In this document: positions 1 to 64,000 of the stretch, piece by piece | Position numbering within the stretch: position 1 is the stretch's first letter | Layout: each line of letters begins with the position of its first letter | NCBI RefSeq assembly: GCF_000828085.3 | Contig: NZ_JXCA02000001.1 | Location: forward strand, 844,742-908,741 | Direction of reading: 5' to 3' | From: Scytonema tolypothrichoides VB-61278 | GTDB taxonomy: Bacteria; Cyanobacteriota; Cyanobacteriia; Cyanobacteriales; Nostocaceae | Length of the DNA: 64,000 nucleotides | The notes under the pieces: model-generated | The model's input: only the letters and a program-made list of their open reading frames with translations | Told to the model about the DNA's origin: nothing | Databases searched by the model: none | Made by a program: the position numbers and the translations under genes

Positions 1-44
1 GGGAAGGGTTTCGTTTCGTATATAGTATTCTCTATTGCCACTAC

Positions 45-542
45 ATGAAAGCTATGAGAATACTCGTTTTAAAAATAACCATTACAATTACAACAGCTTT
101 AATTATGGCACTAACGGGAATAACTTCCGCTCATGCTATTACATTGAACTTCACCTGGAATGGTAATAATAATTATTCCGCTCTTGGCTCGTTTAGTTAT
201 GATGAGAACACCGCACCAGCAACTTTTTCTGAAAATGGCGCTGGACAGACTGATGTTTTACAATCGCTCAATATTTCTTTCTTCGACCCTCTTAATAATC
301 TTATTGCTACTTATAATAACGTTGTAAATGGTACTTCAATACCTAAATATTTCCAATTCAATTTCAATACAGTCACAAAAGAAATCTTTGGTTCAATAGA
401 TTTAGGAGGCGAAATAGCAGGCGATACTTATTTAAAAGGAATAGTTAATAGCGATCTATCACTATTTCAAGTTCCTCAATCTGGTTCTGATGTAAAAATA
501 GATAGTAATTCAGGAGCTATTGTTGTTAAGCCTGTATTATAA
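45..542 (+). CDS. Secreted protein of unknown function (PEP-CTERM-like body without the sorting tail)
   Basis: The 165-residue product starts with a classic Sec signal peptide: a basic start, a Thr/Ile/Ala-rich hydrophobic stretch, and a probable cut after TSAHA near residue 31. The rest is Asn/Ser/Phe-rich and predicted beta-rich, with repeated short phrases such as FFDPLNNLI. This resembles the exported beta domains that cyanobacteria often attach to a PEP-CTERM anchor. Here the protein ends in VVKPVL, with no VPEPSS motif, no C-terminal helix and no basic tail, so it is probably released to the periplasm or outside, or has lost its anchor. It stands alone in this window. Export is well supported; the function is unknown. 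Confidence 0.7.
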   Translation: MKAMRILVLKITITITTALIMALTGITSAHAITLNFTWNGNNNYSALGSFSYDENTAPATFSENGAGQTDVLQSLNISFFDPLNNLIATYNNVVNGTSIPKYFQFNFNTVTKEIFGSIDLGGEIAGDTYLKGIVNSDLSLFQVPQSGSDVKIDSNSGAIVVKPVL

Positions 543-662
543 GCGATTCTTTTCTTCGGTTGTTTACTTTCTGGTATGGTTTATTTTTCACAAATCAAAG
601 AATATTATACTCACCCAAGTTGGTAGTTATAGCAGTCGCCACAATTGTTAAGACATTTCCCT

Positions 663-686
663 GTTAAGAGTTAAGAGTTAAGAGTT
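663..686. repeat. Heptamer STRR array (GTTAAGA)x3
   Basis: Three perfect tandem copies of GTTAAGA followed by GTT lie between the secreted-protein gene and sufS. Seven-base tandem repeats of this kind are typical of intergenic DNA in heterocystous cyanobacteria. Confidence 0.85.
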
Positions 687-831
687 CCCTCTTAATCAAA
701 GTACGATGTCCTAAACGATATGTCTGTTGCTATATTTGAGAACGCGATCGCTTTTTCACAAAAAACAAAAACCAAAGCCAAACCCCACCCAAATCAAAAT
801 GATGGGTGAGGACTGCGCTTAACATTTTTGT

Positions 832-2109
832 TCAAACATTCTCTAAGAAACCGCCAAAGAAATCTAACGTTTCTTTCAACGCTTTCACAAAAACATCTAT
901 CTCTTCACGAGTATTGTAAAAAGATAAACTTGCCCGTGCAGTCGCAGGAACAACTAAATGACGGTGCAATGGTTGCGTGCAGTGATGTCCAGAACGAATG
1001 GCAATGCCTTCTTGGTCTAATAATGTAGATATGTCATTAGCGTGGATTTCCCCAGCAGTAAACGCAGCAAGAGCAGCTCTACCCAAACCTGCTACTTTAG
1101 GTTTAGGACCATAGATGCGCAGTTGAGGAATTTGTTCTAGCTGCTCAAATAAATAGCCAGTTAACTCAGCTTCATATGTATAGATTTTATCCATACCAAT
1201 GCTACTGAGATAATCTACCGCCGCACCAAGAGCGATTGTTTCTCCAATAGCTGGTGTTCCCGCTTCAAATTTATGTGGTAAATCTGCGTAGGTTGAATGG
1301 TCTAAAAACACCTCAGCAATCATCTCACCACCACCCAAGAAGGGAGGCATTGATCGCAGCAATTCCAACTTGCCGTACAAAAAGCCAATCCCGCTTGGAG
1401 CACACATTTTATGACCTGATGCCACCAACCAATCACAGCCAATTTGCTGTACGTTGATAGGCATATGAGGGACGCTTTGGCAAGCATCAATTAATACTCT
1501 TGCACCCTGTTGGTGAGCAATTTCGCAAATTTCCTTGACTGGGTTAATGCAACCCAAAGTGTTAGAAACATGCACCACCGACACCAACTTTGTTTTGTCA
1601 GAAACCAGCTTCTTAAACTGTTCCAAATCAAAAGTTTCTTCTGCAGCCAGTTCAACAAATTTCAGCACCGCACCCGTCTTTTGCGCGACAAAATGCCAAG
1701 GTACCAAATTACTATGGTGTTCCATCACCGAAAGGATAATTTCATCCCCTGGCTGCAAATTGCTCATTCCCCAGCTGTAAGCAACCAGATTAATCGCCTC
1801 AGAAGCATTACGAGTGAAGACAATTTCCTGGCGCGACGCAGCATTGACGAACGCAGCAACTTTATCTCTGGCTGCTTCATAAGCTTCGGTAGCTTTAGCG
1901 CTGAGAACATGTACGCCGCGATGTACATTGGAATTGTACTGCTCATAGTAGTCTCGAATGGTGTTGAGGACGAGCAGAGGTTTTTGTGACGTGGCGGCGT
2001 TGTCGAAGTAAATTAAAGGTTTGCCGTTGACTTCCTGGTGTAAGATTGGGAAGTCAGCACGGACTTTATCAGCAAGGGTTTTTTCTTGGGTAAAGGTCAT
2101 ATTAGTCAT
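832..2109 (-). CDS. sufS: Cysteine desulfurase SufS
   Basis: This is a PLP-dependent group II cysteine desulfurase (425 aa, normal family length) that takes sulfur from L-cysteine and passes it to the SufBCD scaffold. Visible landmarks are the N-terminal [10 protein letters not shown], the PLP-lysine segment [11 protein letters not shown], and the active-site cysteine in [11 protein letters not shown] near the C-terminus. It is the last gene of sufB-C-D-S. Translation could start at Met1 or at Met4 (MTNM). A 155-bp repeat-rich spacer separates it from sufD, so it may be less tightly coupled to the rest of the operon. The identification is secure. Confidence 0.97.
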
Positions 2110-2272
2110 TAGTCATTAGGAGGCAGTGCGGTGGACGGGTTCCCCGGCATAAAGGAGCCAGTGCGTTGGGGAGCCAGCCTCGTGCGGGGGTTCCCCCCGT
2201 TGAGAGGACTGGCGTCGGGTTTCCCGACTTGAAGCACCTGGCGTCACCTGCCGTTCATTAGTCATTAGTCAT
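2103..2272. repeat. Dispersed palindrome cluster bounded by heptamers, between sufD and sufS
   Basis: The spacer is framed on both sides by CATTAGT heptamers (ATTAGTCATTAGTCATTA and its counterpart). Inside are several GC-rich hairpins, including a GTCGGG-TTT-CCCGAC palindrome and a CGGGGG-TT-CCCCCG palindrome. The rest is GC-rich, unlike the AT-rich DNA usual between genes here. It looks like an inserted repeat cassette. It would be transcribed within the suf mRNA and could affect its stability or cause partial termination before sufS; that effect is inferred. Confidence 0.7.
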
Positions 2273-3692
2273 TGGTGATTGACTGATAACTATTGACGGT
2301 TTGTGTGAGTCTTTCTTGTAAAGACGGAACAGGTATTTGGTTGATGACTTCAGCGGCGAAGGCGTTAATTAATAAGTTGCGAGCATTATCTGCATCGATA
2401 CCCCGGCTTTGCAGGTAGAAGATTTCATCATCCTCCAACTGACTGACGGTAGCACCGTGAGCGCATTTTACATTATCTGCGGTAATTTCCAATTGAGGCT
2501 TAGTATCAACCCTAGCCTTTGGCGACAGTAACAAATTGCGGTTTAACTGTGCTGCATCTGTTAACTGTGCAGGTTTTGGAACAAAAACCTTACCGTTAAA
2601 TATTGCATGAGCGCGATGCTCCGAAGGAGCCGCTTTGCGAACGCCTACAATACACTTATGCAACTGTTGACTTTTACCATGCGGATAATTGAGGGCGATC
2701 GCACTATGAGTATCCGCCAACTGGTTTTCCCCAATCACCGTCAACCCATTCAGAATCGTTTCCGTTTGCTCACCAGCCTGTAAAATCTCTAAATTGTGAC
2801 GCGACAGCTTTCCACCAAAGCTAACTGCATGACAAGTATACCGACTGTAACGAGCTTGAGAAACAGCCGTCTTCCCTACGTGGAAAGCCTCCGCACCTTC
2901 TAACTCAAGCCGAGTGTGACTCACTTGAGCATTTTCCTCAAGCCAAATTTCCGTCACCGCATTGCTAAAGTAAACCCTCTTCTCCTCTTCTTCCTTCGTG
3001 CCCTTCGCGTCTTTGCGGTTCGTAAATTCCTCAACCAACGTCACACTACTACCAACCTCCGCCACCACCAAACAACGTGGTAGAGAAATCGTGGCAGACT
3101 TCCCAGCAGCAACAAACACCAAATGAATCGGTGTTTCCACCACCACATTCTTCGCCACCCAAACCACGGCTACATCTTTGATTCCACTCGTATTGAGCGC
3201 AGTAAACACCTCATGTGCTCCCTCAGTTTGAGCCAAATACTGCTGCACACGCTGGCGATCGCCTACAGGTAAATCAGCCAAATTACTAACAATAACCCCA
3301 TCTGGTAAACCTGCAACTGCTGATAACTCAGGCGCATAAACCCCATTCACAAACACCAAACGGTTCGCAGCTTCTGGTATTGAATGAATATCCGATAAAC
3401 TGATACCTGTTGGCTGATTCCCAACAGCTTCAAACGTAACATTCCGCAAAGATGACAAATCAGTAAAGCGCCATTCCTCATCGCGGGTGGTGGGGAGAAC
3501 TGATTTGCGTACCCAAAGCGTAGCACGCTCCTGTAACTCTTGTAACCAACCATCAACACCTTGTCCAGATGCGTCATGGTGCATCACCTGATTTAATAAC
3601 CCAGTCAGATAAGCATCCCTATCCAAAACAGCAGACGCTAAATCGACTGGATTTGAGTTAGGAACCGGACTGGGAGAGACTACAATGCTCAT
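2265..3692 (-). CDS. sufD: Fe-S cluster assembly protein SufD
   Basis: SufD is the partner of SufB in the SufBC2D scaffold where Fe-S clusters are built. The C-terminal core is well conserved (ADTHSAIALNYPHG, RAHAIFNGKVFVP, QLNRNLLLSPKA, CAHGATVSQL). Its start codon shares one base with the sufC stop (TAATG), implying translational coupling. At 475 aa it is longer than I expect for cyanobacterial SufD. The excess matches two in-frame segments encoded by dispersed DNA repeats: NRKDAKGTKEEEEKR in the middle and GVRKAAPSE just before RAHAIFNG. Both leave the reading frame open. The identification is secure; whether the inserts are tolerated or harmful is not known. Confidence 0.96.
   Translation of the reverse strand: MSIVVSPSPVPNSNPVDLASAVLDRDAYLTGLLNQVMHHDASGQGVDGWLQELQERATLWVRKSVLPTTRDEEWRFTDLSSLRNVTFEAVGNQPTGISLSDIHSIPEAANRLVFVNGVYAPELSAVAGLPDGVIVSNLADLPVGDRQRVQQYLAQTEGAHEVFTALNTSGIKDVAVVWVAKNVVVETPIHLVFVAAGKSATISLPRCLVVAEVGSSVTLVEEFTNRKDAKGTKEEEEKRVYFSNAVTEIWLEENAQVSHTRLELEGAEAFHVGKTAVSQARYSRYTCHAVSFGGKLSRHNLEILQAGEQTETILNGLTVIGENQLADTHSAIALNYPHGKSQQLHKCIVGVRKAAPSEHRAHAIFNGKVFVPKPAQLTDAAQLNRNLLLSPKARVDTKPQLEITADNVKCAHGATVSQLEDDEIFYLQSRGIDADNARNLLINAFAAEVINQIPVPSLQERLTQTVNSYQSITND
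2611..2647. repeat. Dispersed repeat inserted in frame in sufD (C-terminal insert)
   Basis: The GC-rich stretch with GATGCTCCGAAGGAGCCGC and TTTGCGAACGCCTAC resembles the intergenic element near 23141-23174 (GGGAAGCCGCTCCGCGTCTACG). On the sufD strand it reads as GVRKAAPSE between KCIV and RAHAIFNG, two segments I expect to be nearly adjacent in SufD. Confidence 0.6.
2972..3024. repeat. Dispersed repeat inserted in frame in sufD (central insert)
   Basis: The sequence CCTCTTCTCCTCTTCTTCCTTCG followed by a CCTTCGCGTCTTTGCGGTTCGT-type stretch is the same repeat type as the plainly intergenic copy at about 23090-23145. Within sufD it encodes the charged stretch NRKDAKGTKEEEEKR between LVEEFT and VYFSNAVTEIW. 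Confidence 0.65.
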
Positions 3693-4480
3693 TACACACC
3701 CACCTCATCAAGCGCATCTTCCAACACCCAGTCATAGCCACGCGACTCTAACTCCAACGCCAGTTCCTTACCACCACTCGTAAGAATCCGTCCATTTGCC
3801 ATCACATGAACAAAATCTGGCACAATATAATTCAACAATCGCTGATAGTGAGTAATCATAATCGTGGCATTTTCCGGACTCGTCAGCTGATTCACTCCGT
3901 TCGCCACAATCTTCAACGCGTCAATATCCAAACCTGAATCAGTCTCATCCAAAATTCCCAACTTTGGTTCCAGAAGCGCCATTTGCAAAATCTCATTACG
4001 CTTCTTCTCACCACCAGAGAAACCTTCATTCAAACTCCGACTCAGGAAAGCAGGATTCATCTTCACCACATCCAGCTTTTCCTCAATCAAATCATCAAAA
4101 TCAAACGCATCCAATTCCTCTAAACCCTGCGCCTTACGACGGGAATTATAAGCCACCCGCAGAAAATCCAAATTACTCACACCCGGAATTTCCAACGGAT
4201 ACTGAAACGCCAAAAAAATTCCAGCTCTAGCGCGTTCCTCCGGTTCCATCTCCAGCAAGTTTTCCCCTTGGAAAATCACCTCACCGCCAGTCACCTCATA
4301 CGCCGGATGTCCAGCCAGAACCTTAGAAAAAGTACTCTTACCAGAACCATTCGGTCCCATAATCGCATGGATTTCACCCGAACGGATCTCAAGGTTCACT
4401 CCCTTAAGAATCGGCGTCCCATCAACATCAGCCGTCAAATCTCGTACCGACAGCACAACTTCACTATTCTCAATAATCAT
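3692..4480 (-). CDS. sufC: Fe-S cluster assembly ATPase SufC
   Basis: SufC is the ABC-type ATPase of the SufBCD complex and drives scaffold rearrangement. It shows Walker [10 protein letters not shown], the signature [12 protein letters not shown], the Walker B region [12 protein letters not shown] and the H-loop [10 protein letters not shown] place the start at ATG 4480 ([15 protein letters not shown]), giving 262 aa and a GAGAAGAG ribosome-binding site. A longer open frame upstream reads through the hairpin repeats and has no family similarity. The stop codon overlaps the sufD start by one base. Confidence 0.96.
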
Positions 4481-4510
4481 CGCTCTTCTCTCTCTTCTTC
4501 CTTCTCCTCG

Positions 4511-4609
4511 TTCCCAGGCTCTGACTGGGAATGCTATCCACAAGGCTCCGCCTTGCATTCATCGTGAGGCTGAGCCTCACAGTATGCGTTACCAGGCTCA
4601 GCCTGGTAA
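4511..4609. repeat. Four tandem short palindromes between sufB and sufC
   Basis: Four hairpins stand in a row: TTCCCAG...CTGGGAA, CAAGGC-TCC-GCCTTG, GTGAGGCT-G-AGCCTCAC, and TTACCAGGCT-C-AGCCTGGTAA. The last three have perfect arms, and the last lies six bases from the sufB stop codon. They share the core AGGCT/AGCCT, so they look like a nested or repeatedly expanded repeat family. In the mRNA they would form a row of stem-loops just after sufB and could protect the upstream message or lower sufC expression (inferred). Confidence 0.85.
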
Positions 4610-4615
4610 CGAGAA

Positions 4616-6055
4616 TTAACCAACACTACCTTCCAACTTCAGACTCAACAGCTTATCAGCCTCCACCGCAAACTCCATCGGTAGCTGATTAAACACATCC
4701 TTACAGAAGCCACTAATCATCATCGAAATAGCATCCTCTGACGAAATGCCCCGCTGTGCGAAAAAGAACAATTGATCTTCCCCAATCTTAGAAGTAGAAG
4801 CTTCATGCTCCACCTTCGCAGTATTATTCTGTACCTGGATATAGGGAAAAGTATTCGCGTGAGCATTATCTCCAATCAGCATAGAGTCGCACTGGGAATA
4901 GTTCCGCGCCCCTTGAGCCTTCGGATTGATTTTCACCAAACCACGATAGCTGTTACTAGAATTACCAGCAGAAATTCCCTTAGAAATAATCGTGCTACGG
5001 GTGTTCTTACCAACGTGAACCATTTTAGTACCCGTATCAGCTTGCTGCATATTATTCGTCAGCGCTACCGAGTAAAACTCACCCACAGAGTTATCACCCA
5101 CCAACACACAGCTAGGATACTTCCAGGTGATAGCAGAACCAGTTTCTACTTGTGTCCAAGAAATCTTAGAATTCACGCCTTGACACAAACCGCGCTTGGT
5201 GACGAAGTTGTAGATACCGCCTTTACCATTCGCGTCTCCAGCGTACCAGTTTTGTACGGTGGAGTATTTAATTTCGGCGTTATCAAGGGCGACAAGTTCT
5301 ACGACAGCAGCGTGTAGTTGGTTGCTGTCGTACATTGGTGCGGTACAGCCTTCCAGGTAGGAGACATAGCTGTCTTCTTCAGCAACAATCAGTGTTCGCT
5401 CAAATTGTCCAGTTTCGCCATTGTTGATGCGGAAGTAGGTAGACAGTTCCATCGGGCATTTCACACCCTTGGGAATGTAGACGAAGGAACCATCACTGAA
5501 CACGGCGGAATTGAGAGCAGCAAAATAATTATCTGCTGTTGGAACAACGCTACCCAGGTACTTCTGTACCAATTCTGGGTATTCTTGTAAGGCTTCAGAA
5601 ATGGAGCAGAATATGACACCCTCTTTGAGGAGTTTTTCTTTGAAGGTGGTTCCAATGGAAACACTATCGAAAATCGCATCCACGGCGACATTTGCCAGTC
5701 GCTTTTGTTCTGACAGAGGAAGTCCTAATTTTTCAAAGGTTTCTAACAAAGCTGGATCAACTTCATCCAAGCTGTTAAGCTTTTCTTTCTTTTGTTTTGG
5801 GGCTGAGTAATAAATGATATTTTGATAATCAATCACCGGATACTTAACGCTCGGCCAAGTTGGTTCTGTCATTTTCTGCCACTGGCGAAAAGCCCTCAGG
5901 CGAAAATCCAGCATGAACTCCGGCTCATTTTTCTTCGCCGAGATGATGCGGATGATGTCCTCGTTTAGTCCACGCGGAATCGTGTCGGCTTCGATGTTGG
6001 TGATAAAGCCGTACTTGTATGGTTGGTTGACTAAGGTTTTGACAGTGGCACTCAT
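4616..6055 (-). CDS. sufB: Fe-S cluster assembly scaffold SufB
   Basis: SufB (479 aa, expected length) is the main scaffold subunit that receives sulfur from SufS and binds the nascent cluster with SufC and SufD. Diagnostic stretches are [57 protein letters not shown] and the C-terminal [21 protein letters not shown]. It is the first gene of the minus-strand suf operon. Its upstream region holds two SufR operators shared with sufR. Confidence 0.97.
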
Positions 6056-6191
6056 CAGTAGTTTTCTCTTGCGTTCGTTTTGTAGAATCTCTTTAAGGAC
6101 AGCAGACGGGCTTTTGTAACCGATTCCCAGATTCGCTAACCGAGTGGTTACGCGAGTGGTTACGACACTGCTAAGATAAGTATAGAGAGAA

Positions 6192-6211
6192 AAACAACAT
6201 TTTTGTTGTTT
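6192..6211. promoter_or_regulatory. SufR operator 1
   Basis: AAACAAC-ATTTTT-GTTGTTT is a perfect 7-bp inverted repeat containing CAAC-N6-GTTG, the motif described for SufR binding in Synechocystis. It lies between the sufB and sufR starts, closer to sufB. Confidence 0.8.
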
Positions 6212-6238
6212 AATATATCTTCATTTTAAGCTAGATTA

Positions 6239-6254
6239 ACAACAACGTTGTTGT
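6239..6254. promoter_or_regulatory. SufR operator 2
   Basis: ACAACAACGTTGTTGT is a perfect 16-bp palindrome with the same CAAC-N6-GTTG core. Its centre is 45 bp from that of operator 1, and it lies about 40 bp before the sufR start, fitting autoregulation. Confidence 0.8.
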
Positions 6255-6296
6255 CAAAGTCATATTTTTCTACAAATCACATGAATTATTGGGACG

Positions 6297-6977
6297 ATGA
6301 TGGAGACTACCCACCAGTCCTCAACAAAGCAAGATATCCTAGAATATCTTCTGAAACACTCACAGGCTACAGCTTTTGAGTTAGCTGAAGCGCTTGATAT
6401 TAGCCCCCAAGCAATTCGTCGTCATCTGAAGGATTTAGAGGCGGAGGAGTTGATTTCTTTCTCGTTGTCAGTGCAGGGAGGAATGGGGCGTCCACAGCAT
6501 GTTTATCGATTGACTGGTACTGGACGCGATCGCCTGCGTCCTTATGGTGCTGATGGCTATGGTCAATTTGCGGTTTCTCTGTTGGACACATTAGCAGAAA
6601 CAGTAGGACGCGACCAAGTCAGTTCAATTTTACGCAAGCAATGGGAGCGTAAGGCGGAAGAATATCGCGATCGCCTAGGAAACACCTCCCTATCAGAAAG
6701 GGTGGCAACTTTGGTAAAACTGAGAAAAGCTGAGGGTTTTATGGCTGAGTGTCATCCTGTAGAATCGAGTGAGTCATCCGGAGGGGACGGGTTTATTTTA
6801 ACCGAACACAATTGCGCGATTTCTAACGTTGCAGAGTCTTTCCCCAGCATTTGCGGTCATGAATTGGAAATGTTTGCTGCAGTTTTACCAGACTGTACAG
6901 TAGAACGTACTCACTGGATCATCAATGGCGAACATCGCTGCGGCTATTTAGTACAAGAGCGAAAAAACAAACTTTAA
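6297..6977 (+). CDS. sufR: Iron-sulfur-sensing transcriptional repressor SufR
   Basis: SufR represses the divergent sufBCDS operon and itself, and senses Fe-S status through its own cluster. The N-terminal part is a winged helix (ATAFELAEALDISPQAIRRHL, residues about 24-44). The C-terminal cysteines are Cys173, Cys186, Cys200 and Cys215, giving exactly C-X12-C-X13-C-X14-C, the cyanobacterial SufR signature. All four are present, so the sensor looks intact. Two start codons are adjacent (ATGATG). Two CAAC-N6-GTTG palindromes sit upstream. Confidence 0.96.
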   Translation: MMETTHQSSTKQDILEYLLKHSQATAFELAEALDISPQAIRRHLKDLEAEELISFSLSVQGGMGRPQHVYRLTGTGRDRLRPYGADGYGQFAVSLLDTLAETVGRDQVSSILRKQWERKAEEYRDRLGNTSLSERVATLVKLRKAEGFMAECHPVESSESSGGDGFILTEHNCAISNVAESFPSICGHELEMFAAVLPDCTVERTHWIINGEHRCGYLVQERKNKL

Positions 6978-7149
6978 GTTTTTCCATCAAACGAGTAGGC
7001 GCAACTAATGAGCCTTTTTATTAAGTTTAGATCAACGATTATAGGTAATCAGTAATAAGATTTACGAACCATTGATTTCTTAGCCGTTACAACCGCAACA
7101 TTTGAGTACAACATTTGAGTAAATTTTAGGCAAATATTAGACAAAAGTT

Positions 7150-7410
7150 ATGGAGTTACCACCACAGCAATCAACCTCACAATTTATAACTTTAGAAGAG
7201 TCAGCAAAAGTAGATGCAGCTTTACTCTCTTCACCTGAAAAATTTTTAACCAGATTGACTATTTCATCTCTGAGACTTTTGAAGCAAATTGCTCAAGAAA
7301 ACGAAGTGAATATTGAAGATTTGACAGCACAGCAGGTAATTGATTGGTTTGAAAAAGATGGAAAGATTCGGCGAGAGCAAGGAATTGAGGCAGCTTATTT
7401 AAAGTGGTAA
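7150..7410 (+). CDS. Conserved small protein of unknown function (86 aa)
   Basis: An 86-residue acidic, helical protein with no signal peptide, membrane segment or cysteines. The middle (LTISSLRLLKQIAQENEV) and the end (QQVIDWFEKDGKI) look like amphipathic helices. It follows sufR on the same strand after about 170 bp, but nothing ties it to Fe-S assembly. I do not recognise the family. Coding character is reasonable: a clean start, a stop, and no competing frame. Confidence 0.6.
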   Translation: MELPPQQSTSQFITLEESAKVDAALLSSPEKFLTRLTISSLRLLKQIAQENEVNIEDLTAQQVIDWFEKDGKIRREQGIEAAYLKW

Positions 7411-7470
7411 GCTTAAAAGTTCTCTGTTCCCTATTCCCTGCCTTAACGAGTTAACTTTCAAGAAACACGG

Positions 7471-7630
7471 GGGTGTAAGGGTGTAAGGGTGTCGCATTGG
7501 GACAAGAAAATGAGCCAGCCCTTGTTTTATTGATCGGTGAGACAAGACGCGTACTCGAAGTAATAGGGCTGGCTCATTTTCCCAGTCATTCCCCCGGTAG
7601 GGGTGTAAGGGAAAAAGGTGTTTCTTTCAT
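7471..7630 (+). repeat. 160-bp hairpin repeat, copy A
   Basis: Near-identical to an inverted copy 11 kb away (about two mismatches seen by eye). The core is a 76-base palindrome with 17-base arms (GAAAATGAGCCAGCCCT and its complement) around a 42-base loop containing ACGCGT. The flanks are GTGTAAGGG-rich. No coding capacity is evident. It resembles a MITE or a large mobile hairpin. It lies downstream of the 86-aa gene in an otherwise empty 450-bp gap. Confidence 0.85.
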
Positions 7631-7860
7631 ATTTTGCTGGTAGCGAAGCTGCTAGTTGAAGGCTCACATCTTCCACCTGTCCGTATAAGCTTGGGGTTAG
7701 TCAAAAACAGCGCAAGAAAGTTACAGGCTTTTTATTGGCTTTTTCCGGTAAAATGGCGATCGCGCATTTTGGACAACCAGAAAAATTCATTTGCAGAGCA
7801 GGGCAAACGCGTCTAAATTATCAAGCTAATTCTGATATTTCATACTAGCATCAGCGGCTG

Positions 7861-8889
7861 TTAACTTTCCTCCAACAACCGTTGCAATGCCACCTTCATT
7901 TCTTCTGGAGTTGTGGTTGTGGTGCCAAACTGTCGCACGACAATACTAGCTGCTAAATTACCTAAAACTGCAGCTTCCCAAGCCGACGCCCCAACAGTCA
8001 AACCTAGAGTTAACGCCGCCACCACAGTATCTCCAGCACCTGTGACATCAAACACCTGAGTTCGATTAAAAGCTGGGATGTGGTGTTGATCACCCCCACG
8101 CTCAAATATACTCATTCCTTGCTCCCCACGCGTAATCAGTATATGTTGCGCCTGCGTCAATGCCAGCAAATCTTGTCCTGCTTGAGTCAAAGTTGCTTCA
8201 TCAGTAATTGCATAACCAACAGCAAGTTCTGCTTCCGGCAAATTTGGAGTAAACAATGTTCCTCCACGATACCGTTCCAGATTTTTTTGAGCATCCACAA
8301 TAGTTCGAGAAGCAGACAATGCTGCTGAAATCACAGGCTGAGTTAAAGTTCCGTCCCCGTAGTCAGAACAGACAACAGCATCTACGGAATTAATTTGTTC
8401 TTTAATATATTGAGATATCTGAACTTGTAAATCTAAGTCTGGCAAATCATCCGATTTTCGGTCTAAGCGAACAATCTGCTGTGTCACCGATTGACGAGAA
8501 TGACCAGAAATTCGGGTTTTAGTCACTGTTGGGCGAGTGGAATCAACAAAAACACCATCAGTATTGATTCCGGCAGTTTCTAGAAGACTGCGTAGCGATG
8601 TTCCCTGTTCATCTTTCCCCAATAGCCCTACTGCTAAAACTTTTGCTCCCAGTTGGGCAAAGTTGTAAATCGCATTTGCCCCACCTCCTGGCACTTGCTT
8701 GGTGGTTTCATGGCGCAGGATCAACACTGGTGCTTCCCGAGAAACTCTTTCCACTTCACCTGTGAGAAACTCGTCTAAAGTCAAATCTCCGATAACCAGC
8801 ACCCGTGCAGAAGTGAATTTTTCTAACAAAAAGAACAAGCGGTCAGCCGAAGCACGCAATTTAGAGGCAAAATCAGGGTCTAAAGACAT
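7861..8889 (-). CDS. PfkB-family sugar kinase, heptose-7-phosphate kinase-like (RfaE/HldE domain I)
   Basis: A 342-residue ribokinase-fold kinase. The N-terminal half has VIGDLTLDEFLTGEVERVS and the substrate loop VPGGGANAIYNFAQLGA. The C-terminal DVTGAGDTVVAALTLGL carries the catalytic aspartate and anion hole. This pattern matches the kinase domain of HldE/RfaE, which phosphorylates D-glycero-D-manno-heptose-7-phosphate for surface polysaccharide; the adenylyltransferase domain is absent. It stands alone on the minus strand. The fold is certain; the substrate could be another sugar phosphate. Confidence 0.8.
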   Translation of the reverse strand: MSLDPDFASKLRASADRLFFLLEKFTSARVLVIGDLTLDEFLTGEVERVSREAPVLILRHETTKQVPGGGANAIYNFAQLGAKVLAVGLLGKDEQGTSLRSLLETAGINTDGVFVDSTRPTVTKTRISGHSRQSVTQQIVRLDRKSDDLPDLDLQVQISQYIKEQINSVDAVVCSDYGDGTLTQPVISAALSASRTIVDAQKNLERYRGGTLFTPNLPEAELAVGYAITDEATLTQAGQDLLALTQAQHILITRGEQGMSIFERGGDQHHIPAFNRTQVFDVTGAGDTVVAALTLGLTVGASAWEAAVLGNLAASIVVRQFGTTTTTPEEMKVALQRLLEES

Positions 8890-8970
8890 AGATTAGGATG
8901 TTTCAACACACAAGCCAATGATTTTACAACCCAAACTCAGGAAATGGCGAGATGGGAAGATGAGGAAGAA

Positions 8971-9070
8971 ATTTTGAATTTTGAATTTTGTTCGCGTAGC
9001 GTGTCCGCAGGACATATTTTGAATTTTGAATTTTGTTCGCGTAGCGTGTCCGCAGGACATATTTTGAATT
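8971..9070. repeat. 45-bp tandem duplication with palindromic core
   Basis: Just over two copies of a 45-bp unit made of TTTTGAATTTTGAATTTTG followed by TTCGCGTAGCGTGTCCGCAGGACAT. The GC-rich half is a common cyanobacterial dispersed element, and GTCCGCAGGAC is itself palindromic. The array abuts the end of the DUF6391-like gene. Confidence 0.9.
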
Positions 9071-9071
9071 G

Positions 9072-9749
9072 TTAATCCCGCCACTGCACTTGGACAAAAT
9101 ACGCCTCTCGTCCCCAAAGATCACGCGTGTGTGTAATATTTTCAATTTTGAGGTTGAAAGGAATGGAAGTTGTCAGGTAACGCTGTACTAAAGCACCGAT
9201 GTCAGGAGCGAGTTCAGCCGCTGTTGTCGTCGCTACTCCCAAACCTACCAGTTGCTCAATTGGTCCTCGCGGTAGCAGCAGATGCATCCCCACTGCTAGC
9301 CCAGCTGTGAGCAGCATTTCTACTGATACATTTGTCCCACAACGAGGATGTACAGCCAAGTCCCATTCTCCGTTAGTGAGGCGATGTAGGGCGAGTGTGA
9401 CTGCACGTCGCAAATCGCTGATATTAACTTCACCATAGAGATAGAATCCCCGATCTGTAGACAAACCGCCTAAGAGTTCGTTGTCAACTTGAAAATTGCT
9501 TGGTCTTGGTCTTGCTGTGGAAGCTTGGACGCTTTTTGACGCACTCAGAAGCCAAACTGTGGCGTGTTCCAAAGCATGAACTTGTCGTAGCATTAAAATT
9601 TCTTTTAATCCAGGCAGAAACGACAGGTGCTTGAGTAAATCAGCATCTTGTGTGGGCTGAGATACTGTAAAATCAGAATTTAAAAAGTTAAACAAAGACA
9701 GGCTACCAATAGCCGAAGCGGAAGTATTCATTGCAACACTGCTCCCCAA
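9072..9749 (-). CDS. DUF6391-like cyanobacterial protein
   Basis: A 225-residue protein with the motif RQVHALEHATVWLL (about residues 56-70) and a C-terminal half with a hydrophobic, probably membrane-associated stretch (LLTAGLAVGMHLLLP). The HALEHAT motif is what I associate with the cyanobacterial DUF6391 group; its role is unknown. Two starts are possible (Met1 or Met7). It is followed by a tandem repeat and then the PfkB-family kinase on the same strand, but the repeat-filled gap argues against tight coupling. Confidence 0.65.
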   Translation of the reverse strand: MGSSVAMNTSASAIGSLSLFNFLNSDFTVSQPTQDADLLKHLSFLPGLKEILMLRQVHALEHATVWLLSASKSVQASTARPRPSNFQVDNELLGGLSTDRGFYLYGEVNISDLRRAVTLALHRLTNGEWDLAVHPRCGTNVSVEMLLTAGLAVGMHLLLPRGPIEQLVGLGVATTTAAELAPDIGALVQRYLTTSIPFNLKIENITHTRDLWGREAYFVQVQWRD

Positions 9750-10149
9750 GCTAATGGAGCAATAGAGATTTCTTTTAAATGTAGCGTTTTAGCCTGGAGA
9801 TAGTTGCTAAATTTTGTTGACTATTGGGTTTACTTTGATTTACTAAAGGCAAAATTTTTATAAGGACACATAGCTACAGCAAGGTTCTTCCATTTAAAAG
9901 CCAAGAAAGCTTGGTTTCTCTGCTCTGTGGACGAACTTAAAAAAGAGCAAAGTTGCGCTTTCTGCCGCGCTTTTCGTGTCCTTATGTGTACAGTTGAAAT
10001 AATCTGAGGAAATACAACCTCTACCCAAGACGACATAGTCGAGTACTCTGTGGTGCTTGATTTTGAGAGGTTTACACTTATACGTTAAGTTGTGAGGAGA
10101 ACAATAAGTAACCAGTCAAAATGAGCTTGACAGTATACTACCAGTTTAT
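9750..10149. other. Gene-free stretch before the DUF6391-like gene
   Basis: About 400 bp of AT-rich DNA holding the 5' region of the DUF6391-like gene and the 3' region of pedR. A short minus-strand open frame (68 codons) is present but looks non-coding. No strong hairpin or array was seen. Confidence 0.5.
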
Positions 10150-10419
10150 CTATTCTTTTTGCTCAGGCAGAGGCAAAGTACAGCAATTAACATCATTCAG
10201 GCAGACTTTGCCCCATTGCAAAGCCCACCGGACAAGAGCCACTCGGTTGTCGGTACCTGTTTTGGTGAGAATATTGCTGATATGATTATCAACTGTACGC
10301 TTGCTTATTTCCAATTTAGCTGCAATCTCTTGGTTAGTTAAGCCAGCGGCCACTAAGTCGATAATTTGCAGTTCTCTGTCTGACAGACTAACAGGGGTCT
10401 GAGACTCGCCACCAGCCAT
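10150..10419 (-). CDS. pedR: LuxR-type redox regulator PedR
   Basis: An 89-residue stand-alone LuxR/GerE helix-turn-helix (LSDRELQIIDLVAAGLTNQE and KRTVDNHISNILTKTG, about residues 12-55) with no receiver domain. Small size, HTH-only layout and a Cys cluster at the end (Cys73, Cys79, Cys80) match PedR of Synechocystis, which responds to photosynthetic electron transport through thioredoxin-controlled cysteine redox state. The extra adjacent cysteine is a variation worth noting. It is divergent from the fructokinase gene, with a 430-bp gap between them. Confidence 0.8.
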   Translation of the reverse strand: MAGGESQTPVSLSDRELQIIDLVAAGLTNQEIAAKLEISKRTVDNHISNILTKTGTDNRVALVRWALQWGKVCLNDVNCCTLPLPEQKE

Positions 10420-10850
10420 AGAGTTACTTTATCCTCCTTAGTATATGTACTCAATCGCTCTATCCCATTCTAGAAGATTCTTTTGTAGGTAGATGTTTCA
10501 AGTGTAGGCATAAATACTATTTTTTCTTCGAGAGTTGGGTTTACAGAGTAGAGCAGAAGATAGAAAAAGATCAAGATTGAAAACCCGAAATTATCAGGAC
10601 GCTATCCTTGCTCTCCCACACCATTACACTGAACCTCATCCCAAATCAGTTATTTATAAGTAATATTTATAAAATTTAAATGAAAAATAATAGAAATAAT
10701 ACTGATGGCAAATAAGCAGTGATCACCATCGTTAATGGCTAAATTGATTCATAGAAATTGCTATTTCATTGTATGAACGACTGCCGACATAGTCACAGAA
10801 ATTATTGTAGATTTTATACTGGCAATTCCTAATCCAAAATCTGAAATTCA
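10420..10850. other. Divergent promoter region between pedR and the fructokinase gene
   Basis: A 430-bp AT-rich spacer that must hold the promoters of both divergent genes. I see no convincing operator, hairpin or repeat in it. Confidence 0.5.
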
Positions 10851-11828
10851 ATGAGCAATCCCCGTGTTTTGTGCCTGGGTGAAATCTTATTCGACCGTTT
10901 AGCTGATCAACTGGGGCGAAAGCTAGAAGAAGTTGAGTCATGGACTGCCTACCCTGGAGGAGCACCAGCTAACGTCGCCTGTGCTTTAGTGAAGCTGGGG
11001 ACACCAGTGGCATTTATTGGTACCTTGGGTGAAGATGCACCAGGTCACGAATTGGTAGAATTGTTAGAAAAGATAGGTGTGGATACAACTGGAGTACAGC
11101 GTCATCCTACAGCACCAACGCGGCAAGTGAATGTAGTACGCTCTCTTGAGGGCGATCGCACTTTTGCCGGCTTTAAAGACTATGACACCACAGAATTTGC
11201 TGATACGCGCACCAAAGCTGATCAATTACCAAAGGAGTTATTTGAAGCAGCAGATTTTCTGGTTTTAGGTACTCTAGGACTAGCATATCCTGACAGTGGG
11301 CAAGCAGTTCACCGCGCCCTTGAGCTAGCAGAGCAATATGATGTCAAAATTTTGCTTGATGTCAACTGGCGTCCGGTATTTTGGACAAATCCTGACATCG
11401 CTCCACAAAAAATTCAAGAATTATTTAAGCATATAGACTTTATCAAACTTTCAAAAGAAGAAGCCGAGTGGCTATTTGACACCGCAGATCCTGGGGCAAT
11501 TACTTATCGCCTCGATACCGTTGAAGGTGTGCTGGTGACAGATGGAGAAAACGGTTGTGCCTACTGCCTTGGCGAAAACGAAGGCAAATTACCTGCTTTT
11601 TCCCTCCCCGTTGTTGATACAACAGGTGCAGGGGATAGCTTTGTGGCTGGGTTCATCCACCAGTTGCTCACTCATGGAATCCAAAGCTTAAACGACCCAG
11701 AGACCGCCAGAAGAATCGTGACATATGCAAGTGCAACGGGGGCATTAACGACAATGAAAGCAGGGGCGATCGCATCTCAACCCACACAAGATGAAGTAGA
11801 AGCTTTTCTTAATTCGCATCAAGTTTAG
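10851..11828 (+). CDS. Fructokinase (PfkB family)
   Basis: A 325-residue ribokinase-fold enzyme, most like cyanobacterial fructokinases that convert fructose to fructose-6-phosphate, for example after sucrose cleavage. It has the GEILFDRLAD start, the sugar-binding YPGGAPANVACALVKLG, and the C-terminal DTTGAGDSFVAGFIHQL with the catalytic aspartate. Its length is typical. It is followed by an intrinsic terminator, so it is probably monocistronic. Specificity is inferred from similarity, so another hexose remains possible. Confidence 0.85.
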   Translation: MSNPRVLCLGEILFDRLADQLGRKLEEVESWTAYPGGAPANVACALVKLGTPVAFIGTLGEDAPGHELVELLEKIGVDTTGVQRHPTAPTRQVNVVRSLEGDRTFAGFKDYDTTEFADTRTKADQLPKELFEAADFLVLGTLGLAYPDSGQAVHRALELAEQYDVKILLDVNWRPVFWTNPDIAPQKIQELFKHIDFIKLSKEEAEWLFDTADPGAITYRLDTVEGVLVTDGENGCAYCLGENEGKLPAFSLPVVDTTGAGDSFVAGFIHQLLTHGIQSLNDPETARRIVTYASATGALTTMKAGAIASQPTQDEVEAFLNSHQV

Positions 11829-11865
11829 GAGGTAGCACTCTTAGCTGGGATAACAGTACAACAAG

Positions 11866-11895
11866 AAGGCGGGAAGAAAATCGTCACCGCCTTTT
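11866..11895 (+). terminator. Intrinsic terminator after the fructokinase gene
   Basis: Stem AAGGCGG / CCGCCTT with a 14-base loop, ending in TTTT, about 40 bp after the fructokinase stop. Confidence 0.55.
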
Positions 11896-11940
11896 GCCCA
11901 GCAAAGCCGAGCCAAAAAGGTAAGATTAACAGTGAACAGT

Positions 11941-11989
11941 GATAACTGGTAACTGATAACTGATAACTGATAACTGGTAACTGATAACT
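11941..11989. repeat. Heptamer STRR array, 7 units (GATAACT/GGTAACT)
   Basis: Seven uninterrupted heptamers, five GATAACT and two GGTAACT, preceded by AACAGTGAACAGT. The same cassette, reversed and longer, lies between livF and livG. It ends about 10 bp before the AraC-family start codon, so it occupies the 5' untranslated region. Confidence 0.9.
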
Positions 11990-11998
11990 GATTCGGTC

Positions 11999-12898
11999 AT
12001 GTCAAAAACAGAGCATGAATGCTGCGCTGTAGAAAAGGCAATCTTAAAAAGCTTTCATCGTCAATCTCTACTCTCTAACGACGATTCGTTTTGGAACGGT
12101 ATCCGCTTCCAGTTCACTCAAAGCAGAAGCGCAAGTGCATTGCCAGATGAAGTAGTCTTTCCAGAGAATGCGATTCATATTTATACAGATATGCCCTCTG
12201 GGTACGTTCTTGAAGCACGAATTAATGGACGGTTGCAAAAAAGCTCTCTTGTCACGGGTCATAGTCTGATCATTCCACGCGGCACAGCTTATTGGCAATC
12301 AGATAACCACAAAAGCCAAGGCATTACCTTAGGTTTTAATTTCAGCTTTCTTGAGCGCACTCTGTGTGAATCGATTGACTTAGGTTGTCTGGAACTGCAT
12401 CCTCAATTTCCAACGTTTGATCCGCTTATTTATCAAATTGGGCTGGCGCTAAAAGCGGAACTAGAACAGAATCGACATTCTAGCCGCTTATATGCAGAAT
12501 CTGCCGCGATGTTTCTTGCCACTCATCTTTTTCACCATTACGCCCAAGGCAAACAAAAGGAGCAAATCACAACAAGTGGCTTGCCTAAGTACAAATTACA
12601 ACAGGTCATTGATTACATCCATGCCAACCTTGAGTGTAATATTGGCTTGACTGACTTGGCTGACTTGGCTCAGATGAGTCTGTCCCACTTCTCTCGATTA
12701 TTCAAACAGTCAACCGGATACTCTCCTCATCAGTTTGTTATTAAGTGTCGCGTTGAGCAAGCTCGTGAACTCCTCCTCAAAAGTGAGTTGTCAATCGCGG
12801 ATATCACTTATAAAGTCGGCTTTGCCAATCAGGGGCATTTAACCAATCATTTTAAACGCCTGCTTGGAGTTACGCCTAAGGTAGTTCGAGAGAAATAG
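11999..12898 (+). CDS. AraC-family transcriptional regulator
   Basis: A 299-residue regulator with a C-terminal pair of AraC helix-turn-helix motifs (LTDLADLAQMSLSHFSRLFK and the second near IADITYKVGFANQGHLTNHF). The N-terminal half (about residues 30-180) resembles a cupin-like sensing domain. The GFA-family gene lies 220 bp downstream on the same strand and could be a target, but this is only proximity. The start is preceded directly by a heptamer array. The effector is unknown. Confidence 0.88.
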   Translation: MSKTEHECCAVEKAILKSFHRQSLLSNDDSFWNGIRFQFTQSRSASALPDEVVFPENAIHIYTDMPSGYVLEARINGRLQKSSLVTGHSLIIPRGTAYWQSDNHKSQGITLGFNFSFLERTLCESIDLGCLELHPQFPTFDPLIYQIGLALKAELEQNRHSSRLYAESAAMFLATHLFHHYAQGKQKEQITTSGLPKYKLQQVIDYIHANLECNIGLTDLADLAQMSLSHFSRLFKQSTGYSPHQFVIKCRVEQARELLLKSELSIADITYKVGFANQGHLTNHFKRLLGVTPKVVREK

Positions 12899-13118
12899 CA
12901 CAAACGTGTAAAAAAAGCAAAAACTTGTAAGACCAAATAAGAGTGCGATCGCTACTTTAGAAATCAGGACGCGCCGCAAGTATCATATCTTGCTTGGTGG
13001 ACACGCTGACAAATTCTTGTGTTTATTGAAAAGGGTTAAATAATCTGAATAATCATGCCAGCTGCACCCGCGTCCTAGAAGTCATAAAACCAGAAAGCTC
13101 CCAAGGAGAGATATTCTT

Positions 13119-13541
13119 ATGGCGATAAAATTTACTGGCGGTTGTCTGTGCGGATCTGTCCGCTACGAATGTTCAGCCGAACCCCTTACGATGGGCAATT
13201 GTCACTGTCGCGATTGTCAACGGGCGACAGGAAGTGCCTATGCCTCCGCGCTTCTCGTGCCGCAGTGTGCAGTTACCATAACCGGAGATGTAAAATACTA
13301 TGATGTGATTGGTGATAGCGGAAATCTTGTTGGTCGAGGCTTTTGCCCAAACTGTGGTTCTCGATTATTTAGCAAGCCCCCGATTCCTGGACTTCTGGGC
13401 ATTATGGCAGGGAGTCTTGATGATCCAAGCTGGTTTCGACCTACGATGGATCTTTACGCACTCAGTGCCCAACCCTGGGATTACATGAACCCAGATCTAC
13501 CCAAGTTCGACAAGATGCCAGTAATGCAGCAGAGTCTGTGA
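13119..13541 (+). CDS. GFA/CENP-V family zinc protein
   Basis: A 140-residue single-domain protein of the GFA (glutathione-dependent formaldehyde-activating enzyme-like) family. The zinc-binding cysteines are all visible: GGCLCGSVRYEC, NCHCRDCQRATG and FCPNCGSRLF. Family members bind zinc and small aldehydes or thiol adducts, but few have a proven reaction, so the role is uncertain. An AAGGAG ribosome-binding site precedes the ATG. No partner gene is adjacent except the upstream AraC regulator. Confidence 0.85.
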   Translation: MAIKFTGGCLCGSVRYECSAEPLTMGNCHCRDCQRATGSAYASALLVPQCAVTITGDVKYYDVIGDSGNLVGRGFCPNCGSRLFSKPPIPGLLGIMAGSLDDPSWFRPTMDLYALSAQPWDYMNPDLPKFDKMPVMQQSL

Positions 13542-13640
13542 AGAAACACACAAGTGTAGGGGTGTAAGGGCTGACAACAGAAGTGAAATAATTGGACAAG
13601 ATTAGATAAGATTGGACAGTAAACAACTTATAATGAATAA

Positions 13641-14249
13641 ATGTCCAATATTATCGGCGTAAAGGAGGCAGCAGAACTGCTTGGGGTCAGTACTAAGACA
13701 ATCAGACGTTGGGAGGCGGAAGGAAAAATCAAGTCTGTGCGTACAGAGGGAGGTCACAGGCGATTTGAAATCTCACAATTGCTTGGGACAAAAACAGATG
13801 CCAGCTTAACAATTGGTTATGCGCGTGTCAGTAGTTATGAGCAAAAGCAAGACCTAGAACGTCAAGTAATTGTCTTAGAGACGTACTGCGCCAAACATGG
13901 TTGGTGTTTTGAAATCATTCAAGATTTAGGCAGTGGCTTAAATTACCGTAAAAAAGGACTGATACGGTTAATCAAGTTGATATGTTCATACCAAGTAGAA
14001 AGATTGGTTGTCACTCATAAAGATAGACTATTACGCTTTGGCTCAGAGCTAATTTTTACAATATGTGAAATATTTGGAGTTGAAGTTATCGTGATTAATC
14101 GTACAGAAGACTCAACGTTTGAGGAAGATTTAGCACAAGATGTGTTAGAAATAATAACAGTATTTAGTGCGCGATTATATGGGTCAAGAAGTCATAAAAA
14201 TAAACAAATAGTCAAACAGCTTAAAGAAGTAGCAAATAATTTAAAGTAG
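13641..14249 (+). CDS. tnpA: IS607-family serine recombinase TnpA
   Basis: A 202-residue transposase with an N-terminal MerR-type HTH (GVKEAAELLGVSTKTIRRWE, residues 5-24) followed by a small serine-recombinase catalytic domain. The nucleophile serine is in IGYARVSSYEQKQDLERQ, and the catalytic arginines lie around THKDRLLRFG. The stop codon is separated by one base from the tnpB start, giving a two-gene operon. Length and motifs are intact. Confidence 0.92.
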   Translation: MSNIIGVKEAAELLGVSTKTIRRWEAEGKIKSVRTEGGHRRFEISQLLGTKTDASLTIGYARVSSYEQKQDLERQVIVLETYCAKHGWCFEIIQDLGSGLNYRKKGLIRLIKLICSYQVERLVVTHKDRLLRFGSELIFTICEIFGVEVIVINRTEDSTFEEDLAQDVLEIITVFSARLYGSRSHKNKQIVKQLKEVANNLK

Positions 14250-14250
14250 T

Positions 14251-15390
14251 GTGATGTTGCTCGGATTCAAGACAGAACTCAAGCTGAACAATTATCAACG
14301 TACCCAACTAGCAAAACACGTAGGTACTGCAAGACACGCATATAATTGGGGATTAGGCTTGTGTTTAGGAATTCTTGACCACAATCGACTTCATCCAGAT
14401 AAAAAGATTAAATTTCCAACAGCGATTGACTTACATAAATGGTTAGTAGCCATAGTCAAGCCGGAGAATTCATGGTATTACGAAGTCAGTAAATGTGCGC
14501 CACAGTATGCATTGAAAGCATTGAGAGAAGGTTTTGCAAAATGGTTTAGTAAAAAGGGAGGTAGACCGAAATTTAAGAAAAAAGGTCGTGATGATTCTTT
14601 TACGTTAGATGGAACAATTAAGGTCTTAGAACAAAAGAAAATTCAATTACCAGTAATTGGTATATTGCAGACTTATGAAAAACTACCAATTGGTCATTGC
14701 CCAAAAAATATTACTATTAGTCGTCAAGCTGATAGATGGTTTATTTCTTGGCGGATAGAAGTATCAACTTATGTGAAAGAAAAAAACATGGATGTAGTTG
14801 GAGTTGATTTAGGAGTTAAATCTCTAGCCACTCTTTCTACAGGAGAAGTTGTTAATGGAAGCAAAAGTTATAGAAAGTATCGCCAAAAACTAGCGAGACT
14901 ACAACGTCGATTGAGTCGGAAAGTCAAGCATTCAAGTAATTGGTACTCTGCGGTAATAGATGTTGCCAAACTACATCGAAAAATTGCCAACATTCGTGGA
15001 GATACGTTGCATAAATTAACTACCTATTTAAGCAAGAACCACGCAACAGTAGTGATAGAAGATTTAAACGTGTCCGGAATGTTGGCAAATCATAAATTAG
15101 CAGCTTCGGTTGCGGATATGGGTTTTTATGAATTCCGACGCCAACTTGAATACAAATGCAAGCTCAATGGCAGTAGTTTAATCATCGCAGACAGGTTTTT
15201 TGCATCAAGTAAAACCTGTTCTAATTGCGGTCATATTAAACAAGAACTCAGTTTATCTGAACGAGTTTTCGTTTGTGAACAATGTTCCTGTCAGATAGAC
15301 CGAGATTTGAACGCAGCAATTAATCTTAGTAGGTTAAGCTCTAACCGAATTCACGCCTGTGAACAGAGTGCCGCCGACGGTTCTGGATGA
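14251..15390 (+). CDS. tnpB: TnpB RNA-guided nuclease of the IS607-type element
   Basis: A 379-residue TnpB. The RuvC triad is present: Asp186 in VGVDLGVKSLA, Glu270 in VVIEDLNVSGM, and Asp350 in CQIDRDLNAAINL. The zinc ribbon is Cys323/Cys326 and Cys342/Cys345. TnpB proteins are omega-RNA-guided DNA nucleases related to Cas12 that help the element persist. Translation may start at GTG 14251 or the next codon, ATG. No frameshift or missing key residue is seen, so it is probably functional. Confidence 0.93.
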   Translation: MMLLGFKTELKLNNYQRTQLAKHVGTARHAYNWGLGLCLGILDHNRLHPDKKIKFPTAIDLHKWLVAIVKPENSWYYEVSKCAPQYALKALREGFAKWFSKKGGRPKFKKKGRDDSFTLDGTIKVLEQKKIQLPVIGILQTYEKLPIGHCPKNITISRQADRWFISWRIEVSTYVKEKNMDVVGVDLGVKSLATLSTGEVVNGSKSYRKYRQKLARLQRRLSRKVKHSSNWYSAVIDVAKLHRKIANIRGDTLHKLTTYLSKNHATVVIEDLNVSGMLANHKLAASVADMGFYEFRRQLEYKCKLNGSSLIIADRFFASSKTCSNCGHIKQELSLSERVFVCEQCSCQIDRDLNAAINLSRLSSNRIHACEQSAADGSG

Positions 15391-15435
15391 AGCAGGAAGC
15401 AGACCGGACAACGTTATGTCTAACTTTGTCCAAGT
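15290..15435 (+). ncRNA. Probable omega-RNA (reRNA) at the tnpB 3' end
   Basis: In TnpB elements the guide RNA overlaps the end of tnpB and runs into the right end, with the guide just outside. This stretch has short complementary GC-rich segments (CGCCTGTG...CAGAG, CGCCGACGG) after the zinc-ribbon codons. The position follows from family knowledge; the boundaries and fold are inferred. Confidence 0.35.
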
Positions 15436-15554
15436 TTTGTAGAGCGGAACAAGGTGTTTTTGTCAGCTCAAATGCTAAGCGTCAAGAATGCACGCTACGC
15501 TAAAAGCATAACGAAAACTATACTTTGAAAACATTCTCTTACAAAAACTACTTT

Positions 15555-15719
15555 ATGACTGTAAAAATCCAAACTGAAAAAGACTTTCTCACGGCAAACA
15601 ATAGTATCAAGACTAATAAAGAAACAGAAAACGAAAAAGTTCTATGTCCTCATTGTCGGCGCACCGCTAAAAACGGAATTAAATGTAAAGGGATGTGTGT
15701 GGCTGACAATGACTATTAA
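15555..15719 (+). CDS. Small Cys-rich protein (zinc-ribbon-like)
   Basis: A 54-residue product from ATG 15555; an in-frame TTG 30 bp upstream is less likely. The C-terminal half holds CPHCRRTAKNGIKCKGMC, four cysteines in a CxxC-x8-C-x3-C pattern that could bind zinc. The N-terminal half is polar and Lys/Asn/Thr-rich. It lies just beyond the IS607-type element. Not recognised as a named family; the Cys pattern supports a real gene. Confidence 0.55.
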   Translation: MTVKIQTEKDFLTANNSIKTNKETENEKVLCPHCRRTAKNGIKCKGMCVADNDY

Positions 15720-15765
15720 CGCAATGATTGACAAAAAGCACTTTTTATGAAAATTTCACGAATGC

Positions 15766-15811
15766 CAAAAGAGTCACCCATTCAATAGTTCATTACTGAT
15801 AAAGTGACTCT
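15766..15811 (-). terminator. Second hairpin downstream of glk
   Basis: 8-bp stem AGAGTCAC / GTGACTCT followed on the minus strand by TTTT. It acts in tandem with the stronger hairpin nearer glk. Confidence 0.45.
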
Positions 15812-15817
15812 GACATC

Positions 15818-15856
15818 AAAGTAGGGTAGGAACATAGCCTGTTACTACCCTACTTT
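15818..15856 (-). terminator. Terminator hairpin of glk
   Basis: A perfect 11-bp stem, AAAGTAGGGTA / TACCCTACTTT, with a 17-base loop, about 20 bp past the glk stop. It lacks a long T-run beyond the arm itself, so it may work together with the next hairpin. Confidence 0.5.
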
Positions 15857-15874
15857 CAACTGTGCTACTAATTG

Positions 15875-16900
15875 TCATAACCTAGCAGCACAGATAGCAG
15901 CACCAATGAGTCCTACTTCTTGATTTAGAACAACATACACGGGTATATCTTCAAGCAGGTGACGCATCCTACCTTTTTGAGTGAAATTGAGCATGAATCT
16001 GTCTTCTTGAATCAAAGGCAGTATTTTAGGAGCAATTCCACCAGCAATATACAAACCACCGTAAGGTAGAAGTTTGAGGGCAAGATTACCTGCTTCTGCA
16101 GCGTAGGCTTCTACAAATAACTGTATTGTTTGTTCACAAAGGCGATCGCTTTTCTCTAATGCTGCTTTCCCAATCACAGCACCCGGATCAACGCTTTTTT
16201 CTTGTCTTCCCGCTTCTTGTTCCCAGGTTTTCACGATTTGGGCAATTTCTGGTGATTCAGCAGCAATTTTGCGGTCTCGTAGAAATTGATAAATTGCTAG
16301 AATTCCCATGCCAGAAACGACTCGTTCAACAGAAACCCGTTGGATATCATGTTTATCCAACAGGTATTTCAAAAGCTGAAACTCTAACTCGGTACGGGGG
16401 GCAAAGTCAACGTGTCCACCTTCAGAAGCAAAAACTTGATAGTTCTCTCCCTGCTTAATTAAAAATCCTTGTCCCAAACCAGTACCAGCACCAATAATGG
16501 CAATAGGGGCTTCGGGGTTAAGTTTGCCAGCCTGTAAAGTTAGCAAATCTTGCTTGTCTAAACCCAAAACACCATAACCAACAGCAGCAAAGTCGTTGAT
16601 GAGAGAAACTTCGGATATACCCAGTTCTTGTTGTAAACGTTCGCTATCAAGGAACCAAACTAAATTAGTCAGCTTAGCGGTATTTTGCACCACTGGTCCT
16701 GCAATGGCAAAACACGCTTTTTCTGGAGTCTGTGTGTTAGCCTTGAGCAAGAACTGTTGTACCATCGGCACCAAATCGGGAAAATCTCCACTGCGGTACC
16801 GTTCCTCACAGATAGTCTGTAATGAAGGCTTTTGTGATGCTTCAACCAATCGTAAGATGGTTTTTGTGCCGCCGATGTCTCCTGCCAATAGTAATGTCAT
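15875..16900 (-). CDS. glk: Glucokinase
   Basis: A 341-residue ROK/Glk-type enzyme phosphorylating glucose to glucose-6-phosphate. The phosphate-1 loop LLAGDIGGTKTILRLVEA is at the N-terminus, the glucose-contact region SLINDFAAVGYG is at about residue 100, and GAGTGLGQGFLI and SEGGHVDFAPR are in the centre. The size fits cyanobacterial glucokinases. The histidine phosphatase gene ends 11 bp upstream on the same strand, so the two are probably cotranscribed, with glk second. Confidence 0.94.
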   Translation of the reverse strand: MTLLLAGDIGGTKTILRLVEASQKPSLQTICEERYRSGDFPDLVPMVQQFLLKANTQTPEKACFAIAGPVVQNTAKLTNLVWFLDSERLQQELGISEVSLINDFAAVGYGVLGLDKQDLLTLQAGKLNPEAPIAIIGAGTGLGQGFLIKQGENYQVFASEGGHVDFAPRTELEFQLLKYLLDKHDIQRVSVERVVSGMGILAIYQFLRDRKIAAESPEIAQIVKTWEQEAGRQEKSVDPGAVIGKAALEKSDRLCEQTIQLFVEAYAAEAGNLALKLLPYGGLYIAGGIAPKILPLIQEDRFMLNFTQKGRMRHLLEDIPVYVVLNQEVGLIGAAICAARL

Positions 16901-16911
16901 GTGAGTTGTTC

Positions 16912-17559
16912 TTAATTAAACCGAATGACTTCTTCTACCTGAGTTAAATGGGAGGTATCTCCCTTTAGTTCTAGCAACCACTCTGGGTGTTGACGCACAA
17001 CTTTTACTAAGGAACATAGGGAAGCCTTCACTTCCGTTCTGGCAATTTCACCTACCAAGCCTATTGTCGCCCCCAATACCGATGCACCATGTCCCACTAA
17101 AAGAATATCTTCTGGGGAGAATTCTGTCGTTAGGCATCTAGCAGTTTGTCCGGAACGTTCCTGCATTTTTTCGTAAGTTTCTGGGTAATTGACTGCAATG
17201 CGGGAAGTGTAGCTGGTGTCTATTCTGGGGAATAATTCTGCTAACACTCGGGTTGAGAGTCGCTGTGGTTCTTCTGTCATCCAGACGATATTCAGCCATT
17301 CACTTAAGCCTGTTTCTAGCTTGATTGGCAAATCAAGAACTTCTGCCACAGCATTTGCTGTTTGTACCGTCCGCAGGAAGGGCGAAGCGAAAATATGGGC
17401 AATGTTTTCTCCCTTCAGGCGCTTAGCTAACTGTTGCGCCTGCACCATACCATCTTCAGACAGTGGTGGATCGTAGCGTCGTTCTGCTGTGAGAAACCAA
17501 TCAGGGTTAACAAAGTCGAGACGGTTAGCGTGTCTTGCGATCCAAACTATTTGATTCAT
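16912..17559 (-). CDS. Histidine phosphatase family protein
   Basis: A 215-residue member of the phosphoglycerate-mutase-like superfamily. The catalytic phosphohistidine motif is ARHANRLD (RHA instead of the usual RHG) near the start, and the second histidine lies in LLVGHGASVLGA. The Arg pair in FASPFLRTVQTA is present. Substrates in this family range from sugar phosphates to protein phosphates and cannot be read from sequence. It is just upstream of glk, suggesting a sugar-phosphate link (inferred). Confidence 0.85.
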   Translation of the reverse strand: MNQIVWIARHANRLDFVNPDWFLTAERRYDPPLSEDGMVQAQQLAKRLKGENIAHIFASPFLRTVQTANAVAEVLDLPIKLETGLSEWLNIVWMTEEPQRLSTRVLAELFPRIDTSYTSRIAVNYPETYEKMQERSGQTARCLTTEFSPEDILLVGHGASVLGATIGLVGEIARTEVKASLCSLVKVVRQHPEWLLELKGDTSHLTQVEEVIRFN

Positions 17560-17846
17560 GGTATAATATGGCGTTTTTGCTAGAGTAAAGCCTGTAGCTC
17601 TACGTATGCAGCCTTTCAGGATAGGCTGTCAGTTAAATAATATTACAAAGTGTGTAATTTCTCCCTGATGTTGCTCCAAAGATAAGTAAGCTGGCTAAAA
17701 AAATTCAATTGTATAAACAAATGTAAAATCACTTTCCGGGTGCGTTGTCACGCACCACAACGCACCTTGTGCAGTTGTTGATGGGTTAGCTTGAAAATAG
17801 CAGAGAGTAGGAATCAGTTTTGATGTATGCAATTCATGAGAGGTAC

Positions 17847-18644
17847 TTACACAATAAAGCAAAGTGCGCGTATCACCTCAAACCAATTATCTGTCTCCAA
17901 AAGAACTGATTGTTCGCCTTGTAGTTTTGCTCCCGGATAAAAGGAATTTTCGTAAGCATCGGGTGGATGGTTGTATTCCACTTCAAGCTTAAAATTCTCA
18001 GATAAGGGTTTCACCCCAATTTGATCTTGATTCTGCAATGCCCTTTCTACACCTGCTTGAATTTGCTTAACAGCTTCCTCAGGATGAATCGTCCATACAG
18101 ACTCACCAATTCCCTTCTTGGTAGCCACTGTTTCGATGTTTGTGTCATAAACTTTTACAGCTTCACACACAGCAGAATCTCCAGACACAAAGACGACAGG
18201 AACTTTTTCATACGCTGCAGTCATTGCTACTAAATGGAACTCGGCTATGGGTTGATCATTGAGCAGAATACAGTTTAATTCTTCACTCAAAGTATGCGCC
18301 AGAGGATTCTTTCCAGATCCAGATCGTGAGTGGTAGCCAATCAAAACTAATGCACTAAAGCTGCTATTTAACTCTTGAACCATGCTGTAAGGATGACCAC
18401 TCCATCCTCTAATAAGTTGTGCTGGTAATGGTAATTGATAGGGATCAAGATTTCTACCTGTGTCATGGGCATCCTTAACAATAATCTCAGTTGCACCAGC
18501 AGCTGTTGCTCCTTCACATGCTGCAATGACTTCACGAGTCATCTGCTCTTGAAAGATATCGTATTCTTGTTTACCCAACGTCGCTTCATCCCAGTGACTG
18601 ATTCCAGCTATTCCTTCGATGTCTGCGCTGATATAGATTTTCAT
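17847..18644 (-). CDS. M55-family D-aminopeptidase (DppA-like)
   Basis: A 265-residue zinc peptidase. Metal-ligand motifs typical of DppA are intact: SADIEG (Asp8, Glu10), KDAHDTG, GYHSRSG and LSEELN. DppA enzymes cut N-terminal D-amino acids such as D-Ala from short peptides. It has no signal peptide, so it acts in the cytoplasm. It is downstream of, and codirectional with, the Pls-like peptide synthetase but separated by about 290 bp that includes the 160-bp hairpin repeat. A role on the NRPS product is possible but unproven. Confidence 0.88.
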   Translation of the reverse strand: MKIYISADIEGIAGISHWDEATLGKQEYDIFQEQMTREVIAACEGATAAGATEIIVKDAHDTGRNLDPYQLPLPAQLIRGWSGHPYSMVQELNSSFSALVLIGYHSRSGSGKNPLAHTLSEELNCILLNDQPIAEFHLVAMTAAYEKVPVVFVSGDSAVCEAVKVYDTNIETVATKKGIGESVWTIHPEEAVKQIQAGVERALQNQDQIGVKPLSENFKLEVEYNHPPDAYENSFYPGAKLQGEQSVLLETDNWFEVIRALCFIV

Positions 18645-18763
18645 AGAGTATCTTAATTGCCATCTTAATTAATTGTTGTCTACTCTCAAGAAACATAGCG
18701 AACAGGGAACAGGGAAACAGTGTTTCTTTCATTCGTAGCGGGTTGCAATGCCACCCGTTATCA

Positions 18764-18923
18764 ATGAAACAAACACCTTTTTCCGTTACACCCCTACCGG
18801 GGGAATGACTGGGAAAATGAGCCAGCCCTATTACTTCGAGTACGCGTCTTGTCTCACCGATCAATAAAACAAGGGCTGGCTCATTTTCTTGTCCCAATGC
18901 GACACCCTTACACCCTTACACCC
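18764..18923 (-). repeat. 160-bp hairpin repeat, copy B
   Basis: Inverted copy of the element at 7471-7630. The 76-base hairpin with 17-base arms is at 18813-18888. It lies about 10 bp from the 3' end of the Pls-like NRPS gene, where it could act as its terminator. Two differences from copy A were seen, both near the outer end. Confidence 0.85.
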
Positions 18924-18932
18924 CTACACCCT

Positions 18933-21900
18933 CTACTCAGCAATCCGGGCAGGAGAACCCACCCAAGAGGAACTAGCAGGTAAGGATTCGCCTTTCATCA
19001 GCATGGACAGGTTGCCTAGGCTGGAATCGGGTTCCATGACTGTGTCGTAGAGAACGATCGCACCACTGCCTACCGAACAGCGATCGCCAATAGTCACAGT
19101 TGATATCTTCATCACACGGTCTTCAAACAGGTGTGTTTGCAAACCACAATTACTATTCAGTGCCACATTATTACCAACCTCAATTGTGTCAAATTCGGTG
19201 ATATCGGTGGTATCAGTATAAACTTGTCTGCCAATTTTGCAGCCCATTAAGCGAAGATACCAGTTAATAAAGGGAGTGCCTCGCAGCATATCCACCAGTA
19301 AGGGAACTGCCAGGGTTTCATGGATACAGGTAACGAGTTCCGAGCGAAACACGAAGTTCGACCACAGAGGACGTTCTGTCGATTTATACCGACCGATGAT
19401 CAGCCATTTAGCAATGATGGTGATTGCCGTGGCTACTAGTCCGAAACCGAGATACAGGAACGGTAACATGAGTATCAATACCGATTCATCCCAATTTTCG
19501 TTCAGCATAATCATTGTATCAATAAGTACTGAACTTAGGATGACGATGCAGGTAAGAGAGAACAGCACGCGAACTGTCTCAAAGCCGATGCGTTGCACCA
19601 CCAGACTTAAGGTTGGCTTGTAAGTCGATTCCACTGAAAAACCCTGGACAACTTGCCGTTGTGGTAGGTTAATCGCTGGGGAACCGAACCAGGAGGTATC
19701 GGGTTTAGCAACTAAGGTTTTATCGGCGGGAGGAACAGACATACAGCCAATGAGGGTATCATCGCCAATACTCACGCCTGCTGGGAGTAAGGCACTGTTA
19801 CCAATGAAGGCACGCTTACCAATTCGTGTCGATTCCAAATACATTCGTCCACGTTCAACTCTGGGTACACCCATAATCACACCATCTGCAATAAAACTTT
19901 CATCGTCGATTGTGACTAAATCGGGAACCACAGAGGATGGTGTAGAGATTTCTGTCCGCCATCCTAGCTTTGCTCCTAGCAGGCGATACCAAGGTAGCAG
20001 ATACAGTGTGGCGTAAAGCGGACGAATAATATCGAGGCTTAATGCCATCAGCTTATCAACGTACCACAATCTTACGTAATGATGACTGTCTAGACGACAT
20101 GATCCCGGTTTGACACGTCCAACGATTAACCACTTGAGTGCGGCAATTTGTAGTCCCATCAAGATGACAAACGATAAGGCAATTAAAGGTGAAAACAGCA
20201 GCCAATGTTGCTCATCACTGATGGAGTACATTTGCTCGACTCCAGGAAGAATTGGCAGAAGTTCCAAAATTGGTAGCGTTAGCAGTAAAATTGCCTGGAG
20301 AGTGCCAAAATAAATTCGTCGCAGTCGCGCAGGACGAGATACCATTTTGCTTTCGTTGATTCCGACTTTAGCAGCAGGAGAACCAGCCCAAACTTCCCTT
20401 GCTGGAATTTGTTGCAGCGGTGGCAGCATTGATAAATCTTCCAGACTGGCATTTTTTTCCATGATCGTGTTTGCGCTTAGTACAGCACTAGCACCGACAA
20501 AACAAGAATTGCCAATCTTAATCGAACCAATTTCCAGCCAACCCTGTTCTACCGTAGCATTTAGCAATCGTGCTTCGTAGCCAAGGCTACTATCTGCACC
20601 GATACTTACCAAGTCGGGAACATCGATATTGACCGAACTCAGGTAAACATTGGTTCCAATTTTAGCTCCCAACAGTCGGTAGTAGATGTTAAGCAAGGGA
20701 GTACCACTCAAGAAGTGATGTGGTGTAATCGATAGCAAGTTCTTGACAAACCACCAGCGCAAATAAAAACTCCCCCAAAGTGGATACTTTCCTGGTTTCA
20801 CCCGTCCCAAAAGTAACCATTTCGCAACAATCGAGAACCCAAGCATCAAGGGAATGATTCCTGCCAAAGCAGCTATGGACAAGAAAGCGGACTCAAAATT
20901 GCTGGCGTCGTTCTCCTGCGTCCAACTGTACGTCAGATAAGGTAGCAACCACTGTAAGGCAAAGCAAAATAGAATGACTATTAGTCCTAATGCCTGAACG
21001 GTTACGCCCCTCAGGTAGCGTCTGTTACTCGTATGATGGAAGGGGAGAGTGGCAGCTGGAAGGTTTGGTAAAGCTGTTGGTTGCGTCAGCCTAGCAGCTA
21101 ATCCAGCAATGGTAGGGCATTGATAGACATCAAGCATGGAGACGTGACTAAACTCAGGTTGGTCTCGCAATTGAGACACCAAGCTGGCAGCCAAAAGTGA
21201 GTGTCCTCCCAAGTCGAGGAAGAAGTTGTCGTTTATAGAAATTTGGGCGTGGGGAAAGAGGTTTTGCCAGATGTTGGCGATCGCCGACTCCTCTTTTGAT
21301 AAGCTAACAGGCAGCGCAAGCTGATCACTGTGATGCTGACGTTGCATCCTTTGGGTTGGTGCAGGTAGCTTTGATCGATCTGCCTTACCGTTGGGTAGTG
21401 TCGGAATCGTATCCAAAATTTCGATGAAAGCTGGCACCATGTAACTAGGTAAGCGGTGCCTTAATACCGTATGCAAACGATTTTTCAGTTCTTCAGAATC
21501 GGCAACAGGAACACGCAGTGTGATGTAGGCGACCAATTCCTGGACGTCTGTATTAATAGACACCAGCGAGACAATAGCGTTTTCAACATCTGGGGTTTCC
21601 AGCAAAACTGTCTCAATTTCTGTCAACTCAATGCGGTAACCCCTGATTTTGACTTGAGTGTCAATGCGTCCTAAATATTCAATCTCACCGTTGGGTGTGA
21701 CTCGTCCTAAATCACCCGTCCGATACAACCTTGCTTGAGGATCGTTCTGCTCAAACGGATCGCAGACAAACTTGGCGGCGGTTTGTTCCGGCAAGTTGAC
21801 ATAACCTTGTGCAACACCAATACCGCCAATGCAGATTTCCCCTGCTTCCCCGAAAGGAACTGGATGCAACTGCTCATCCAGAATATAGACGCTATAAGTG

Positions 21901-22925
21901 GGTAGGGGTTTACCGATTGTCACTGGCTGATCAGGAACTAGTTCTGTCCAGAGTGCAGTGACTGTTGTCTCAGTCGGTCCATAGGTGTTGAGCATCCGTC
22001 GGTCTGGTTGACTCCAGCGTTCTACCAGATATTGGGGACAGGCTTCACCGCCAACTATCAAAGTCCGCAGTGAAGGCACATCACGATCAATAGTTGCCAA
22101 CAGTGTGGGTACACAATACATCACCGTTATCGCGTGCTCAATGAGAAAATCGGTGAGTTCAGAACCAAGTCGTCGGTAATTGGTTGGACCAGCCACTAGC
22201 GTTGCACCGACGATAAAGGTAGGCCAAATTTCCTCAATCGAGAAATCAAAGGCAATAACCATACCTTGATAAACGCGATCGCCGCAAGTCACACCATAAA
22301 TTGGTGTGCAAACCGTGAGAAAATTACAGATGCTGGAATGATTGACTGCAACACCCTTGGGGCGACCTGTTGAGCCTGATGTGTAGATGATGTAGCAAAG
22401 TGCGTCAACAGAGTCCGCAATTGCAATACGGTTTGGTGGTTGAATGGCGATCGCTGCACCTACAGCATCAAGCAACAAGACTTCACAGCACACTCCGGCA
22501 GTTATGTCAACAAACTGACTGGTTGTGACCAACAGATTGAGGGAGGCATTTTCAGCAATGAAGGCAATCCTGTCTTGGGGGAAAGATGGATCAAGCGGCA
22601 CAAAGGCAGCGCCACACTTTAGTATCGCCAGTAGTGTCACATAAGTGTTAACCGAGCGTTCGAGCAAAATACCAACTCTGTTCCCTGAACTGATACCTCT
22701 ACGCAAAAGGTGATGAGCTAACTGATTCGCTCGTACGTCAAGTTCAGCGTAATTTAGACGTTCTATATCGCAGATGAGAGCAAGAGCATCGGGATCGGTA
22801 TCACATTGTCTTTCAAAAAAGTAGTGAAGACGTTGTGGCGGTATTTCTAGCTGATAAAATGGAGCATTTATAGAATCAATTGTTTTGGAATCGTGTTGCG
22901 TGTTACTACAATATTGATTTTTCAT
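18933..22925 (-). CDS. Pls/PosA-type non-ribosomal peptide synthetase (A-PCP-membrane/LbH x3)
   Basis: A 1330-residue single-module NRPS. Residues ~35-525 are an adenylation domain (IIYTSGSTGRPKGVAVNHSS, NTYGPTETT, LYRTGDLGR, catalytic Lys514 in LPNGKADRSKL). Residues ~545-612 are a carrier domain with the phosphopantetheine Ser576 in DLGGHSLLA. There is no condensation or thioesterase domain. Instead come three units, each a two-helix membrane segment (~641-706, 873-935, 1113-1178) followed by a hexapeptide-repeat left-handed-helix domain ending in W(A/F/V)GSPA. Six membrane helices and three C domains are the layout of epsilon-poly-lysine synthetase. The binding-pocket code read by eye is D-F-E-Y-I-G-T-V-T-K, close to Lys-activating codes. 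The membrane-bound homopolymer maker is an inference from architecture. Confidence 0.9.
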   Translation of the reverse strand: MKNQYCSNTQHDSKTIDSINAPFYQLEIPPQRLHYFFERQCDTDPDALALICDIERLNYAELDVRANQLAHHLLRRGISSGNRVGILLERSVNTYVTLLAILKCGAAFVPLDPSFPQDRIAFIAENASLNLLVTTSQFVDITAGVCCEVLLLDAVGAAIAIQPPNRIAIADSVDALCYIIYTSGSTGRPKGVAVNHSSICNFLTVCTPIYGVTCGDRVYQGMVIAFDFSIEEIWPTFIVGATLVAGPTNYRRLGSELTDFLIEHAITVMYCVPTLLATIDRDVPSLRTLIVGGEACPQYLVERWSQPDRRMLNTYGPTETTVTALWTELVPDQPVTIGKPLPTYSVYILDEQLHPVPFGEAGEICIGGIGVAQGYVNLPEQTAAKFVCDPFEQNDPQARLYRTGDLGRVTPNGEIEYLGRIDTQVKIRGYRIELTEIETVLLETPDVENAIVSLVSINTDVQELVAYITLRVPVADSEELKNRLHTVLRHRLPSYMVPAFIEILDTIPTLPNGKADRSKLPAPTQRMQRQHHSDQLALPVSLSKEESAIANIWQNLFPHAQISINDNFFLDLGGHSLLAASLVSQLRDQPEFSHVSMLDVYQCPTIAGLAARLTQPTALPNLPAATLPFHHTSNRRYLRGVTVQALGLIVILFCFALQWLLPYLTYSWTQENDASNFESAFLSIAALAGIIPLMLGFSIVAKWLLLGRVKPGKYPLWGSFYLRWWFVKNLLSITPHHFLSGTPLLNIYYRLLGAKIGTNVYLSSVNIDVPDLVSIGADSSLGYEARLLNATVEQGWLEIGSIKIGNSCFVGASAVLSANTIMEKNASLEDLSMLPPLQQIPAREVWAGSPAAKVGINESKMVSRPARLRRIYFGTLQAILLLTLPILELLPILPGVEQMYSISDEQHWLLFSPLIALSFVILMGLQIAALKWLIVGRVKPGSCRLDSHHYVRLWYVDKLMALSLDIIRPLYATLYLLPWYRLLGAKLGWRTEISTPSSVVPDLVTIDDESFIADGVIMGVPRVERGRMYLESTRIGKRAFIGNSALLPAGVSIGDDTLIGCMSVPPADKTLVAKPDTSWFGSPAINLPQRQVVQGFSVESTYKPTLSLVVQRIGFETVRVLFSLTCIVILSSVLIDTMIMLNENWDESVLILMLPFLYLGFGLVATAITIIAKWLIIGRYKSTERPLWSNFVFRSELVTCIHETLAVPLLVDMLRGTPFINWYLRLMGCKIGRQVYTDTTDITEFDTIEVGNNVALNSNCGLQTHLFEDRVMKISTVTIGDRCSVGSGAIVLYDTVMEPDSSLGNLSMLMKGESLPASSSWVGSPARIAE

Positions 22926-23671
22926 GAAACATCTTTGGAAAATTGCTAATTTGATTTGAAATCAAGTATTTGTAGGTAGCTATTTGTAGGCAGCACCAAA
23001 AAGCCAGATGCGCTCAAACTGCTTGCTATCTTATCTTTAGAAAGATATTGCAATAGATACAGCCTGACTTAATAGGATATGAACATCATCCTCTTCTTCT
23101 CTTTCTTTTCTTTGCGTCCTTTGCGCCTTTGCGGTACCCTGCGGGAAGCCGCTCCGCGTCTACGTTTTTTTTGTTCACGACTTATCTAGGATTGCTGTAG
23201 CAATGTGTAGGAAAAAACAACTTACATACACTACTTCAGAAGTTTAATGGTTTTGTGTGGCGAGAGAATGGCAAAAAAATGGCAATTTTGTGACAAGAAA
23301 AACACAGTACTAATACTCACTTGCAGAGAATGACAACTTGTTATAGACATCCATCAGTATCTGTCTACGCCAACCTACAATTTTCTTAACTGAACCGTAT
23401 TGAGTTAGAAGGAAATAGAACACGAGGAGATAGGAAGTCTTGTTCAAAAGGGGTGTAGGGGACGGGTTGGATGGGGTTTTAGACCCCAACCACACGATCA
23501 CGCTCAAATTCACGCATTATAAATTCACGCATTCGCTCATTAAGAATTCTTTTTTTGATAGCGCAGCGTGCCCTTCGGGCATACTTTGAATGAGCGAACT
23601 TTGAATTGTTTTATGGTGGGGTTTTAGACCCAAATCTGGGAGGGGTAAGGGATCAATGAGAAAATTCTCCG
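22926..23671. other. Long gene-free region with dispersed repeats
   Basis: About 745 bp upstream of the NRPS gene and downstream of the histidine kinase. It holds the dispersed repeat CTTTGCGTCCTTTGCGCC with a palindrome GGTACCCTGCGGGAAGCCGC, two copies of AAATTCACGCATT, two copies of GGGGTTTTAGACCC, and the palindrome GTGCCCTTCGGGCATAC. A 67-codon minus-strand open frame across it looks non-coding. No RNA gene was recognised. Confidence 0.7.
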
Positions 23672-26600
23672 TTACACCCTTACACCCTCGTCGCGAAGCG
23701 GGGATAATATGGTGTTAATAACGATCGCAAGCACAGCATCTGGATCAATTGGTTTAGCAATGTGATGTTGAAAGCCTGCAGCGATCGCTCGCTGTTGATC
23801 AACTTCTCCGGCATAAGCAGTCAGGGCGATCGCCGGAACTTGTCCACCTTGTTCAACCGGAAGGGCACGAATTTGACGCATCAGCATGTAGCCATCCATC
23901 TCTGGCATTCCAATATCGCTGAGGATGATATCGGGAATTGATTGGGAAAAAGCTTCGAGTGCATCAATCCCAGATGCAACGGTTGTAACGATCGCATTTG
24001 CTTGCTCTAAAACAAAAGCGATGAACTGCCGTGAATCAGCCTCATCATCAACTACTAAAATGCGAATGCCGCCCAAGTCGCTTGTATTAGGTAATGATTG
24101 CTGTGGAGTTGGTAGTTCATTTGACTGGGAAGCAAGCGGAATTTGGACAGTAAAGGTGGCTCCTTGCCCTTCACCGGGGCTGTCTACTGTGACAGTTCCA
24201 CCGTGCATCTCAACAATTTGCCGCACAATCGCCAATCCTAACCCCAGCCCGCCAAACTTGCGCGTTGTTGCTGCATCTTCTTGCCGGAAATGCTCAAACA
24301 CATACGGCAGAAAGTCGGAACGAATTCCTTTTCCTGTGTCTTTGACTTGGATTTGGGCGTTGCTTCCCACTTGGGCTAACTCAACGGCAATTTGTCCGCC
24401 TGAAGGAGTAAATTTCACTGCATTGGTTAAGAGATTCCACACCACTTGCTGCAATCGTCCGGCATCCCCGTTGACTGTGCCGACTGCGTCCGGGATGGTT
24501 GTTTGAATGTGCAGCGATTTTGCTTCTGCGGCTAATCGAACCGTTTCGAGGGCGGCACAAATCACCGTGCCCAGATCAACAGGTGTTACCGTCAAGCTCA
24601 ACTTGCCGCGCAGAATTCGGGAGATGTCGAGGAGGTCGTCAATCAGCTGCACCTGCAATTTGGCGTTGCTATTAATTGTAGCAAGGGCGTGAGCGGTTTT
24701 TGCAGCGTCGAGTTTACCCTGTTGGAGAAGTTTTGACCATCCCAGAATTGGATTCAGCGGTGTGCGTAACTCGTGGGAGAGGACTGCCAAAAATTCGTCT
24801 TTGATACGGTTTGCTCGTTCAGCTTCTGCCCTTGCTTGTTGTTCTTGAGCAAGGATATGATCTCGTTCTATGTCAAATTGAATGCGATCAGTTATATCCC
24901 GTGAAATACCCAGAAGTCGTTCTGGCTGTCCGGTGGAATCTAGAATCGGCGAAACGATCACTTCCCACCATTTCGGAGTTCCATTGGCAGTAGGACAGTA
25001 ACCTTGAAATCGACCGACTCCGCCTGATAAGGCTGCTGCGATCGCTACTTGTGCAGCTTGTCGGTCTTCACCTTGCCAAAATTGTATCCAATCGCTGTTA
25101 ATATAACAATTCAAATCACAAATGTTTAGTAAACGCTGCCCACCTGGATTTATGTAAAGTATCTTCCCATCTAAGTCCAATACCTTGATACACTCGTAGC
25201 TGCTCTCCAAAATTTGCCGATTCAATTCTTCGCTTTCACGCAGTGACGCTTCTGCTTGCTTGCGTTTGGTTATGTCAACCACCACTCCTAGTAATCGGGA
25301 CGGGATGTTGTGCGCATCTCGGTAAACGCTACCCTTCGCCCAAATCCAACTAAGTTGTCCATCCAAGCGGATAATTCTGCATTCAAAATCCCAATCTGCC
25401 CAAGTTAAGAGTGTGTGCTGGAACTTTTGAGCAACAGATGCTCGATCATCCGGGTGAACGTATGTTAAGAAGATTTCGTAGTTCCATTCTGGCAGCAGTG
25501 AGTCAGAACCAAAAATTTGGTCGTGTCTGAGCGATCGCCTCGCAGTGTAAGGTTGAGTCGTCAAATCCAAATCCCACTCCCCAATTTGGGAAGACTCAAG
25601 CACAAACCGTAATCGCGCTTCGCTTTCTCGCAGGGCAGCTTCGGCTTGTTTGCGAGCAGTGATGTCCATTGACATACCCACCATGCGTTCAGGATTACCC
25701 GTCTGGTCGTAAACCGGACGACCCCGTATCAGTGCCCAGTGAATGCTATTATCGTCCCAAAGGGTGCGGTACTCCACATCGTAATCGGTGTGATGAACGA
25801 TTGAGTCTTGTATCGCCGCTTGCACCCAAGCCCGATCCTCTGGATGAATCCGTTCCATCAAAACCTGGTGCGAAAACTCAGCTGAAAGTGGAACACCAAA
25901 GTTCACTTTACATTGGTTAGAGACAGACAAAACGTTTGTCTTGAGATCAAGTTGCCAAGAGCCAAGTTTGCTGGTTTCAACTGCCAGTCTCAGCTGTTGT
26001 TCGCTTTCTTCCAGGGCAACTTCAGTGCGCTTGCGATCACTAATGTCAACTAGCCAGCCATCCCATGCACTTCCATCTGAGGTTTGCTCTGCACTGGATC
26101 GACCGTGAATCCACTTGAGTTGCCCCGACGGGGTGATCACACGTCCCACCCAGTCCCACGGCAGAAAGTGCTTGATCGCATCAGCAACCGATGTTTGAAA
26201 GGAGGCTAAGTCTTCTGGGTGGATCAAGTTCCAAATTGAATTGGCATCTCGAAGCGCAGTTTCTGGTTCTATTTCAAACAAGTCGCGACAGCCAGAATTA
26301 ACGAAGACAAAGCAACCTGAACCATCTACACCAGGGACATATCGATACACCATCCCTGGCATGTTACTGAGCAGGGTTTGAACTCGCTGTTGACTCTCAT
26401 GCAGCAATTTCTCTGTTTGCTGTCGCTCTAATTCTGTCGCAATCCGGACAGCAAAGATTGTTAGGAGTGATTCGGTTAATGCCATCGCCTCTAAGGGTTT
26501 GTTGTCCATCACAATCAGCAACCCGAGTGGAACACCTGTCGAGTCAAACAAGGGAATTGCCGCAAAGCTTTCCACCTGAAATGAAGCCAACAGGGGGGCG

Positions 26601-27397
26601 TCCGGGAATTGTTGTTGCACGTTGCGGGGATAACAGCACAGCTTGCGTTGCTGGATGACTTCTTGGCAAGGGGTGTCGCGCAGCAAATACTTGAAGTTCT
26701 CTGTGATGCGTCCATCTGCACAAACTGCGATCGCTTCAATCGCCTCTGGGTCACGCTTTGCTAACAACCCAATGTAAGTATACTTCACGCCTAACGCCTT
26801 ACTTACATGTTGCACAAGCGAGTAAAGAAACATTTTTCCTACGTTTGCAGTAACACCACTAGAGACGTCGGTCAATGCTGCATTCGTTTGAGCCACTTTC
26901 CGAGCAGACAGCCGTAATTCCAGTTGTGTCATCACTTGACGACTTAAGATGCGTAAGCCATTGATTTGCTCTTCACTCATCTGACGTGGAGTAAAGTCCC
27001 ACACACACAGTGTTCCGATAACATAGCCATCCGAGGTAATCAGGGGAACGCCTGCATAGAAACGGACACCCGGTTGACATACTGCTGGATTTGTGGTATT
27101 TTCCATATCTGGAATAGTTAACGAGTCCCCACTTTGCACAACAGCAGGACAAAATCCCACACTCAACGGTGATTCCGTCATTTGGACTCCAAAGCTCGAC
27201 TTAAACCACTGGCGGTCAGCATCCACAAAGGTAATCAGCGCGACTGGAGTTTGGCAAATCTGAGCTGCTAATTGCGTCAGATCATCAAAGGCAGCTTCCG
27301 GCGGAGTATCCAGGATATCGTACCGATACAGTGCAGCCAAGCGGTTTGTGTCAGTAATGGACAGAGGGAGTTTTGGCAAAGAGTCTTCAGGCAACAT
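23672..27397 (-). CDS. Hybrid sensor histidine kinase / response regulator (GAF-GAF-PASx4-HK-REC)
   Basis: A 1241-residue cytoplasmic signalling protein with no membrane helix. Order: GAF (~30-165), GAF (~185-325), four PAS/PAC modules (~335-460, 465-585, 590-715, 720-840), a coiled linker, HisKA with phospho-His875 in AVLSHELRTPLNPILGW, HATPase_c (NLLTNAVKFTPSGG, GLGLGLAIVRQIVEMHGG), and a C-terminal receiver with LVVDDEADSRQ and the phospho-Asp in IILSDIGMPEMDGYML. The first GAF is the free-standing type that follows LAALYRYDILDTPPE in many cyanobacterial kinases. No bilin-binding Cys motif was obvious. No output domain or partner regulator is adjacent, so the pathway is unknown. Confidence 0.93.
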   Translation of the reverse strand: MLPEDSLPKLPLSITDTNRLAALYRYDILDTPPEAAFDDLTQLAAQICQTPVALITFVDADRQWFKSSFGVQMTESPLSVGFCPAVVQSGDSLTIPDMENTTNPAVCQPGVRFYAGVPLITSDGYVIGTLCVWDFTPRQMSEEQINGLRILSRQVMTQLELRLSARKVAQTNAALTDVSSGVTANVGKMFLYSLVQHVSKALGVKYTYIGLLAKRDPEAIEAIAVCADGRITENFKYLLRDTPCQEVIQQRKLCCYPRNVQQQFPDAPLLASFQVESFAAIPLFDSTGVPLGLLIVMDNKPLEAMALTESLLTIFAVRIATELERQQTEKLLHESQQRVQTLLSNMPGMVYRYVPGVDGSGCFVFVNSGCRDLFEIEPETALRDANSIWNLIHPEDLASFQTSVADAIKHFLPWDWVGRVITPSGQLKWIHGRSSAEQTSDGSAWDGWLVDISDRKRTEVALEESEQQLRLAVETSKLGSWQLDLKTNVLSVSNQCKVNFGVPLSAEFSHQVLMERIHPEDRAWVQAAIQDSIVHHTDYDVEYRTLWDDNSIHWALIRGRPVYDQTGNPERMVGMSMDITARKQAEAALRESEARLRFVLESSQIGEWDLDLTTQPYTARRSLRHDQIFGSDSLLPEWNYEIFLTYVHPDDRASVAQKFQHTLLTWADWDFECRIIRLDGQLSWIWAKGSVYRDAHNIPSRLLGVVVDITKRKQAEASLRESEELNRQILESSYECIKVLDLDGKILYINPGGQRLLNICDLNCYINSDWIQFWQGEDRQAAQVAIAAALSGGVGRFQGYCPTANGTPKWWEVIVSPILDSTGQPERLLGISRDITDRIQFDIERDHILAQEQQARAEAERANRIKDEFLAVLSHELRTPLNPILGWSKLLQQGKLDAAKTAHALATINSNAKLQVQLIDDLLDISRILRGKLSLTVTPVDLGTVICAALETVRLAAEAKSLHIQTTIPDAVGTVNGDAGRLQQVVWNLLTNAVKFTPSGGQIAVELAQVGSNAQIQVKDTGKGIRSDFLPYVFEHFRQEDAATTRKFGGLGLGLAIVRQIVEMHGGTVTVDSPGEGQGATFTVQIPLASQSNELPTPQQSLPNTSDLGGIRILVVDDEADSRQFIAFVLEQANAIVTTVASGIDALEAFSQSIPDIILSDIGMPEMDGYMLMRQIRALPVEQGGQVPAIALTAYAGEVDQQRAIAAGFQHHIAKPIDPDAVLAIVINTILSPLRDEGVRV

Positions 27398-27692
27398 TTA
27401 GTTCTAGGGGAACTCGTGAAAAAGTCAAGATTTGAAAATCGACAACTGGCTGGTGTGAGTCATGATCACAAAAGCTTTCTAATATAATTTTAAGGACAAA
27501 CGAAAAATAGTCGTAGTAACAGTCCAGTAAGGCGACCGTAGAAAAATATTCGTCGGTGACTAAAGATAAAGGTTAACATCTAACACTATCAGTTAAATAA
27601 TATTACAGACTGTTTAGAACAAACTGCTGTGCGACTGCTGCATCATAAAGTAGTAATGACACTTTTTGTTGGACTTCTATATAGGCTAAAAG

Positions 27693-29171
27693 ATGATGAC
27701 CACAGAGCGGTTTAAAAAGTTTACGATTTTACATTCAAATGATATGCATGGCGACTTTCTTGCAGAGGCGAAAGGCGCTGATGGTCGTCTTATTGGTGGA
27801 CTGTCGCTGCTTTCAGGATATCTAAATAAGGTGCGTTCTGAAGAGAAAAACACGCTTTTTGTCATTTCTGGTGATATGGTTCAGGGATCTATGATTGATA
27901 CGGAATACAAAGGTATTTCAACCATAGAAATTATGAATTACCTGGCTCCTGACGTAGTGACTCTGGGGAACCACGAATTAGATTATGGGTTTTCTCACTT
28001 ACTTTTCTTGGAAAAGATGGCAAATTTTCCTATCGTCAATGCCAACTTGTATATTAAAAAGTATAATAAACGATTAATGAATCCCTACATTATCCTTAAT
28101 GTAGATGGATTTGATATTATGTTCATTGGTATTGTTACTGAAGAAATTCTTAGTGCATTAAAACTTGACACCAGTATTGGCACATTTGTCAGTCTTGAAG
28201 ATGCCGCAGCAGAAGTAGGTAAGATTTGCAACACATACAAAAATGATGACATTGACCTGACAGTTCTCCTGACGCACATCGGTTTTGAAGAAGATAAAAA
28301 ACTAGCTGCAATGTTAGACCCGACATGGGGTGTGGATATAATAATTGGCGGACATTCCCATACAATCCTAGAACAACCCGCGAAAGTCAACGACATTTTA
28401 ATCACACAAGCAGGGGTTGGCACAGATCAAATTGGACGTTTCGACATTGTAGTGGATGACGATACTAACAGCATTGTGGAATGGAAGTGGCAACTCATCC
28501 CTGTGGATAATAGTCTTGCACAGCCAGATCCTGAACTCGACAAGTTTATTGCTACCTTCAAAGATGCGGTAGATCGCAAGTATAATCGACTTATTTGTCG
28601 ATTAGTACGTCAACTGACACATCCTAAGCGTGAACAAGAAACTGAATTGGGTAACTTAATTACTGATATTCTTGCCTCTTCAGCTATGTCTGATATAGTT
28701 TTTATAGGAAGTGGTTCAATCCGTGTAAAACAACTAGGTCCTGTAGTTACATTGGGCAATCTTAAAGAAGTTTACCCTTTTGACAGTCCACTTTATAGAC
28801 TGAGAGTTACTGGTGAACAGCTCACCAAAATATTCTCACATATCATGAGAGCAGAAAACAGAATACCGGGTGAAAGTCAGTATTTTCAGGTAAACAAAGG
28901 TATTCAGGCAGTTTACAGCGATCCTGAAAAAAGGCTTGAATCTTTGAGCATTAATGAAAAACCAGTACAAGCAGATCATCAATACACCATCTGTCTACAA
29001 GAATATCATTACAAAAATTCAGTTACAAGTCTAGGCATAGCAACTGAAGAATTAACAAAATTAGGCGAACCAAAAGTAGTCACAACATCTGTCCAGAATG
29101 TTCTTGAAGAATACTTTACCTCTAATCAACTTCTTAACAGCGATATCGAAGGACGATTGATATACAAATAG
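27693..29171 (+). CDS. 5'-nucleotidase / 2',3'-cyclic phosphodiesterase-type metallophosphatase
   Basis: A 492-residue UshA-family enzyme. The N-terminal calcineurin-like domain has ILHSNDMHGDF, SGDMVQGSM, LGNHELDYG and GGHSHT, covering the dimetal site. The C-terminal nucleotide-binding domain contains ETELGNLITD and VYPFDSPLYRLRVTG. Unlike periplasmic UshA there is no signal peptide: the protein starts MMTTERFKKFTILHSND, pointing to a cytoplasmic enzyme or non-classical export. It converges with livF, with 13 bp between the stop codons. The exact nucleotide substrate is not determinable. Confidence 0.9.
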   Translation: MMTTERFKKFTILHSNDMHGDFLAEAKGADGRLIGGLSLLSGYLNKVRSEEKNTLFVISGDMVQGSMIDTEYKGISTIEIMNYLAPDVVTLGNHELDYGFSHLLFLEKMANFPIVNANLYIKKYNKRLMNPYIILNVDGFDIMFIGIVTEEILSALKLDTSIGTFVSLEDAAAEVGKICNTYKNDDIDLTVLLTHIGFEEDKKLAAMLDPTWGVDIIIGGHSHTILEQPAKVNDILITQAGVGTDQIGRFDIVVDDDTNSIVEWKWQLIPVDNSLAQPDPELDKFIATFKDAVDRKYNRLICRLVRQLTHPKREQETELGNLITDILASSAMSDIVFIGSGSIRVKQLGPVVTLGNLKEVYPFDSPLYRLRVTGEQLTKIFSHIMRAENRIPGESQYFQVNKGIQAVYSDPEKRLESLSINEKPVQADHQYTICLQEYHYKNSVTSLGIATEELTKLGEPKVVTTSVQNVLEEYFTSNQLLNSDIEGRLIYK

Positions 29172-29184
29172 GTAGTTCGTTTCA

Positions 29185-29925
29185 TCAACCCAAATAAGCC
29201 TTTTTCACTCGCTCATCAGTGATTAAGTCCGATGCTGCACCTGAGAGAGTAATACAACCAGCTTCTAATACATAACCACGGTCTGCAATTTGTAGGGCAA
29301 GGTTAGCGTTTTGTTCAACTAAAAGGATAGTAACACCTGTCGCACGCAAATTCTCAATAATACTGAAAATTTCACGAACAATTGTAGGGGCTAAACCTAA
29401 GCTAGGCTCATCTAAAAGCAAAAGTTTAGGTTTACTCATTAAAGCACGGGCTATGGCTAACATTTGTTGTTCACCACCACTAAGGGTTCCTGCAAGTTGA
29501 TGACGTCTTTGTGCTAAACGTGGGAACATCTCAAATTGGTACTGAATATCATTTCTCACCTCTGTTTGATTGGGACGAATATAAGCACCCAAAAGTAAAT
29601 TATCTAAAACTGTTTGCCGAGCTAATACTCTTCTTCCTTCAGGACAATGGGCAATCCCTAATTGTACAACTTCATGAGGTTGGCGACGGGTAATGTTACG
29701 CCCATTGTAGATAATTGTGCCATGACGAGGATTAATTATTTTGGAGATGGCGCGGAGAGTCGTTGTTTTGCCAGCACCATTAGCACCTATTAGGGTAACT
29801 ACCTCACCATTGTTCACAAATAAGTTAATATTTTGTAGAGCTTCAATGCCTCCATAGTTAACAAAAATATCTTTCATTTCTAACATCTTAAAATCTTGTT
29901 TTTGATTTAAAATATCTGTCTTCAT
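29185..29925 (-). CDS. livF: Amino-acid ABC transporter ATP-binding protein LivF-like
   Basis: The second ATPase of a branched-chain/neutral amino-acid importer (246 aa). Walker A GANGAGKTT, signature LSGGEQQMLAIARAL, Walker B LLLLDEPSLGLAP and the H-loop VTILLVEQN are intact. The short LivF-type sequence with EGRRVLARQTVLDNLLLGAY distinguishes it from LivG. It is the last gene of the operon SBP-livH-cupin-livM-livG-livF. A 15-unit heptamer array separates it from livG. In Anabaena the related system is the Nat transporter; which amino acids this one carries is inferred. Confidence 0.9.
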   Translation of the reverse strand: MKTDILNQKQDFKMLEMKDIFVNYGGIEALQNINLFVNNGEVVTLIGANGAGKTTTLRAISKIINPRHGTIIYNGRNITRRQPHEVVQLGIAHCPEGRRVLARQTVLDNLLLGAYIRPNQTEVRNDIQYQFEMFPRLAQRRHQLAGTLSGGEQQMLAIARALMSKPKLLLLDEPSLGLAPTIVREIFSIIENLRATGVTILLVEQNANLALQIADRGYVLEAGCITLSGAASDLITDERVKKAYLG

Positions 29926-29940
29926 CTCTGTACATATGTT

Positions 29941-30045
29941 GTTATCAGTTATCAGTTATCAGTTATCAGTTACCAGTTACCAGTTACCAGTTACCAGTTA
30001 CCAGTTACCAGTTACCAGTTATCAGTTATCAGTTATCAGTTATCA
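29941..30045. repeat. Heptamer STRR array, 15 perfect units arranged 4-7-4
   Basis: Fifteen uninterrupted heptamers: four GTTATCA, seven GTTACCA, four GTTATCA, followed by CTGTTCACTGTTTA. It is the reverse complement of the cassette at 11941-11989, including the same AACAGTGAACAGT edge. It fills nearly the whole livG-livF spacer. Confidence 0.95.
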
Positions 30046-30056
30046 CTGTTCACTGT

Positions 30057-30854
30057 TTAATCGTTGCCTAAATATGCTTCAATAACCGCTGGGTTACTTC
30101 TGACAACAGAAGGTTCCCCCAAAGCAATCAACTGACCAAAATCTAAAACGGCAATACGGTCACACAAACCCATAACTAAGGGGACATGATGCTCAATGAT
30201 AATTATCGTCAAGTTGAATAGGTCACGGAGATTACGAATAAATTTACTCAGTTGTTGCTTTTCACTAGGGTTCATACCTGCTGCTGGTTCATCTAACAGT
30301 AACATCTGCGGTTCTAAGGCAAGGGCACGGGCAATTTCTAGTCGTCTTTGGTCACCGTAGGAGAAGTTTTTAGCTTTTTCGTGGATACGCTCACTCAATC
30401 CAACAAGGTCTAGTAATTCTAAAGCTTTTTGCTTACTTTTTTCTTCTTCTCTAGGAGCAGGTGGCAACCCTAGAATACCTTTTATTGTATTGCTATTGAT
30501 ACGGCAGTCGCGCGCAATTCTCACATTTTCTAACGCCGATAGTTCACCAAATAAGCGAATATTTTGGAAGGTTCGTGCAATACCCAAACTTGCAATTTGA
30601 TGGGGATGTTTTTGAGAAATTTCAGCACCTTGATAAAGTAATTGGCCACTAGAAGGTGTAACGAAACCTGTCATTAAATTAAACAGGGTTGTCTTGCCAG
30701 CACCGTTGGGACCAATCAGTCCAAAGATTTCATACTGGATGATTGTAAAAGAGACATCATTTACTGCCACTAGTCCCCCAAAACGACGAGTGAGGTTTTT
30801 CACCTCTAATATTGGTAATCCAAATAAATTTTGATTTGATTTTTTCTGAATCAT
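30057..30854 (-). CDS. livG: Amino-acid ABC transporter ATP-binding protein LivG-like
   Basis: The first ATPase of the importer (265 aa). Walker A GPNGAGKTTLFNLMTG, signature NFSYGDQRRLEIARAL, Walker B LLLLDEPAAGMNPSE, and the LivG hallmark IARTFQNIRLFGELSALENV. It lies 5 bp after livM on the same strand, so the two are probably translationally coupled. It acts at the cytoplasmic face with LivF as a heterodimeric motor. Confidence 0.92.
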   Translation of the reverse strand: MIQKKSNQNLFGLPILEVKNLTRRFGGLVAVNDVSFTIIQYEIFGLIGPNGAGKTTLFNLMTGFVTPSSGQLLYQGAEISQKHPHQIASLGIARTFQNIRLFGELSALENVRIARDCRINSNTIKGILGLPPAPREEEKSKQKALELLDLVGLSERIHEKAKNFSYGDQRRLEIARALALEPQMLLLDEPAAGMNPSEKQQLSKFIRNLRDLFNLTIIIIEHHVPLVMGLCDRIAVLDFGQLIALGEPSVVRSNPAVIEAYLGND

Positions 30855-30859
30855 TGCAT

Positions 30860-31798
30860 TTATTTTAATATGTCATTTTTGCGCTTTTTACCTTTTTTAA
30901 ATAAGTCTGGATGAACAAGACCTTGAGGAAAAAAGATTGTACCAATAACTATAAGTAATCCAAAGATAATTAATCTACCATCTCGTAGAAATTGCGCAAA
31001 CCAAGAAGGTAAACCGCTGGTATCTGCTATTGCTCTCAACACTTCTGGCAAAGCTGTAAATACCATACCTCCAACAACTGGACCCAAGAAAGTTCTGGAA
31101 CCACCAATTAAGACAAAAGTTAAGTAGATAATACTCGCATCAAAGGTACCTTGACGTGCATTCCAAGTGTTGAGAAAATGAGCACTCACTGCACCAACCA
31201 TTCCTGCTAGAATACACCCTAACGTGAATGCCCAAACTTTATAGTAAGTTAAGTTAACTCCCATCGCACTGGCTGCTAATTCATCCTCACGGATAGCAAT
31301 GAATGCCCTTCCAACTCGGATGCGTTCTAAACGGTAAACCAATACAATACTGATGAGTAATAATGGCAGGGCAATCCATAAGTATTCGATTGGTGTTTCA
31401 AAAGGTTGAGGAATGCCAAAAATGCCGACAGCACCACCTGTAATGTCCAAATTTAAAGATATGACTCGCAGGACTTCTACAAAAGCAATGGTGGCGATCG
31501 CCAAATAAATCCCCCGCAACCGCAACGCCGGAATTCCCACCGCCACACCCAAGAAACCAGAAACGACTGCAGCAATTAACATCTCCAGTAGCAGCAGTGG
31601 AATGGGAAATGAACCAGTTGTGGAAGAGAAAACGGTTGTAGAAAGAATCGCAGCAATATAACCACCCAAAGCATAAAAGCCAGGGCTAGCCATAGACAAC
31701 TGTCCAGCCATGAGTGGTAAGTACAGCGACAGCCCCAGCAACGCCCCTAATACCATAGAGACGATAAGAGAACCGTAAGTAGCAATAAATTCAGACAT
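30860..31798 (-). CDS. livM: Amino-acid ABC transporter permease LivM-like
   Basis: A 312-residue polytopic membrane permease with about eight hydrophobic helices. Family hallmarks are GQLSMASPGFYALGGYIAA, the EAA-like loop with LRGIYLAIATIAFVEVLR, and GGSRTFLGPVVGGMVF. It pairs with LivH to form the channel. The Lys-rich tail (KKGKKRKND) is probably cytoplasmic. The cupin gene lies immediately upstream. Confidence 0.9.
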   Translation of the reverse strand: MSEFIATYGSLIVSMVLGALLGLSLYLPLMAGQLSMASPGFYALGGYIAAILSTTVFSSTTGSFPIPLLLLEMLIAAVVSGFLGVAVGIPALRLRGIYLAIATIAFVEVLRVISLNLDITGGAVGIFGIPQPFETPIEYLWIALPLLLISIVLVYRLERIRVGRAFIAIREDELAASAMGVNLTYYKVWAFTLGCILAGMVGAVSAHFLNTWNARQGTFDASIIYLTFVLIGGSRTFLGPVVGGMVFTALPEVLRAIADTSGLPSWFAQFLRDGRLIIFGLLIVIGTIFFPQGLVHPDLFKKGKKRKNDILK

Positions 31799-31820
31799 GT
31801 TTAAAAATTTTGACTAAGCT

Positions 31821-32279
31821 TTAGTATGGTGTTCCATCTTTGTGGATAAATCTGAACTTGCCATCAGGACTAGCTTGTGTCATCAAATCATGATCAGGAT
31901 AAGTCGCTTCGTCATTGGGGGTGCGGTCGCCGACTTCCAAATAAACTGCAACCACCGATGAACGATTCACCAAATGATGTCCATTCGCTTCATTGGCTGG
32001 AAATCCTGCCGCCATTCCTGGTTTGAGAATTTCGGCACCTGCATCTGTCACTAAAGTTAGTTCACCTTCCAAGATATATATGAATTCATCTTGATGTGAA
32101 TGCCAATGTCGCAAAGCAGAACAGCTTCCAGGTTCTAATTTCACCAAATTCACGCCAAAGTTTTTTAGTCCTGCAAAATTGCCTAACCGTTGTCGAATTC
32201 GTCCTGCAACCATTGGCTTGAACTCATCGGGATAATTTGAGCGTATTTCAGTAGGAACTTTCTCTGGGTCGATAATCAT
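31821..32279 (-). CDS. Cupin-domain protein inside the amino-acid transporter operon
   Basis: A 152-residue single-cupin protein. Cupin motif 1 is GSCSALRHWHSHQDEFIYILEGE, with His, His and Glu metal ligands; motif 2 is around GMAAGFPANEANGHHLVNRS. The metal site looks complete. Proteins of this type are metal-dependent enzymes or small-ligand binders. It sits between livH (19 bp upstream) and livM (22 bp downstream) in the same direction, so it is made with the importer. A role in sensing or modifying the substrate is plausible but not shown. Confidence 0.88.
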   Translation of the reverse strand: MIIDPEKVPTEIRSNYPDEFKPMVAGRIRQRLGNFAGLKNFGVNLVKLEPGSCSALRHWHSHQDEFIYILEGELTLVTDAGAEILKPGMAAGFPANEANGHHLVNRSSVVAVYLEVGDRTPNDEATYPDHDLMTQASPDGKFRFIHKDGTPY

Positions 32280-32297
32280 TGAATGATGACCAATTTT

Positions 32298-33248
32298 TTA
32301 GACTTTCTGGACAAACCGACGCCCAAGTAAACCTTGAGGTCGAACTAACAACATAATAAATAAGATGCCAAAGGAAACAGCGTCTTTATATCCAGAATAT
32401 TCTCCTGGGACAAACGCCTCCACTAGTCCAATAAGCAAACCTCCCAACACAGCACCAGGAATACTGCCCAAACCACCTAATACAATCACCGATAATCCTC
32501 TCAATCCAAAACTTATGCCAAAATAAGGTCCAGCAATGCTGACACTAGAAGCAACCAAACTTCCCGCGACTCCTGCGAGAAAACTGCTGATGAAAAATGT
32601 CAGCACAATAAAGCGATCGCTATTAATTCCTAACAAACTTGCTGTTGTTGGGTCTTCTGCGATCGCCTGCATCGCCTTACCATACTTTGTGTAATTAATA
32701 AAGCAAGTCAGCATTGCAACAATCGCGACTGATATCGCAAAAATCACTATTTGAACAGTGCGAATCGGAATCGGATTTTCTGGAGTCCCAAAGTTAATAG
32801 ATGGTGGCAAGTTACCGTAAGTATTGGGTGGAAATGTGTAACTTTCTGCTCCTACCATGTACTGAATGACGTTAACAATAACGACTCCGACACCCAAACT
32901 AGAGACAACGGTTAGCAAAGGGTCAGAACCTCGCTGTCGTAAAGGTAGAAAGGCAATGCGTTCAATGAGAACTCCAACTAACCCTGCTATGGTACTTCCC
33001 AAAATCAAAGCAACAGCAAATGGTAATTGTATAGGCAGCGATGCATTAGCCAGCACCCCGTTAAATCCAAAAGCACCACCCATGAGTGTGTATGTAAAAT
33101 ATGCCCCCAGAGTAAAAACCGCACCATGAGCCAAATTAATGATGCCTAAAATAGAGTAAACAAGGGTGTATCCCAAGGCAAAGATAGCGTAGACACTGCC
33201 GATAGATAACCCGTTTAAAAATTGTTGCGAAAATATAGATATATTCAT
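32298..33248 (-). CDS. livH: Amino-acid ABC transporter permease LivH-like
   Basis: A 316-residue permease with the family start LNGLSIGSVYAIFALGYTLVY, the loop INLAHGAVFTLGAYFTY, and VIVLGGLGSIPGAVLGGLL near the C-terminus. About eight membrane helices are visible. It follows the binding-protein gene by 7 bp and pairs with LivM across the inserted cupin gene. Confidence 0.92.
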   Translation of the reverse strand: MNISIFSQQFLNGLSIGSVYAIFALGYTLVYSILGIINLAHGAVFTLGAYFTYTLMGGAFGFNGVLANASLPIQLPFAVALILGSTIAGLVGVLIERIAFLPLRQRGSDPLLTVVSSLGVGVVIVNVIQYMVGAESYTFPPNTYGNLPPSINFGTPENPIPIRTVQIVIFAISVAIVAMLTCFINYTKYGKAMQAIAEDPTTASLLGINSDRFIVLTFFISSFLAGVAGSLVASSVSIAGPYFGISFGLRGLSVIVLGGLGSIPGAVLGGLLIGLVEAFVPGEYSGYKDAVSFGILFIMLLVRPQGLLGRRFVQKV

Positions 33249-33255
33249 GTTGCAA

Positions 33256-34503
33256 CTATTTTAAAAGTGTAAATTTAGCTTTTTTACTGTCTTTGTCTAT
33301 CTTAATCTGGGAAACATAAAATTCTTTTTGAATGATTTCGCCAACAGGTGTGAAAGCAATCTCGCCCAGAGGAGTATTATACTTTCCTGCTAAAAGTTGC
33401 TTGTTCAATTCTGTACGTAATTTACTAATAGACATTGTACTAATTTTGGACCTTTTATCTAAAGCTTTCAATGCTTCTACATATACTTGTACAGCAGCAA
33501 AAGCTTGACCGCTAAACTGAGGCGGTTCTTCGTTAAATTGTTTAACATATGCAGCGCGAAAGTCTTTATTAACCTCTCCTGGGTGCTCAGGACTGTAAGC
33601 TTGAGCAATAATCACTCCATCGCACGCTTGCTGACAAACTGCGAAGACTTTTGCTGTATTCAAACCATTTCCCGCCACAATTAAGCCTTTGTAACCAAGT
33701 TCTCGCAGTTGTCGCACTAAGTTACCACCATCAGCAGCCAAGCCAGAAATAACTATCAAATCTGGTTTTAAATTAAGAGCATTCGTGGCTTGAGACTGAA
33801 AGTCTGTGTCGCTTGTTTGGAACTTTTGCACTGTGACTATTTCCAGGTTCTGTTCCTTGATTGTTTTCTGAAAAATTTCTGTTTCCGACTTACTGAAGAC
33901 ATCATTTTGAGCGAAGAAAACCGCAACTTTTTTAATATTAGGATTTTGCTTGAGTGCAGCTTTCACAGAAAGAGGTGCAACGGTAGAAACGGGTGCAGAG
34001 ACACGCGCTACGTAATCTCCAATTTCTGGAACTCCTTTAGCGGTATTGGATGCGCCAATGACAGGAACTTTTGCTCTTTCTGCAATGGGGTCAGCACTAA
34101 AAGCTTGCTGTGACAAAGTTGGACCAACAATACCAACAACTTTATCTTTATTAATTAAACTTTGAAAAGCGTTAATTGCTCCTGCTTCATCACCACCAGC
34201 GTCTTGAAGCACTAATTTAATCGGAGTTCCATTCACACCACCTTTATCATTAAAATATTTTTCAGCAATCTTTACCCCGGCGACTCCTTCTTGACCGAGT
34301 AACGCCACGTTGCTGGTTTGTGCGAAAGCAATACCGATGGGAATAGCGCCAGATGTACTTGTTGTCGCTGCAGCGTTAGTTGCAGAATTTGGGGTAGAAC
34401 TAGTGCCAGTATTTGTGCTAGTGTTAGTGCCACCGCTACAGGCTGCGAACAGGATAGCACACGTCGCAAATAGTGCAGTTGTAATAGTCGTAGGTTGTTT
34501 CAT
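33256..34503 (-). CDS. Amino-acid ABC transporter substrate-binding lipoprotein (LivJ/NatB-like)
   Basis: A 415-residue periplasmic-binding-protein type I. The N-terminus is a lipoprotein signal, with the lipobox cysteine in LFAACSGG at about residue 22, followed by a Thr/Ser/Asn-rich linker. The receptor core has GIAFAQTSNVALLGQEGVAG, LVLQDAGGDEAGAINAFQ, VVGIVGPTLSQQAFSADPIAE and the ANGL/AYSPEHPG loops. It is the first gene of the operon. Its closest named relatives in my memory are NatB/LivJ proteins that bind neutral or branched-chain amino acids. Confidence 0.9.
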   Translation of the reverse strand: MKQPTTITTALFATCAILFAACSGGTNTSTNTGTSSTPNSATNAAATTSTSGAIPIGIAFAQTSNVALLGQEGVAGVKIAEKYFNDKGGVNGTPIKLVLQDAGGDEAGAINAFQSLINKDKVVGIVGPTLSQQAFSADPIAERAKVPVIGASNTAKGVPEIGDYVARVSAPVSTVAPLSVKAALKQNPNIKKVAVFFAQNDVFSKSETEIFQKTIKEQNLEIVTVQKFQTSDTDFQSQATNALNLKPDLIVISGLAADGGNLVRQLRELGYKGLIVAGNGLNTAKVFAVCQQACDGVIIAQAYSPEHPGEVNKDFRAAYVKQFNEEPPQFSGQAFAAVQVYVEALKALDKRSKISTMSISKLRTELNKQLLAGKYNTPLGEIAFTPVGEIIQKEFYVSQIKIDKDSKKAKFTLLK

Positions 34504-34906
34504 GGTCGAGGAATGCTAAAGTTAATATTAGTCTTGACAAAAAGTAAAGTATATAAGACTGTTTACAGTTCAAGACTGTTTCTGTGGAATCGCCATACTC
34601 ATTAAGAGTATTTTGGCAAGAATTGTATTAAATCATTTTTATCTCATCATGCAAAGTTAAATGTTCCAAATCGTTTTCAGAGAACTTCTTGGTTAACAAC
34701 AATTTAGGACTTACGCACTGTACAAACAGGCTTTTGTGTGCATCAACATCAAGATTCTCAGCCTAATCTATCTAGGTGGAGGTAATCTACAGTACAAGCA
34801 TCTGTCCGATGATCTCGAACAGTGGAGTTAGACAGTCGAATTATATGTGATCATTAATCAATAGTGTGCCGTGTCAGTTGTCGGTGAGGGCAGTCCATCA
34901 AGACTA
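34504..34906. other. Promoter region of the amino-acid transporter operon
   Basis: About 400 bp between the transporter operon and IS630. On the minus strand an AT-rich stretch about 40-60 bp before the binding-protein start could hold the promoter. A lone AGGACTTACGCAC (34706-34718) is one end of the MITE-like element seen complete at 59259-59360; its partner end is missing here. Confidence 0.5.
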
Positions 34907-35703
34907 GTAGTCCTTAATCATCAATAACCGGATATAAACGTTTGAGTTTGGTTCGTGCCTCTGTGGTGGTGAAGTGCCAACTGATGATGGAATGAAGACT
35001 ATTGCGTTGTGTATTCCATGCGTTGAGTTCGGCTTGGAGGGTAGGAAGGTCGGGAATACGGCGGTCGAGACACTGGCGTGTCAGAGTGGCTAGTTCAATT
35101 TCGGCGATATTGAGCCAAGAGCCATGTTTTGGGGTGTAATGGATTTCGAGACGATGTGCGATTCGTTGCTAACTGAATCTCGGTAAACAACCGGAACATA
35201 AGTTAGCCACCTAACAATAGGTGAACTTCGGAAAGGATGGAGGTGAAAGCCCCCCCCTCAAACTCAGAGGTGACTCCTTACCTGCCCACAGCGACTAGAC
35301 TCGGAATTCTAGAGACTGAAGCTGGGAACAGGGCGCAATCAGACGGTCGTTATGGGCTGACACTGGCGCTAACAGGGAATGCACAAGATGAAACAGGGTC
35401 TGAAAAAGCAACCCACGAATAAGCAGGGCATAACACAAAACCCCTGACTTCGCTAGAGATAATCCCGCCGACAATGTCGTCATGATCGGCAAAGAGTAAG
35501 GGGTTCTAGCGGTTGAAGTGACCACATCTGACGGCATATATTATCTCTTCCGAGGAACGAATAAAAACGAGATAAGAGTCTTGGGAAGGTCGAAACCCAA
35601 GTAGGTCAGACGAGTGACGGAACTCTCTTATCTCGGGTAGGATGCGAAGTAATTTTCGCAAGGTGTTCAGAAAAACATTCTTAGGAGAAGAGCATGATTG
35701 GGC

Positions 35704-35905
35704 GTGCGACTCGTTCGTGGTGAATTCATAACCCACGGTGAGAACGAAAGGTTAGAACCTTGAAATTTCATAACTGTTCCTTGGATGAAGGTGAAAGTCC
35801 TTCCCTTCAAGGTTAGAAGTGATTCCCTATCTGTCCACGCCGAGGTTAATCACCAGAGCGAAGCTGGAGGCAGGGCGCAACCAGAGCTGAATCAGAGCTC
35901 TAGCA
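35704..35905 (+). mobile_element. 5' fragment of a second group II intron inside the first
   Basis: A second GTGCGACTCGTTCGTGG start followed by GGATGAAGGTGAAAGTCC, AGTGATTCCCTATCTGTCCAC and GAAGCTGGAGGCAGGGCGCAA, parallel to but clearly diverged from the outer intron's domain I. It begins about ten bases after an ATG (gagcATGATTGGG) that would be the start of the outer intron's protein gene. It is therefore a different intron inserted in the outer intron's domain IV, later truncated. Confidence 0.75.
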
Positions 35906-36225
35906 AAAAATTATTAGACAAGGCATTCCCAGCAGTCCCTTACTCCGAAAATAAATTTGCAAACGTCCAAGGTAAAAGGTCTCCCTTCGATGGAGATCTT
36001 ACATATTGGAGTGAGCGTAACAGCAAGCTCTATGACGGCAAAACCTCTAAAGCCCTCAAACGGCAAAACCATACATGTGGATATTGCGGGATGAAGATGC
36101 TCCCAGGTGAAACAATCCACCTACACCATGTAGATGGTAACCACCAGAATTGGAAAGCAAAGAACCTTCTAGCAGCTCACCAAAGCTGCCATCAATATCA
36201 CCACATGGGCAAGGGGAAACCCTAG
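35906..36225 (+). pseudogene. C-terminal HNH remnant of a group II intron-encoded protein
   Basis: The readable part resembles the end of cyanobacterial intron maturases: SPFDGDLTYWSERNSKLYDG, CGYCGMKMLPGETIHLHHVDG, and SCHQYHHMGKG. These contain the HNH endonuclease zinc CxxC and the HH-N-H catalytic pattern. The reverse transcriptase and maturase domains are missing, and the frame runs back into domain I RNA sequence, so there is no real start codon. The orientation is the same as the intron RNA. Confidence 0.8.
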
Positions 36226-37363
36226 AACATCGGGAGCCGTATGCACAGAAATGGGCACGTACGGATCTAACTGAGAGGTGCGGGACATAATAGCCCCCAT
36301 CGACTCAACCCAAGGAGGCGTCGTGCTTCTTCTGGTGGGAACGTTTTGTATAGAGCGGCGGGTTTGTGGGTATTCAGGTTATCACACACTAGCACGACTT
36401 TTTTGGCGTTTGGGTATTGCACATCAAGGAGATGTTTTATCTGCTCGGCCCAATCGGTCATGGTGCGTTGTGCATGGGCAGACACCGTGCGTGTTCCGGC
36501 TTTTGGCTCACAGAACATGAAGATACTCGCGGTGCCGTTGCGTTCGTATTCTGAGTCGTATCGTTGAGGTTGTCCTGATTCCATCGGAAGTGGTGTGCGT
36601 GTTTCTTTGACAAGTTGCACTGGTTGTTCATCCATGCAAACCACCGGAAAATCAGCATCTAAAGGACGGTGATATACCTCCAACACGTCTTCCATTGCTG
36701 CTACGAATTCCGCATCCTGCTCCGGCGGAATAACCCAGCATTCCCGTAAATGAGGTTTAAGTTCGTTTTTTTTAGCACCTCATGTACCGTATTGGCTGTA
36801 CAATGTGGCACAATCTTGAGTTCCACTACGCGGTCAGCCAGCATCTGTAATGTCCACCTGCCACGACCCTCTGGTGGAGTACTGCACGCCAGCGCAATCA
36901 GCCGAGCCTCCGCTTCACCATCAAACAATCGTGGAATCGCCAGATTTTCACGCTTCTTGCGCTCAACTGCCGCCGAAAAACCACGCTCAACCAGGCGTTT
37001 ACGTGCCTCACACACCGTATCTTTATTGCAATGCAGTAGTTTGGCGATCGCTTCCACCGTCAGACGCTCACCATTTTCATCGCTGTGTAAAAGTATTTGT
37101 GCATTCCGAATTTTATGGGCACCTCCTTTCCCCTTCTTCACGATCGCTTGTAATTCCTGCCGCTCCGCCTCACTTAACCGCACAATATACTTTTGCCGTT
37201 CCATTACGCTCCCCCTTCCTCGTGTTGTCCTCAGCCACCTTTGTTATTATACGGTTTTTGACGATTACATTCTACTAGTTATTCGAGTTCAAAGTTAAGT
37301 TGCCTTGCGATCTTGATTGGGGCAGTAATTACTTTGGATTTGGAATCGGGCAATCGCGATAAC

Positions 37364-38245
37364 TCAATTACCTCTAAATCTTTTGGGTGTGACACCTGTT
37401 AACTTGCGAAACTGTAGCGTGAAGTGACTCTGGCTGTTAAACCCACACTGGAGTGCAACATCTGAAATTGGGCTATTGTGCTGTTTTAGCAAAACCTTTG
37501 CTCGTTCAACGCGCTGCTGTACCACATACTGCCAGGGAGTAATTCCCATTGATTGCTTGAAGAGATTAACAAAGTAGCATTGACTCATATCTGCTGCGTC
37601 AGCGAGATCGGCTAACTGAATATCCTGCTCAAGGTTGGTATTAATAAATTCTAACACCCGGTGTAACTTGAGTTGAGTTAACCCTCCATCGTACTCCCGC
37701 AACTTAGGTGGGCACGAAGTATAGTTTCTTAGCAGATGAATCGCCAACATATTGGCTAAAGAATTTAGGTATAGCCTGCTTCCCCATATTGCCTGCTGAA
37801 TTTCTCTTTGAACAGACAGCGCAATGAATTCAATCTGCGGATCGTATGTTTTTAGAACGTTGAAGAGTTCAATCTGATCGGGATACCGACAATTTGTTTG
37901 TAACGCTACCTGATGTAAAAATATTGGATCAATGATAAATGCCAAAATCTCATCACTCGTTTCGCAAGCCCCGAACAAAGCGGCTTCAGCCGGAATCAGA
38001 AGTATCTCACCTTGCAGCAGGGGTCCGTCATACTCGCGCCCACCAATGCGGGAAACTTGGCGTGGCACGTTACCCAGTTCAAAAGCTAGTACATGATGAG
38101 TAAGTCCGCCAGGTGCTTCACACTCCCCTGATGGCTGAACTTGATGTTCCACGGCCAATCCATCCGCATAGAGAGTTTGACTGGACAGCACCCACTCATT
38201 CTTTATTGTGTCCGATGGATGGATACGTGGTTGGGAAGACATCAC
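37364..38245 (-). CDS. AraC-family transcriptional regulator
   Basis: A 293-residue regulator with two C-terminal helix-turn-helix motifs (IQLADLADAADMSQCYFVNL and ISDVALQCGFNSQSHFTLQF, ending TGVTPKRFRG). The N-terminal half (about 20-190) is a variable sensing domain. It shares the general layout of the other AraC gene in the window but is clearly different in sequence. It lies beside the IS630 end; its target and effector are unknown. Confidence 0.88.
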   Translation of the reverse strand: MMSSQPRIHPSDTIKNEWVLSSQTLYADGLAVEHQVQPSGECEAPGGLTHHVLAFELGNVPRQVSRIGGREYDGPLLQGEILLIPAEAALFGACETSDEILAFIIDPIFLHQVALQTNCRYPDQIELFNVLKTYDPQIEFIALSVQREIQQAIWGSRLYLNSLANMLAIHLLRNYTSCPPKLREYDGGLTQLKLHRVLEFINTNLEQDIQLADLADAADMSQCYFVNLFKQSMGITPWQYVVQQRVERAKVLLKQHNSPISDVALQCGFNSQSHFTLQFRKLTGVTPKRFRGN

Positions 38246-38650
38246 TTTAACCTTGTTGGCAACTCACTTAAGTAAATTATGTAACAAAGCGTAAATTTCC
38301 TTACCTAGCCTAATCCAAAAGAATAATAATTTGGCTAAGAGAATCAAAAGATTTTGATAAATTTCATAAGAAACTGAAAGACAAAATTTGAGTAACGAGT
38401 CGATAATCAATTTGCTCTGTTCAGTCCAGTTTCCTTTGGCTCGATGCATAATACCAGAACTCCCATCAGCGTCTTGCTCCTCGTAACCCTATTGAGTTTA
38501 ATAAGCTGCTTATTCACCAGTTGTTCTTAAGTAAAAAATGAACAGAGTGCAGTGGTTGAGATGAGCCAAGTAGAAGGCAGTCGCTCAAAAGCTGATGCAG
38601 CCGAGGAAAAACCTCCAATCTTAGAAGTTAGAAAACAATAAGCTAGAGCT
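38246..38650. other. Gene-free spacer between divergent AraC and S41 protease genes
   Basis: A roughly 400-bp divergent intergenic region. A 61-codon minus-strand open frame in it (MHRAKGNW...) has one hydrophobic stretch but no other support. No array or strong hairpin was seen. Confidence 0.45.
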
Positions 38651-39817
38651 ATGCTCAAAACCAGACATCTGATAAACTTCTTACTCCTGGTGGCACTACT
38701 AGGTTTGGGAAGCTGCTCATCCTCTAAAGTTCCTCCGGTTAACAACGCGCCCCATGAAAAGCGTGCGGGTGAAATTAGCCAAGCTCAAGATGAGGATGTT
38801 TCGTTAGAGTGGTTTACTTCCTCCAAATTGAAGGATACAGATATCGTCTCTGTTTCAGACGCAAAATTACTGATTACTAACGTTTATCAAATCTTGGATG
38901 GCAAGATTTTCGATCCTGCTTTCAAAAAAGGAGAGCGAAACCAGCATTTTAAGTTGCTGCTGGCTGAGGTCAGTGCAAAGCCAAGTTGGTCAAGAGCAGA
39001 GTTGACAGAACGCATCAGTAGTCAACTGAAGAAACTTTCAGTTTCCCACTTAAGACTTTTAGATCCTACTGAAGGTGAAAAATTATTTCGTTTGATTGAG
39101 CAAAACCCAGCATCAAACGCTAAACCCAATCCGGCTGTTTCAGCCCAAATAAGAGGTGAAGTCGGGATTCTCCAAGTCAAAAGCTTTCTGATTCCTCAAG
39201 TTACAAAGGCTGCACTCGATCGGGCAAAAGCTCAACTTTCTCCAGCCGAAGTGATTCTCATTGATTTACGTGGCAATGGCGGTGGTGCTGGATCGAGCAT
39301 TAGTTATTTAATTGAAGATATTATTGGTCCTGATAAGGTACTTTGGAGAGACAGAACTCGTGCAGGTCTGCGAATAAAGGAGCCATACGTCTTTCGAGGA
39401 TATTTTGATGACGCGATTAACGCTGAAGCTAAGGCAGAAATTAAGCTAGCTAGGGAACATCCCTATGTAGAGTGGCGAACGCGATCGCTAGCCAAGAAAG
39501 ATCCAAGACCTTATTATGTGTTGGTTGACGATCGGTGCGGATCTTCCTGTGATTTGTTTGCAGCGTCGGTACAAGAAAACAGAGGTGCAAAACTCTTAGG
39601 AGTCCGCACAATGGGTGCATTACTTGCGGGTGAGGCTTTTAAACTATCATGGCAAGGCTTTGCTCTAATTGTTCCTACGGCTCAAGTCATTTCACCCAAT
39701 GGCAATACGATTGAAGGTGTAGGCGTTCAACCAGACATTCAGATACCTGAGTGTAAAAATAGTAGCAAACGATGCCTTGAAAAGGCAGTTGAAGTTGTTG
39801 TACGCGATACCCCATAA
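38651..39817 (+). CDS. S41-family (C-terminal-processing-like) protease lipoprotein
   Basis: A 388-residue exported protein. The N-terminus is a lipoprotein signal with lipobox LGSC near residue 22. The peptidase core has GEVGILQVKSFLIPQV, VILIDLRGNGGGAGSSISYLIEDI, and the nucleophile region VDDRCGSSCDLFAASVQ, with the presumed serine between two cysteines. The family end GVGVQPDIQIP is present. The usual PDZ domain is not evident: residues 70-160 look helical. The two Cys flanking the nucleophile and those near the C-terminus (IPECKNSSKRC) could form disulfides. Substrate unknown. Confidence 0.85.
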   Translation: MLKTRHLINFLLLVALLGLGSCSSSKVPPVNNAPHEKRAGEISQAQDEDVSLEWFTSSKLKDTDIVSVSDAKLLITNVYQILDGKIFDPAFKKGERNQHFKLLLAEVSAKPSWSRAELTERISSQLKKLSVSHLRLLDPTEGEKLFRLIEQNPASNAKPNPAVSAQIRGEVGILQVKSFLIPQVTKAALDRAKAQLSPAEVILIDLRGNGGGAGSSISYLIEDIIGPDKVLWRDRTRAGLRIKEPYVFRGYFDDAINAEAKAEIKLAREHPYVEWRTRSLAKKDPRPYYVLVDDRCGSSCDLFAASVQENRGAKLLGVRTMGALLAGEAFKLSWQGFALIVPTAQVISPNGNTIEGVGVQPDIQIPECKNSSKRCLEKAVEVVVRDTP

Positions 39818-40085
39818 CAAGACATTACCGTTGAGACTTTCTGCTTTGCCTTTTCGATTTTTTCGGGATTTCCTGGAGGTAAGCCTAAAGTTCTTTCTCC
39901 AACAGAGTAATCCAGACACGGCAAGAATTTGGAGAAATCGGATCGTGATATAGCTTCAACATGGAAAAAGCTTACAGTCCTATAAATAGGATGGGCATTG
40001 TCACCCTATACCCTACACTCAATAGAATGACTTTAACAACAAACAAAGAAAACTTGGAATACAATTCAAAGCTATTTGTATTACT

Positions 40086-40859
40086 GTGAACAACTTAAAA
40101 TTGCCTTCTTTGCCGGATATGGCAAATATTTGGCAGGAAACTCTCCATTGGACTCCTACAGTCCAACAGCAAGTGCAATTCCAACAGCTTTACGAGTTCA
40201 TACTACAGGGTAACAGCCAGCTTAACCTAACTCGTATCACCGATCCCCAAGAGTTTTGGGAAAAGCATCTTTGGGATTCTCTGCGAGGAATAGCCCCTTT
40301 ATTAAGAGATGGGGGAAATGAGGATGTGATTTGTGCCCCTACTCCTCCTACTTCCCTATCTTTTATAGATATCGGTACGGGTGCGGGTTTTCCGGGAATT
40401 CCAGTTGCTATTGCTGTAGCTAATAGTACTGTAAATCTACTTGATTCAACTAGAAAAAAAATTGCTTTTCTTGAAGAAACAAGGGCTGCGCTTGATTTGA
40501 CTAAGGTTAAAACTTTGACTGGTAGAGCAGAAGAAGTCGGTCAACAACCCCAGCACCGACAAAATTACGATGTTGCCCTTATTCGCGCTGTAGGGACAGT
40601 TTCTGTGTGTGCTGAATATGCCCTACCGTTACTTAAGCAGGGCGGTTTAGCTGTTATCTACCGGGGAAATTGGACAGAAGAAGAAACAAAAGTTCTAGAA
40701 AATGCCGTTGACCAGTTGGGTGGCATCATTGAATTAGTTGACAAATTTACAACTCCCTTAAGTGGAAGCATTCGTCACTGTCTTTACTTACGGAAGGTAC
40801 GAACTACACCAGTCCAGTTTCCCCGTCCTGTTGGTGTACCCACCCAAAAGCCGCTTTAG
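40086..40859 (+). CDS. rsmG: 16S rRNA (guanine-527-N7) methyltransferase RsmG
   Basis: A 257-residue methyltransferase that modifies G527 of 16S rRNA using S-adenosylmethionine. The SAM-binding motif is FIDIGTGAGFPGIPVAIA, preceded by QLNLTRITDPQEFWEKHLWDS, typical of RsmG; RAVGTVSVCAEYALPLL follows. Translation starts at GTG (40086); the N-terminal MNNLKLPSLPDMANIW fits the family. A roughly 15-residue Pro/Arg-rich tail extends past the domain. It stands alone. Confidence 0.94.
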   Translation: MNNLKLPSLPDMANIWQETLHWTPTVQQQVQFQQLYEFILQGNSQLNLTRITDPQEFWEKHLWDSLRGIAPLLRDGGNEDVICAPTPPTSLSFIDIGTGAGFPGIPVAIAVANSTVNLLDSTRKKIAFLEETRAALDLTKVKTLTGRAEEVGQQPQHRQNYDVALIRAVGTVSVCAEYALPLLKQGGLAVIYRGNWTEEETKVLENAVDQLGGIIELVDKFTTPLSGSIRHCLYLRKVRTTPVQFPRPVGVPTQKPL

Positions 40860-40918
40860 GAGGAGATGGAGAATGGGGGAGAGAGTGTGCGAGTGAGAGT
40901 AACTATGCGCAGCGAGAG

Positions 40919-41662
40919 TTACGCCGCTTTACCCCCCTCTACAAACCGTCTATTAATTTCATCCCAGTTCAAGACATTCCACCAAGCACTCAAGTAATCA
41001 GCGCGACGGTTCTGGTACTTGAGGTAGTATGCGTGTTCCCACACGTCATTACCCATAATTGGATAGTTACCTTCACTAAGGGGACTGTCCTGATTGGCTG
41101 TGGTTGCGACTGCAAGCTTTCCATCTTTGGTGCGGACTAGCCAAACCCATCCACTCCCAAACTGACCTGCACCAGCTTCGTTAAACTGATTTTTGAAAGT
41201 AGCAAAATTGCCGAAGTTTTGTTTGATAGCGTCTGCGATCGGTCCTCTAGGTTCTCCGCCACCCTTCGGCTTCATGATTCTCCAAAACATCGAGTGGTTC
41301 ACATGACCACCACCATTATTGCGTACCGTTTTACGAATATCTTCTGGCACACTGTTAAGGTTACGCAGCAGCTGTTCAACTGTTCTGCTTTTCAGTTCTG
41401 GATGTTTGTCTAGTGCTGTATTTAAGTTTTTCACATAAGCCGCATGGTGTTTATCATGGTGAAACCGCATTGTTCCAGCGTCTATGTGTGGTTCAAGTGC
41501 CTCGTAGGCATACGGTAACGCAGGTAGCTGGATAGCCCCTGTTTTGCCAGGACTTGGTTTGTTTTGGCTTGGCGCATTCTGTGCTAAAGCACAAGCGTCT
41601 AAAGTAAAAGCACCCGCACTAGCCCCGAGTAAAACTAAGAAATGACGACGAGCAATAGCCAT
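40919..41662 (-). CDS. sodA: Superoxide dismutase (Fe/Mn family), exported
   Basis: A 247-residue SOD. The N-terminus ([20 protein letters not shown]) has a twin-arginine-like RRHF and a hydrophobic core leading to a possible lipobox LDAC, so the enzyme is exported or anchored in membrane. The catalytic body has all four metal ligands: [12 protein letters not shown] (first His), [12 protein letters not shown] (second His), and [15 protein letters not shown] (Asp and third His). Membrane-bound Mn-SOD of this kind is known in Anabaena. The GGGEPRGP stretch and the Gln/Gly pattern near [12 protein letters not shown] fit the Mn form. Confidence 0.93.
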
Positions 41663-41881
41663 AATAGTAACTGTGGCAGAAAAATGTTATCTTCAGTTGT
41701 TATTTTCTGAAATTTAGACTAAAAACTATATCGATTTTCAATTTTAACCATAAGTAGACCCAAACACGTGTCAATTCTTCACACTGAATTTTAAATGTCT
41801 TAAACAATACTTATATTGCAAATATTACTGATGAAAATGTCAAAAATACTTTCTGCACCTTAAGTACTAACTGAGAAACTT

Positions 41882-43093
41882 ATGAGCGTGAACTTTCTTG
41901 AGTATATGAAATTTGCAATTAGTATTATACTGATTTGTTTTCTAGTGTTAGTTGTTTGGCAATGGAGTAGTGTATCTGCAGTTCTAGATATATTCAGTAC
42001 TTTATCAGAAGAAAAACAATGGTCGTCTCGATTAAAAACGCCTGAAGATGTGCTGGAGTATATAGTTGCTCATCCCAAAGATGTTTCACTTGTAGCTTAT
42101 AAAATTGGCAATTCTGAAAAAGGAATTTTTTACAACTCTGATGAAAAACGTCCCCTTGCTTCCACTATTAAAATTCTTGTACTAGCAGAGTATGCTCGTC
42201 AAGTAGAGCTAGAAATCATATCACCAGATGAGTTAGTTAACCTTGCAGATATTGATATTTATTATTTGCCAAATACTGATGGTGGTGCTCACCCTAACGC
42301 GGTAAAAGAATTAAAGGAAAAAGCATATATTAATGCAGCTAATCAAGTTGAACTGCGTCACATTCCCTGGGCGATGATTTCTTATAGCGATAAAGCTGCT
42401 ACTGATTACTTAATTGAACGATTGGGACGAGATAAATTAGAAAAAATCACAGCCAGCTTACAACTCAATAATCAAGATGTTCCCTTACCAATTATCGGTC
42501 AGTTTCTAAGTTGGAGTAATCATACATTTTCTAACACACCTGCTGAAAGACTAAACAAATATCAGGCAATGCGCCTAAAAGAATATGCTGATGAAGTGTA
42601 TCATTGGACAAACGAATGGCGTAGTCATCAAGAGTTTAGAGCAAAAGAAACCAAGCAAATAAAATCAAGAAAAGGGTTAAAATATCAGGAACAAAAAGCA
42701 ATGACTGAAGCCACAAACTGTGGTGGAACAGCCAGAGGTTATGCTCAGATTATGGAGAGAATCTATAGTGGTTCCTTAATTTCGCCTCAGGCAGATGAAA
42801 TTATACGTGAGTATTTAGAATGGCCAATGCAATTTCCCGAAAATCAGCAACAGCTAGATGCTTTTGGAGCTAAAGGTGGAAGCTTAGCAGGTATCATCAC
42901 AGAAGTTTGGTATTTGAAACCAAAGAAGGCACAGCATGCACGAGTAGCTGCGTTATTTTTGAAAAAAATTCCTGGAAGTGTGTGGTTTAAAATGTTGCAA
43001 ACATACATTCAACAAGAATTTCAATATAAGCTTTTAGTTGATGACAAGTTTTTTGACTTAGTGCGGGAAAAATTGATGAATGATCAACGATAA
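41882..43093 (+). CDS. Membrane-anchored serine hydrolase, class A beta-lactamase-like
   Basis: A 403-residue protein with one N-terminal membrane helix (about residues 10-30, signal anchor) and a periplasmic penicillin-recognising domain. The SxxK nucleophile motif is STIK in RPLASTIKILVLAEY; the second motif is YSDKAATDYLIERLG; KGG in GAKGGSLAG stands for the KTG triad. The spacing fits a class A-type fold, but an insert of Lys/Glu-rich helix lies in the middle and the Glu of the omega loop is not obvious. Antibiotic hydrolysis should not be assumed; peptidase or esterase activity is equally likely. Confidence 0.78.
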   Translation: MSVNFLEYMKFAISIILICFLVLVVWQWSSVSAVLDIFSTLSEEKQWSSRLKTPEDVLEYIVAHPKDVSLVAYKIGNSEKGIFYNSDEKRPLASTIKILVLAEYARQVELEIISPDELVNLADIDIYYLPNTDGGAHPNAVKELKEKAYINAANQVELRHIPWAMISYSDKAATDYLIERLGRDKLEKITASLQLNNQDVPLPIIGQFLSWSNHTFSNTPAERLNKYQAMRLKEYADEVYHWTNEWRSHQEFRAKETKQIKSRKGLKYQEQKAMTEATNCGGTARGYAQIMERIYSGSLISPQADEIIREYLEWPMQFPENQQQLDAFGAKGGSLAGIITEVWYLKPKKAQHARVAALFLKKIPGSVWFKMLQTYIQQEFQYKLLVDDKFFDLVREKLMNDQR

Positions 43094-43130
43094 AAAACTC
43101 CAGAATTTCTAATTTACAATTGATACAACT

Positions 43131-44324
43131 TTAACTTTGCGATAACCGCTGCACAGCTTCACCTGCCAACATCTGATGTGCTTGTGCAAGAAGGCGAGGA
43201 ATTTTGTCAGCGTGAGGACTGCGGCTAAGACATTGTCGCAGATCTAGTTTATCTACTTCCTCTGCTTTGTTACCAGGGAACCAATGACTCGCATTGCCAA
43301 GCAGGTTGTAGCGCATTTTGGCATAGTCTAGTAAATCGTAGGCGATCGCCAAATTTCTTAACCATAAAATCACTGGAATATTTATCTCATCAGGTGTTTC
43401 CTCAAAAGTGGGTAAATTGAGGTGCCAAGTTTTCACCCAGTCTTCCCCCAAGGTAGCAATAGCTTCTTTCTCTAGGCGTGTCAAAATTGGTGACAAAATT
43501 TCAGATGCATTCTCCAGCAAATCTAAAGTTTTCAGGTGTTCGTCAAAATCTTGTGGTTTTGCAGCCCCCAGACTCAGAGTATGTACCTGAGGGTGACTCA
43601 GACAAAACAAATCATTAAAAACCATCGGACTCAAAGGAGTGCAAAGATTAATTAATTTTTGTGGTGGTTTATATAACATTCCTCCTTTATCGGATGGGCT
43701 AATAATAAATACACCCATATCTTGGCTGTTTGCTGCTTCAATAGCAGCCCAATTCACTTGATTGATATAATACCAATGCAAGTTGACGTAATCAAATTGA
43801 TTAGTATTAATGGTTTGGATAATAATATCTGTTGAACCATGTGTGGAAAAGCCGATAAACCTGACTTTTCCTTGTGCTTGAAGTTTTTTTGCGACCTCCA
43901 AACAGCCGCCAGGACGGATAGTATAGTTTAATGACTCAACATTATTGATGCCATGTATTCCAAGCAAGTCAACATAATCTAACCGAAGATTTCGTAGTGA
44001 GGTTTCAAAATCACGCTGAAATTCTTTCGGATCTGCCACAGGACCAACTTTAGTTTGAACAATTAACTCCTCACGGGGAAACTTTGGTAAAATTCTCCCC
44101 AACTGCATTTCCGAACTACCATAACCACGGGCAGTTTCAATGTGATTAATTCCTAATTCAACAGCCCGTCGAATCGTTGCTTCTAGATTTTTCTGGTTAT
44201 CACGGGGTATTTGCCATTGCGGGACATCCTGCCATTTATACTGGTATCTCATACCACCGCAAGAAAACACAGGCATTTTTAATTCTGTGCGTCCAAATCG
44301 TCTGTATAACATCACTGGATTCAT
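43131..44324 (-). CDS. Aldo/keto reductase family protein
   Basis: An approximately 397-residue product from the Met in MNPVMLYRRFGRTEL; the longer open frame upstream adds 32 residues with no family character. The TIM-barrel reductase has GINHIETARGYGSSEMQLG (catalytic Asp replaced by Glu, Tyr present), the Lys region ELIVQTKVGPV, and the DLLGIHG strand. Relatives of this size carry a C-terminal 4Fe-4S Cys cluster; here only one Cys remains in the tail (LRQCLSRSPHADKIPRLL), so the cluster is absent. Substrate unknown. Confidence 0.85.
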   Translation of the reverse strand: MNPVMLYRRFGRTELKMPVFSCGGMRYQYKWQDVPQWQIPRDNQKNLEATIRRAVELGINHIETARGYGSSEMQLGRILPKFPREELIVQTKVGPVADPKEFQRDFETSLRNLRLDYVDLLGIHGINNVESLNYTIRPGGCLEVAKKLQAQGKVRFIGFSTHGSTDIIIQTINTNQFDYVNLHWYYINQVNWAAIEAANSQDMGVFIISPSDKGGMLYKPPQKLINLCTPLSPMVFNDLFCLSHPQVHTLSLGAAKPQDFDEHLKTLDLLENASEILSPILTRLEKEAIATLGEDWVKTWHLNLPTFEETPDEINIPVILWLRNLAIAYDLLDYAKMRYNLLGNASHWFPGNKAEEVDKLDLRQCLSRSPHADKIPRLLAQAHQMLAGEAVQRLSQS

Positions 44325-44585
44325 GAACGAAATCAAAAAACAATTTACAGCTACGGAAGATCTGAACGCGATATTCAGCTTTAAACCTACTTTAACCCAA
44401 GCCCACGGTTTGGGTTGCAACGGTTATGCTGGTTAAAGTGGCGGCTAACACAACACTTTTTTGAGTGTTAGGTTTTTTCAAGCGGAATTTCCCACGAGTG
44501 TAAAGCGTTGTACTCTCCCTAAAATGTGAGGATATAACACCATCAGAAGATCACCGCAAAAAAGAGGTTAAAAGAAGGTATTGAA

Positions 44586-44951
44586 GTGAATATACTTTTG
44601 GTTATCGCCATTGGTTTCTTACCGTCCCTATTATCTCTGTGGTTGATGCGTAAAAGCCAGGCTAGAACACGTTCACGGTTTAGACGAGCCGCTGCTACAA
44701 TTTATCCTGTAGGGCGAGTGCAGCAAAATAGGATCAGCGATGATAACTATTGCACAGAACGTAGTGCCCTTATGGGCGATCGCTATTATCTCGAAGGAGT
44801 CGGTTACCTTGTGGGCGACATCAGCTGCCAATTTAACGCTCGTTCTGGTTACCTACGCTGTGCTGTCAACCCCAGTGGACCATGTGAAGGTTGTCGCTTA
44901 TATCAAGCAAAAGAAACAGTTTCTATAGAAAAAAGTTCATCTGACTTCTAG
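44586..44951 (+). CDS. DUF6464-like cyanobacterial membrane-anchored protein
   Basis: A 121-residue protein starting at GTG behind a GAAGG ribosome-binding site. Residues 2-20 form a membrane helix, followed by an Arg-rich segment (KSQARTRSRFRR) and a C-terminal conserved domain with Cys residues: YCTERSALMGDRYYLEGVGY, GDISCQFNARSGYLRCAVNP, and SGPCEGC. The Cys pattern and CAVNPSGPC match what I know as the cyanobacterial DUF6464 group of unknown function. It is divergent from the aldo/keto reductase gene. Confidence 0.7.
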   Translation: MNILLVIAIGFLPSLLSLWLMRKSQARTRSRFRRAAATIYPVGRVQQNRISDDNYCTERSALMGDRYYLEGVGYLVGDISCQFNARSGYLRCAVNPSGPCEGCRLYQAKETVSIEKSSSDF

Positions 44952-45007
44952 CTTGATGTAGTAAGTGGTGAAGCATCAAAGACGGGTTTTCCCCGCCTTG
45001 ATAGACT

Positions 45008-46048
45008 TCACCCTTGCATCAGTGCATTCAACAACTTATCAGCACCAAATCGTATTGGATCTGTACAGGGTATTCCAGTTTCTGTTTCAGTTTTCGCGAC
45101 AGCATCCAATGCTTGTGATTCATCTAAATCCTTCGTGTTCAAAGATATGCCAACAACAGGTACAGATGCAAATGCACCACCTGCACGGGCAACAGTTTCA
45201 TAAAGTTTTACGACTTCTGATAAAGGCGGAATCGGTACACCATTAATCACCTCAGTTTGTCCGGCACGATGAACGAGTATCATCTGTGTTGGTTGCGATC
45301 CTCTGATTAAGGGTAGCGTTGCAGTCGAACCTGGGTGCAGTAGGGAACCTTGTCCTTCAATATGCAAAATGTCGTAGTTTTTACCATAGCGCATGACCAC
45401 CTGTTCCACAGCACCAGCGGCAAAGTCAACCCTGACTGCATCCAATGGCACACCATCCCCTTCTAACATCAAACCAGTTTGACCTGTGGCAATAAATTTA
45501 GAACGCAAACCCCGCAGGCGTGACGCCCAATGTATCTCCAAACTGGTTGACATTTTGCCCACTGACATGTCAGTACCTACAGTCAAAACTCGCTGACATG
45601 GGAGATGACGTGCCAAACCGCTAGCAACATCTAAGTTAGGTGGTTCTTTGCGTACATCCCAAATCACTTGCCCTGGTTTCAGCAACGCTTTTAAGTCTGG
45701 CATACTTGCCAATGGCGTATGCAAACCGTTGACTATTGACATTCCCGCTGATAAAGCGTTCTTAAGTTCATGCCAATAATCATCTGGCAAAACACCTCCT
45801 TTAGGGGCAATGCCAATAACCAAAACCTGAGGCTGATATTCTAGCGCTGCTGCAACTGATGCCACTATTGGCACATCACGCTTGATACCCGTTAACTCGG
45901 TTAAAGATTTGCCTGCATATTCGCGGTCAATCACTGCGACAATAGGGGCTTCACTGTAGCGTAAAATTGACAGCCCAGTTTTGCCATGACGTCCCAAAAG
46001 TTCGTTATGTAGTAGGACAGCTACCCGTTGATTAAGCGCCAGACGCAC
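45008..46048 (-). CDS. DUF1611 protein (DgcN-like), partner of the dipeptide epimerase
   Basis: A 346-residue DUF1611 protein with an N-terminal Rossmann-like part (RVAVLLHNELLGRHGKTGLS, VAVIDREYAG) and a P-loop-type C-terminal domain (VLTVGTDMSVGKMSTSLE). I start it at GTG 46048 (MRLALNQRVAVLL), which overlaps the epimerase stop by 17 bp; the longer frame reads back into the epimerase gene. Family relatives named DgcN act on D-glutamate beside a racemase/epimerase (DgcA). A similar joint role in handling D-amino acids or dipeptides is inferred here. Confidence 0.85.
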   Translation of the reverse strand: MRLALNQRVAVLLHNELLGRHGKTGLSILRYSEAPIVAVIDREYAGKSLTELTGIKRDVPIVASVAAALEYQPQVLVIGIAPKGGVLPDDYWHELKNALSAGMSIVNGLHTPLASMPDLKALLKPGQVIWDVRKEPPNLDVASGLARHLPCQRVLTVGTDMSVGKMSTSLEIHWASRLRGLRSKFIATGQTGLMLEGDGVPLDAVRVDFAAGAVEQVVMRYGKNYDILHIEGQGSLLHPGSTATLPLIRGSQPTQMILVHRAGQTEVINGVPIPPLSEVVKLYETVARAGGAFASVPVVGISLNTKDLDESQALDAVAKTETETGIPCTDPIRFGADKLLNALMQG

Positions 46049-47084
46049 TATGTTGTACCCCCAACCCTGGTAAATCGTTTGGTAAAATTCTTCCCTCCTG
46101 CATGTATGCACCTGTAAAAGGGTCATCTGTTAAATTTAAGTGACTATCCAAGTCGAGATAGTCAGCTAATGGGGCAAGTTGTACTGCTGCTGTATTCGCT
46201 AGCGTACTGTCAGAATAGCAACCGAACATCACTTGCAACTTATATGCCCGCGCTGTGTGTACCATCCGCATTGCCTCAGTTAAACCCCCTGATTTCATAA
46301 GTTTGATATTAATCCCATCCACACAGCTTGCCAATTTGGGAATATCCAAGCTATTGAAACAACTTTCATCAACAAAAATAGGTAAAGGAATTAGCCTCTT
46401 GAGTTGGGCTAAGTCTTCTTCCTGCCCTTTTGGTAGTGGCTGCTCTACATACTTTACACCGATATCAGCAAGCCAATTGCACATAAATACTGCATCTTCC
46501 AAATTCCAACCCCCGTTTGCATCAACGTATAACTCTAGCCCTGGTGCTTCTTCTCGCACTGCCGTTAACATTTTTCGGTCTGCGTCAATACCATCCGGAC
46601 TACCTAACTTTATCTTGAAAACACGCACATTCGTGAATGCCAGCCAATCTCGTGCCCTAGCCCTTGCCCCTTCTGGGGAATTAATACCAATGGTGACTGA
46701 AGTCGGCACTATGGCATTGCGATTGAGTCCCCAAATCTGCCACAGGGGTAGCCCCACAGACTTTCCTAACCAGTCATGCATTGCCATATCCAGCGCTGCG
46801 ATCGCAGATGAAGGTAGTAAAGCTTTTCTTAATATTTGCTCAATTTCTTGTCGTTGCAATGGACTAAATGCTTGGAAACAGGGCGCTACTTGCAGCAAAG
46901 CATCTTTTATAATCTCAGTTGACTGCGGATGAGTGCCTACATTGAACGGCGATGCTTCGCCCCAGCCTTCGATACCATCGTGCAAAATTCTTACCCATAT
47001 ATTCGTCGTTTGTGCCGTTGTACCACGACTAATGGTTAAAGGAAAACGCTTATTGACAGTAAAGATTTCTACTTTGATTTGCAT
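46032..47084 (-). CDS. Dipeptide epimerase / muconate-lactonizing-like enolase superfamily enzyme
   Basis: A 350-residue enolase-superfamily enzyme starting at MQIKVEIFTVNKRFPL; the upstream extension lacks similarity. The catalytic lysine motif is VRVFKIKLG (KxK), and the Mg ligands are LYVDANGGW (Asp), YVEQPLP (Glu) and IFVDESCF (Asp), with INIKLMKSGG supplying the second acid-base lysine. This is the L-Ala-D/L-Glu epimerase type, involved in recycling murein peptides. The overlap with the DUF1611 gene implies a two-gene operon. Confidence 0.9.
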   Translation of the reverse strand: MQIKVEIFTVNKRFPLTISRGTTAQTTNIWVRILHDGIEGWGEASPFNVGTHPQSTEIIKDALLQVAPCFQAFSPLQRQEIEQILRKALLPSSAIAALDMAMHDWLGKSVGLPLWQIWGLNRNAIVPTSVTIGINSPEGARARARDWLAFTNVRVFKIKLGSPDGIDADRKMLTAVREEAPGLELYVDANGGWNLEDAVFMCNWLADIGVKYVEQPLPKGQEEDLAQLKRLIPLPIFVDESCFNSLDIPKLASCVDGINIKLMKSGGLTEAMRMVHTARAYKLQVMFGCYSDSTLANTAAVQLAPLADYLDLDSHLNLTDDPFTGAYMQEGRILPNDLPGLGVQHSASGA

Positions 47085-47426
47085 AATTACGCTTAATATT
47101 GCGGTAAAACCGCTTACTTTCAACAAATCAAAGCTTATACTACAGCGTTTGTGCCCTTGTGCCACGACTCATCCTTAAAGAAAAGCGTTACTTATATTCA
47201 GTATTATGTAAAGAAATATTTCAATTATGAAAACTAATATTAAAGATTAGCTAGACTTTGATCATTCTTTAGATTCTCTTAACAAAATTTTCTCCGTACT
47301 TCTAATTAAGCCTATTGCGGGTAGCCATACCCGCAACCTTTGTGTGAGTTAGAAGAGAAACTGATATAGCTCTAAAAGAATACTTTGTTGATTTGCTTTG
47401 ATATCTCTCATTTTTCAGAAGTTCCT

Positions 47427-47582
47427 ATGACTATCGTTCCAGGTACAGTTGTTAAACTCCCCAACGGTCGTAACGGTTTGGTTATTCCTGCCCCTTTGTG
47501 GAAACCCGGTAGTGTGTTAGTGAAGTTACCGCGTGGTAAAAAGCGATGGTTCAGGGTAGATGAGTGTATTCCCAACCCATAA
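47427..47582 (+). CDS. Small conserved basic protein (51 aa)
   Basis: A 51-residue protein, MTIVPGTVVKLPNGRNG onward, with KLPRGKKRWFRVDECIPNP at the end. It reads like a compact beta-barrel (SH3-like/KOW-type) with the VVKLPNGRNGLVI turn. A start 14 codons upstream is possible but lacks family character. It is convergent with the GNAT gene. Function not recognised. Confidence 0.6.
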   Translation: MTIVPGTVVKLPNGRNGLVIPAPLWKPGSVLVKLPRGKKRWFRVDECIPNP

Positions 47583-47607
47583 GCTGGTGAGTCGCGATTA
47601 TTTAAAT

Positions 47608-48048
47608 TCACGCATTTTTAACGTGCTTATGAATTTGGTTGTTTCGGAACATCAACTGTAATTCACCGATGTTAGCTGTGAAGTCCCAACGTTCATAAAA
47701 AGGAATCATCTCTGGTAGACAATAAAGAGCAATTTGCTCAACTGAGGCTAACTTAGGATGATTCACAACTGCATCTATCAACCGAGTACCAAGACCCATT
47801 TTTCTATGAGTTGATTTAACGATGACATCATAAATAGTTGCTCTGTACACAAAATCGGTGAGAACACGAGTAAAACCAATCAATTGTTCATTCTCATCTA
47901 CCAATCCGACAATAATGTCTGATGCTGCAAGCATCTTGACAATATCTTCACGTTCACGTTTGTAACTCCAAAATTCGTTTTTGTATAAATCCAGCAAATC
48001 AGAAACCTGGTTTTCGGTCAGATTGGTAACAATTTGGTACATTGTCAT
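47608..48048 (-). CDS. GNAT-family N-acetyltransferase
   Basis: A 146-residue acetyltransferase. Acetyl-CoA binding motif A is VKSTHRKMGLGTRLIDAVV (the Q/RxxGxG/A pattern RKMGLG), preceded by the beta strand ATIYDVIV. The C-terminal LYCLPEMIPFYERWDF is the typical aromatic end. The acceptor (small molecule or protein) cannot be told. Confidence 0.88.
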   Translation of the reverse strand: MTMYQIVTNLTENQVSDLLDLYKNEFWSYKREREDIVKMLAASDIIVGLVDENEQLIGFTRVLTDFVYRATIYDVIVKSTHRKMGLGTRLIDAVVNHPKLASVEQIALYCLPEMIPFYERWDFTANIGELQLMFRNNQIHKHVKNA

Positions 48049-48239
48049 TGCACTTGGTATTTATATCATGTCCGGATGAACAGATATTTATAAAAAATTA
48101 TAATTCTTTATCGTGCATTAAAGGGTTTAAGACCCCTACGTCTACACGTAGCACGCCAGATGTCTCAAGTCGGGAAACCCGCCCACGACACTGGCTCCTC
48201 AGTTTAAGTTGGGGTTTAAATCCCCAATTCAAACTGTCT

Positions 48240-48716
48240 TTAATTTTGAACTTTGAATTTTGAATTTTGAATTGTTAACACCTGTTCTATAAAATTTTGC
48301 CAAATTTCATTGGGAACCCAAATTTTATATAACTCTTTTTTTGCATCTTCCTCACTCATCTGTTCATGTAGACGACAATAAAGATAGATAAATGCCGAAA
48401 CTCTCTTATTAGCTACACAATGAACAAACACTTTTTTATCAGTGTTTGTTTCCATGACGCTAAAAAATTCCTTCAGGTCTTCAATAGTGGGTTTTTCCCA
48501 AACCACAGGAATGTGTACATACTGCATACCTTGAGATTCAACAATTTCTTTTTCTTCAGGTAAAGCATTGGTAGATTCTGGTAGTGCCAAATTCACAACG
48601 ATTTGATATCCTGCTTGTTGAATTGCGGAAAATTCTTTTGTTGTTGGTTGTCCGGAAGTCGCTATGAAATCTGATATTTTTAAATAGTTATAAATGTCTT
48701 CAATTTTATTATCCAT
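48240..48716 (-). CDS. Protein-tyrosine-phosphatase-fold protein (DUF442-like), atypical P-loop
   Basis: A 158-residue protein of the phosphatase-like group. The start DFIATSGQPTTKEFSAIQQ and the strand YQIVVNLALPES are typical. The expected HCX5R loop reads HCVANKRVSAF, that is C-X4-R, one residue short of a canonical phosphatase loop. The cysteine and arginine are kept, but classic catalysis is doubtful. The stop codon lies in a short dispersed repeat (TTTGAATTTTGAATTTTG), which supplies the last codons (QNSKFKVQN), so the natural end was probably extended. Confidence 0.78.
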   Translation of the reverse strand: MDNKIEDIYNYLKISDFIATSGQPTTKEFSAIQQAGYQIVVNLALPESTNALPEEKEIVESQGMQYVHIPVVWEKPTIEDLKEFFSVMETNTDKKVFVHCVANKRVSAFIYLYCRLHEQMSEEDAKKELYKIWVPNEIWQNFIEQVLTIQNSKFKVQN

Positions 48717-48732
48717 AATATTTACAGGTAAA

Positions 48733-49066
48733 ATGTCGCTTACAGATAGTTTTCAACCAGAGAGATTTTCTTTTCAGCAACTTTTGGAAAAACTAAAAGA
48801 GATCACCGAGGGACTTTTGTGGTCTAGCGAATCAGACTATCCATGATAAGGTCGTTTTTTGGGAAACTAGCACCATCAGCCCAGAGAAACTATTGCAATT
48901 CTAGAAAAATGTCAAAAATTGGCTGAGTTGATCAAAGCCAATCTGACTGATATTCAATACTTTGATGTTGGTGGAAATGAATCAGAGATACATTTCTATC
49001 TCATTGGAAAATCTCCATTGGGCAACAAACATATTGGGATTGTCAACAATCGGATTTTATACGTAA
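48733..49066 (+). pseudogene. Nuclease-A-inhibitor (NuiA)-like pseudogene
   Basis: Three fragments in different frames match the NuiA layout. LLEKLKEITEGLLWSSESDYP ends at TGA. VVFWETSTISPEKLLQF in another frame ends at TAG. KCQKLAELIKANLTDIQYFD followed by EIHFYLIGKSPLGN closes the protein. A central part is missing. NuiA is the inhibitor of the secreted nuclease NucA in Anabaena; no nucA is adjacent. The identification is from memory of the family; the frame damage is directly visible. Confidence 0.7.
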
Positions 49067-49071
49067 CTAAA

Positions 49072-49332
49072 TCATGCATGAAGATTGGCTTGTTCTTGCA
49101 ACCACGGGTCAACAGGTTGTCCATCTTTACGACGTAATTCAACTTCAACAACCATTACTGATTTTGAACCGGGAGGTGCGGGTTTTTGATGGAAAAGAAT
49201 ATCGTAATCTGCAGGATTATGCTTGCGTTCTTTTAACCAATCATGGACTTTTGTTGTGGCGAAAAATGATTGCCCGTTCTCAAACATCCGGGTAAGTTCC
49301 ATCTGTAGAGTGTAAGGATTGAGTCTGCCCAT
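49072..49332 (-). CDS. Conserved hypothetical protein (86 aa)
   Basis: An 86-residue protein, MGRLNPYTLQMELTRMFENG, with KVMVVEVELRRK-type strands and no signal or membrane segment. Its 3' end abuts the decayed NuiA-like gene. I do not recognise it; the composition and a clean frame suggest a real gene. Confidence 0.55.
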   Translation of the reverse strand: MGRLNPYTLQMELTRMFENGQSFFATTKVHDWLKERKHNPADYDILFHQKPAPPGSKSVMVVEVELRRKDGQPVDPWLQEQANLHA

Positions 49333-49403
49333 TGTTAATTACCTTTGTTAATAATGATTTCTTATCCAACACTTGCCGGGGCTAGCACCCAGATTTACCT
49401 GGC

Positions 49404-50291
49404 TTAAATTTCAGCTGCTGCTCGTTCTATCAATCGACGTGCTAAAGTTTGTGTACCTGTATGTTCGTAGTAATTTGTCGATACATCTAACAACGCAGCA
49501 ACGAAGTCTAGCTTATCATCTGCAATATCGACAAAACTTTGTAAGTTGTTGGCTACCTTTTGTGGTGTTAAATTCTTTGAAGTAATTAGACCATTCATCC
49601 AACCACTGACTGAATTGAAGCTTTCGCCGATAAAGTTCAGTTTGCTAGTGGAATTGTTACCTGGAATTTCTGCTCTAATATTCGCAAAGGTCGAGTTTTG
49701 CTCTAACTCCTGAGGACTTGTTTGATTAATTCTAGATAGTGCTTTGTTAATGAAGTCTGGACCTAGGGGTATCAAACCATCAAAGCAAACTAATGCAGCC
49801 ATGCGGATGAACGACTCACCGCTGTATTCACCCAAAGACCTGACAAAATCCCCAATACTGTTTCCAGGAATACCGTTAATTTGGCAGAAAGCGACTAACT
49901 CAACAACTAATTTCAAGCACAAATCTATGGTTTGTGCTTTATCAGCTTTGGGAGTCATTCGGTTTAAAAAACCTAAAAGCGGAATTTTCTCACCCACTTT
50001 GTTTGCTAAAGCGGCTGCACCAAGTGCTTTATCTGTGTGTTCAACGGTTTGATAAAGCCACATTGCTCGTTGATATCCTTGAGAACGATCGTTGTAGAGA
50101 TAAACTGCTCGTTCGCCAATTTGTTGAATCAGCCTTTGGTCGGTTTCGCCAGTTACAGTTTTGATGGTATTAACAAAGCCAACCACATTTTGCCACTCAC
50201 CAGGAGCAATAAAATCGAGCGCGCGCAATGCAGAAACAGTCAAATTGTTGGTTGGTAGTTCATCAACTAACTTAGAAATTGATTTGCTCAT
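49404..50291 (-). CDS. Conserved cyanobacterial protein of unknown function (295 aa)
   Basis: A 295-residue all-helical-looking protein without signal peptide or membrane helices. Helical pieces include LRALDFIAPGEWQNVVGFVN, QRLIQQIGERAVYLYND and FVDIADDKLDFVAALLD. A Thr/Asn/Ser-rich linker lies around residues 205-215. Only two cysteines and no catalytic motif were seen. It is not in an obvious operon. Confidence 0.7.
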   Translation of the reverse strand: MSKSISKLVDELPTNNLTVSALRALDFIAPGEWQNVVGFVNTIKTVTGETDQRLIQQIGERAVYLYNDRSQGYQRAMWLYQTVEHTDKALGAAALANKVGEKIPLLGFLNRMTPKADKAQTIDLCLKLVVELVAFCQINGIPGNSIGDFVRSLGEYSGESFIRMAALVCFDGLIPLGPDFINKALSRINQTSPQELEQNSTFANIRAEIPGNNSTSKLNFIGESFNSVSGWMNGLITSKNLTPQKVANNLQSFVDIADDKLDFVAALLDVSTNYYEHTGTQTLARRLIERAAAEI

Positions 50292-50708
50292 AAATACACC
50301 TCTTAAATTGTTTTTTGGTTACTCAGGATAGAGAATGTGTCTGAACGATAGGCGCGCGGCGCGGCTAACCAAAAGTGCGATGGCGATCGCCTACGGCGGA
50401 TACTCCCCACCATCCCACCTTGCGCGACTCCAGAAAGGAGAATCGCCTTCACCGGGCACTCCATGCCATAGCACCTCGGAGTGACTTTGAAGTAATGAGC
50501 GCATTAACGCTTGTTAGATCTTAACTTTTCTTCTACGAATGTAAGGGTTCGGAAAACCTCATAACCTGTAGTTGATGAGTCGCACTCAAAGTTAATCTGT
50601 AGCTAAGGAAAAGCGTAAAAGCTTTCTAAGTACGGTAACCTGTAATGCTAAATCTATTATGTGACCGTTAAAATCATAACTAGAAAGCGAATTGAGGAGC
50701 CACCAACG
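50292..50708. other. Repeat-rich spacer upstream of the DUF4870 gene
   Basis: A 417-bp region with GC-rich dispersed palindromes: a GGCGATCGCCTACGGCGG-type HIP1-containing element at about 50380-50400, and GGAGAATCGCCTTCACCGGGCACTCC near 50440-50465. No gene or RNA recognised. Confidence 0.55.
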
Positions 50709-51083
50709 ATGCAAGTTACGTACGATTCTGATAAGCGCAAATTGCTATCATCTCTGTGTCATGGGGCGATTTTTTTTAGTACAGCATTATTTTCGATTGG
50801 TGTTCCAATTGTAATTAACTTAATTTCCGACGACCCAGTTGTTAAAAGCAACGCTAAAGAATCTATTAATTTTCACTTTAATGTTTGGTTTTGGGCAATA
50901 CTAATTGGAGTTCCAATCGGTATTTTATCTTTTCTCACATTTGGTCTTGGCGGAATTTTGTTCTTCCCCGTTGTTGCTTTTGGCTTTTTACTGCACTGGG
51001 GACTGACAATTTGGGCACTGTTGCACTGTTTCACCAATTCAGATGAACCGTTCCGTTATCCATTTATTTTTCGAGTTTTCTAA
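50709..51083 (+). CDS. DUF4870 membrane protein
   Basis: A 124-residue protein from ATG 50709, chosen because GAGGAG lies 9 bp upstream; a longer frame to GTG 50661 lacks such a site. The Tic20-like DUF4870 features are LSSLCHGAIFFSTALFSIGV, SNAKESINFHFNVWFWAILI and GLTIWALLHCF, giving three to four membrane helices. Inner or thylakoid membrane location is expected; function is unknown. Confidence 0.85.
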   Translation: MQVTYDSDKRKLLSSLCHGAIFFSTALFSIGVPIVINLISDDPVVKSNAKESINFHFNVWFWAILIGVPIGILSFLTFGLGGILFFPVVAFGFLLHWGLTIWALLHCFTNSDEPFRYPFIFRVF

Positions 51084-51193
51084 TTATATTGATTGAAGAT
51101 AAAGTTAGTTTTTAAAAATGGGATGGAGACAAGCATCCCTTTTTTATTTTTTGGATGCATAGACTACTCCGGTGCAAGCCTACGACACATCGG

Positions 51194-51277
51194 AACCTCA
51201 CCCTGCCCTGTCGGGCATCCCTCTCCTTATAAAGGAGAGGGAAAGATTTTAGCGCCGATTCAAGCGAGGGTGAGGTT
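51194..51277. repeat. 84-bp MITE-like palindromic element
   Basis: Perfect 11-bp inverted ends (AACCTCACCCT ... AGGGTGAGGTT) enclosing a second perfect hairpin, CCTCTCCTT-ATA-AAGGAGAGG. Related AACCTCACCCT sequence without the other end recurs near 59803. Non-coding dispersed element. Confidence 0.8.
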
Positions 51278-51302
51278 TTGAGCAAGATGTGTGTACACGG
51301 TA

Positions 51303-51395
51303 ACCCTGCAAGCAGTTTTCGGGCAAAGGTTCATCAAAATCATCAGGTACTGTAAATTCTCCAGCACATAAACCAAATGGTCGTAGATGAAGAAG
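51303..51395 (-). pseudogene. C-terminal remnant of a DUF2281-type antitoxin
   Basis: On the minus strand the frame reads LRPFGLCAGEFTVPDDFDEP followed by LPENC, very like the C-terminal (F/L)GL-x-F-SDDFDEPLP tail of small antitoxins of the DUF2281 group. No start codon or N-terminal part is present upstream, and no toxin gene is adjacent, so this is a leftover. It adjoins the 84-bp palindromic element. Confidence 0.5.
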
Positions 51396-51537
51396 CTTTT
51401 CAAACTTATTTAGATAGATAGATTCACTTCAGAAGACGCTGTAATCTTCCGTGCCCCACAATCGATAGAAGATTTAGAAAACTTCCGAGAAACTATGTCT
51501 TTAGGAGCACAGAATTGCTGCGCTCCTTGACAATTCA

Positions 51538-52191
51538 TCAACTCAAACTATAAACGAGAGTAAAATTGTTGGCTGGCATATCAATAATTTCCTTTAGCTT
51601 TAGCCCATATTTTTGAGCAGTATTTGTGATATCTGCAATATCTTTTAAACCCCATTCTGGTACTTTATAAGATAGAAGAGTTTTATCAAATTCTTCGTTT
51701 GAAGGTGTTGTATACTTGCCATCTATTTTAAATGGGCCATAGATGAATAAAGAGCCATGAGCACTGAGATGGTTGACTGTACAATTCATCATGCCATCCG
51801 CAACAGAGATTGGTGCAACTTGAAAAATATTAATACAGAAAATGGCATCAAATTTTTTTCCAGCTAAAACTGACCAAGTTTGTGGTTGAGTTAAGTCCAG
51901 TTTTATTGGTGGTTGGATGTTTTGGGCTTGAGTCTGTTGAGTTAATTGCCTAATATTTTCAAACACTTCTTCATTCATATCTGAGGGTTGAAAACTTAGA
52001 TGCTGGAAATGGGAGGCGAAGTAGTTGATGTGCATACCACTACCAGAGGCAAACTCAAGAATTTGACCTTCACTGTTGGGTAGCTTTTGTTTGAATACTT
52101 CTAGAATAGCATCACGGTTGCGATTACCTGCCCAGGCAACATAAGGACTAAGTGGATGCGGATTAAGTCCAGGTTTTTCTAATGGTGACAT
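51538..52191 (-). CDS. DUF938-family SAM-dependent methyltransferase
   Basis: A 217-residue class I methyltransferase. The N-terminal LSPYVAWAGNRNRDAILEVF and the SAM motif ILEFASGSGMHINYFASHF are hallmarks of DUF938 proteins, with FDAIFCINIFQVAPISV as the post-II strand. No TMD. It follows the YdhR-like gene by 30 bp on the same strand, so they may be cotranscribed. Substrate unknown. Confidence 0.85.
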   Translation of the reverse strand: MSPLEKPGLNPHPLSPYVAWAGNRNRDAILEVFKQKLPNSEGQILEFASGSGMHINYFASHFQHLSFQPSDMNEEVFENIRQLTQQTQAQNIQPPIKLDLTQPQTWSVLAGKKFDAIFCINIFQVAPISVADGMMNCTVNHLSAHGSLFIYGPFKIDGKYTTPSNEEFDKTLLSYKVPEWGLKDIADITNTAQKYGLKLKEIIDMPANNFTLVYSLS

Positions 52192-52221
52192 TTTATCGCT
52201 TCTGTATTTTGTTGGATTGCA

Positions 52222-52542
52222 CTATTTGGAGTCTATTGAATAAAAGGGAGAATTCATACCAATGCTGGCTTCTTGAGTGATATCACCATCAAAAAGTCTC
52301 ACAGTCAGATTTCCATTAACCTGTTTTGCAAATGGAATTAACAAATTATCAATATATTTTTGTGCGTTTTCTAACGAATCAAATTCATAAAAACCACCAA
52401 CAGTATTGGTGTTGATACCATTTAGCCAGGTTTTAGATTGCAGTCCTGAGAATTTTTTCATTTCTACATTGATGGCAACCCAATCAATTTGAGTAAAAGG
52501 TATAGATACTTGATACTCGGCGTAGAGAAATAGTTTACTCAT
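52222..52542 (-). CDS. YdhR-like small monooxygenase-fold protein
   Basis: A 106-residue single-domain protein of the ferredoxin-like antibiotic-biosynthesis-monooxygenase fold, closest in my judgement to YdhR. Landmarks are FSGLQSKTWLNGINTNTVGGFYEF and AQKYIDNLLIPFAKQ. Members have been proposed to act on aromatic compounds, but activity is rarely shown. It is upstream of the DUF938 methyltransferase. Confidence 0.7.
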   Translation of the reverse strand: MSKLFLYAEYQVSIPFTQIDWVAINVEMKKFSGLQSKTWLNGINTNTVGGFYEFDSLENAQKYIDNLLIPFAKQVNGNLTVRLFDGDITQEASIGMNSPFYSIDSK

Positions 52543-52668
52543 AGGTATTTGTGACTTGATGCTGAGTTCTGTTTCTATTATTTTCTTCTATTAAATTAAA
52601 ATTAGGTCAATTAAAGGTGAGTTACGACTGAACCTAACCCACCCCACATGTATATTAACTTTTTCAAA

Positions 52669-52685
52669 GCAGGCAAAATGCCTGC
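52669..52685 (-). terminator. Hairpin downstream of alaS
   Basis: Perfect 7-bp stem GCAGGCA-AAA-TGCCTGC 18 bp after the alaS stop, followed on the minus strand by TTTGAAAAAG. A weak T-tract makes termination probable rather than certain. Confidence 0.4.
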
Positions 52686-52702
52686 CCCACAAGAAAATAC
52701 AA

Positions 52703-55342
52703 TTAACCCAAAGCCGATCGCAACTCACTCCGCGCTTGTTCCAACGCCTCCGGTAATTTACTCGCATCCCGTCCGCCTGCTTGGGCAAGATTCGGACGTC
52801 CGCCGCCGCCGCCGCCACAAATTTTGGCGATCGCACCCACAAATTTCCCTGCTTGCAATCCTTTCTTGTTCACTTCTGAACTGAAAGCTGCAACTAAACT
52901 CACTTTCCCTTCCTCAGGAACGGAACCCAACACCACCGCACCATTGCCAAGTTTTTGCAGCAAGCGTTCGGCTACAGTTTTTAAGGACTCTGGGTCAACG
53001 TCTTCCATCTTAGCGACGAGAATTTTATAATCGCCGATGGACTCGACTGTTTGCAGCAAACTATCTGATTTGGCGATCGCCAGCTGTGACTTCAGGGTTT
53101 CCAGTTCCTTCTGGCTGGTTCTGAGTTCGTTTTGCAGAGTCGTAATTCTGTCGGGGAGTTCTTCGGGTTTTACTTTGAAGCGATCGCTCAAATCTTTCAC
53201 GACTTTATCGCGCACATTCAGGTAATCTAGTATCGCAGGACCAGAAACAGCTTCAATCCGCCGAACTCCTGACGCCACACCAGCTTCAGAGATTATTTTG
53301 AAAACCCCAATCTCCGCAGTATTACTCACGTGAGTCCCGCCGCACAATTCCATTGATACACCAGGAAAGTCAATCACGCGCACTTCCTCGCCGTATTTTT
53401 CCCCGAACATAGCCACAGCACCTCTGGCTTTTGCTTCTGCTAAGGGCAAAACTTCCACTTTGGCAGAATGTGCTTGGGCTATCCAAGAGTTCACCAGTTC
53501 CTCAACTTGCTGTATTTCTTCTGGTGTTAAAGCACGCGGACAGTTGAAGTCAAAGCGCAACCTATCGAATGACACGAGAGAACCTGCTTGCGAGATGGAG
53601 TCATCAACAATTTTTTTCAACGCTGCTTGCAAGAGGTGAGTTGCGGTGTGGTTCGCTTGGAGACGACGACGACAAGCTTTATCAATTTGCGCGGTCACAG
53701 CATCTCCTACTCGGATTGTACCGCGTTCGATGCGTCCGAAGTGAACAAAGAAATCAGATTCTTTCTTGACATCGTGAATTGTCACGAGGACACCATCGCC
53801 AGAAAGATAACCGCGATCGCCAATTTGTCCTCCCGACTCTGCATAAAATGGAGTTTGGTCGAGGACAATTTGCACCTCTGTTCCAGCTTCTGCTTCTTCT
53901 TGAGAAACGCCACCTACCAACAGCACTTCGACTTTGGATGTCGCCACAGGTTGGGTATATCCCAAGAATTCTGTCGCGTGGATATGTTCCGCCAGTTTGT
54001 CCAGAGAACCTTGCACTGTTAAGTCGATTGTTTTGTGTGCTTCCTTGGCGCGTTCTACTTGCTTTTGCATTTCCACATCGAAACCAGCCTCATCAACCGT
54101 GAGGTTATTTTCAGCAGCAATTTCTTGAGTCAGTTCTAAAGGGAAACCGTAAGTATCGTACAAGGTAAAAGCACTTTCCCCACTAATTTGGGTTTCGCCT
54201 TTGCTTTGCACCTGTTGGATAATTTCCGCCAGCAGTTCTTCACCGCGTTCCAAAGTTTTCAGGAAGCGGGACTCTTCTCGTTGCAGTTCTGCTTTGATGG
54301 CGTTTTCTCTTTGGCGCACATTGGGGTAAGCTGATTCGGAAAGGGCGATCGCAGTCTCAGCAACTTGGGTAGTAAATTCTCCCTGAATCCCAATCAATCT
54401 TCCATGACGAACAACCCGACGAATCAGGCGACGCAGAATATAACCTCGTCCCACATTAGAAGCACGGATTTCATCGGCTATCATGTGAACGACTGCACGA
54501 ATATGATCTCCAATCACTTTTAAGGAGATTTTGGTTTTCTCATCCGCTTTGGCGTAATCTATCCCAGCAATATCCGCTGCTGTTTTAAGAATAGGGAAAA
54601 CCAAATCAGTTTCGTAGTTGTTGGGAACTTTTTGGAGGATTTGCGCCATCCTTTCCAAACCCATCCCAGTGTCGATGTTTTTGTTCGCTAGTGGTGTTAG
54701 TTTCCCTTCAGCATCCTGGTTGTATTGCATGAAGACGAGGTTATAAATCTCAATGAACCGGGTACCGTCTTCTAAATCTATATTGTCATCGCCGCGTTCT
54801 GGGTGAAAATCGTAGTGTATTTCTGAGCTGGGACCACAAGGACCAGTAGGACCAGAATTCCAAAAGTTATCTTCCCTCAAACGTTTAATTCTGGCTTCTG
54901 GAACGCCGATTTTATCACGCCAAATTTCAAAAGCTTCGTCGTCTTCCTCAAAGACAGTAATGACGAGGTGTTCTGGAGGTAAACCAAAGACTTTTGTTGA
55001 CAATTCCCAACCCCAAGCTATGGCTTGTTCTTTAAAATAATCCCCAAAACTGAAGTTCCCCAACATCTCAAAGAACGTGTGATGCCGTTTTGTGCGTCCG
55101 ACATTTTCGATATCATTGGTGCGGATGCATTTTTGGGAAGTGGTAGCACGCTTGAATTCTGGTGTCCGCTGTCCGAGGAAGATGGGTTTAAATGGTAGCA
55201 TCCCCGCGATCGTCAGCAGTACGGTTGGATCTTCTGGTACGAGGGAAGCACTCGGAAGAATTTGGTGTTCCCGTTGGGCGTAGAAGTCAAGGAATAAGGC
55301 GCGAATTTCGTTTCCGCTGAGGAATTGGGGATGAAAAGACAT
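52703..55342 (-). CDS. alaS: Alanine-tRNA ligase
   Basis: AlaRS (879 aa, normal size) charges tRNA-Ala. The class II catalytic core is N-terminal ([53 protein letters not shown]). The editing domain has the zinc residues [13 protein letters not shown] and [13 protein letters not shown]. The C-Ala domain ends with the glycine-rich [17 protein letters not shown]. All key motifs are intact. It is monocistronic, with a hairpin after the stop. Confidence 0.98.
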
Positions 55343-55655
55343 GGGTATTTACAAAAATAGTATCAACGAATAAAGTTTCTGAGTTCCGAGTCTTGAGCAA
55401 TAAATTATAAGTTCTGAGAAAATCTTGATTTATTTTCTCCTAATTGTCTTGATTCTACTCAGCACTTATTAAGTACGTTTATATATTTTTGCATTTTGTT
55501 TCAGTTTGCGACCACTAACCTTTGCCAAGAGTGCAGCTTATGTAGGTATTGTGTCGTGTCACAGTCACCTAACTTTAGTAGGATGAGCGATCGCCCTGAC
55601 GATGACTACAATCAAAGCTGAGAAAAAAATCAAAATTCCCCGAAAGAGGTAGATT
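55343..55655. other. Divergent spacer between alaS and the HMA-domain gene
   Basis: About 310 bp of AT-rich DNA containing the promoters of two divergent genes and one HIP1-like GAGCGATCGCCC. A CCCCGAAAGAGG ribosome-binding region precedes the HMA gene. Confidence 0.5.
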
Positions 55656-55859
55656 ATGGCGTTAAAATTAACTGTACCAAATATTTCCTGTCAAGACTGT
55701 GCAGCAACTATTACCGACTCCATCCATACAATGGAACCCGACGCCAAAGTGGATGTAGATGTGAAAGCGAAAACAGTGACTGTAGAATCTAAGGCTTCTG
55801 AAGAGTCCATCAAACAGAGTATTGTTGCAGCTGGTTACCATATTGAAGGTTATCAATAA
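55656..55859 (+). CDS. Heavy-metal-associated (HMA) domain protein, CopZ-like
   Basis: A 67-residue single HMA domain (MALKLTVPNISCQDCAATIT) with the metal-binding CxxC as Cys-Gln-Asp-Cys; most copper chaperones have MxCxxC, whereas here it is ISCQDC. The C-terminal half (VDVDVKAKTVTVESKASEES, then IVAAGYHIEGYQ) completes the beta-alpha-beta-beta-alpha-beta fold. A soluble metal carrier is likely; no ATPase partner is adjacent. An AAAGAGG site precedes the start. Confidence 0.9.
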   Translation: MALKLTVPNISCQDCAATITDSIHTMEPDAKVDVDVKAKTVTVESKASEESIKQSIVAAGYHIEGYQ

Positions 55860-55977
55860 CTGCTTTCACAAAAAAAGCGACAGATGCGTAGTAGCGCATC
55901 CAGACTAAAATATTGGGTAAACAAGCTTGCAAAAACTCTCATCCTAGCTATCCTCAACCCAAAATTTTAAGCCAGAC

Positions 55978-56110
55978 GTGTTAGTAGGTTGGGGAGGAAA
56001 CTTCTGTCTGGAGAGTACAGTACCTGCCGTGGGGTCTCCCCCTACTCCTTATCTCCAGAGGGAACCTCATTCATCCCCACAGAGTGGGAATCCCGAAGCC
56101 CCTGCTTACG
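55978..56110 (+). pseudogene. TnpB 3'-end remnant with transposon right-end sequence
   Basis: The frame reads VGWGGNFCLESTVPAVGSPP followed by SSPQSGNPEAPAYG, which resembles the variable C-terminal tail of cyanobacterial TnpB proteins and the omega-RNA/right-end segment encoded there (TGGGAATCCCGAAGCCCC). No RuvC or zinc-ribbon part precedes it. It is a solo right-end relic of an IS605- or IS607-type element, unrelated in sequence to the complete element at 13.6-15.4 kb. Confidence 0.45.
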
Positions 56111-56148
56111 GTGATCAGATTTCATCCCTAAAGAATTTCCCTAATTAT

Positions 56149-56415
56149 TTAATGTTTTCGCCAAAGGTCAGATGCTTTTCTTTGTGCTTCTTCAACTCCG
56201 GCATTCAGCGCTTGGTGTGCTGTTTCATAACAGCCGAACAGGCATGAGTCAAAATCGGCGATCGGGAGTGGATTCCGTTCTAATACGTTATGGATAGCAA
56301 TCGCATAAGAATATTTCTCTTTAGCTAAAGGGTGAAAATGTACCGCCACGAACCACGGTATATTCATTTCCAACTCAAATGTAGTCCCATCTTTTTGCAG
56401 GATTGGTTTGTCCAT
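56149..56415 (-). CDS. Conserved hypothetical protein (88 aa)
   Basis: An 88-residue soluble protein with a His/Phe-rich central stretch (PWFVAVHFHPLAKEKYSYAI) and a C-terminal helix (AHQALNAGVEEAQRKASDLW). It lies 76 bp downstream of the small membrane protein gene on the same strand. No family recognised; DFDSCLFGCYE carries two cysteines. Confidence 0.6.
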   Translation of the reverse strand: MDKPILQKDGTTFELEMNIPWFVAVHFHPLAKEKYSYAIAIHNVLERNPLPIADFDSCLFGCYETAHQALNAGVEEAQRKASDLWRKH

Positions 56416-56491
56416 TGTCGCTTGAACCCCTCGTGGCTAAGTGATGCCAGGCGCTGACCTAATATAGAAGCGAAGATGGTATCTTTCTTAA

Positions 56492-56809
56492 TTATGTACG
56501 GAAAGCAAAGCGTCTGTGTGAGAGAATCGTCATGAAATTGGCCAACAAACAGATGCTTCCTAGCACCAATAAAATGTATGTGGGAGCCATAACCACTCCA
56601 ATCATAAACCAAGCAAATACATGGAGTACCATCAATACAGCAAATAAACTAGCAATTCCAGCACTTTGCCAGATCTGAATAGCCGGACGATTCAATAATG
56701 TGAGAATTATTGTCGAGAAGGTAGAAATCAGGTTGGCTGGAATGAGAAAGGCACAAATGCCAATGCAGTAGGTGCTTGAGAATGCTATCAACGTGTTGAA
56801 ATCTAACAT
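56492..56809 (-). CDS. Small integral membrane protein (105 aa)
   Basis: A 105-residue hydrophobic protein with three to four membrane helices (around residues 6-35, 48-66, 66-84, 84-97). The last residues HRRFAFRT are basic and probably cytoplasmic. It lies downstream of the PII-like gene (206 bp) and upstream of the 88-aa gene on the same strand. Unknown function; its position after a PII-like protein is suggestive, since PII-like proteins often control membrane transporters. Confidence 0.7.
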   Translation of the reverse strand: MLDFNTLIAFSSTYCIGICAFLIPANLISTFSTIILTLLNRPAIQIWQSAGIASLFAVLMVLHVFAWFMIGVVMAPTYILLVLGSICLLANFMTILSHRRFAFRT

Positions 56810-57015
56810 TAATTTTCCTGTGTTAAGTTGCCAAATTTTATATAGATTTTTATGGATATTTGTACTTATATCCTAAAGACTAGTTGGACTTTCAAATATT
56901 TGTAGGTTGATAACCGAAACTACTGTGTTAATTCAACCCAAGTCAAGATCCACTAAAAATTTGAACACCTAATAAGTTGGTGGTTCAGAAAACGAAACTG
57001 ATAAAAAAGAGCTAA

Positions 57016-57321
57016 TTAAAAGAAGGCTTCTACATTGTGTCGGAAGGCGATTAAGGCGTGCTTGCCCTGCTCCTCTTTCAGTGCCCAAAAGATAGTGTCA
57101 GATAGTTCTAGTGAAACAATAGTCTTGATTTCAATGTTAGTGTTGTAGCCTGCTAAATCTGCCAAGCGTCTTCCATGACCGCCCTCACCTTGTACTTGAC
57201 TAATAGTGTAACCGCTTACATCGTGGCTTTTTAGTAGCTTAACAATACGGTCTTTGAGTACTGTCTCACCAATGATAGTGATCAGGACGGCAGGTTGGAC
57301 AGGAAAGGCTAAGTTTGTCAT
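57016..57321 (-). CDS. PII-like signalling protein (SbtB-type)
   Basis: A 101-residue PII-superfamily protein. The ferredoxin-like core is visible in AVLITIIGETVLKDRIVKLL (strand and helix), a T-loop-like VSGYTISQVQGEGGHGRR, and NIEIKTIVSLELSDTIFWAL. The GEGGHGRR segment resembles SbtB/PII-like proteins that bind adenine nucleotides or cAMP. It ends at RHNVEAFF, without the C-terminal Cys loop of SbtB. No sbtA bicarbonate transporter is adjacent. Ligand and target are unknown. Confidence 0.75.
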   Translation of the reverse strand: MTNLAFPVQPAVLITIIGETVLKDRIVKLLKSHDVSGYTISQVQGEGGHGRRLADLAGYNTNIEIKTIVSLELSDTIFWALKEEQGKHALIAFRHNVEAFF

Positions 57322-57390
57322 AGAGAACTCCAGAGAATGGGTTTTGGCTTCTAAAGCTTAAGTTTTTATCCGCAGTCCAAATGTTGTATC

Positions 57391-57419
57391 AAAAAGGCTC
57401 AAGCATTCTTGCCTGAGCC
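57391..57419 (-). terminator. Intrinsic terminator of the rbp gene
   Basis: On the minus strand GGCTCAGGC-AAGAAT-GCTTGAGCC followed by TTTTT, about 64 bp past the rbp stop. Stem, loop and T-run are all present. Confidence 0.7.
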
Positions 57420-57482
57420 ACTGCTAAATAAAATTAATTTGCTAGATTAATGGGTTAGCTCTTTGAGCTAAATTTATGAAGC

Positions 57483-57782
57483 TTAGTAGCGGTTACGGAA
57501 GCCGCTGTTTCCCCGGTTACCACCAAAGGAACCTCTTTCTTCTCTAGGCTTAGCCTTATTAACTTTCAGGTCACGTCCCATCCACTCAGCACCATCAAGA
57601 GCTTCAATGGCAGCTGTTTCTTCAGCATCTGTACCCATTTCCACAAAACCAAAGCCGCGCAAACGACCTGTTTCACGATCCGTAGGTAGCTGAACCCGCT
57701 TTACAGTACCATATTCTGCGAACACAGCATTCAGACTCTGTTCTGTAACTTCATAAGAAAGATTGCCTACATAAACTGACAT
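57483..57782 (-). CDS. RNA-binding protein with one RRM (Rbp family)
   Basis: A 99-residue protein: one RNA recognition motif with RNP2 (SVYVGNLSYEV) and RNP1 (RLRGFGFVEM), then a Gly/Arg/Asn-rich tail (GSFGGNRGNSGFRNRY). This is the cyanobacterial Rbp type, several of which are cold-induced RNA chaperones. It is monocistronic with its own terminator. The mRNA leader folds a hairpin over the ribosome-binding site, pointing to translational control. Which rbp paralogue this is cannot be told. Confidence 0.94.
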   Translation of the reverse strand: MSVYVGNLSYEVTEQSLNAVFAEYGTVKRVQLPTDRETGRLRGFGFVEMGTDAEETAAIEALDGAEWMGRDLKVNKAKPREERGSFGGNRGNSGFRNRY

Positions 57783-57788
57783 ACATTG

Positions 57789-57829
57789 TCTCCGAAATCG
57801 TAAGTGTGTAGAGATTTAGGTTTCGGAGA
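57789..57829 (-). promoter_or_regulatory. Shine-Dalgarno-sequestering hairpin in the rbp leader
   Basis: A perfect 9-bp stem in the 5' leader (TTTCGGAGA pairing with TCTCCGAAA) with a 23-base loop. The 3' arm contains GGAGA, the ribosome-binding site, 6 bases before the ATG. The closed form would hide it. Cold-dependent control through the leader is known for rbpA1 of Anabaena variabilis; the same mechanism here is inferred. Confidence 0.6.
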
Positions 57830-58226
57830 AAAGTTTGTAAATACCAAAAACAAAAAGACTGTCAAGACTAAAAACAAACGCTATTAACCGAATTAACTCT
57901 CACCTCCCATCATGACATAGCAGACAACGTTTAGGGAGGAAGTTGGAAAAATCGTTATATAAAGTTATATAAGCAATTGATAGCTAGGTATGATAAGGCA
58001 CAGCTTGGAGGCATAATTTCTAGAGTTTCAATTTGATGTAGACACTGGTTGAGACGGAAAGGTCCAAAAACGAATCAGACCCTTCCTATTCTTTGTTTTG
58101 CTTGGAAGCTCCAGCCTCCAAGGAAGTAAGTCCAAGGGTACTTCACCATATCACAATTTCTAGTTAGTTTTGTGTTAAATTAGCATTACTTGCACTTGCA
58201 AAGTATTGAACAATTGAGAGGAAATC
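57830..58226. other. Divergent promoter region between rbp and infC
   Basis: About 400 bp holding both promoters. For infC a GAGAGGA ribosome-binding site is at 58216-58222. The remainder is AT-rich with no clear operator. Confidence 0.5.
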
Positions 58227-58718
58227 ATTATCGTCATTCAAAAGCAACTCATTAATTCGCAAATCAAGTCACCTCAAGTTTTCTTGATTGACCATGAGAA
58301 TAATAACCGTGGTCTGACCGATACACGTGAAGCTCTACAACTAGCACAGAGCGTAGAGCTTGACCTAGTTGTAGTCTCGGAGGGCAAAGACGCTCCAGTT
58401 GCGAAGATTCTTAACTATGGTAAACTTCAATATCAAAAGAAAAAGCGTCAGGGACAGAGTGCTAGACCTACGGTAAAGGAAGTTCGGCTGCGTCCTAACG
58501 TGGGTGTGGCTGATTACAACTTACGCATTGAGCAAGCAACTCAGTGGTTGAATAAGGGCGATTCAGTAAAGTTTGTTATTCGCTTACGGGGTAGAGAAAA
58601 TCAATATCGTGAACAGGCTGGAGAAATGTTAGAGCGGATTGTAACTGCTCTGAGCCAAGTTGGTAAAGTCCAGTCGCTTGATAAACGCGCACTCGTTGCT
58701 CAAGTCGTTCCTGCATAA
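58227..58718 (+). CDS. infC: Translation initiation factor IF-3 (AUU start)
   Basis: IF-3 binds the 30S subunit and checks the start codon. The N-domain begins IVIQKQLINSQIKSPQVFLI, then DHENNNRGLTDTREALQLAQ; the C-domain contains KILNYGKLQYQKKKRQGQSA, VKEVRLRPNVGVADYNLR and FVIRLRGRENQYREQAGEML. An in-frame TGA stands at 58215, and between it and the TTG at 58284 there is no ATG or GTG. The N-domain must start at ATT 58227, 5 bases after GAGAGG, giving 163 aa. A rare AUU start for IF-3 autoregulation is known in E. coli. The sequence seems diverged from the standard cyanobacterial IF-3, so it may be a second copy. Confidence 0.9.
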   Translation: MIVIQKQLINSQIKSPQVFLIDHENNNRGLTDTREALQLAQSVELDLVVVSEGKDAPVAKILNYGKLQYQKKKRQGQSARPTVKEVRLRPNVGVADYNLRIEQATQWLNKGDSVKFVIRLRGRENQYREQAGEMLERIVTALSQVGKVQSLDKRALVAQVVPA

Positions 58719-60163
58719 ATTGATTTTTTAGCAATATTTTAGTCAACCTCAGTAGCCAGAGAAACTGCTTACATACGCTGGCTACTGAAATGCTTCCATG
58801 TGCTGTAAGCGTGGGAGAAACGATATCACACAAGTTTTGCGAATGCAGATTACGGATGGGCTTTGGAAACTTAGCAATACATTAACGCTTCACATCAAAC
58901 TATAGTTGCAAGCTTGAAAGCACGCTCCTGAGGAATGGAACAATTGAAGATGGCAGGGATACTTCTTTGAGAATGCAAGCTTTGAGTACTTGCAGAAGGA
59001 CTGGGAGATTGATCCTGCAAGTGCAGATAGTTATTAAGAAGTTGCTCACTAAGTTTCCGCACTGAGGGATTACTTGTGTGAGTGGAGAGCTAGTTGATTG
59101 GAATAGGTAGCGTTTAAGGTGCCACAGATTTTGCAAAAATCTTGCTTGTCTATAATGTTGTCCACTTATCTTGATTCACAGATTGCACCAATAAAAATTT
59201 CTGTTATTTAGTCACTCAGTATTAAACCAAAAGTTCTTTATTTTAGCGAGAAAAGCCCAGGACTTACGCAAAGAAACCCGGTTTCTACCAAAAATCGTCT
59301 GTTTCGCAACCAAAGACGAACGAAGAAACCGGGTTTCACAGCAGATGGTGCGTAAGTCCTAAAGCCAATAAAAATAATGTAGCTTACCTCAGATCTTGCA
59401 CCCGGGTCAAAAACCGGGTTTCTTGAGAATTCCGACACTTGCAAACCTTAATTTGCCGGCTCCGTTACCCGGTTTTTTAGGTCTTGTTGAGAATGATGCA
59501 AGATGTGAGTTACCCTTGCATATTTTTAGTTTGTACGGTTTTCTACGGAGAGGTGCCAGATATGAGTTGAACCATTAAACAAACATGTATGGTGAAATAA
59601 AACTATGCCCATTGACTTTTTAGGTGAGCGACTTTAAGTTAAGCCACTAGCTGCAAAAGTGGAGAAATCCAGCAATAAAGGTAATATATGCTAGCTTAAT
59701 GAAACAGTACAGCTTTTTGTGGTTATATAATTTATTTTTTCTAGTATTATTACGAGTATCACTCAATCTTATTCTAAGTAAGTGGGTCAAATTAAATATA
59801 AAACCTCACCCTACCTCCGGCTTCCCTCTCCGAACCCACGGAAAAGGATTGAGGATAAGGTCTTATCTTATATTTAATTACGCCTACCTATTAATATGAT
59901 TTAAAACTTATGTACATCTCCATCACTCCAGGAGAAACATTTACCAAAAGGTTGATATTTGTGAAATGAGAAAATTGCTTGCCTAACTTATTATAGCGCT
60001 TCTCGTTTGAATCAAATACAAATTTATCTGCGTCCATCCGCGTCGAGGGTGCGGTTCCTAAATTCTTTGATGTATTGCACCCAACTGATAACCGCTATAT
60101 CTATTCCTTAAGATTTATCTTTTGTTTTTTATCTCTTAAAAATGTTAAAATAACGGTAAGTTC
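58719..60163. other. Longest gene-free region
   Basis: About 1.4 kb with no credible gene. It holds the MITE-like element at 59259-59360, an ACCCGGGTCAAAAACCGGG palindrome at about 59400, an AACCTCACCCTACCTCCGG repeat end at about 59803, and a dispersed TCTGCGTCCATCCGCGTCGAGG stretch near 60028. A plus-strand 66-codon frame at 59699 has a hydrophobic start but reads into a repeat and is rejected. The region looks like a repeat sink. Confidence 0.65.
59259..59360. repeat. 102-bp MITE-like element with AGGACTTACGCA ends
   Basis: Perfect 12-bp inverted ends AGGACTTACGCA / TGCGTAAGTCCT. Inside, AGAAACCCGGTTTCT and AGAAACCGGGTTTC form a second inverted pair. The same 12-mer occurs once more, as a half element, at 34706. 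Confidence 0.85.
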
Positions 60164-60442
60164 ATGCAAGTAAAAAATATGGTTACAAGCGAATTTGATA
60201 GTACATTAGCTGCCATAGAATTAAATACAGCTAGAAAATTAAACTGGGATTATAACCAATTAAAAGACTGTTTAATTTTTACAGTAAATAAGGAAGCGAT
60301 TGAGATAGCACTCCAGAAAAATCAACTCAAAGAATCTGAGTTGCAAACTTTAAAGCAAGCTTTGTTAGATTATGGTTTTCAGTACAAAAAAACCCGAAAT
60401 GATTGTATCTTTGTTTTTGAGCAAAATGTTGAATTAAGATAG
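60164..60442 (+). CDS. Hypothetical protein (92 aa)
   Basis: A 92-residue, Lys/Asn/Gln-rich helical protein, MQVKNMVTSEFDSTLAAIEL, with LKESELQTLKQALLDYGFQY in the second half. Met6 is an alternative start. No signal, membrane segment or motif. Not recognised. Confidence 0.5.
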   Translation: MQVKNMVTSEFDSTLAAIELNTARKLNWDYNQLKDCLIFTVNKEAIEIALQKNQLKESELQTLKQALLDYGFQYKKTRNDCIFVFEQNVELR

Positions 60443-60740
60443 AGTCAAAACAAAGTAGCAGACTTTTGGGAGTCATCTTTAGTGCTAATGATGCTTATTT
60501 TGCTGGCGGTGGTGTAGGTCTGATTGAAGTTATTACAGATGCTGGGTGCTTTAGTAACTCATCTGCAAACTTATCTAAATGCGACCAGAGAACTTCTTTG
60601 CGGAGATAGCGACACGAACCGCAGTTAAGACGAATAATTTGAGCGTTGTTGCCAAAAAATATAAGAGGTAGCAGTGTTATACTTAATAACATCACCCAGA
60701 TGTTCTTTGCCTAAATAACACGTTTAAACGTGTATAAAGC

Positions 60741-61049
60741 ATGAAAACCGCTTCAAACCTAATTCCCGAATTTGAAACATTATTTAGACAAAAGTTACGA
60801 CTCAATAATTGTAGGCTTAAGAAGAAAAAACAAGAGAATCATTATGAAATTACTACTCCCGCCAAAGACATTTTTTTGATGTCTTGGTGCGAGTTTCCAA
60901 AAATTAACTTGATATATCAGCCTATAGGCATACGAACAAAGCAGACTATAGTTTATGAGCGGGCTATCCGTGACCATATTAATTTTTGTGTGAGTAGTGT
61001 CCAGGATAACCCAGACTCTAGTCTTATTACTTTAGATAGAGAAAACTAA
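60741..61049 (+). CDS. Hypothetical protein (102 aa)
   Basis: A 102-residue soluble, basic protein (MKTASNLIPEFETLFRQKLR, with KKKKQENHYEITTPAKDIFL). A repeating strand pattern such as NLIYQPIGIRTKQTIVYERA suggests a small alpha-beta fold. It is not linked to a neighbour. Not recognised. Confidence 0.5.
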   Translation: MKTASNLIPEFETLFRQKLRLNNCRLKKKKQENHYEITTPAKDIFLMSWCEFPKINLIYQPIGIRTKQTIVYERAIRDHINFCVSSVQDNPDSSLITLDREN

Positions 61050-61350
61050 AGTTTTTTATTTTTAGTATTTAAAATATCTTCGTTAGATGCGGTTGGCGAA
61101 GGTATGACAAAGCCTCCTACAGGTGTGTTGCCACTTGAAACGGTTAACGACAAATTAATGGTTTGAGTGTCTGTATCATCTCTATATACCTAATTTGTAG
61201 TCATTTGACTAACAGTATCAAATACTACTTGCAGGCGTTAATTTGCTTGGGGCAACATTCCAGTTCGACGAGCCGATTGCGAATCTTACGGAGATGCTTT
61301 CGGCTATTGATGGGTGTTCGTGGTACTCACAGTTGTGCAAAAAGGATTTT
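61050..61350. other. Spacer upstream of the radical SAM gene
   Basis: 300 bp. The minus strand has a 45-codon open frame ending LTVSSGNTPVGGFVIPSPTA with no usable start, possibly the tail of a lost gene. AAAGGA at 61341-61346 is the ribosome-binding site of the downstream radical SAM gene. Confidence 0.4.
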
Positions 61351-62934
61351 ATGAAAGCACTATTGATTTACCCTCAGTTTCCCCAGTCCTTTTGGTCTTA
61401 TGATCGCTTCATGGAAATCGCCGGACTCAAAGCCGTCTTGCCTCCACTGGGGATGATTACAGTAGCAGCCCTTCTACCCAAGGACTGGGAAATTAGATTT
61501 TGCGATCGCAACGTCAATCTTGAAACAGAGGCTGATTGGGAGTGGTGTGACCTAGTAATCCTTTCTGCAATGCTGGTGCAGAAACCAGATTTCCATGCCC
61601 TGATTCAAAAAGCGGTGCGGTTAGGCAAAAAAGTGGCAGTAGGTGGTCCGTACCCCACTTCAATCCCGCAAGATGCTCTTGACTCTGGAGCGCATTATCT
61701 GGTTTTGGATGAAGGGGAGTTGACAGTTCCACAGTTTCTAGAAGCGCTCAAAGGTGGCAAAGAGCAAGGAATCTTTCGCTCCCTGGAAAAACCTGATGTC
61801 ACCCAAAGCCCGATGCCGCGTTTTGACCTGCTGCAACGGGATGCCTACTTGATGATGGCTATCCAATTTTCTCGCGGTTGCCCCTTCAACTGCGAGTTTT
61901 GCGACATCATTGTCCTCTACGGTCGGAAACCACGCACCAAGGAGCCTCACCAGACCATAGCCGAGTTACAAGCTCTTTATGATTTAGGCTGGCGAGGGTC
62001 ACTCTTCATCGTTGATGACAACTTTATTGGAAATCAGCGTAACGTCAAACGCTTCTTACGAGAATTAATTCCTTGGGTAAAGGAGCACAACTATCCGTTC
62101 ACCTTCATAACTGAAGCTTCTGTGAATTTGGCAGAAGATGATGAACTGTTGCAATTAATGAATGAAGCAGGCTTCTATGCAGTTTTTCTCGGCATAGAAA
62201 CCCCTGACCAAGACAGCCTGCAAGTCACACAAAAAGTGCAAAATACTCGCAATCCGCTCATCGAAGCCTGTCGCAAGATCAATGAAGCAGGGATGCTCAT
62301 CTATGCGGGGTTTATCCTCGGTTTTGATGGAGAACGCCCAGGAGCAGGTGAACGGATTCAAGCTTTTGTTGAACAAACCAGTATTCCTCAACCGATGCTG
62401 GGCATCCTCCAAGCTTTGCCCAATACTGCTCTATGGAACCGTCTTCAAAAAGAGCAGCGTTTAGTAGAGGGTATTGGCGGCGTTGAGGTGGGAGACCAGA
62501 ATACCTTGATGAATTTTGTCCCCACCCGCTCCATCGATGAAATCGCTAGAGAGTATGTAGAAGGCTTCTGGACGTTGTATGAACCCAGAAACTATCTCAG
62601 ACGCTGTTTTCAGCAATGTCTCAGTATTGGCTCGCTAGCAAAACGAAAGCAAACCATGCAATTTTCTCCAGGTAAGGGGTTGCGGCTCGTTGCTCAGTTA
62701 ATCTGGCATCAGGGCTTACGGCGACCTGAAATTCGCGGGCAGTTCTGGCAACAACTATGGACGATTCTGCTGAGAAAGCCTCAAGTTCTCAATATGTATT
62801 TGGGGCTATGTGCTGCTGGAGAACATTTTTGGGAGTACCGCGCTTTAGCTAGGGAACGGATTACTCAACAACTAGGCTACGATCCACTGAGAGTGCCTGT
62901 GCTAAGAGAGCAAGAACCAATGCTAATCAAATAA
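61351..62934 (+). CDS. B12-binding radical SAM protein (DUF4070 type)
   Basis: A 527-residue enzyme from ATG 61351 (MKALLIYPQFPQSFWS), preceded by AAAGGA; the longer upstream frame is not supported. Residues ~1-140 are the cobalamin-binding-type Rossmann domain (LPPLGMITVAALLP, VAVGGPYPTSIP). The radical SAM core has CPFNCEFCDIIVLYGRKPRT, the three-Cys 4Fe-4S motif, and DDNFIGNQRNVKRFLRELIP. A C-terminal DUF4070-like region follows (LQALPNTALWNRLQKE). The hopanoid 2-methylase HpnP belongs to this group, but similarity alone does not assign that role. Confidence 0.88.
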   Translation: MKALLIYPQFPQSFWSYDRFMEIAGLKAVLPPLGMITVAALLPKDWEIRFCDRNVNLETEADWEWCDLVILSAMLVQKPDFHALIQKAVRLGKKVAVGGPYPTSIPQDALDSGAHYLVLDEGELTVPQFLEALKGGKEQGIFRSLEKPDVTQSPMPRFDLLQRDAYLMMAIQFSRGCPFNCEFCDIIVLYGRKPRTKEPHQTIAELQALYDLGWRGSLFIVDDNFIGNQRNVKRFLRELIPWVKEHNYPFTFITEASVNLAEDDELLQLMNEAGFYAVFLGIETPDQDSLQVTQKVQNTRNPLIEACRKINEAGMLIYAGFILGFDGERPGAGERIQAFVEQTSIPQPMLGILQALPNTALWNRLQKEQRLVEGIGGVEVGDQNTLMNFVPTRSIDEIAREYVEGFWTLYEPRNYLRRCFQQCLSIGSLAKRKQTMQFSPGKGLRLVAQLIWHQGLRRPEIRGQFWQQLWTILLRKPQVLNMYLGLCAAGEHFWEYRALARERITQQLGYDPLRVPVLREQEPMLIK

Positions 62935-63016
62935 AAAAATAAAATATAGATGTAACCAACTGCAAATACTCTCAAAACAAAAAGATAAAAAGTTCCTGTT
63001 TGTTTTCTGAGGAAAA

Positions 63017-63094
63017 ACCAAACGAGCGTGCGATAAGCCGGAGGCTTGACGGACTCGCCTGCATTAAAATCACGTTCGTTGTATGGTCTTTTTT
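63017..63094 (+). terminator. Possible terminator of the radical SAM gene
   Basis: A 10-bp stem AACGAGCGTG / CACGTTCGTT (one G-U pair), extended by ACC/GGT, around a GC-rich 40-base loop, followed by TTTTTT. The long loop makes this uncertain; it could instead be a small structured RNA. Confidence 0.4.
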
Positions 63095-63259
63095 GCTAGA
63101 ACGTAGCCATGACTCACGCAGGCAACGCTAATTCAATATTTGTGTTGTTTTAGTATTGGCGATATTGGCGATAGTAGGTGCTTACTATTAACAAAGCTTA
63201 TTGCAACAGACACAGTTAAATAGTTCAACATATGTAATAGATAGCAAACTTTAACGGAC

Positions 63260-63436
63260 ATGGCAGAAAGTAACCAACTAGAGATACGCTACATTAGTCC
63301 TAAAGTGAGACAGTTGATTAAAATGTACGCCGCTGTTAATAACTGTACACAGTCTGAAATGTTGGAACGCATTGTTTTGGAGTGGAATGCCCAACAAAGC
63401 GGGAGCGAACGACCACCAGGAGACGAAGATGAATAG
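63260..63436 (+). CDS. Small ribbon-helix-helix-like protein (58 aa)
   Basis: A short gene: MAESNQLEIRYISPKVRQLI, then KMYAAVNNCTQSEMLERIVL and an acidic tail. The pattern of a strand (LEIRYI) followed by two helices resembles Arc/CopG-type DNA-binding proteins. It lies about 100 bp upstream of recQ on the same strand. It may be an orphan antitoxin or a small regulator; no toxin gene is adjacent. Confidence 0.6.
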   Translation: MAESNQLEIRYISPKVRQLIKMYAAVNNCTQSEMLERIVLEWNAQQSGSERPPGDEDE

Positions 63437-63539
63437 CTTTATTGTAAAAGCTTTTAACTCAATCTGATAAGATTACTGAGCCAGTAGCTTAAAACCAGAG
63501 GATATATTCAGTCAGTATCACTCCTATTTACTATGGCTC

Positions 63540-64000
63540 ATGAATCCTTCTACAACACCATCTTGGAATGAAGTCCGCGCTGCATTTCAAAAAATCTGGG
63601 GTTATGAAGATTTTCGTCCACCGCAGGGAGAAATTATCCAGAGTTTGTTAGCAAAAAAAGATGCGCTGATTATCATGCCCACAGGTGGGGGAAAGTCAAT
63701 TTGTTTTCAACTTCCCGCACTCCTACAAAGTGGATTAACACTTGTTGTTTCGCCTTTGGTGGCGCTGATGGAAAACCAAGTGCAGGAACTTCGGGAACGC
63801 AATTTACCAGCTGCACTTTTGCACAGTGAATTACCAGCTGACAAGCGGCGTATCACTTTACAAGCTTTGGAACGACAACAACTCAGGTTACTTTACTTGT
63901 CGCCAGAAACTTTACTCAGCAAGCCAGTGTGGGAAAGGTTGTGTCAGCCGCAACTTGTGATTAATGGATTGATACTTGATGAAGCGCATTGTTTGGTACA
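63540..64000 (+). CDS. recQ: ATP-dependent DNA helicase RecQ (5' part, runs off the window)
   Basis: An open frame to the window end encodes the start of a RecQ helicase: FQKIWGYEDFRPPQGEIIQS, Walker A MPTGGGKSICFQLPALL, motif Ia VVSPLVALMENQVQEL, and the DEAH box ILDEAHCLVQ. RecQ unwinds DNA 3'-5' in recombinational repair. The missing part should carry motifs III-VI, the zinc-binding RQC region and possibly HRDC. The ATG at 63540 is chosen over another at 63533 in a different frame. Confidence 0.93.
   Translation, partial: MNPSTTPSWNEVRAAFQKIWGYEDFRPPQGEIIQSLLAKKDALIIMPTGGGKSICFQLPALLQSGLTLVVSPLVALMENQVQELRERNLPAALLHSELPADKRRITLQALERQQLRLLYLSPETLLSKPVWERLCQPQLVINGLILDEAHCLV

Follow-up and report, generated by a model that had tools for sequence, protein, structure and literature searches.

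Polymers of a single positively charged amino acid are of antimicrobial type. In the synthetases described for such products, position 2 of the adenylation (A) domain pocket has been assigned to the substrate: alanine to lysine, methionine to ornithine and phenylalanine to PDAP/PDAB (PMC10522769). The mutation M218A in PosA raised the activation of lysine nearly 10-fold and ties position 2 to the chain length of the substrate (PMC10522769, section 9). For the PosA authors, analysis of the code indicated the bacitracin lysine domain; the assay gave ornithine. Cyanobacterial family members with PDAP residues have been reported (PMC10522769), and PMC8117764 gives pls-dat-ask as the gene arrangement for poly-L-Dab. 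The membrane polymerase domain common to the poly-diamino-acid synthetases is described as structurally unsolved (PMC10522769, section 13).

Here we describe a synthetase gene found in a 64,000-nucleotide stretch of the genome of Scytonema tolypothrichoides VB-61278 (the window; genome G000). The features discussed are collected in Table 1.

Table 1. Features of the synthetase locus, with positions in the window
Feature	Position	Strand	Remarks
Pls/PosA-family synthetase gene	18933..22925	(-)	1330 aa; TIGR02353 672.6 bits, cut-off 423.1
Adenylation domain, residues 31-525	21351..22835	(-)	Phe-code clade, DFEYIGTVTK; Pfam, alignments, tree
Pocket cassette, about residues 181-480 (~300 residues)	21486..22385	(-)	Replaced in congeners L049 and L050
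A/PCP junction, about residues 530-550	21276..21338	(-)	Nearest relative changes from L053-type to L052-type (sliding identity)
Carrier protein domain (PCP), residues 540-615	21081..21308	(-)	Ser576 in GGHSL
Terminal domain (TD), putatively polymerising, residues 640-1326	18948..21008	(-)	Three helix pairs, hexapeptide-type repeats
QTHLFEDR motif, residues 1263-1270, third unit	19116..19139	(-)	Invariant columns, candidate active site
M55 D-aminopeptidase (DppA-like)	17847..18644	(-)	288 bp downstream of the synthetase, same strand

Synthetase gene and domain organization

The synthetase ORF is intact and starts with ATG. Its product matched TIGR02353, the profile of the Pls/PosA terminal domain (NRPS_term_dom), over residues 643-1326 with an E value of 6.6e-202, well above the curated cut-off, and gave 434 bits with the AA-adenylation profile. 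Judged by its sequence, the protein is a genuine Pls/PosA-family synthetase, as the preliminary description had held. When compared with L047 (92% identical), dN/dS was 0.12 for the A domain and 0.16 for the terminal domain: the synthetase is under purifying selection.

Pfam located AMP-binding (residues 37-375), AMP-binding_C (436-514), PP-binding (549-613) and Hexapep (1033-1064) domains and no condensation domain, leaving a single A-PCP. Six membrane helices, assigned by hydropathy only, form three pairs (637-667/677-708, 871-897/907-938 and 1112-1143/1146-1179). A further hydrophobic segment, residues 138-163, lies within the A domain. Among the matches listed (60 of 115 rows), profile similarity to hexapeptide repeats was found in units one and two (profile 112-260 and 393-460) and not in unit three, which may nevertheless carry such a domain. 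The architecture first proposed, an A-PCP with no condensation domain and three two-helix units each bearing a hexapeptide-repeat domain, therefore stands, the repeat of the third unit being presumptive.

Residues Q1263, H1265 and E1268, together with the nearby K1273, did not vary across 49 aligned rows (residue numbers are the alignment column + 630). The QTHLFEDR motif is a candidate active site with a putative catalytic role, and H1265 would be its active-site histidine.

Four photosystem reaction-centre matches were obtained in the host genome; among 14 controls, Synechococcus alone matched. The host is thus cyanobacterial. The production of a cationic polymer in a cyanobacterium, as proposed earlier, is plausible.

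Pocket code and probable substrate

The pocket residues D227, F228, E231, Y270, I290, G292, T314, V322, T323 and K514 were recovered from both a 12-row and a 100-row alignment, and reading the code anew left all ten residues given in the preliminary description unchanged. The same columns gave DMEHNGTVSK for PosA, the positive control, matching the publication. All 100 aligned rows had Asp at the first position and Glu at the third.

The claim that this is a Lys-type pocket found no support. The first nine positions of the A domain of epsilon-poly-lysine synthase (PDB 7wew) read D-A-E-S-I-G-T-V-V in the HMMER alignment, the tenth falling outside it, and the window enzyme differs at positions 2, 4 and 9. 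Where the lysine enzymes have Ala at position 2 in a DAESIG-type code, the window enzyme has Phe in DFEYIG; on this alignment and the position-2 rule, a lysine code was rejected. The D-x-E-x-I-G-x-V-x-K frame, formerly taken as a sign of lysine, is indeed present, but it is mostly kept also in ornithine-code enzymes (N for I) and in Dab-operon enzymes (L and S for I and G), and so it indicates a diamino acid rather than lysine.

At three loci (L059, L196 and L199) the synthetase is followed by a Dab transaminase and an aspartokinase; the code is DFECLSAVTK, with Phe at position 2 in 3/3. L062 shares this code, and nothing but an 84-residue aspartokinase match was found there. In the A-domain tree the window enzyme and every one of the 21 other Phe-code rows included formed a group with support of 100/100.

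The best reading of these results is that the synthetase makes an isopeptide polymer of a short diamino acid, 2,3-diaminopropionate (Dap) or 2,4-diaminobutyrate (Dab), because position 2 holds Phe (F228), the residue assigned to PDAP/PDAB, and mutation supports the role of that position, because all three Dab-operon loci carry it, and because the A domain falls in the Phe-code clade. Substrate class, polymerisation and isopeptide linkage are predicted here by analogy with characterised enzymes. The two diamino acids are indistinguishable on this evidence.

No match over cut-off to SbnB (TIGR03944) or to Dab transaminase (Dat, TIGR00709) was found in the window genome, in which the best Dat-like protein was an ArgD. 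Of 12 synthetase-carrying family genomes, two had Dat and one had SbnB over cut-off. In the PDAP producer Streptomyces albulus PD-1 the supply genes are unlinked to the synthetase (PMC4668381), so that linkage is not required there.

Neighbouring Dat and Sbn genes failed to decide between Dap and Dab for the DFEY(I/L)G code. SbnB was found at none of the 106 loci searched (1e-8), and Dat matched over most of its length at L059, L196 and L199 only; weak, far Dat matches (26%) occurred at L112, L119 and L122. A PddB-type racemase beside the Phe-code actinobacterial loci was also tried as a candidate and set aside. The search covered 11 genomes or records (10 actinobacterial, one cyanobacterial), with matches counted anywhere in them; eight gave one DapF-sized match pair and three gave none.

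Origin of the two halves

In the TD tree, rows with ornithine, DLED and DIES codes joined the window enzyme at 100/99, and the lysine-code enzyme L052 joined it at 100/100. The A domain has 77% identity to that of L053, against only 40% for the TD, but the TD has 79% identity to that of the cyanobacterial L052, which has a poly-lysine code, against 53% for the A domain. AU tests rejected both congruent placements (A domain, lnL 174.5, p 7e-106; TD, lnL 351.9, p 4e-5), the TD lying with the ornithine-code rows and L052 and outside the Phe-code clade. On this sequence evidence the gene is a chimera of a Phe-code A domain and the PCP-membrane part of another synthetase lineage.

Within the A domain, the pocket cassette has evidently been exchanged again in two congeners, L049 and L050. 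Their third-position identity to the window gene was 43-55% in five 60-codon bins of the cassette and 77-93% outside it, except for a single edge bin per congener (L049, 71%; L050, 65%). No report of recombination within the C-domain-less Pls/PosA family was met in the literature searched.

The position of the polymerase half outside the Phe-code group and the supply genes unfound in G000 both count against Dap or Dab. They would suit the activation of lysine or ornithine after all, giving epsilon-poly-lysine or delta-poly-ornithine, since neither monomer needs special supply genes; Phe at position 2, which should exclude longer side chains, and the membership of the A domain in the Phe-code clade make this unlikely.

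We therefore retain Dap or Dab, in an explanation that we consider, as a whole, rather probable. The membrane-bound single-module synthetase would activate the short diamino acid and load it onto the carrier domain at Ser576. The monomers would then be linked iteratively through the side-chain amine by the C-terminal beta-helix/membrane domain, yielding a cationic isopeptide homopolymer. The gene would have arisen when a Phe-code A domain was fused to the PCP and polymerase portion of a synthetase from the lineage that L052 and the ornithine-code enzymes represent, and the M55 peptidase encoded next door would cleave the product.

M55 neighbour, RiPP-linked relatives and known systems

The M55 gene follows the synthetase in 6/6 type I loci (those of the window-type build), which amount to at most three gene neighbourhoods, and M55 was found in just 1/211 other family genomes. 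It is absent at a seventh locus with the window-type TD (L052/L148, lysine code). This linkage makes the peptidase a candidate for product turnover; most likely it would hydrolyse the polymer or its fragments, for turnover or self-protection.

Among the type II relatives, which have another membrane part, four of five synthetases stand amid RiPP genes (PoyD epimerase, LanM, NHLP-type small proteins) in clusters of proteusin/lanthipeptide type, two of them also with an MvdD-like ATP-grasp. The type I copy of G442 lies about 13-19 kb from LanM (about 13 kb), Nif11-leader and YcaO genes, with two type II-cluster genes in between. These arrangements could mean that one or a few diamino acids are put on an acceptor (a RiPP, a lipid or a cell-surface amine) with no free homopolymer. 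We think this improbable: the 64-kb window held no match to RiPP genes and the window genome none to PoyD, G449, L075 and L081 were without RiPP genes within the stretches examined, and the products of the characterised members named in PMC10522769 are homopolymers.

A broader conjecture, to which we give equally little weight, is that the Phe-code Pls modules of this cyanobacterial family are exchangeable makers of cationic tails. A domains and cassettes would be shuffled between M55-policed stand-alone loci and proteusin/lanthipeptide clusters, where the synthetase would extend a ribosomal peptide, epimerised and bridged by lanthionine, with an isopeptide tail of oligo-Dap/Dab. If true, ribosomal biosynthesis would here be hybridised with homopolymer formation; the relatives lying among RiPP genes hint at a hybrid product class that may be new.

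A D-configured Dap/Dab polymer with the M55 enzyme as its matched hydrolase is very improbable: poly-D-Dab is known from Streptoalloteichus, and the M55 neighbour aligns across residues 1-261 of 265 with Bacillus subtilis DppA, which bears the NCBIfam name D-aminopeptidase, but the neighbour misses the DppA equivalog cut-off (146 vs 430 bits) and no DapF/PddB-type racemase occurs among the annotated neighbours in the window.

Under the favoured reading, a Dap/Dab homopolymer, the chimera is a natural union of a short-substrate A domain and a polymerase half; a relative of that half, 79% identical, stands behind a poly-lysine-code A domain. The window enzyme, L052 and L053 together bear on whether the monomer is read by the polymerase half or anything that the A domain has loaded is accepted, a point that governs the freedom to build new cationic polymers.

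Compared with known systems, PosA, the delta-poly-L-ornithine synthetase of Acinetobacter baumannii (PMC10522769), shares with the window enzyme the family, the architecture, the D/E pocket anchors and a TD in one supported 16-row clade. It differs in having Met at position 2 and H, N and S at positions 4, 5 and 9 (Y, I and T in the window), and its locus has no M55 match. Epsilon-poly-L-lysine synthase (Pls; 7wew) shares the family and D, E, I, G, T and V at positions 1, 3 and 5-8, and differs by Ala, Ser and Val at positions 2, 4 and 9 (Phe, Tyr and Thr in the window).

The poly-L-Dab operon (pldA-dat-ask, PMC8117764) and its look-alikes L059, L196 and L199 have Phe at position 2, and the A domain of L059 falls within the A-domain clade of the window; they differ in the code, in the presence of Dab supply genes and in a TD of another clade. 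The poly-L-diaminopropionate synthetase (PDAPs) of S. albulus PD-1 (PMC4668381) is alike in Phe at position 2, according to PMC10522769, and in having unlinked supply genes. In the NRPS A domains treated in PMC8097286, recombination likewise drives diversity; the window gene differs in belonging to the C-domain-less Pls/PosA family.

Pocket code and probable substrate of the synthetase

The protein encoded by the window synthetase gene matched TIGR02353 ('Pls/PosA family non-ribosomal peptide synthetase') with 672.6 bits against a cut-off of 423.1, and also an amino-acid adenylation profile. Pfam returned AMP-binding, AMP-binding_C, PP-binding and one hexapeptide repeat, with no condensation domain among the matches, and hydropathy indicated six membrane segments, arranged as three pairs, in the C-terminal portion. 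The Pls-like architecture of the preliminary description, adenylation (A) and carrier protein (PCP) domains without a condensation domain, is therefore upheld. A hexapeptide domain in every membrane unit had also been claimed: among the matches listed (best 60 of 115), a profile built from 49 terminal domains (TDs) recovered solved hexapeptide proteins (gamma-carbonic anhydrases, LpxA, tetrahydrodipicolinate acetyltransferases) over the first two units, and the third is presumed. In its cyanobacterial host the gene is under purifying selection, the two halves giving dN/dS of 0.12 and 0.16 against L047, a related locus.

Features with coordinates
Feature	Location	Strand	Remarks
Pls/PosA-family synthetase gene	window 18933-22925	minus	1330 aa ORF
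IS607-type serine recombinase + TnpB element	window 13641-15390	plus	about 3.5 kb from synthetase
M55 gene of genome G417	L180:9777-10792		A-domain-like fragment on opposite strand

Alignments confirmed all ten pocket residues previously read by eye, DFEYIGTVTK. At identical columns PosA reads DMEHNGTVSK, agreeing with the published code, and the poly-lysine synthase 7wew reads DAESIGTVV (HMMER alignment). The proposed Lys-type pocket was not sustained: position 2, which sets monomer length, is Phe, and in Lys enzymes it is Ala (7wew; PMC10522769). For this position Patel and Gulick connect Ala with Lys, Met with Orn and Phe with PDAP/PDAB (polymers of diaminopropionate, Dap, and diaminobutyrate, Dab); the PosA M218A exchange raised Lys activation nearly tenfold, and cyanobacterial homologues carrying poly-lysine residues and PDAP residues are reported. 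Among 100 aligned rows, position 2 was most often Met (36), followed by Phe (30), Ala (21), Leu (12) and Ile (1). The rows represent 98 distinct genes, L046 being the window gene and L018/L054 a single gene. The tally is not a census because the rows were chosen: they comprise the window, family and phylum matches, five loci from plasmids and, out of at least 595 genome loci, the 80 that scored best. The DLED(L/I)G codes were found in Proteobacteria (L104, L106, L110, L112, L115, L117, L119, L121, L122, L136, L142); DLEDIG is mentioned in PMC10522769.

Three actinobacterial loci (L059, L196, L199; code DFECLSAVTK) served as an internal check on the meaning of Phe. These poly-Dab-type operons, on plasmid-collection replicons of Streptomyces and Embleya, carry the synthetase, then a Dab transaminase, then an aspartokinase, the pldA-dat-ask arrangement named in the accessible part of PMC8117764. 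Together with the position-2 assignments, they indicate that Phe would go with a short diamino acid, and DFEYIGTVTK may be read as Dap or Dab, one joint class without a split. Non-Dab Phe-code actinobacterial synthetases adjoin a BPL-N domain protein in 7/11 loci examined and an HGSNAT-like membrane acyltransferase in 8/11 (loci concerned: L060, L198, L069, L079, L084, L100, L111, L140), a recurrent operon whose role is perhaps to acylate the product.

Against a Dap/Dab substrate stands the profile search of the window's genome, in which neither Dab transaminase nor SbnB reached the cut-off; the protein that most resembled Dat was an ArgD. In a PDAP producer the Dap genes, acting on Ser and Orn, are unlinked to the synthetase (PMC4668381, as excerpted), and a supply route outside these models is possible. 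Genome G449 (L159/L166) has SbnA-SbnB-like genes (Dap route) side by side, and a DFEYIGTVTK synthetase on a different contig.

Relationships of the adenylation and terminal domains

The TIGR02353 cut-off was passed by 3 of 386 genomes drawn evenly across the phylum; 12 of 217 family genomes (7 of 56 genera) contained a match to the window synthetase with an E-value no higher than 1e-150. Phe-code A domains occurred with the window's TD (type I, n=6: window, L047-L051) or with a different one (type II, n=5: L053-L057); L052 (genome G440) has the window's TD but the code DAESIGTVVK. Identity to L053 was 77% in the A domain and 40% in the TD; to L052 it was 53% and 79%, the nearest relative switching at residues about 530-550 (sliding identity). 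A domains of other synthetases of the window's genome showed 35-41% identity to that of the window synthetase (7/8 loci compared matched; 29 matches exist).

In trees of 43 rows, the A domains of the window and all 21 other Phe-code rows used formed one clade (100/100), and the window-type PCP-TD grouped with L052 (100/100) within a clade of 16 rows (100/99) whose remaining nine had ornithine (6), DLED (2) and DIES (1) codes. Other Phe-code TDs formed a separate clade of 15 rows (100/99), except L138 on a very long branch; most other lysine-code TDs had no firm placement. With 24 rows, constraining window-type A domains with L052 cost 174.5 lnL (p-AU 7e-106) and constraining their TDs with L053/L054/L056 cost 351.9 lnL (p-AU 4e-5), values that are guides only since the groups were named after identities had been seen. 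By these sequence comparisons, the synthetase is a chimera of an A domain and a PCP-TD from different lineages.

A second, finer exchange was seen inside the window's genus, that of a pocket cassette (residues about 181-480) in L049 and L050, with resulting codes DFESIGTITK and DFEGIGTITK. Third-position identity between the window and L049, per 60-codon bin, was 77-93% outside these residues, except for one edge bin of 71%, and fell to 43-55% within them. Over residues 211-340 no row exceeded 71% identity except the pair itself, so the donor is not among the rows compared.

Neighbouring genes, proposed mechanism and related clusters

An M55 D-aminopeptidase gene lies 52-288 bp downstream of the synthetase, on the same strand, in all six type I loci (window, L143-L147). 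Four are from one genus with largely shared surroundings; those of G442 and G543 have different neighbours, but an undecaprenyl-diphosphatase gene common to both, so these loci represent at most three neighbourhoods. M55 was present in 7 of 217 family genomes, namely the six type I carriers and G417. In G417 no synthetase passed the threshold, and a 36-residue A-domain-like match adjoining its M55 gene, possibly a remnant, was all that was found. Association with the synthetase gave Fisher p 5e-11 over genomes and 0.029 inside the genus (both, 4; neither, 3), kinship uncorrected. Among 106 loci searched, M55 matched only in L143-L147 and L180 (G417); the L052 locus (L148) had no match. The M55 protein of the window can be aligned to DppA of B. 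subtilis (PDB 1hi9; E 6.5e-28); it may serve in turnover or immunity. For the IS607-type element on the other side of the table's synthetase entry, about 3.5 kb away, locus L145 has no recombinase or TnpB ORFs between the same neighbours.

By analogy with Pls and PosA, the synthetase would adenylate its amino acid, load it as a thioester on Ser576 and form amides iteratively at the side-chain amine in the membrane domain. Residues Q1263, H1265, E1268 and K1273 of the third TD unit, invariant in 49 rows, mark a candidate active site.

All but one (L149) of the five type II synthetases lie amid RiPP genes, in proteusin/lanthipeptide clusters; these four are L150-L153, from G042, G483, G544 and G553. 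Their neighbours include PoyD-type radical-SAM epimerases, LanM (in two cases partly lost at the end of the locus) and several small proteins of a single family. Of two such proteins tested, one passed the cut-off as an NHLP-leader precursor and the other matched nitrile hydratase alpha. Two of these loci also carry an MvdD-type ATP-grasp, and three encode a TPR protein that weakly resembles peptide arginase (34 bits against a cut-off of 350). In the type I locus of G442, Nif11-leader, LanM and YcaO genes lie about 13-19 kb upstream, and between them and the synthetase are a beta-lactamase-fold protein and the one labelled cl6, both recurring from type II clusters. The window had no match to these RiPP-cluster genes, nor its genome to PoyD. 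Searches of open-licence papers, few of them aimed directly at these points, turned up no description of the chimera or of the links to M55 and RiPP genes. The L150-L153 gene sets resemble the landornamide cluster (PMC10028609); the landornamide maturases named in the available part of that paper include no such synthetase.
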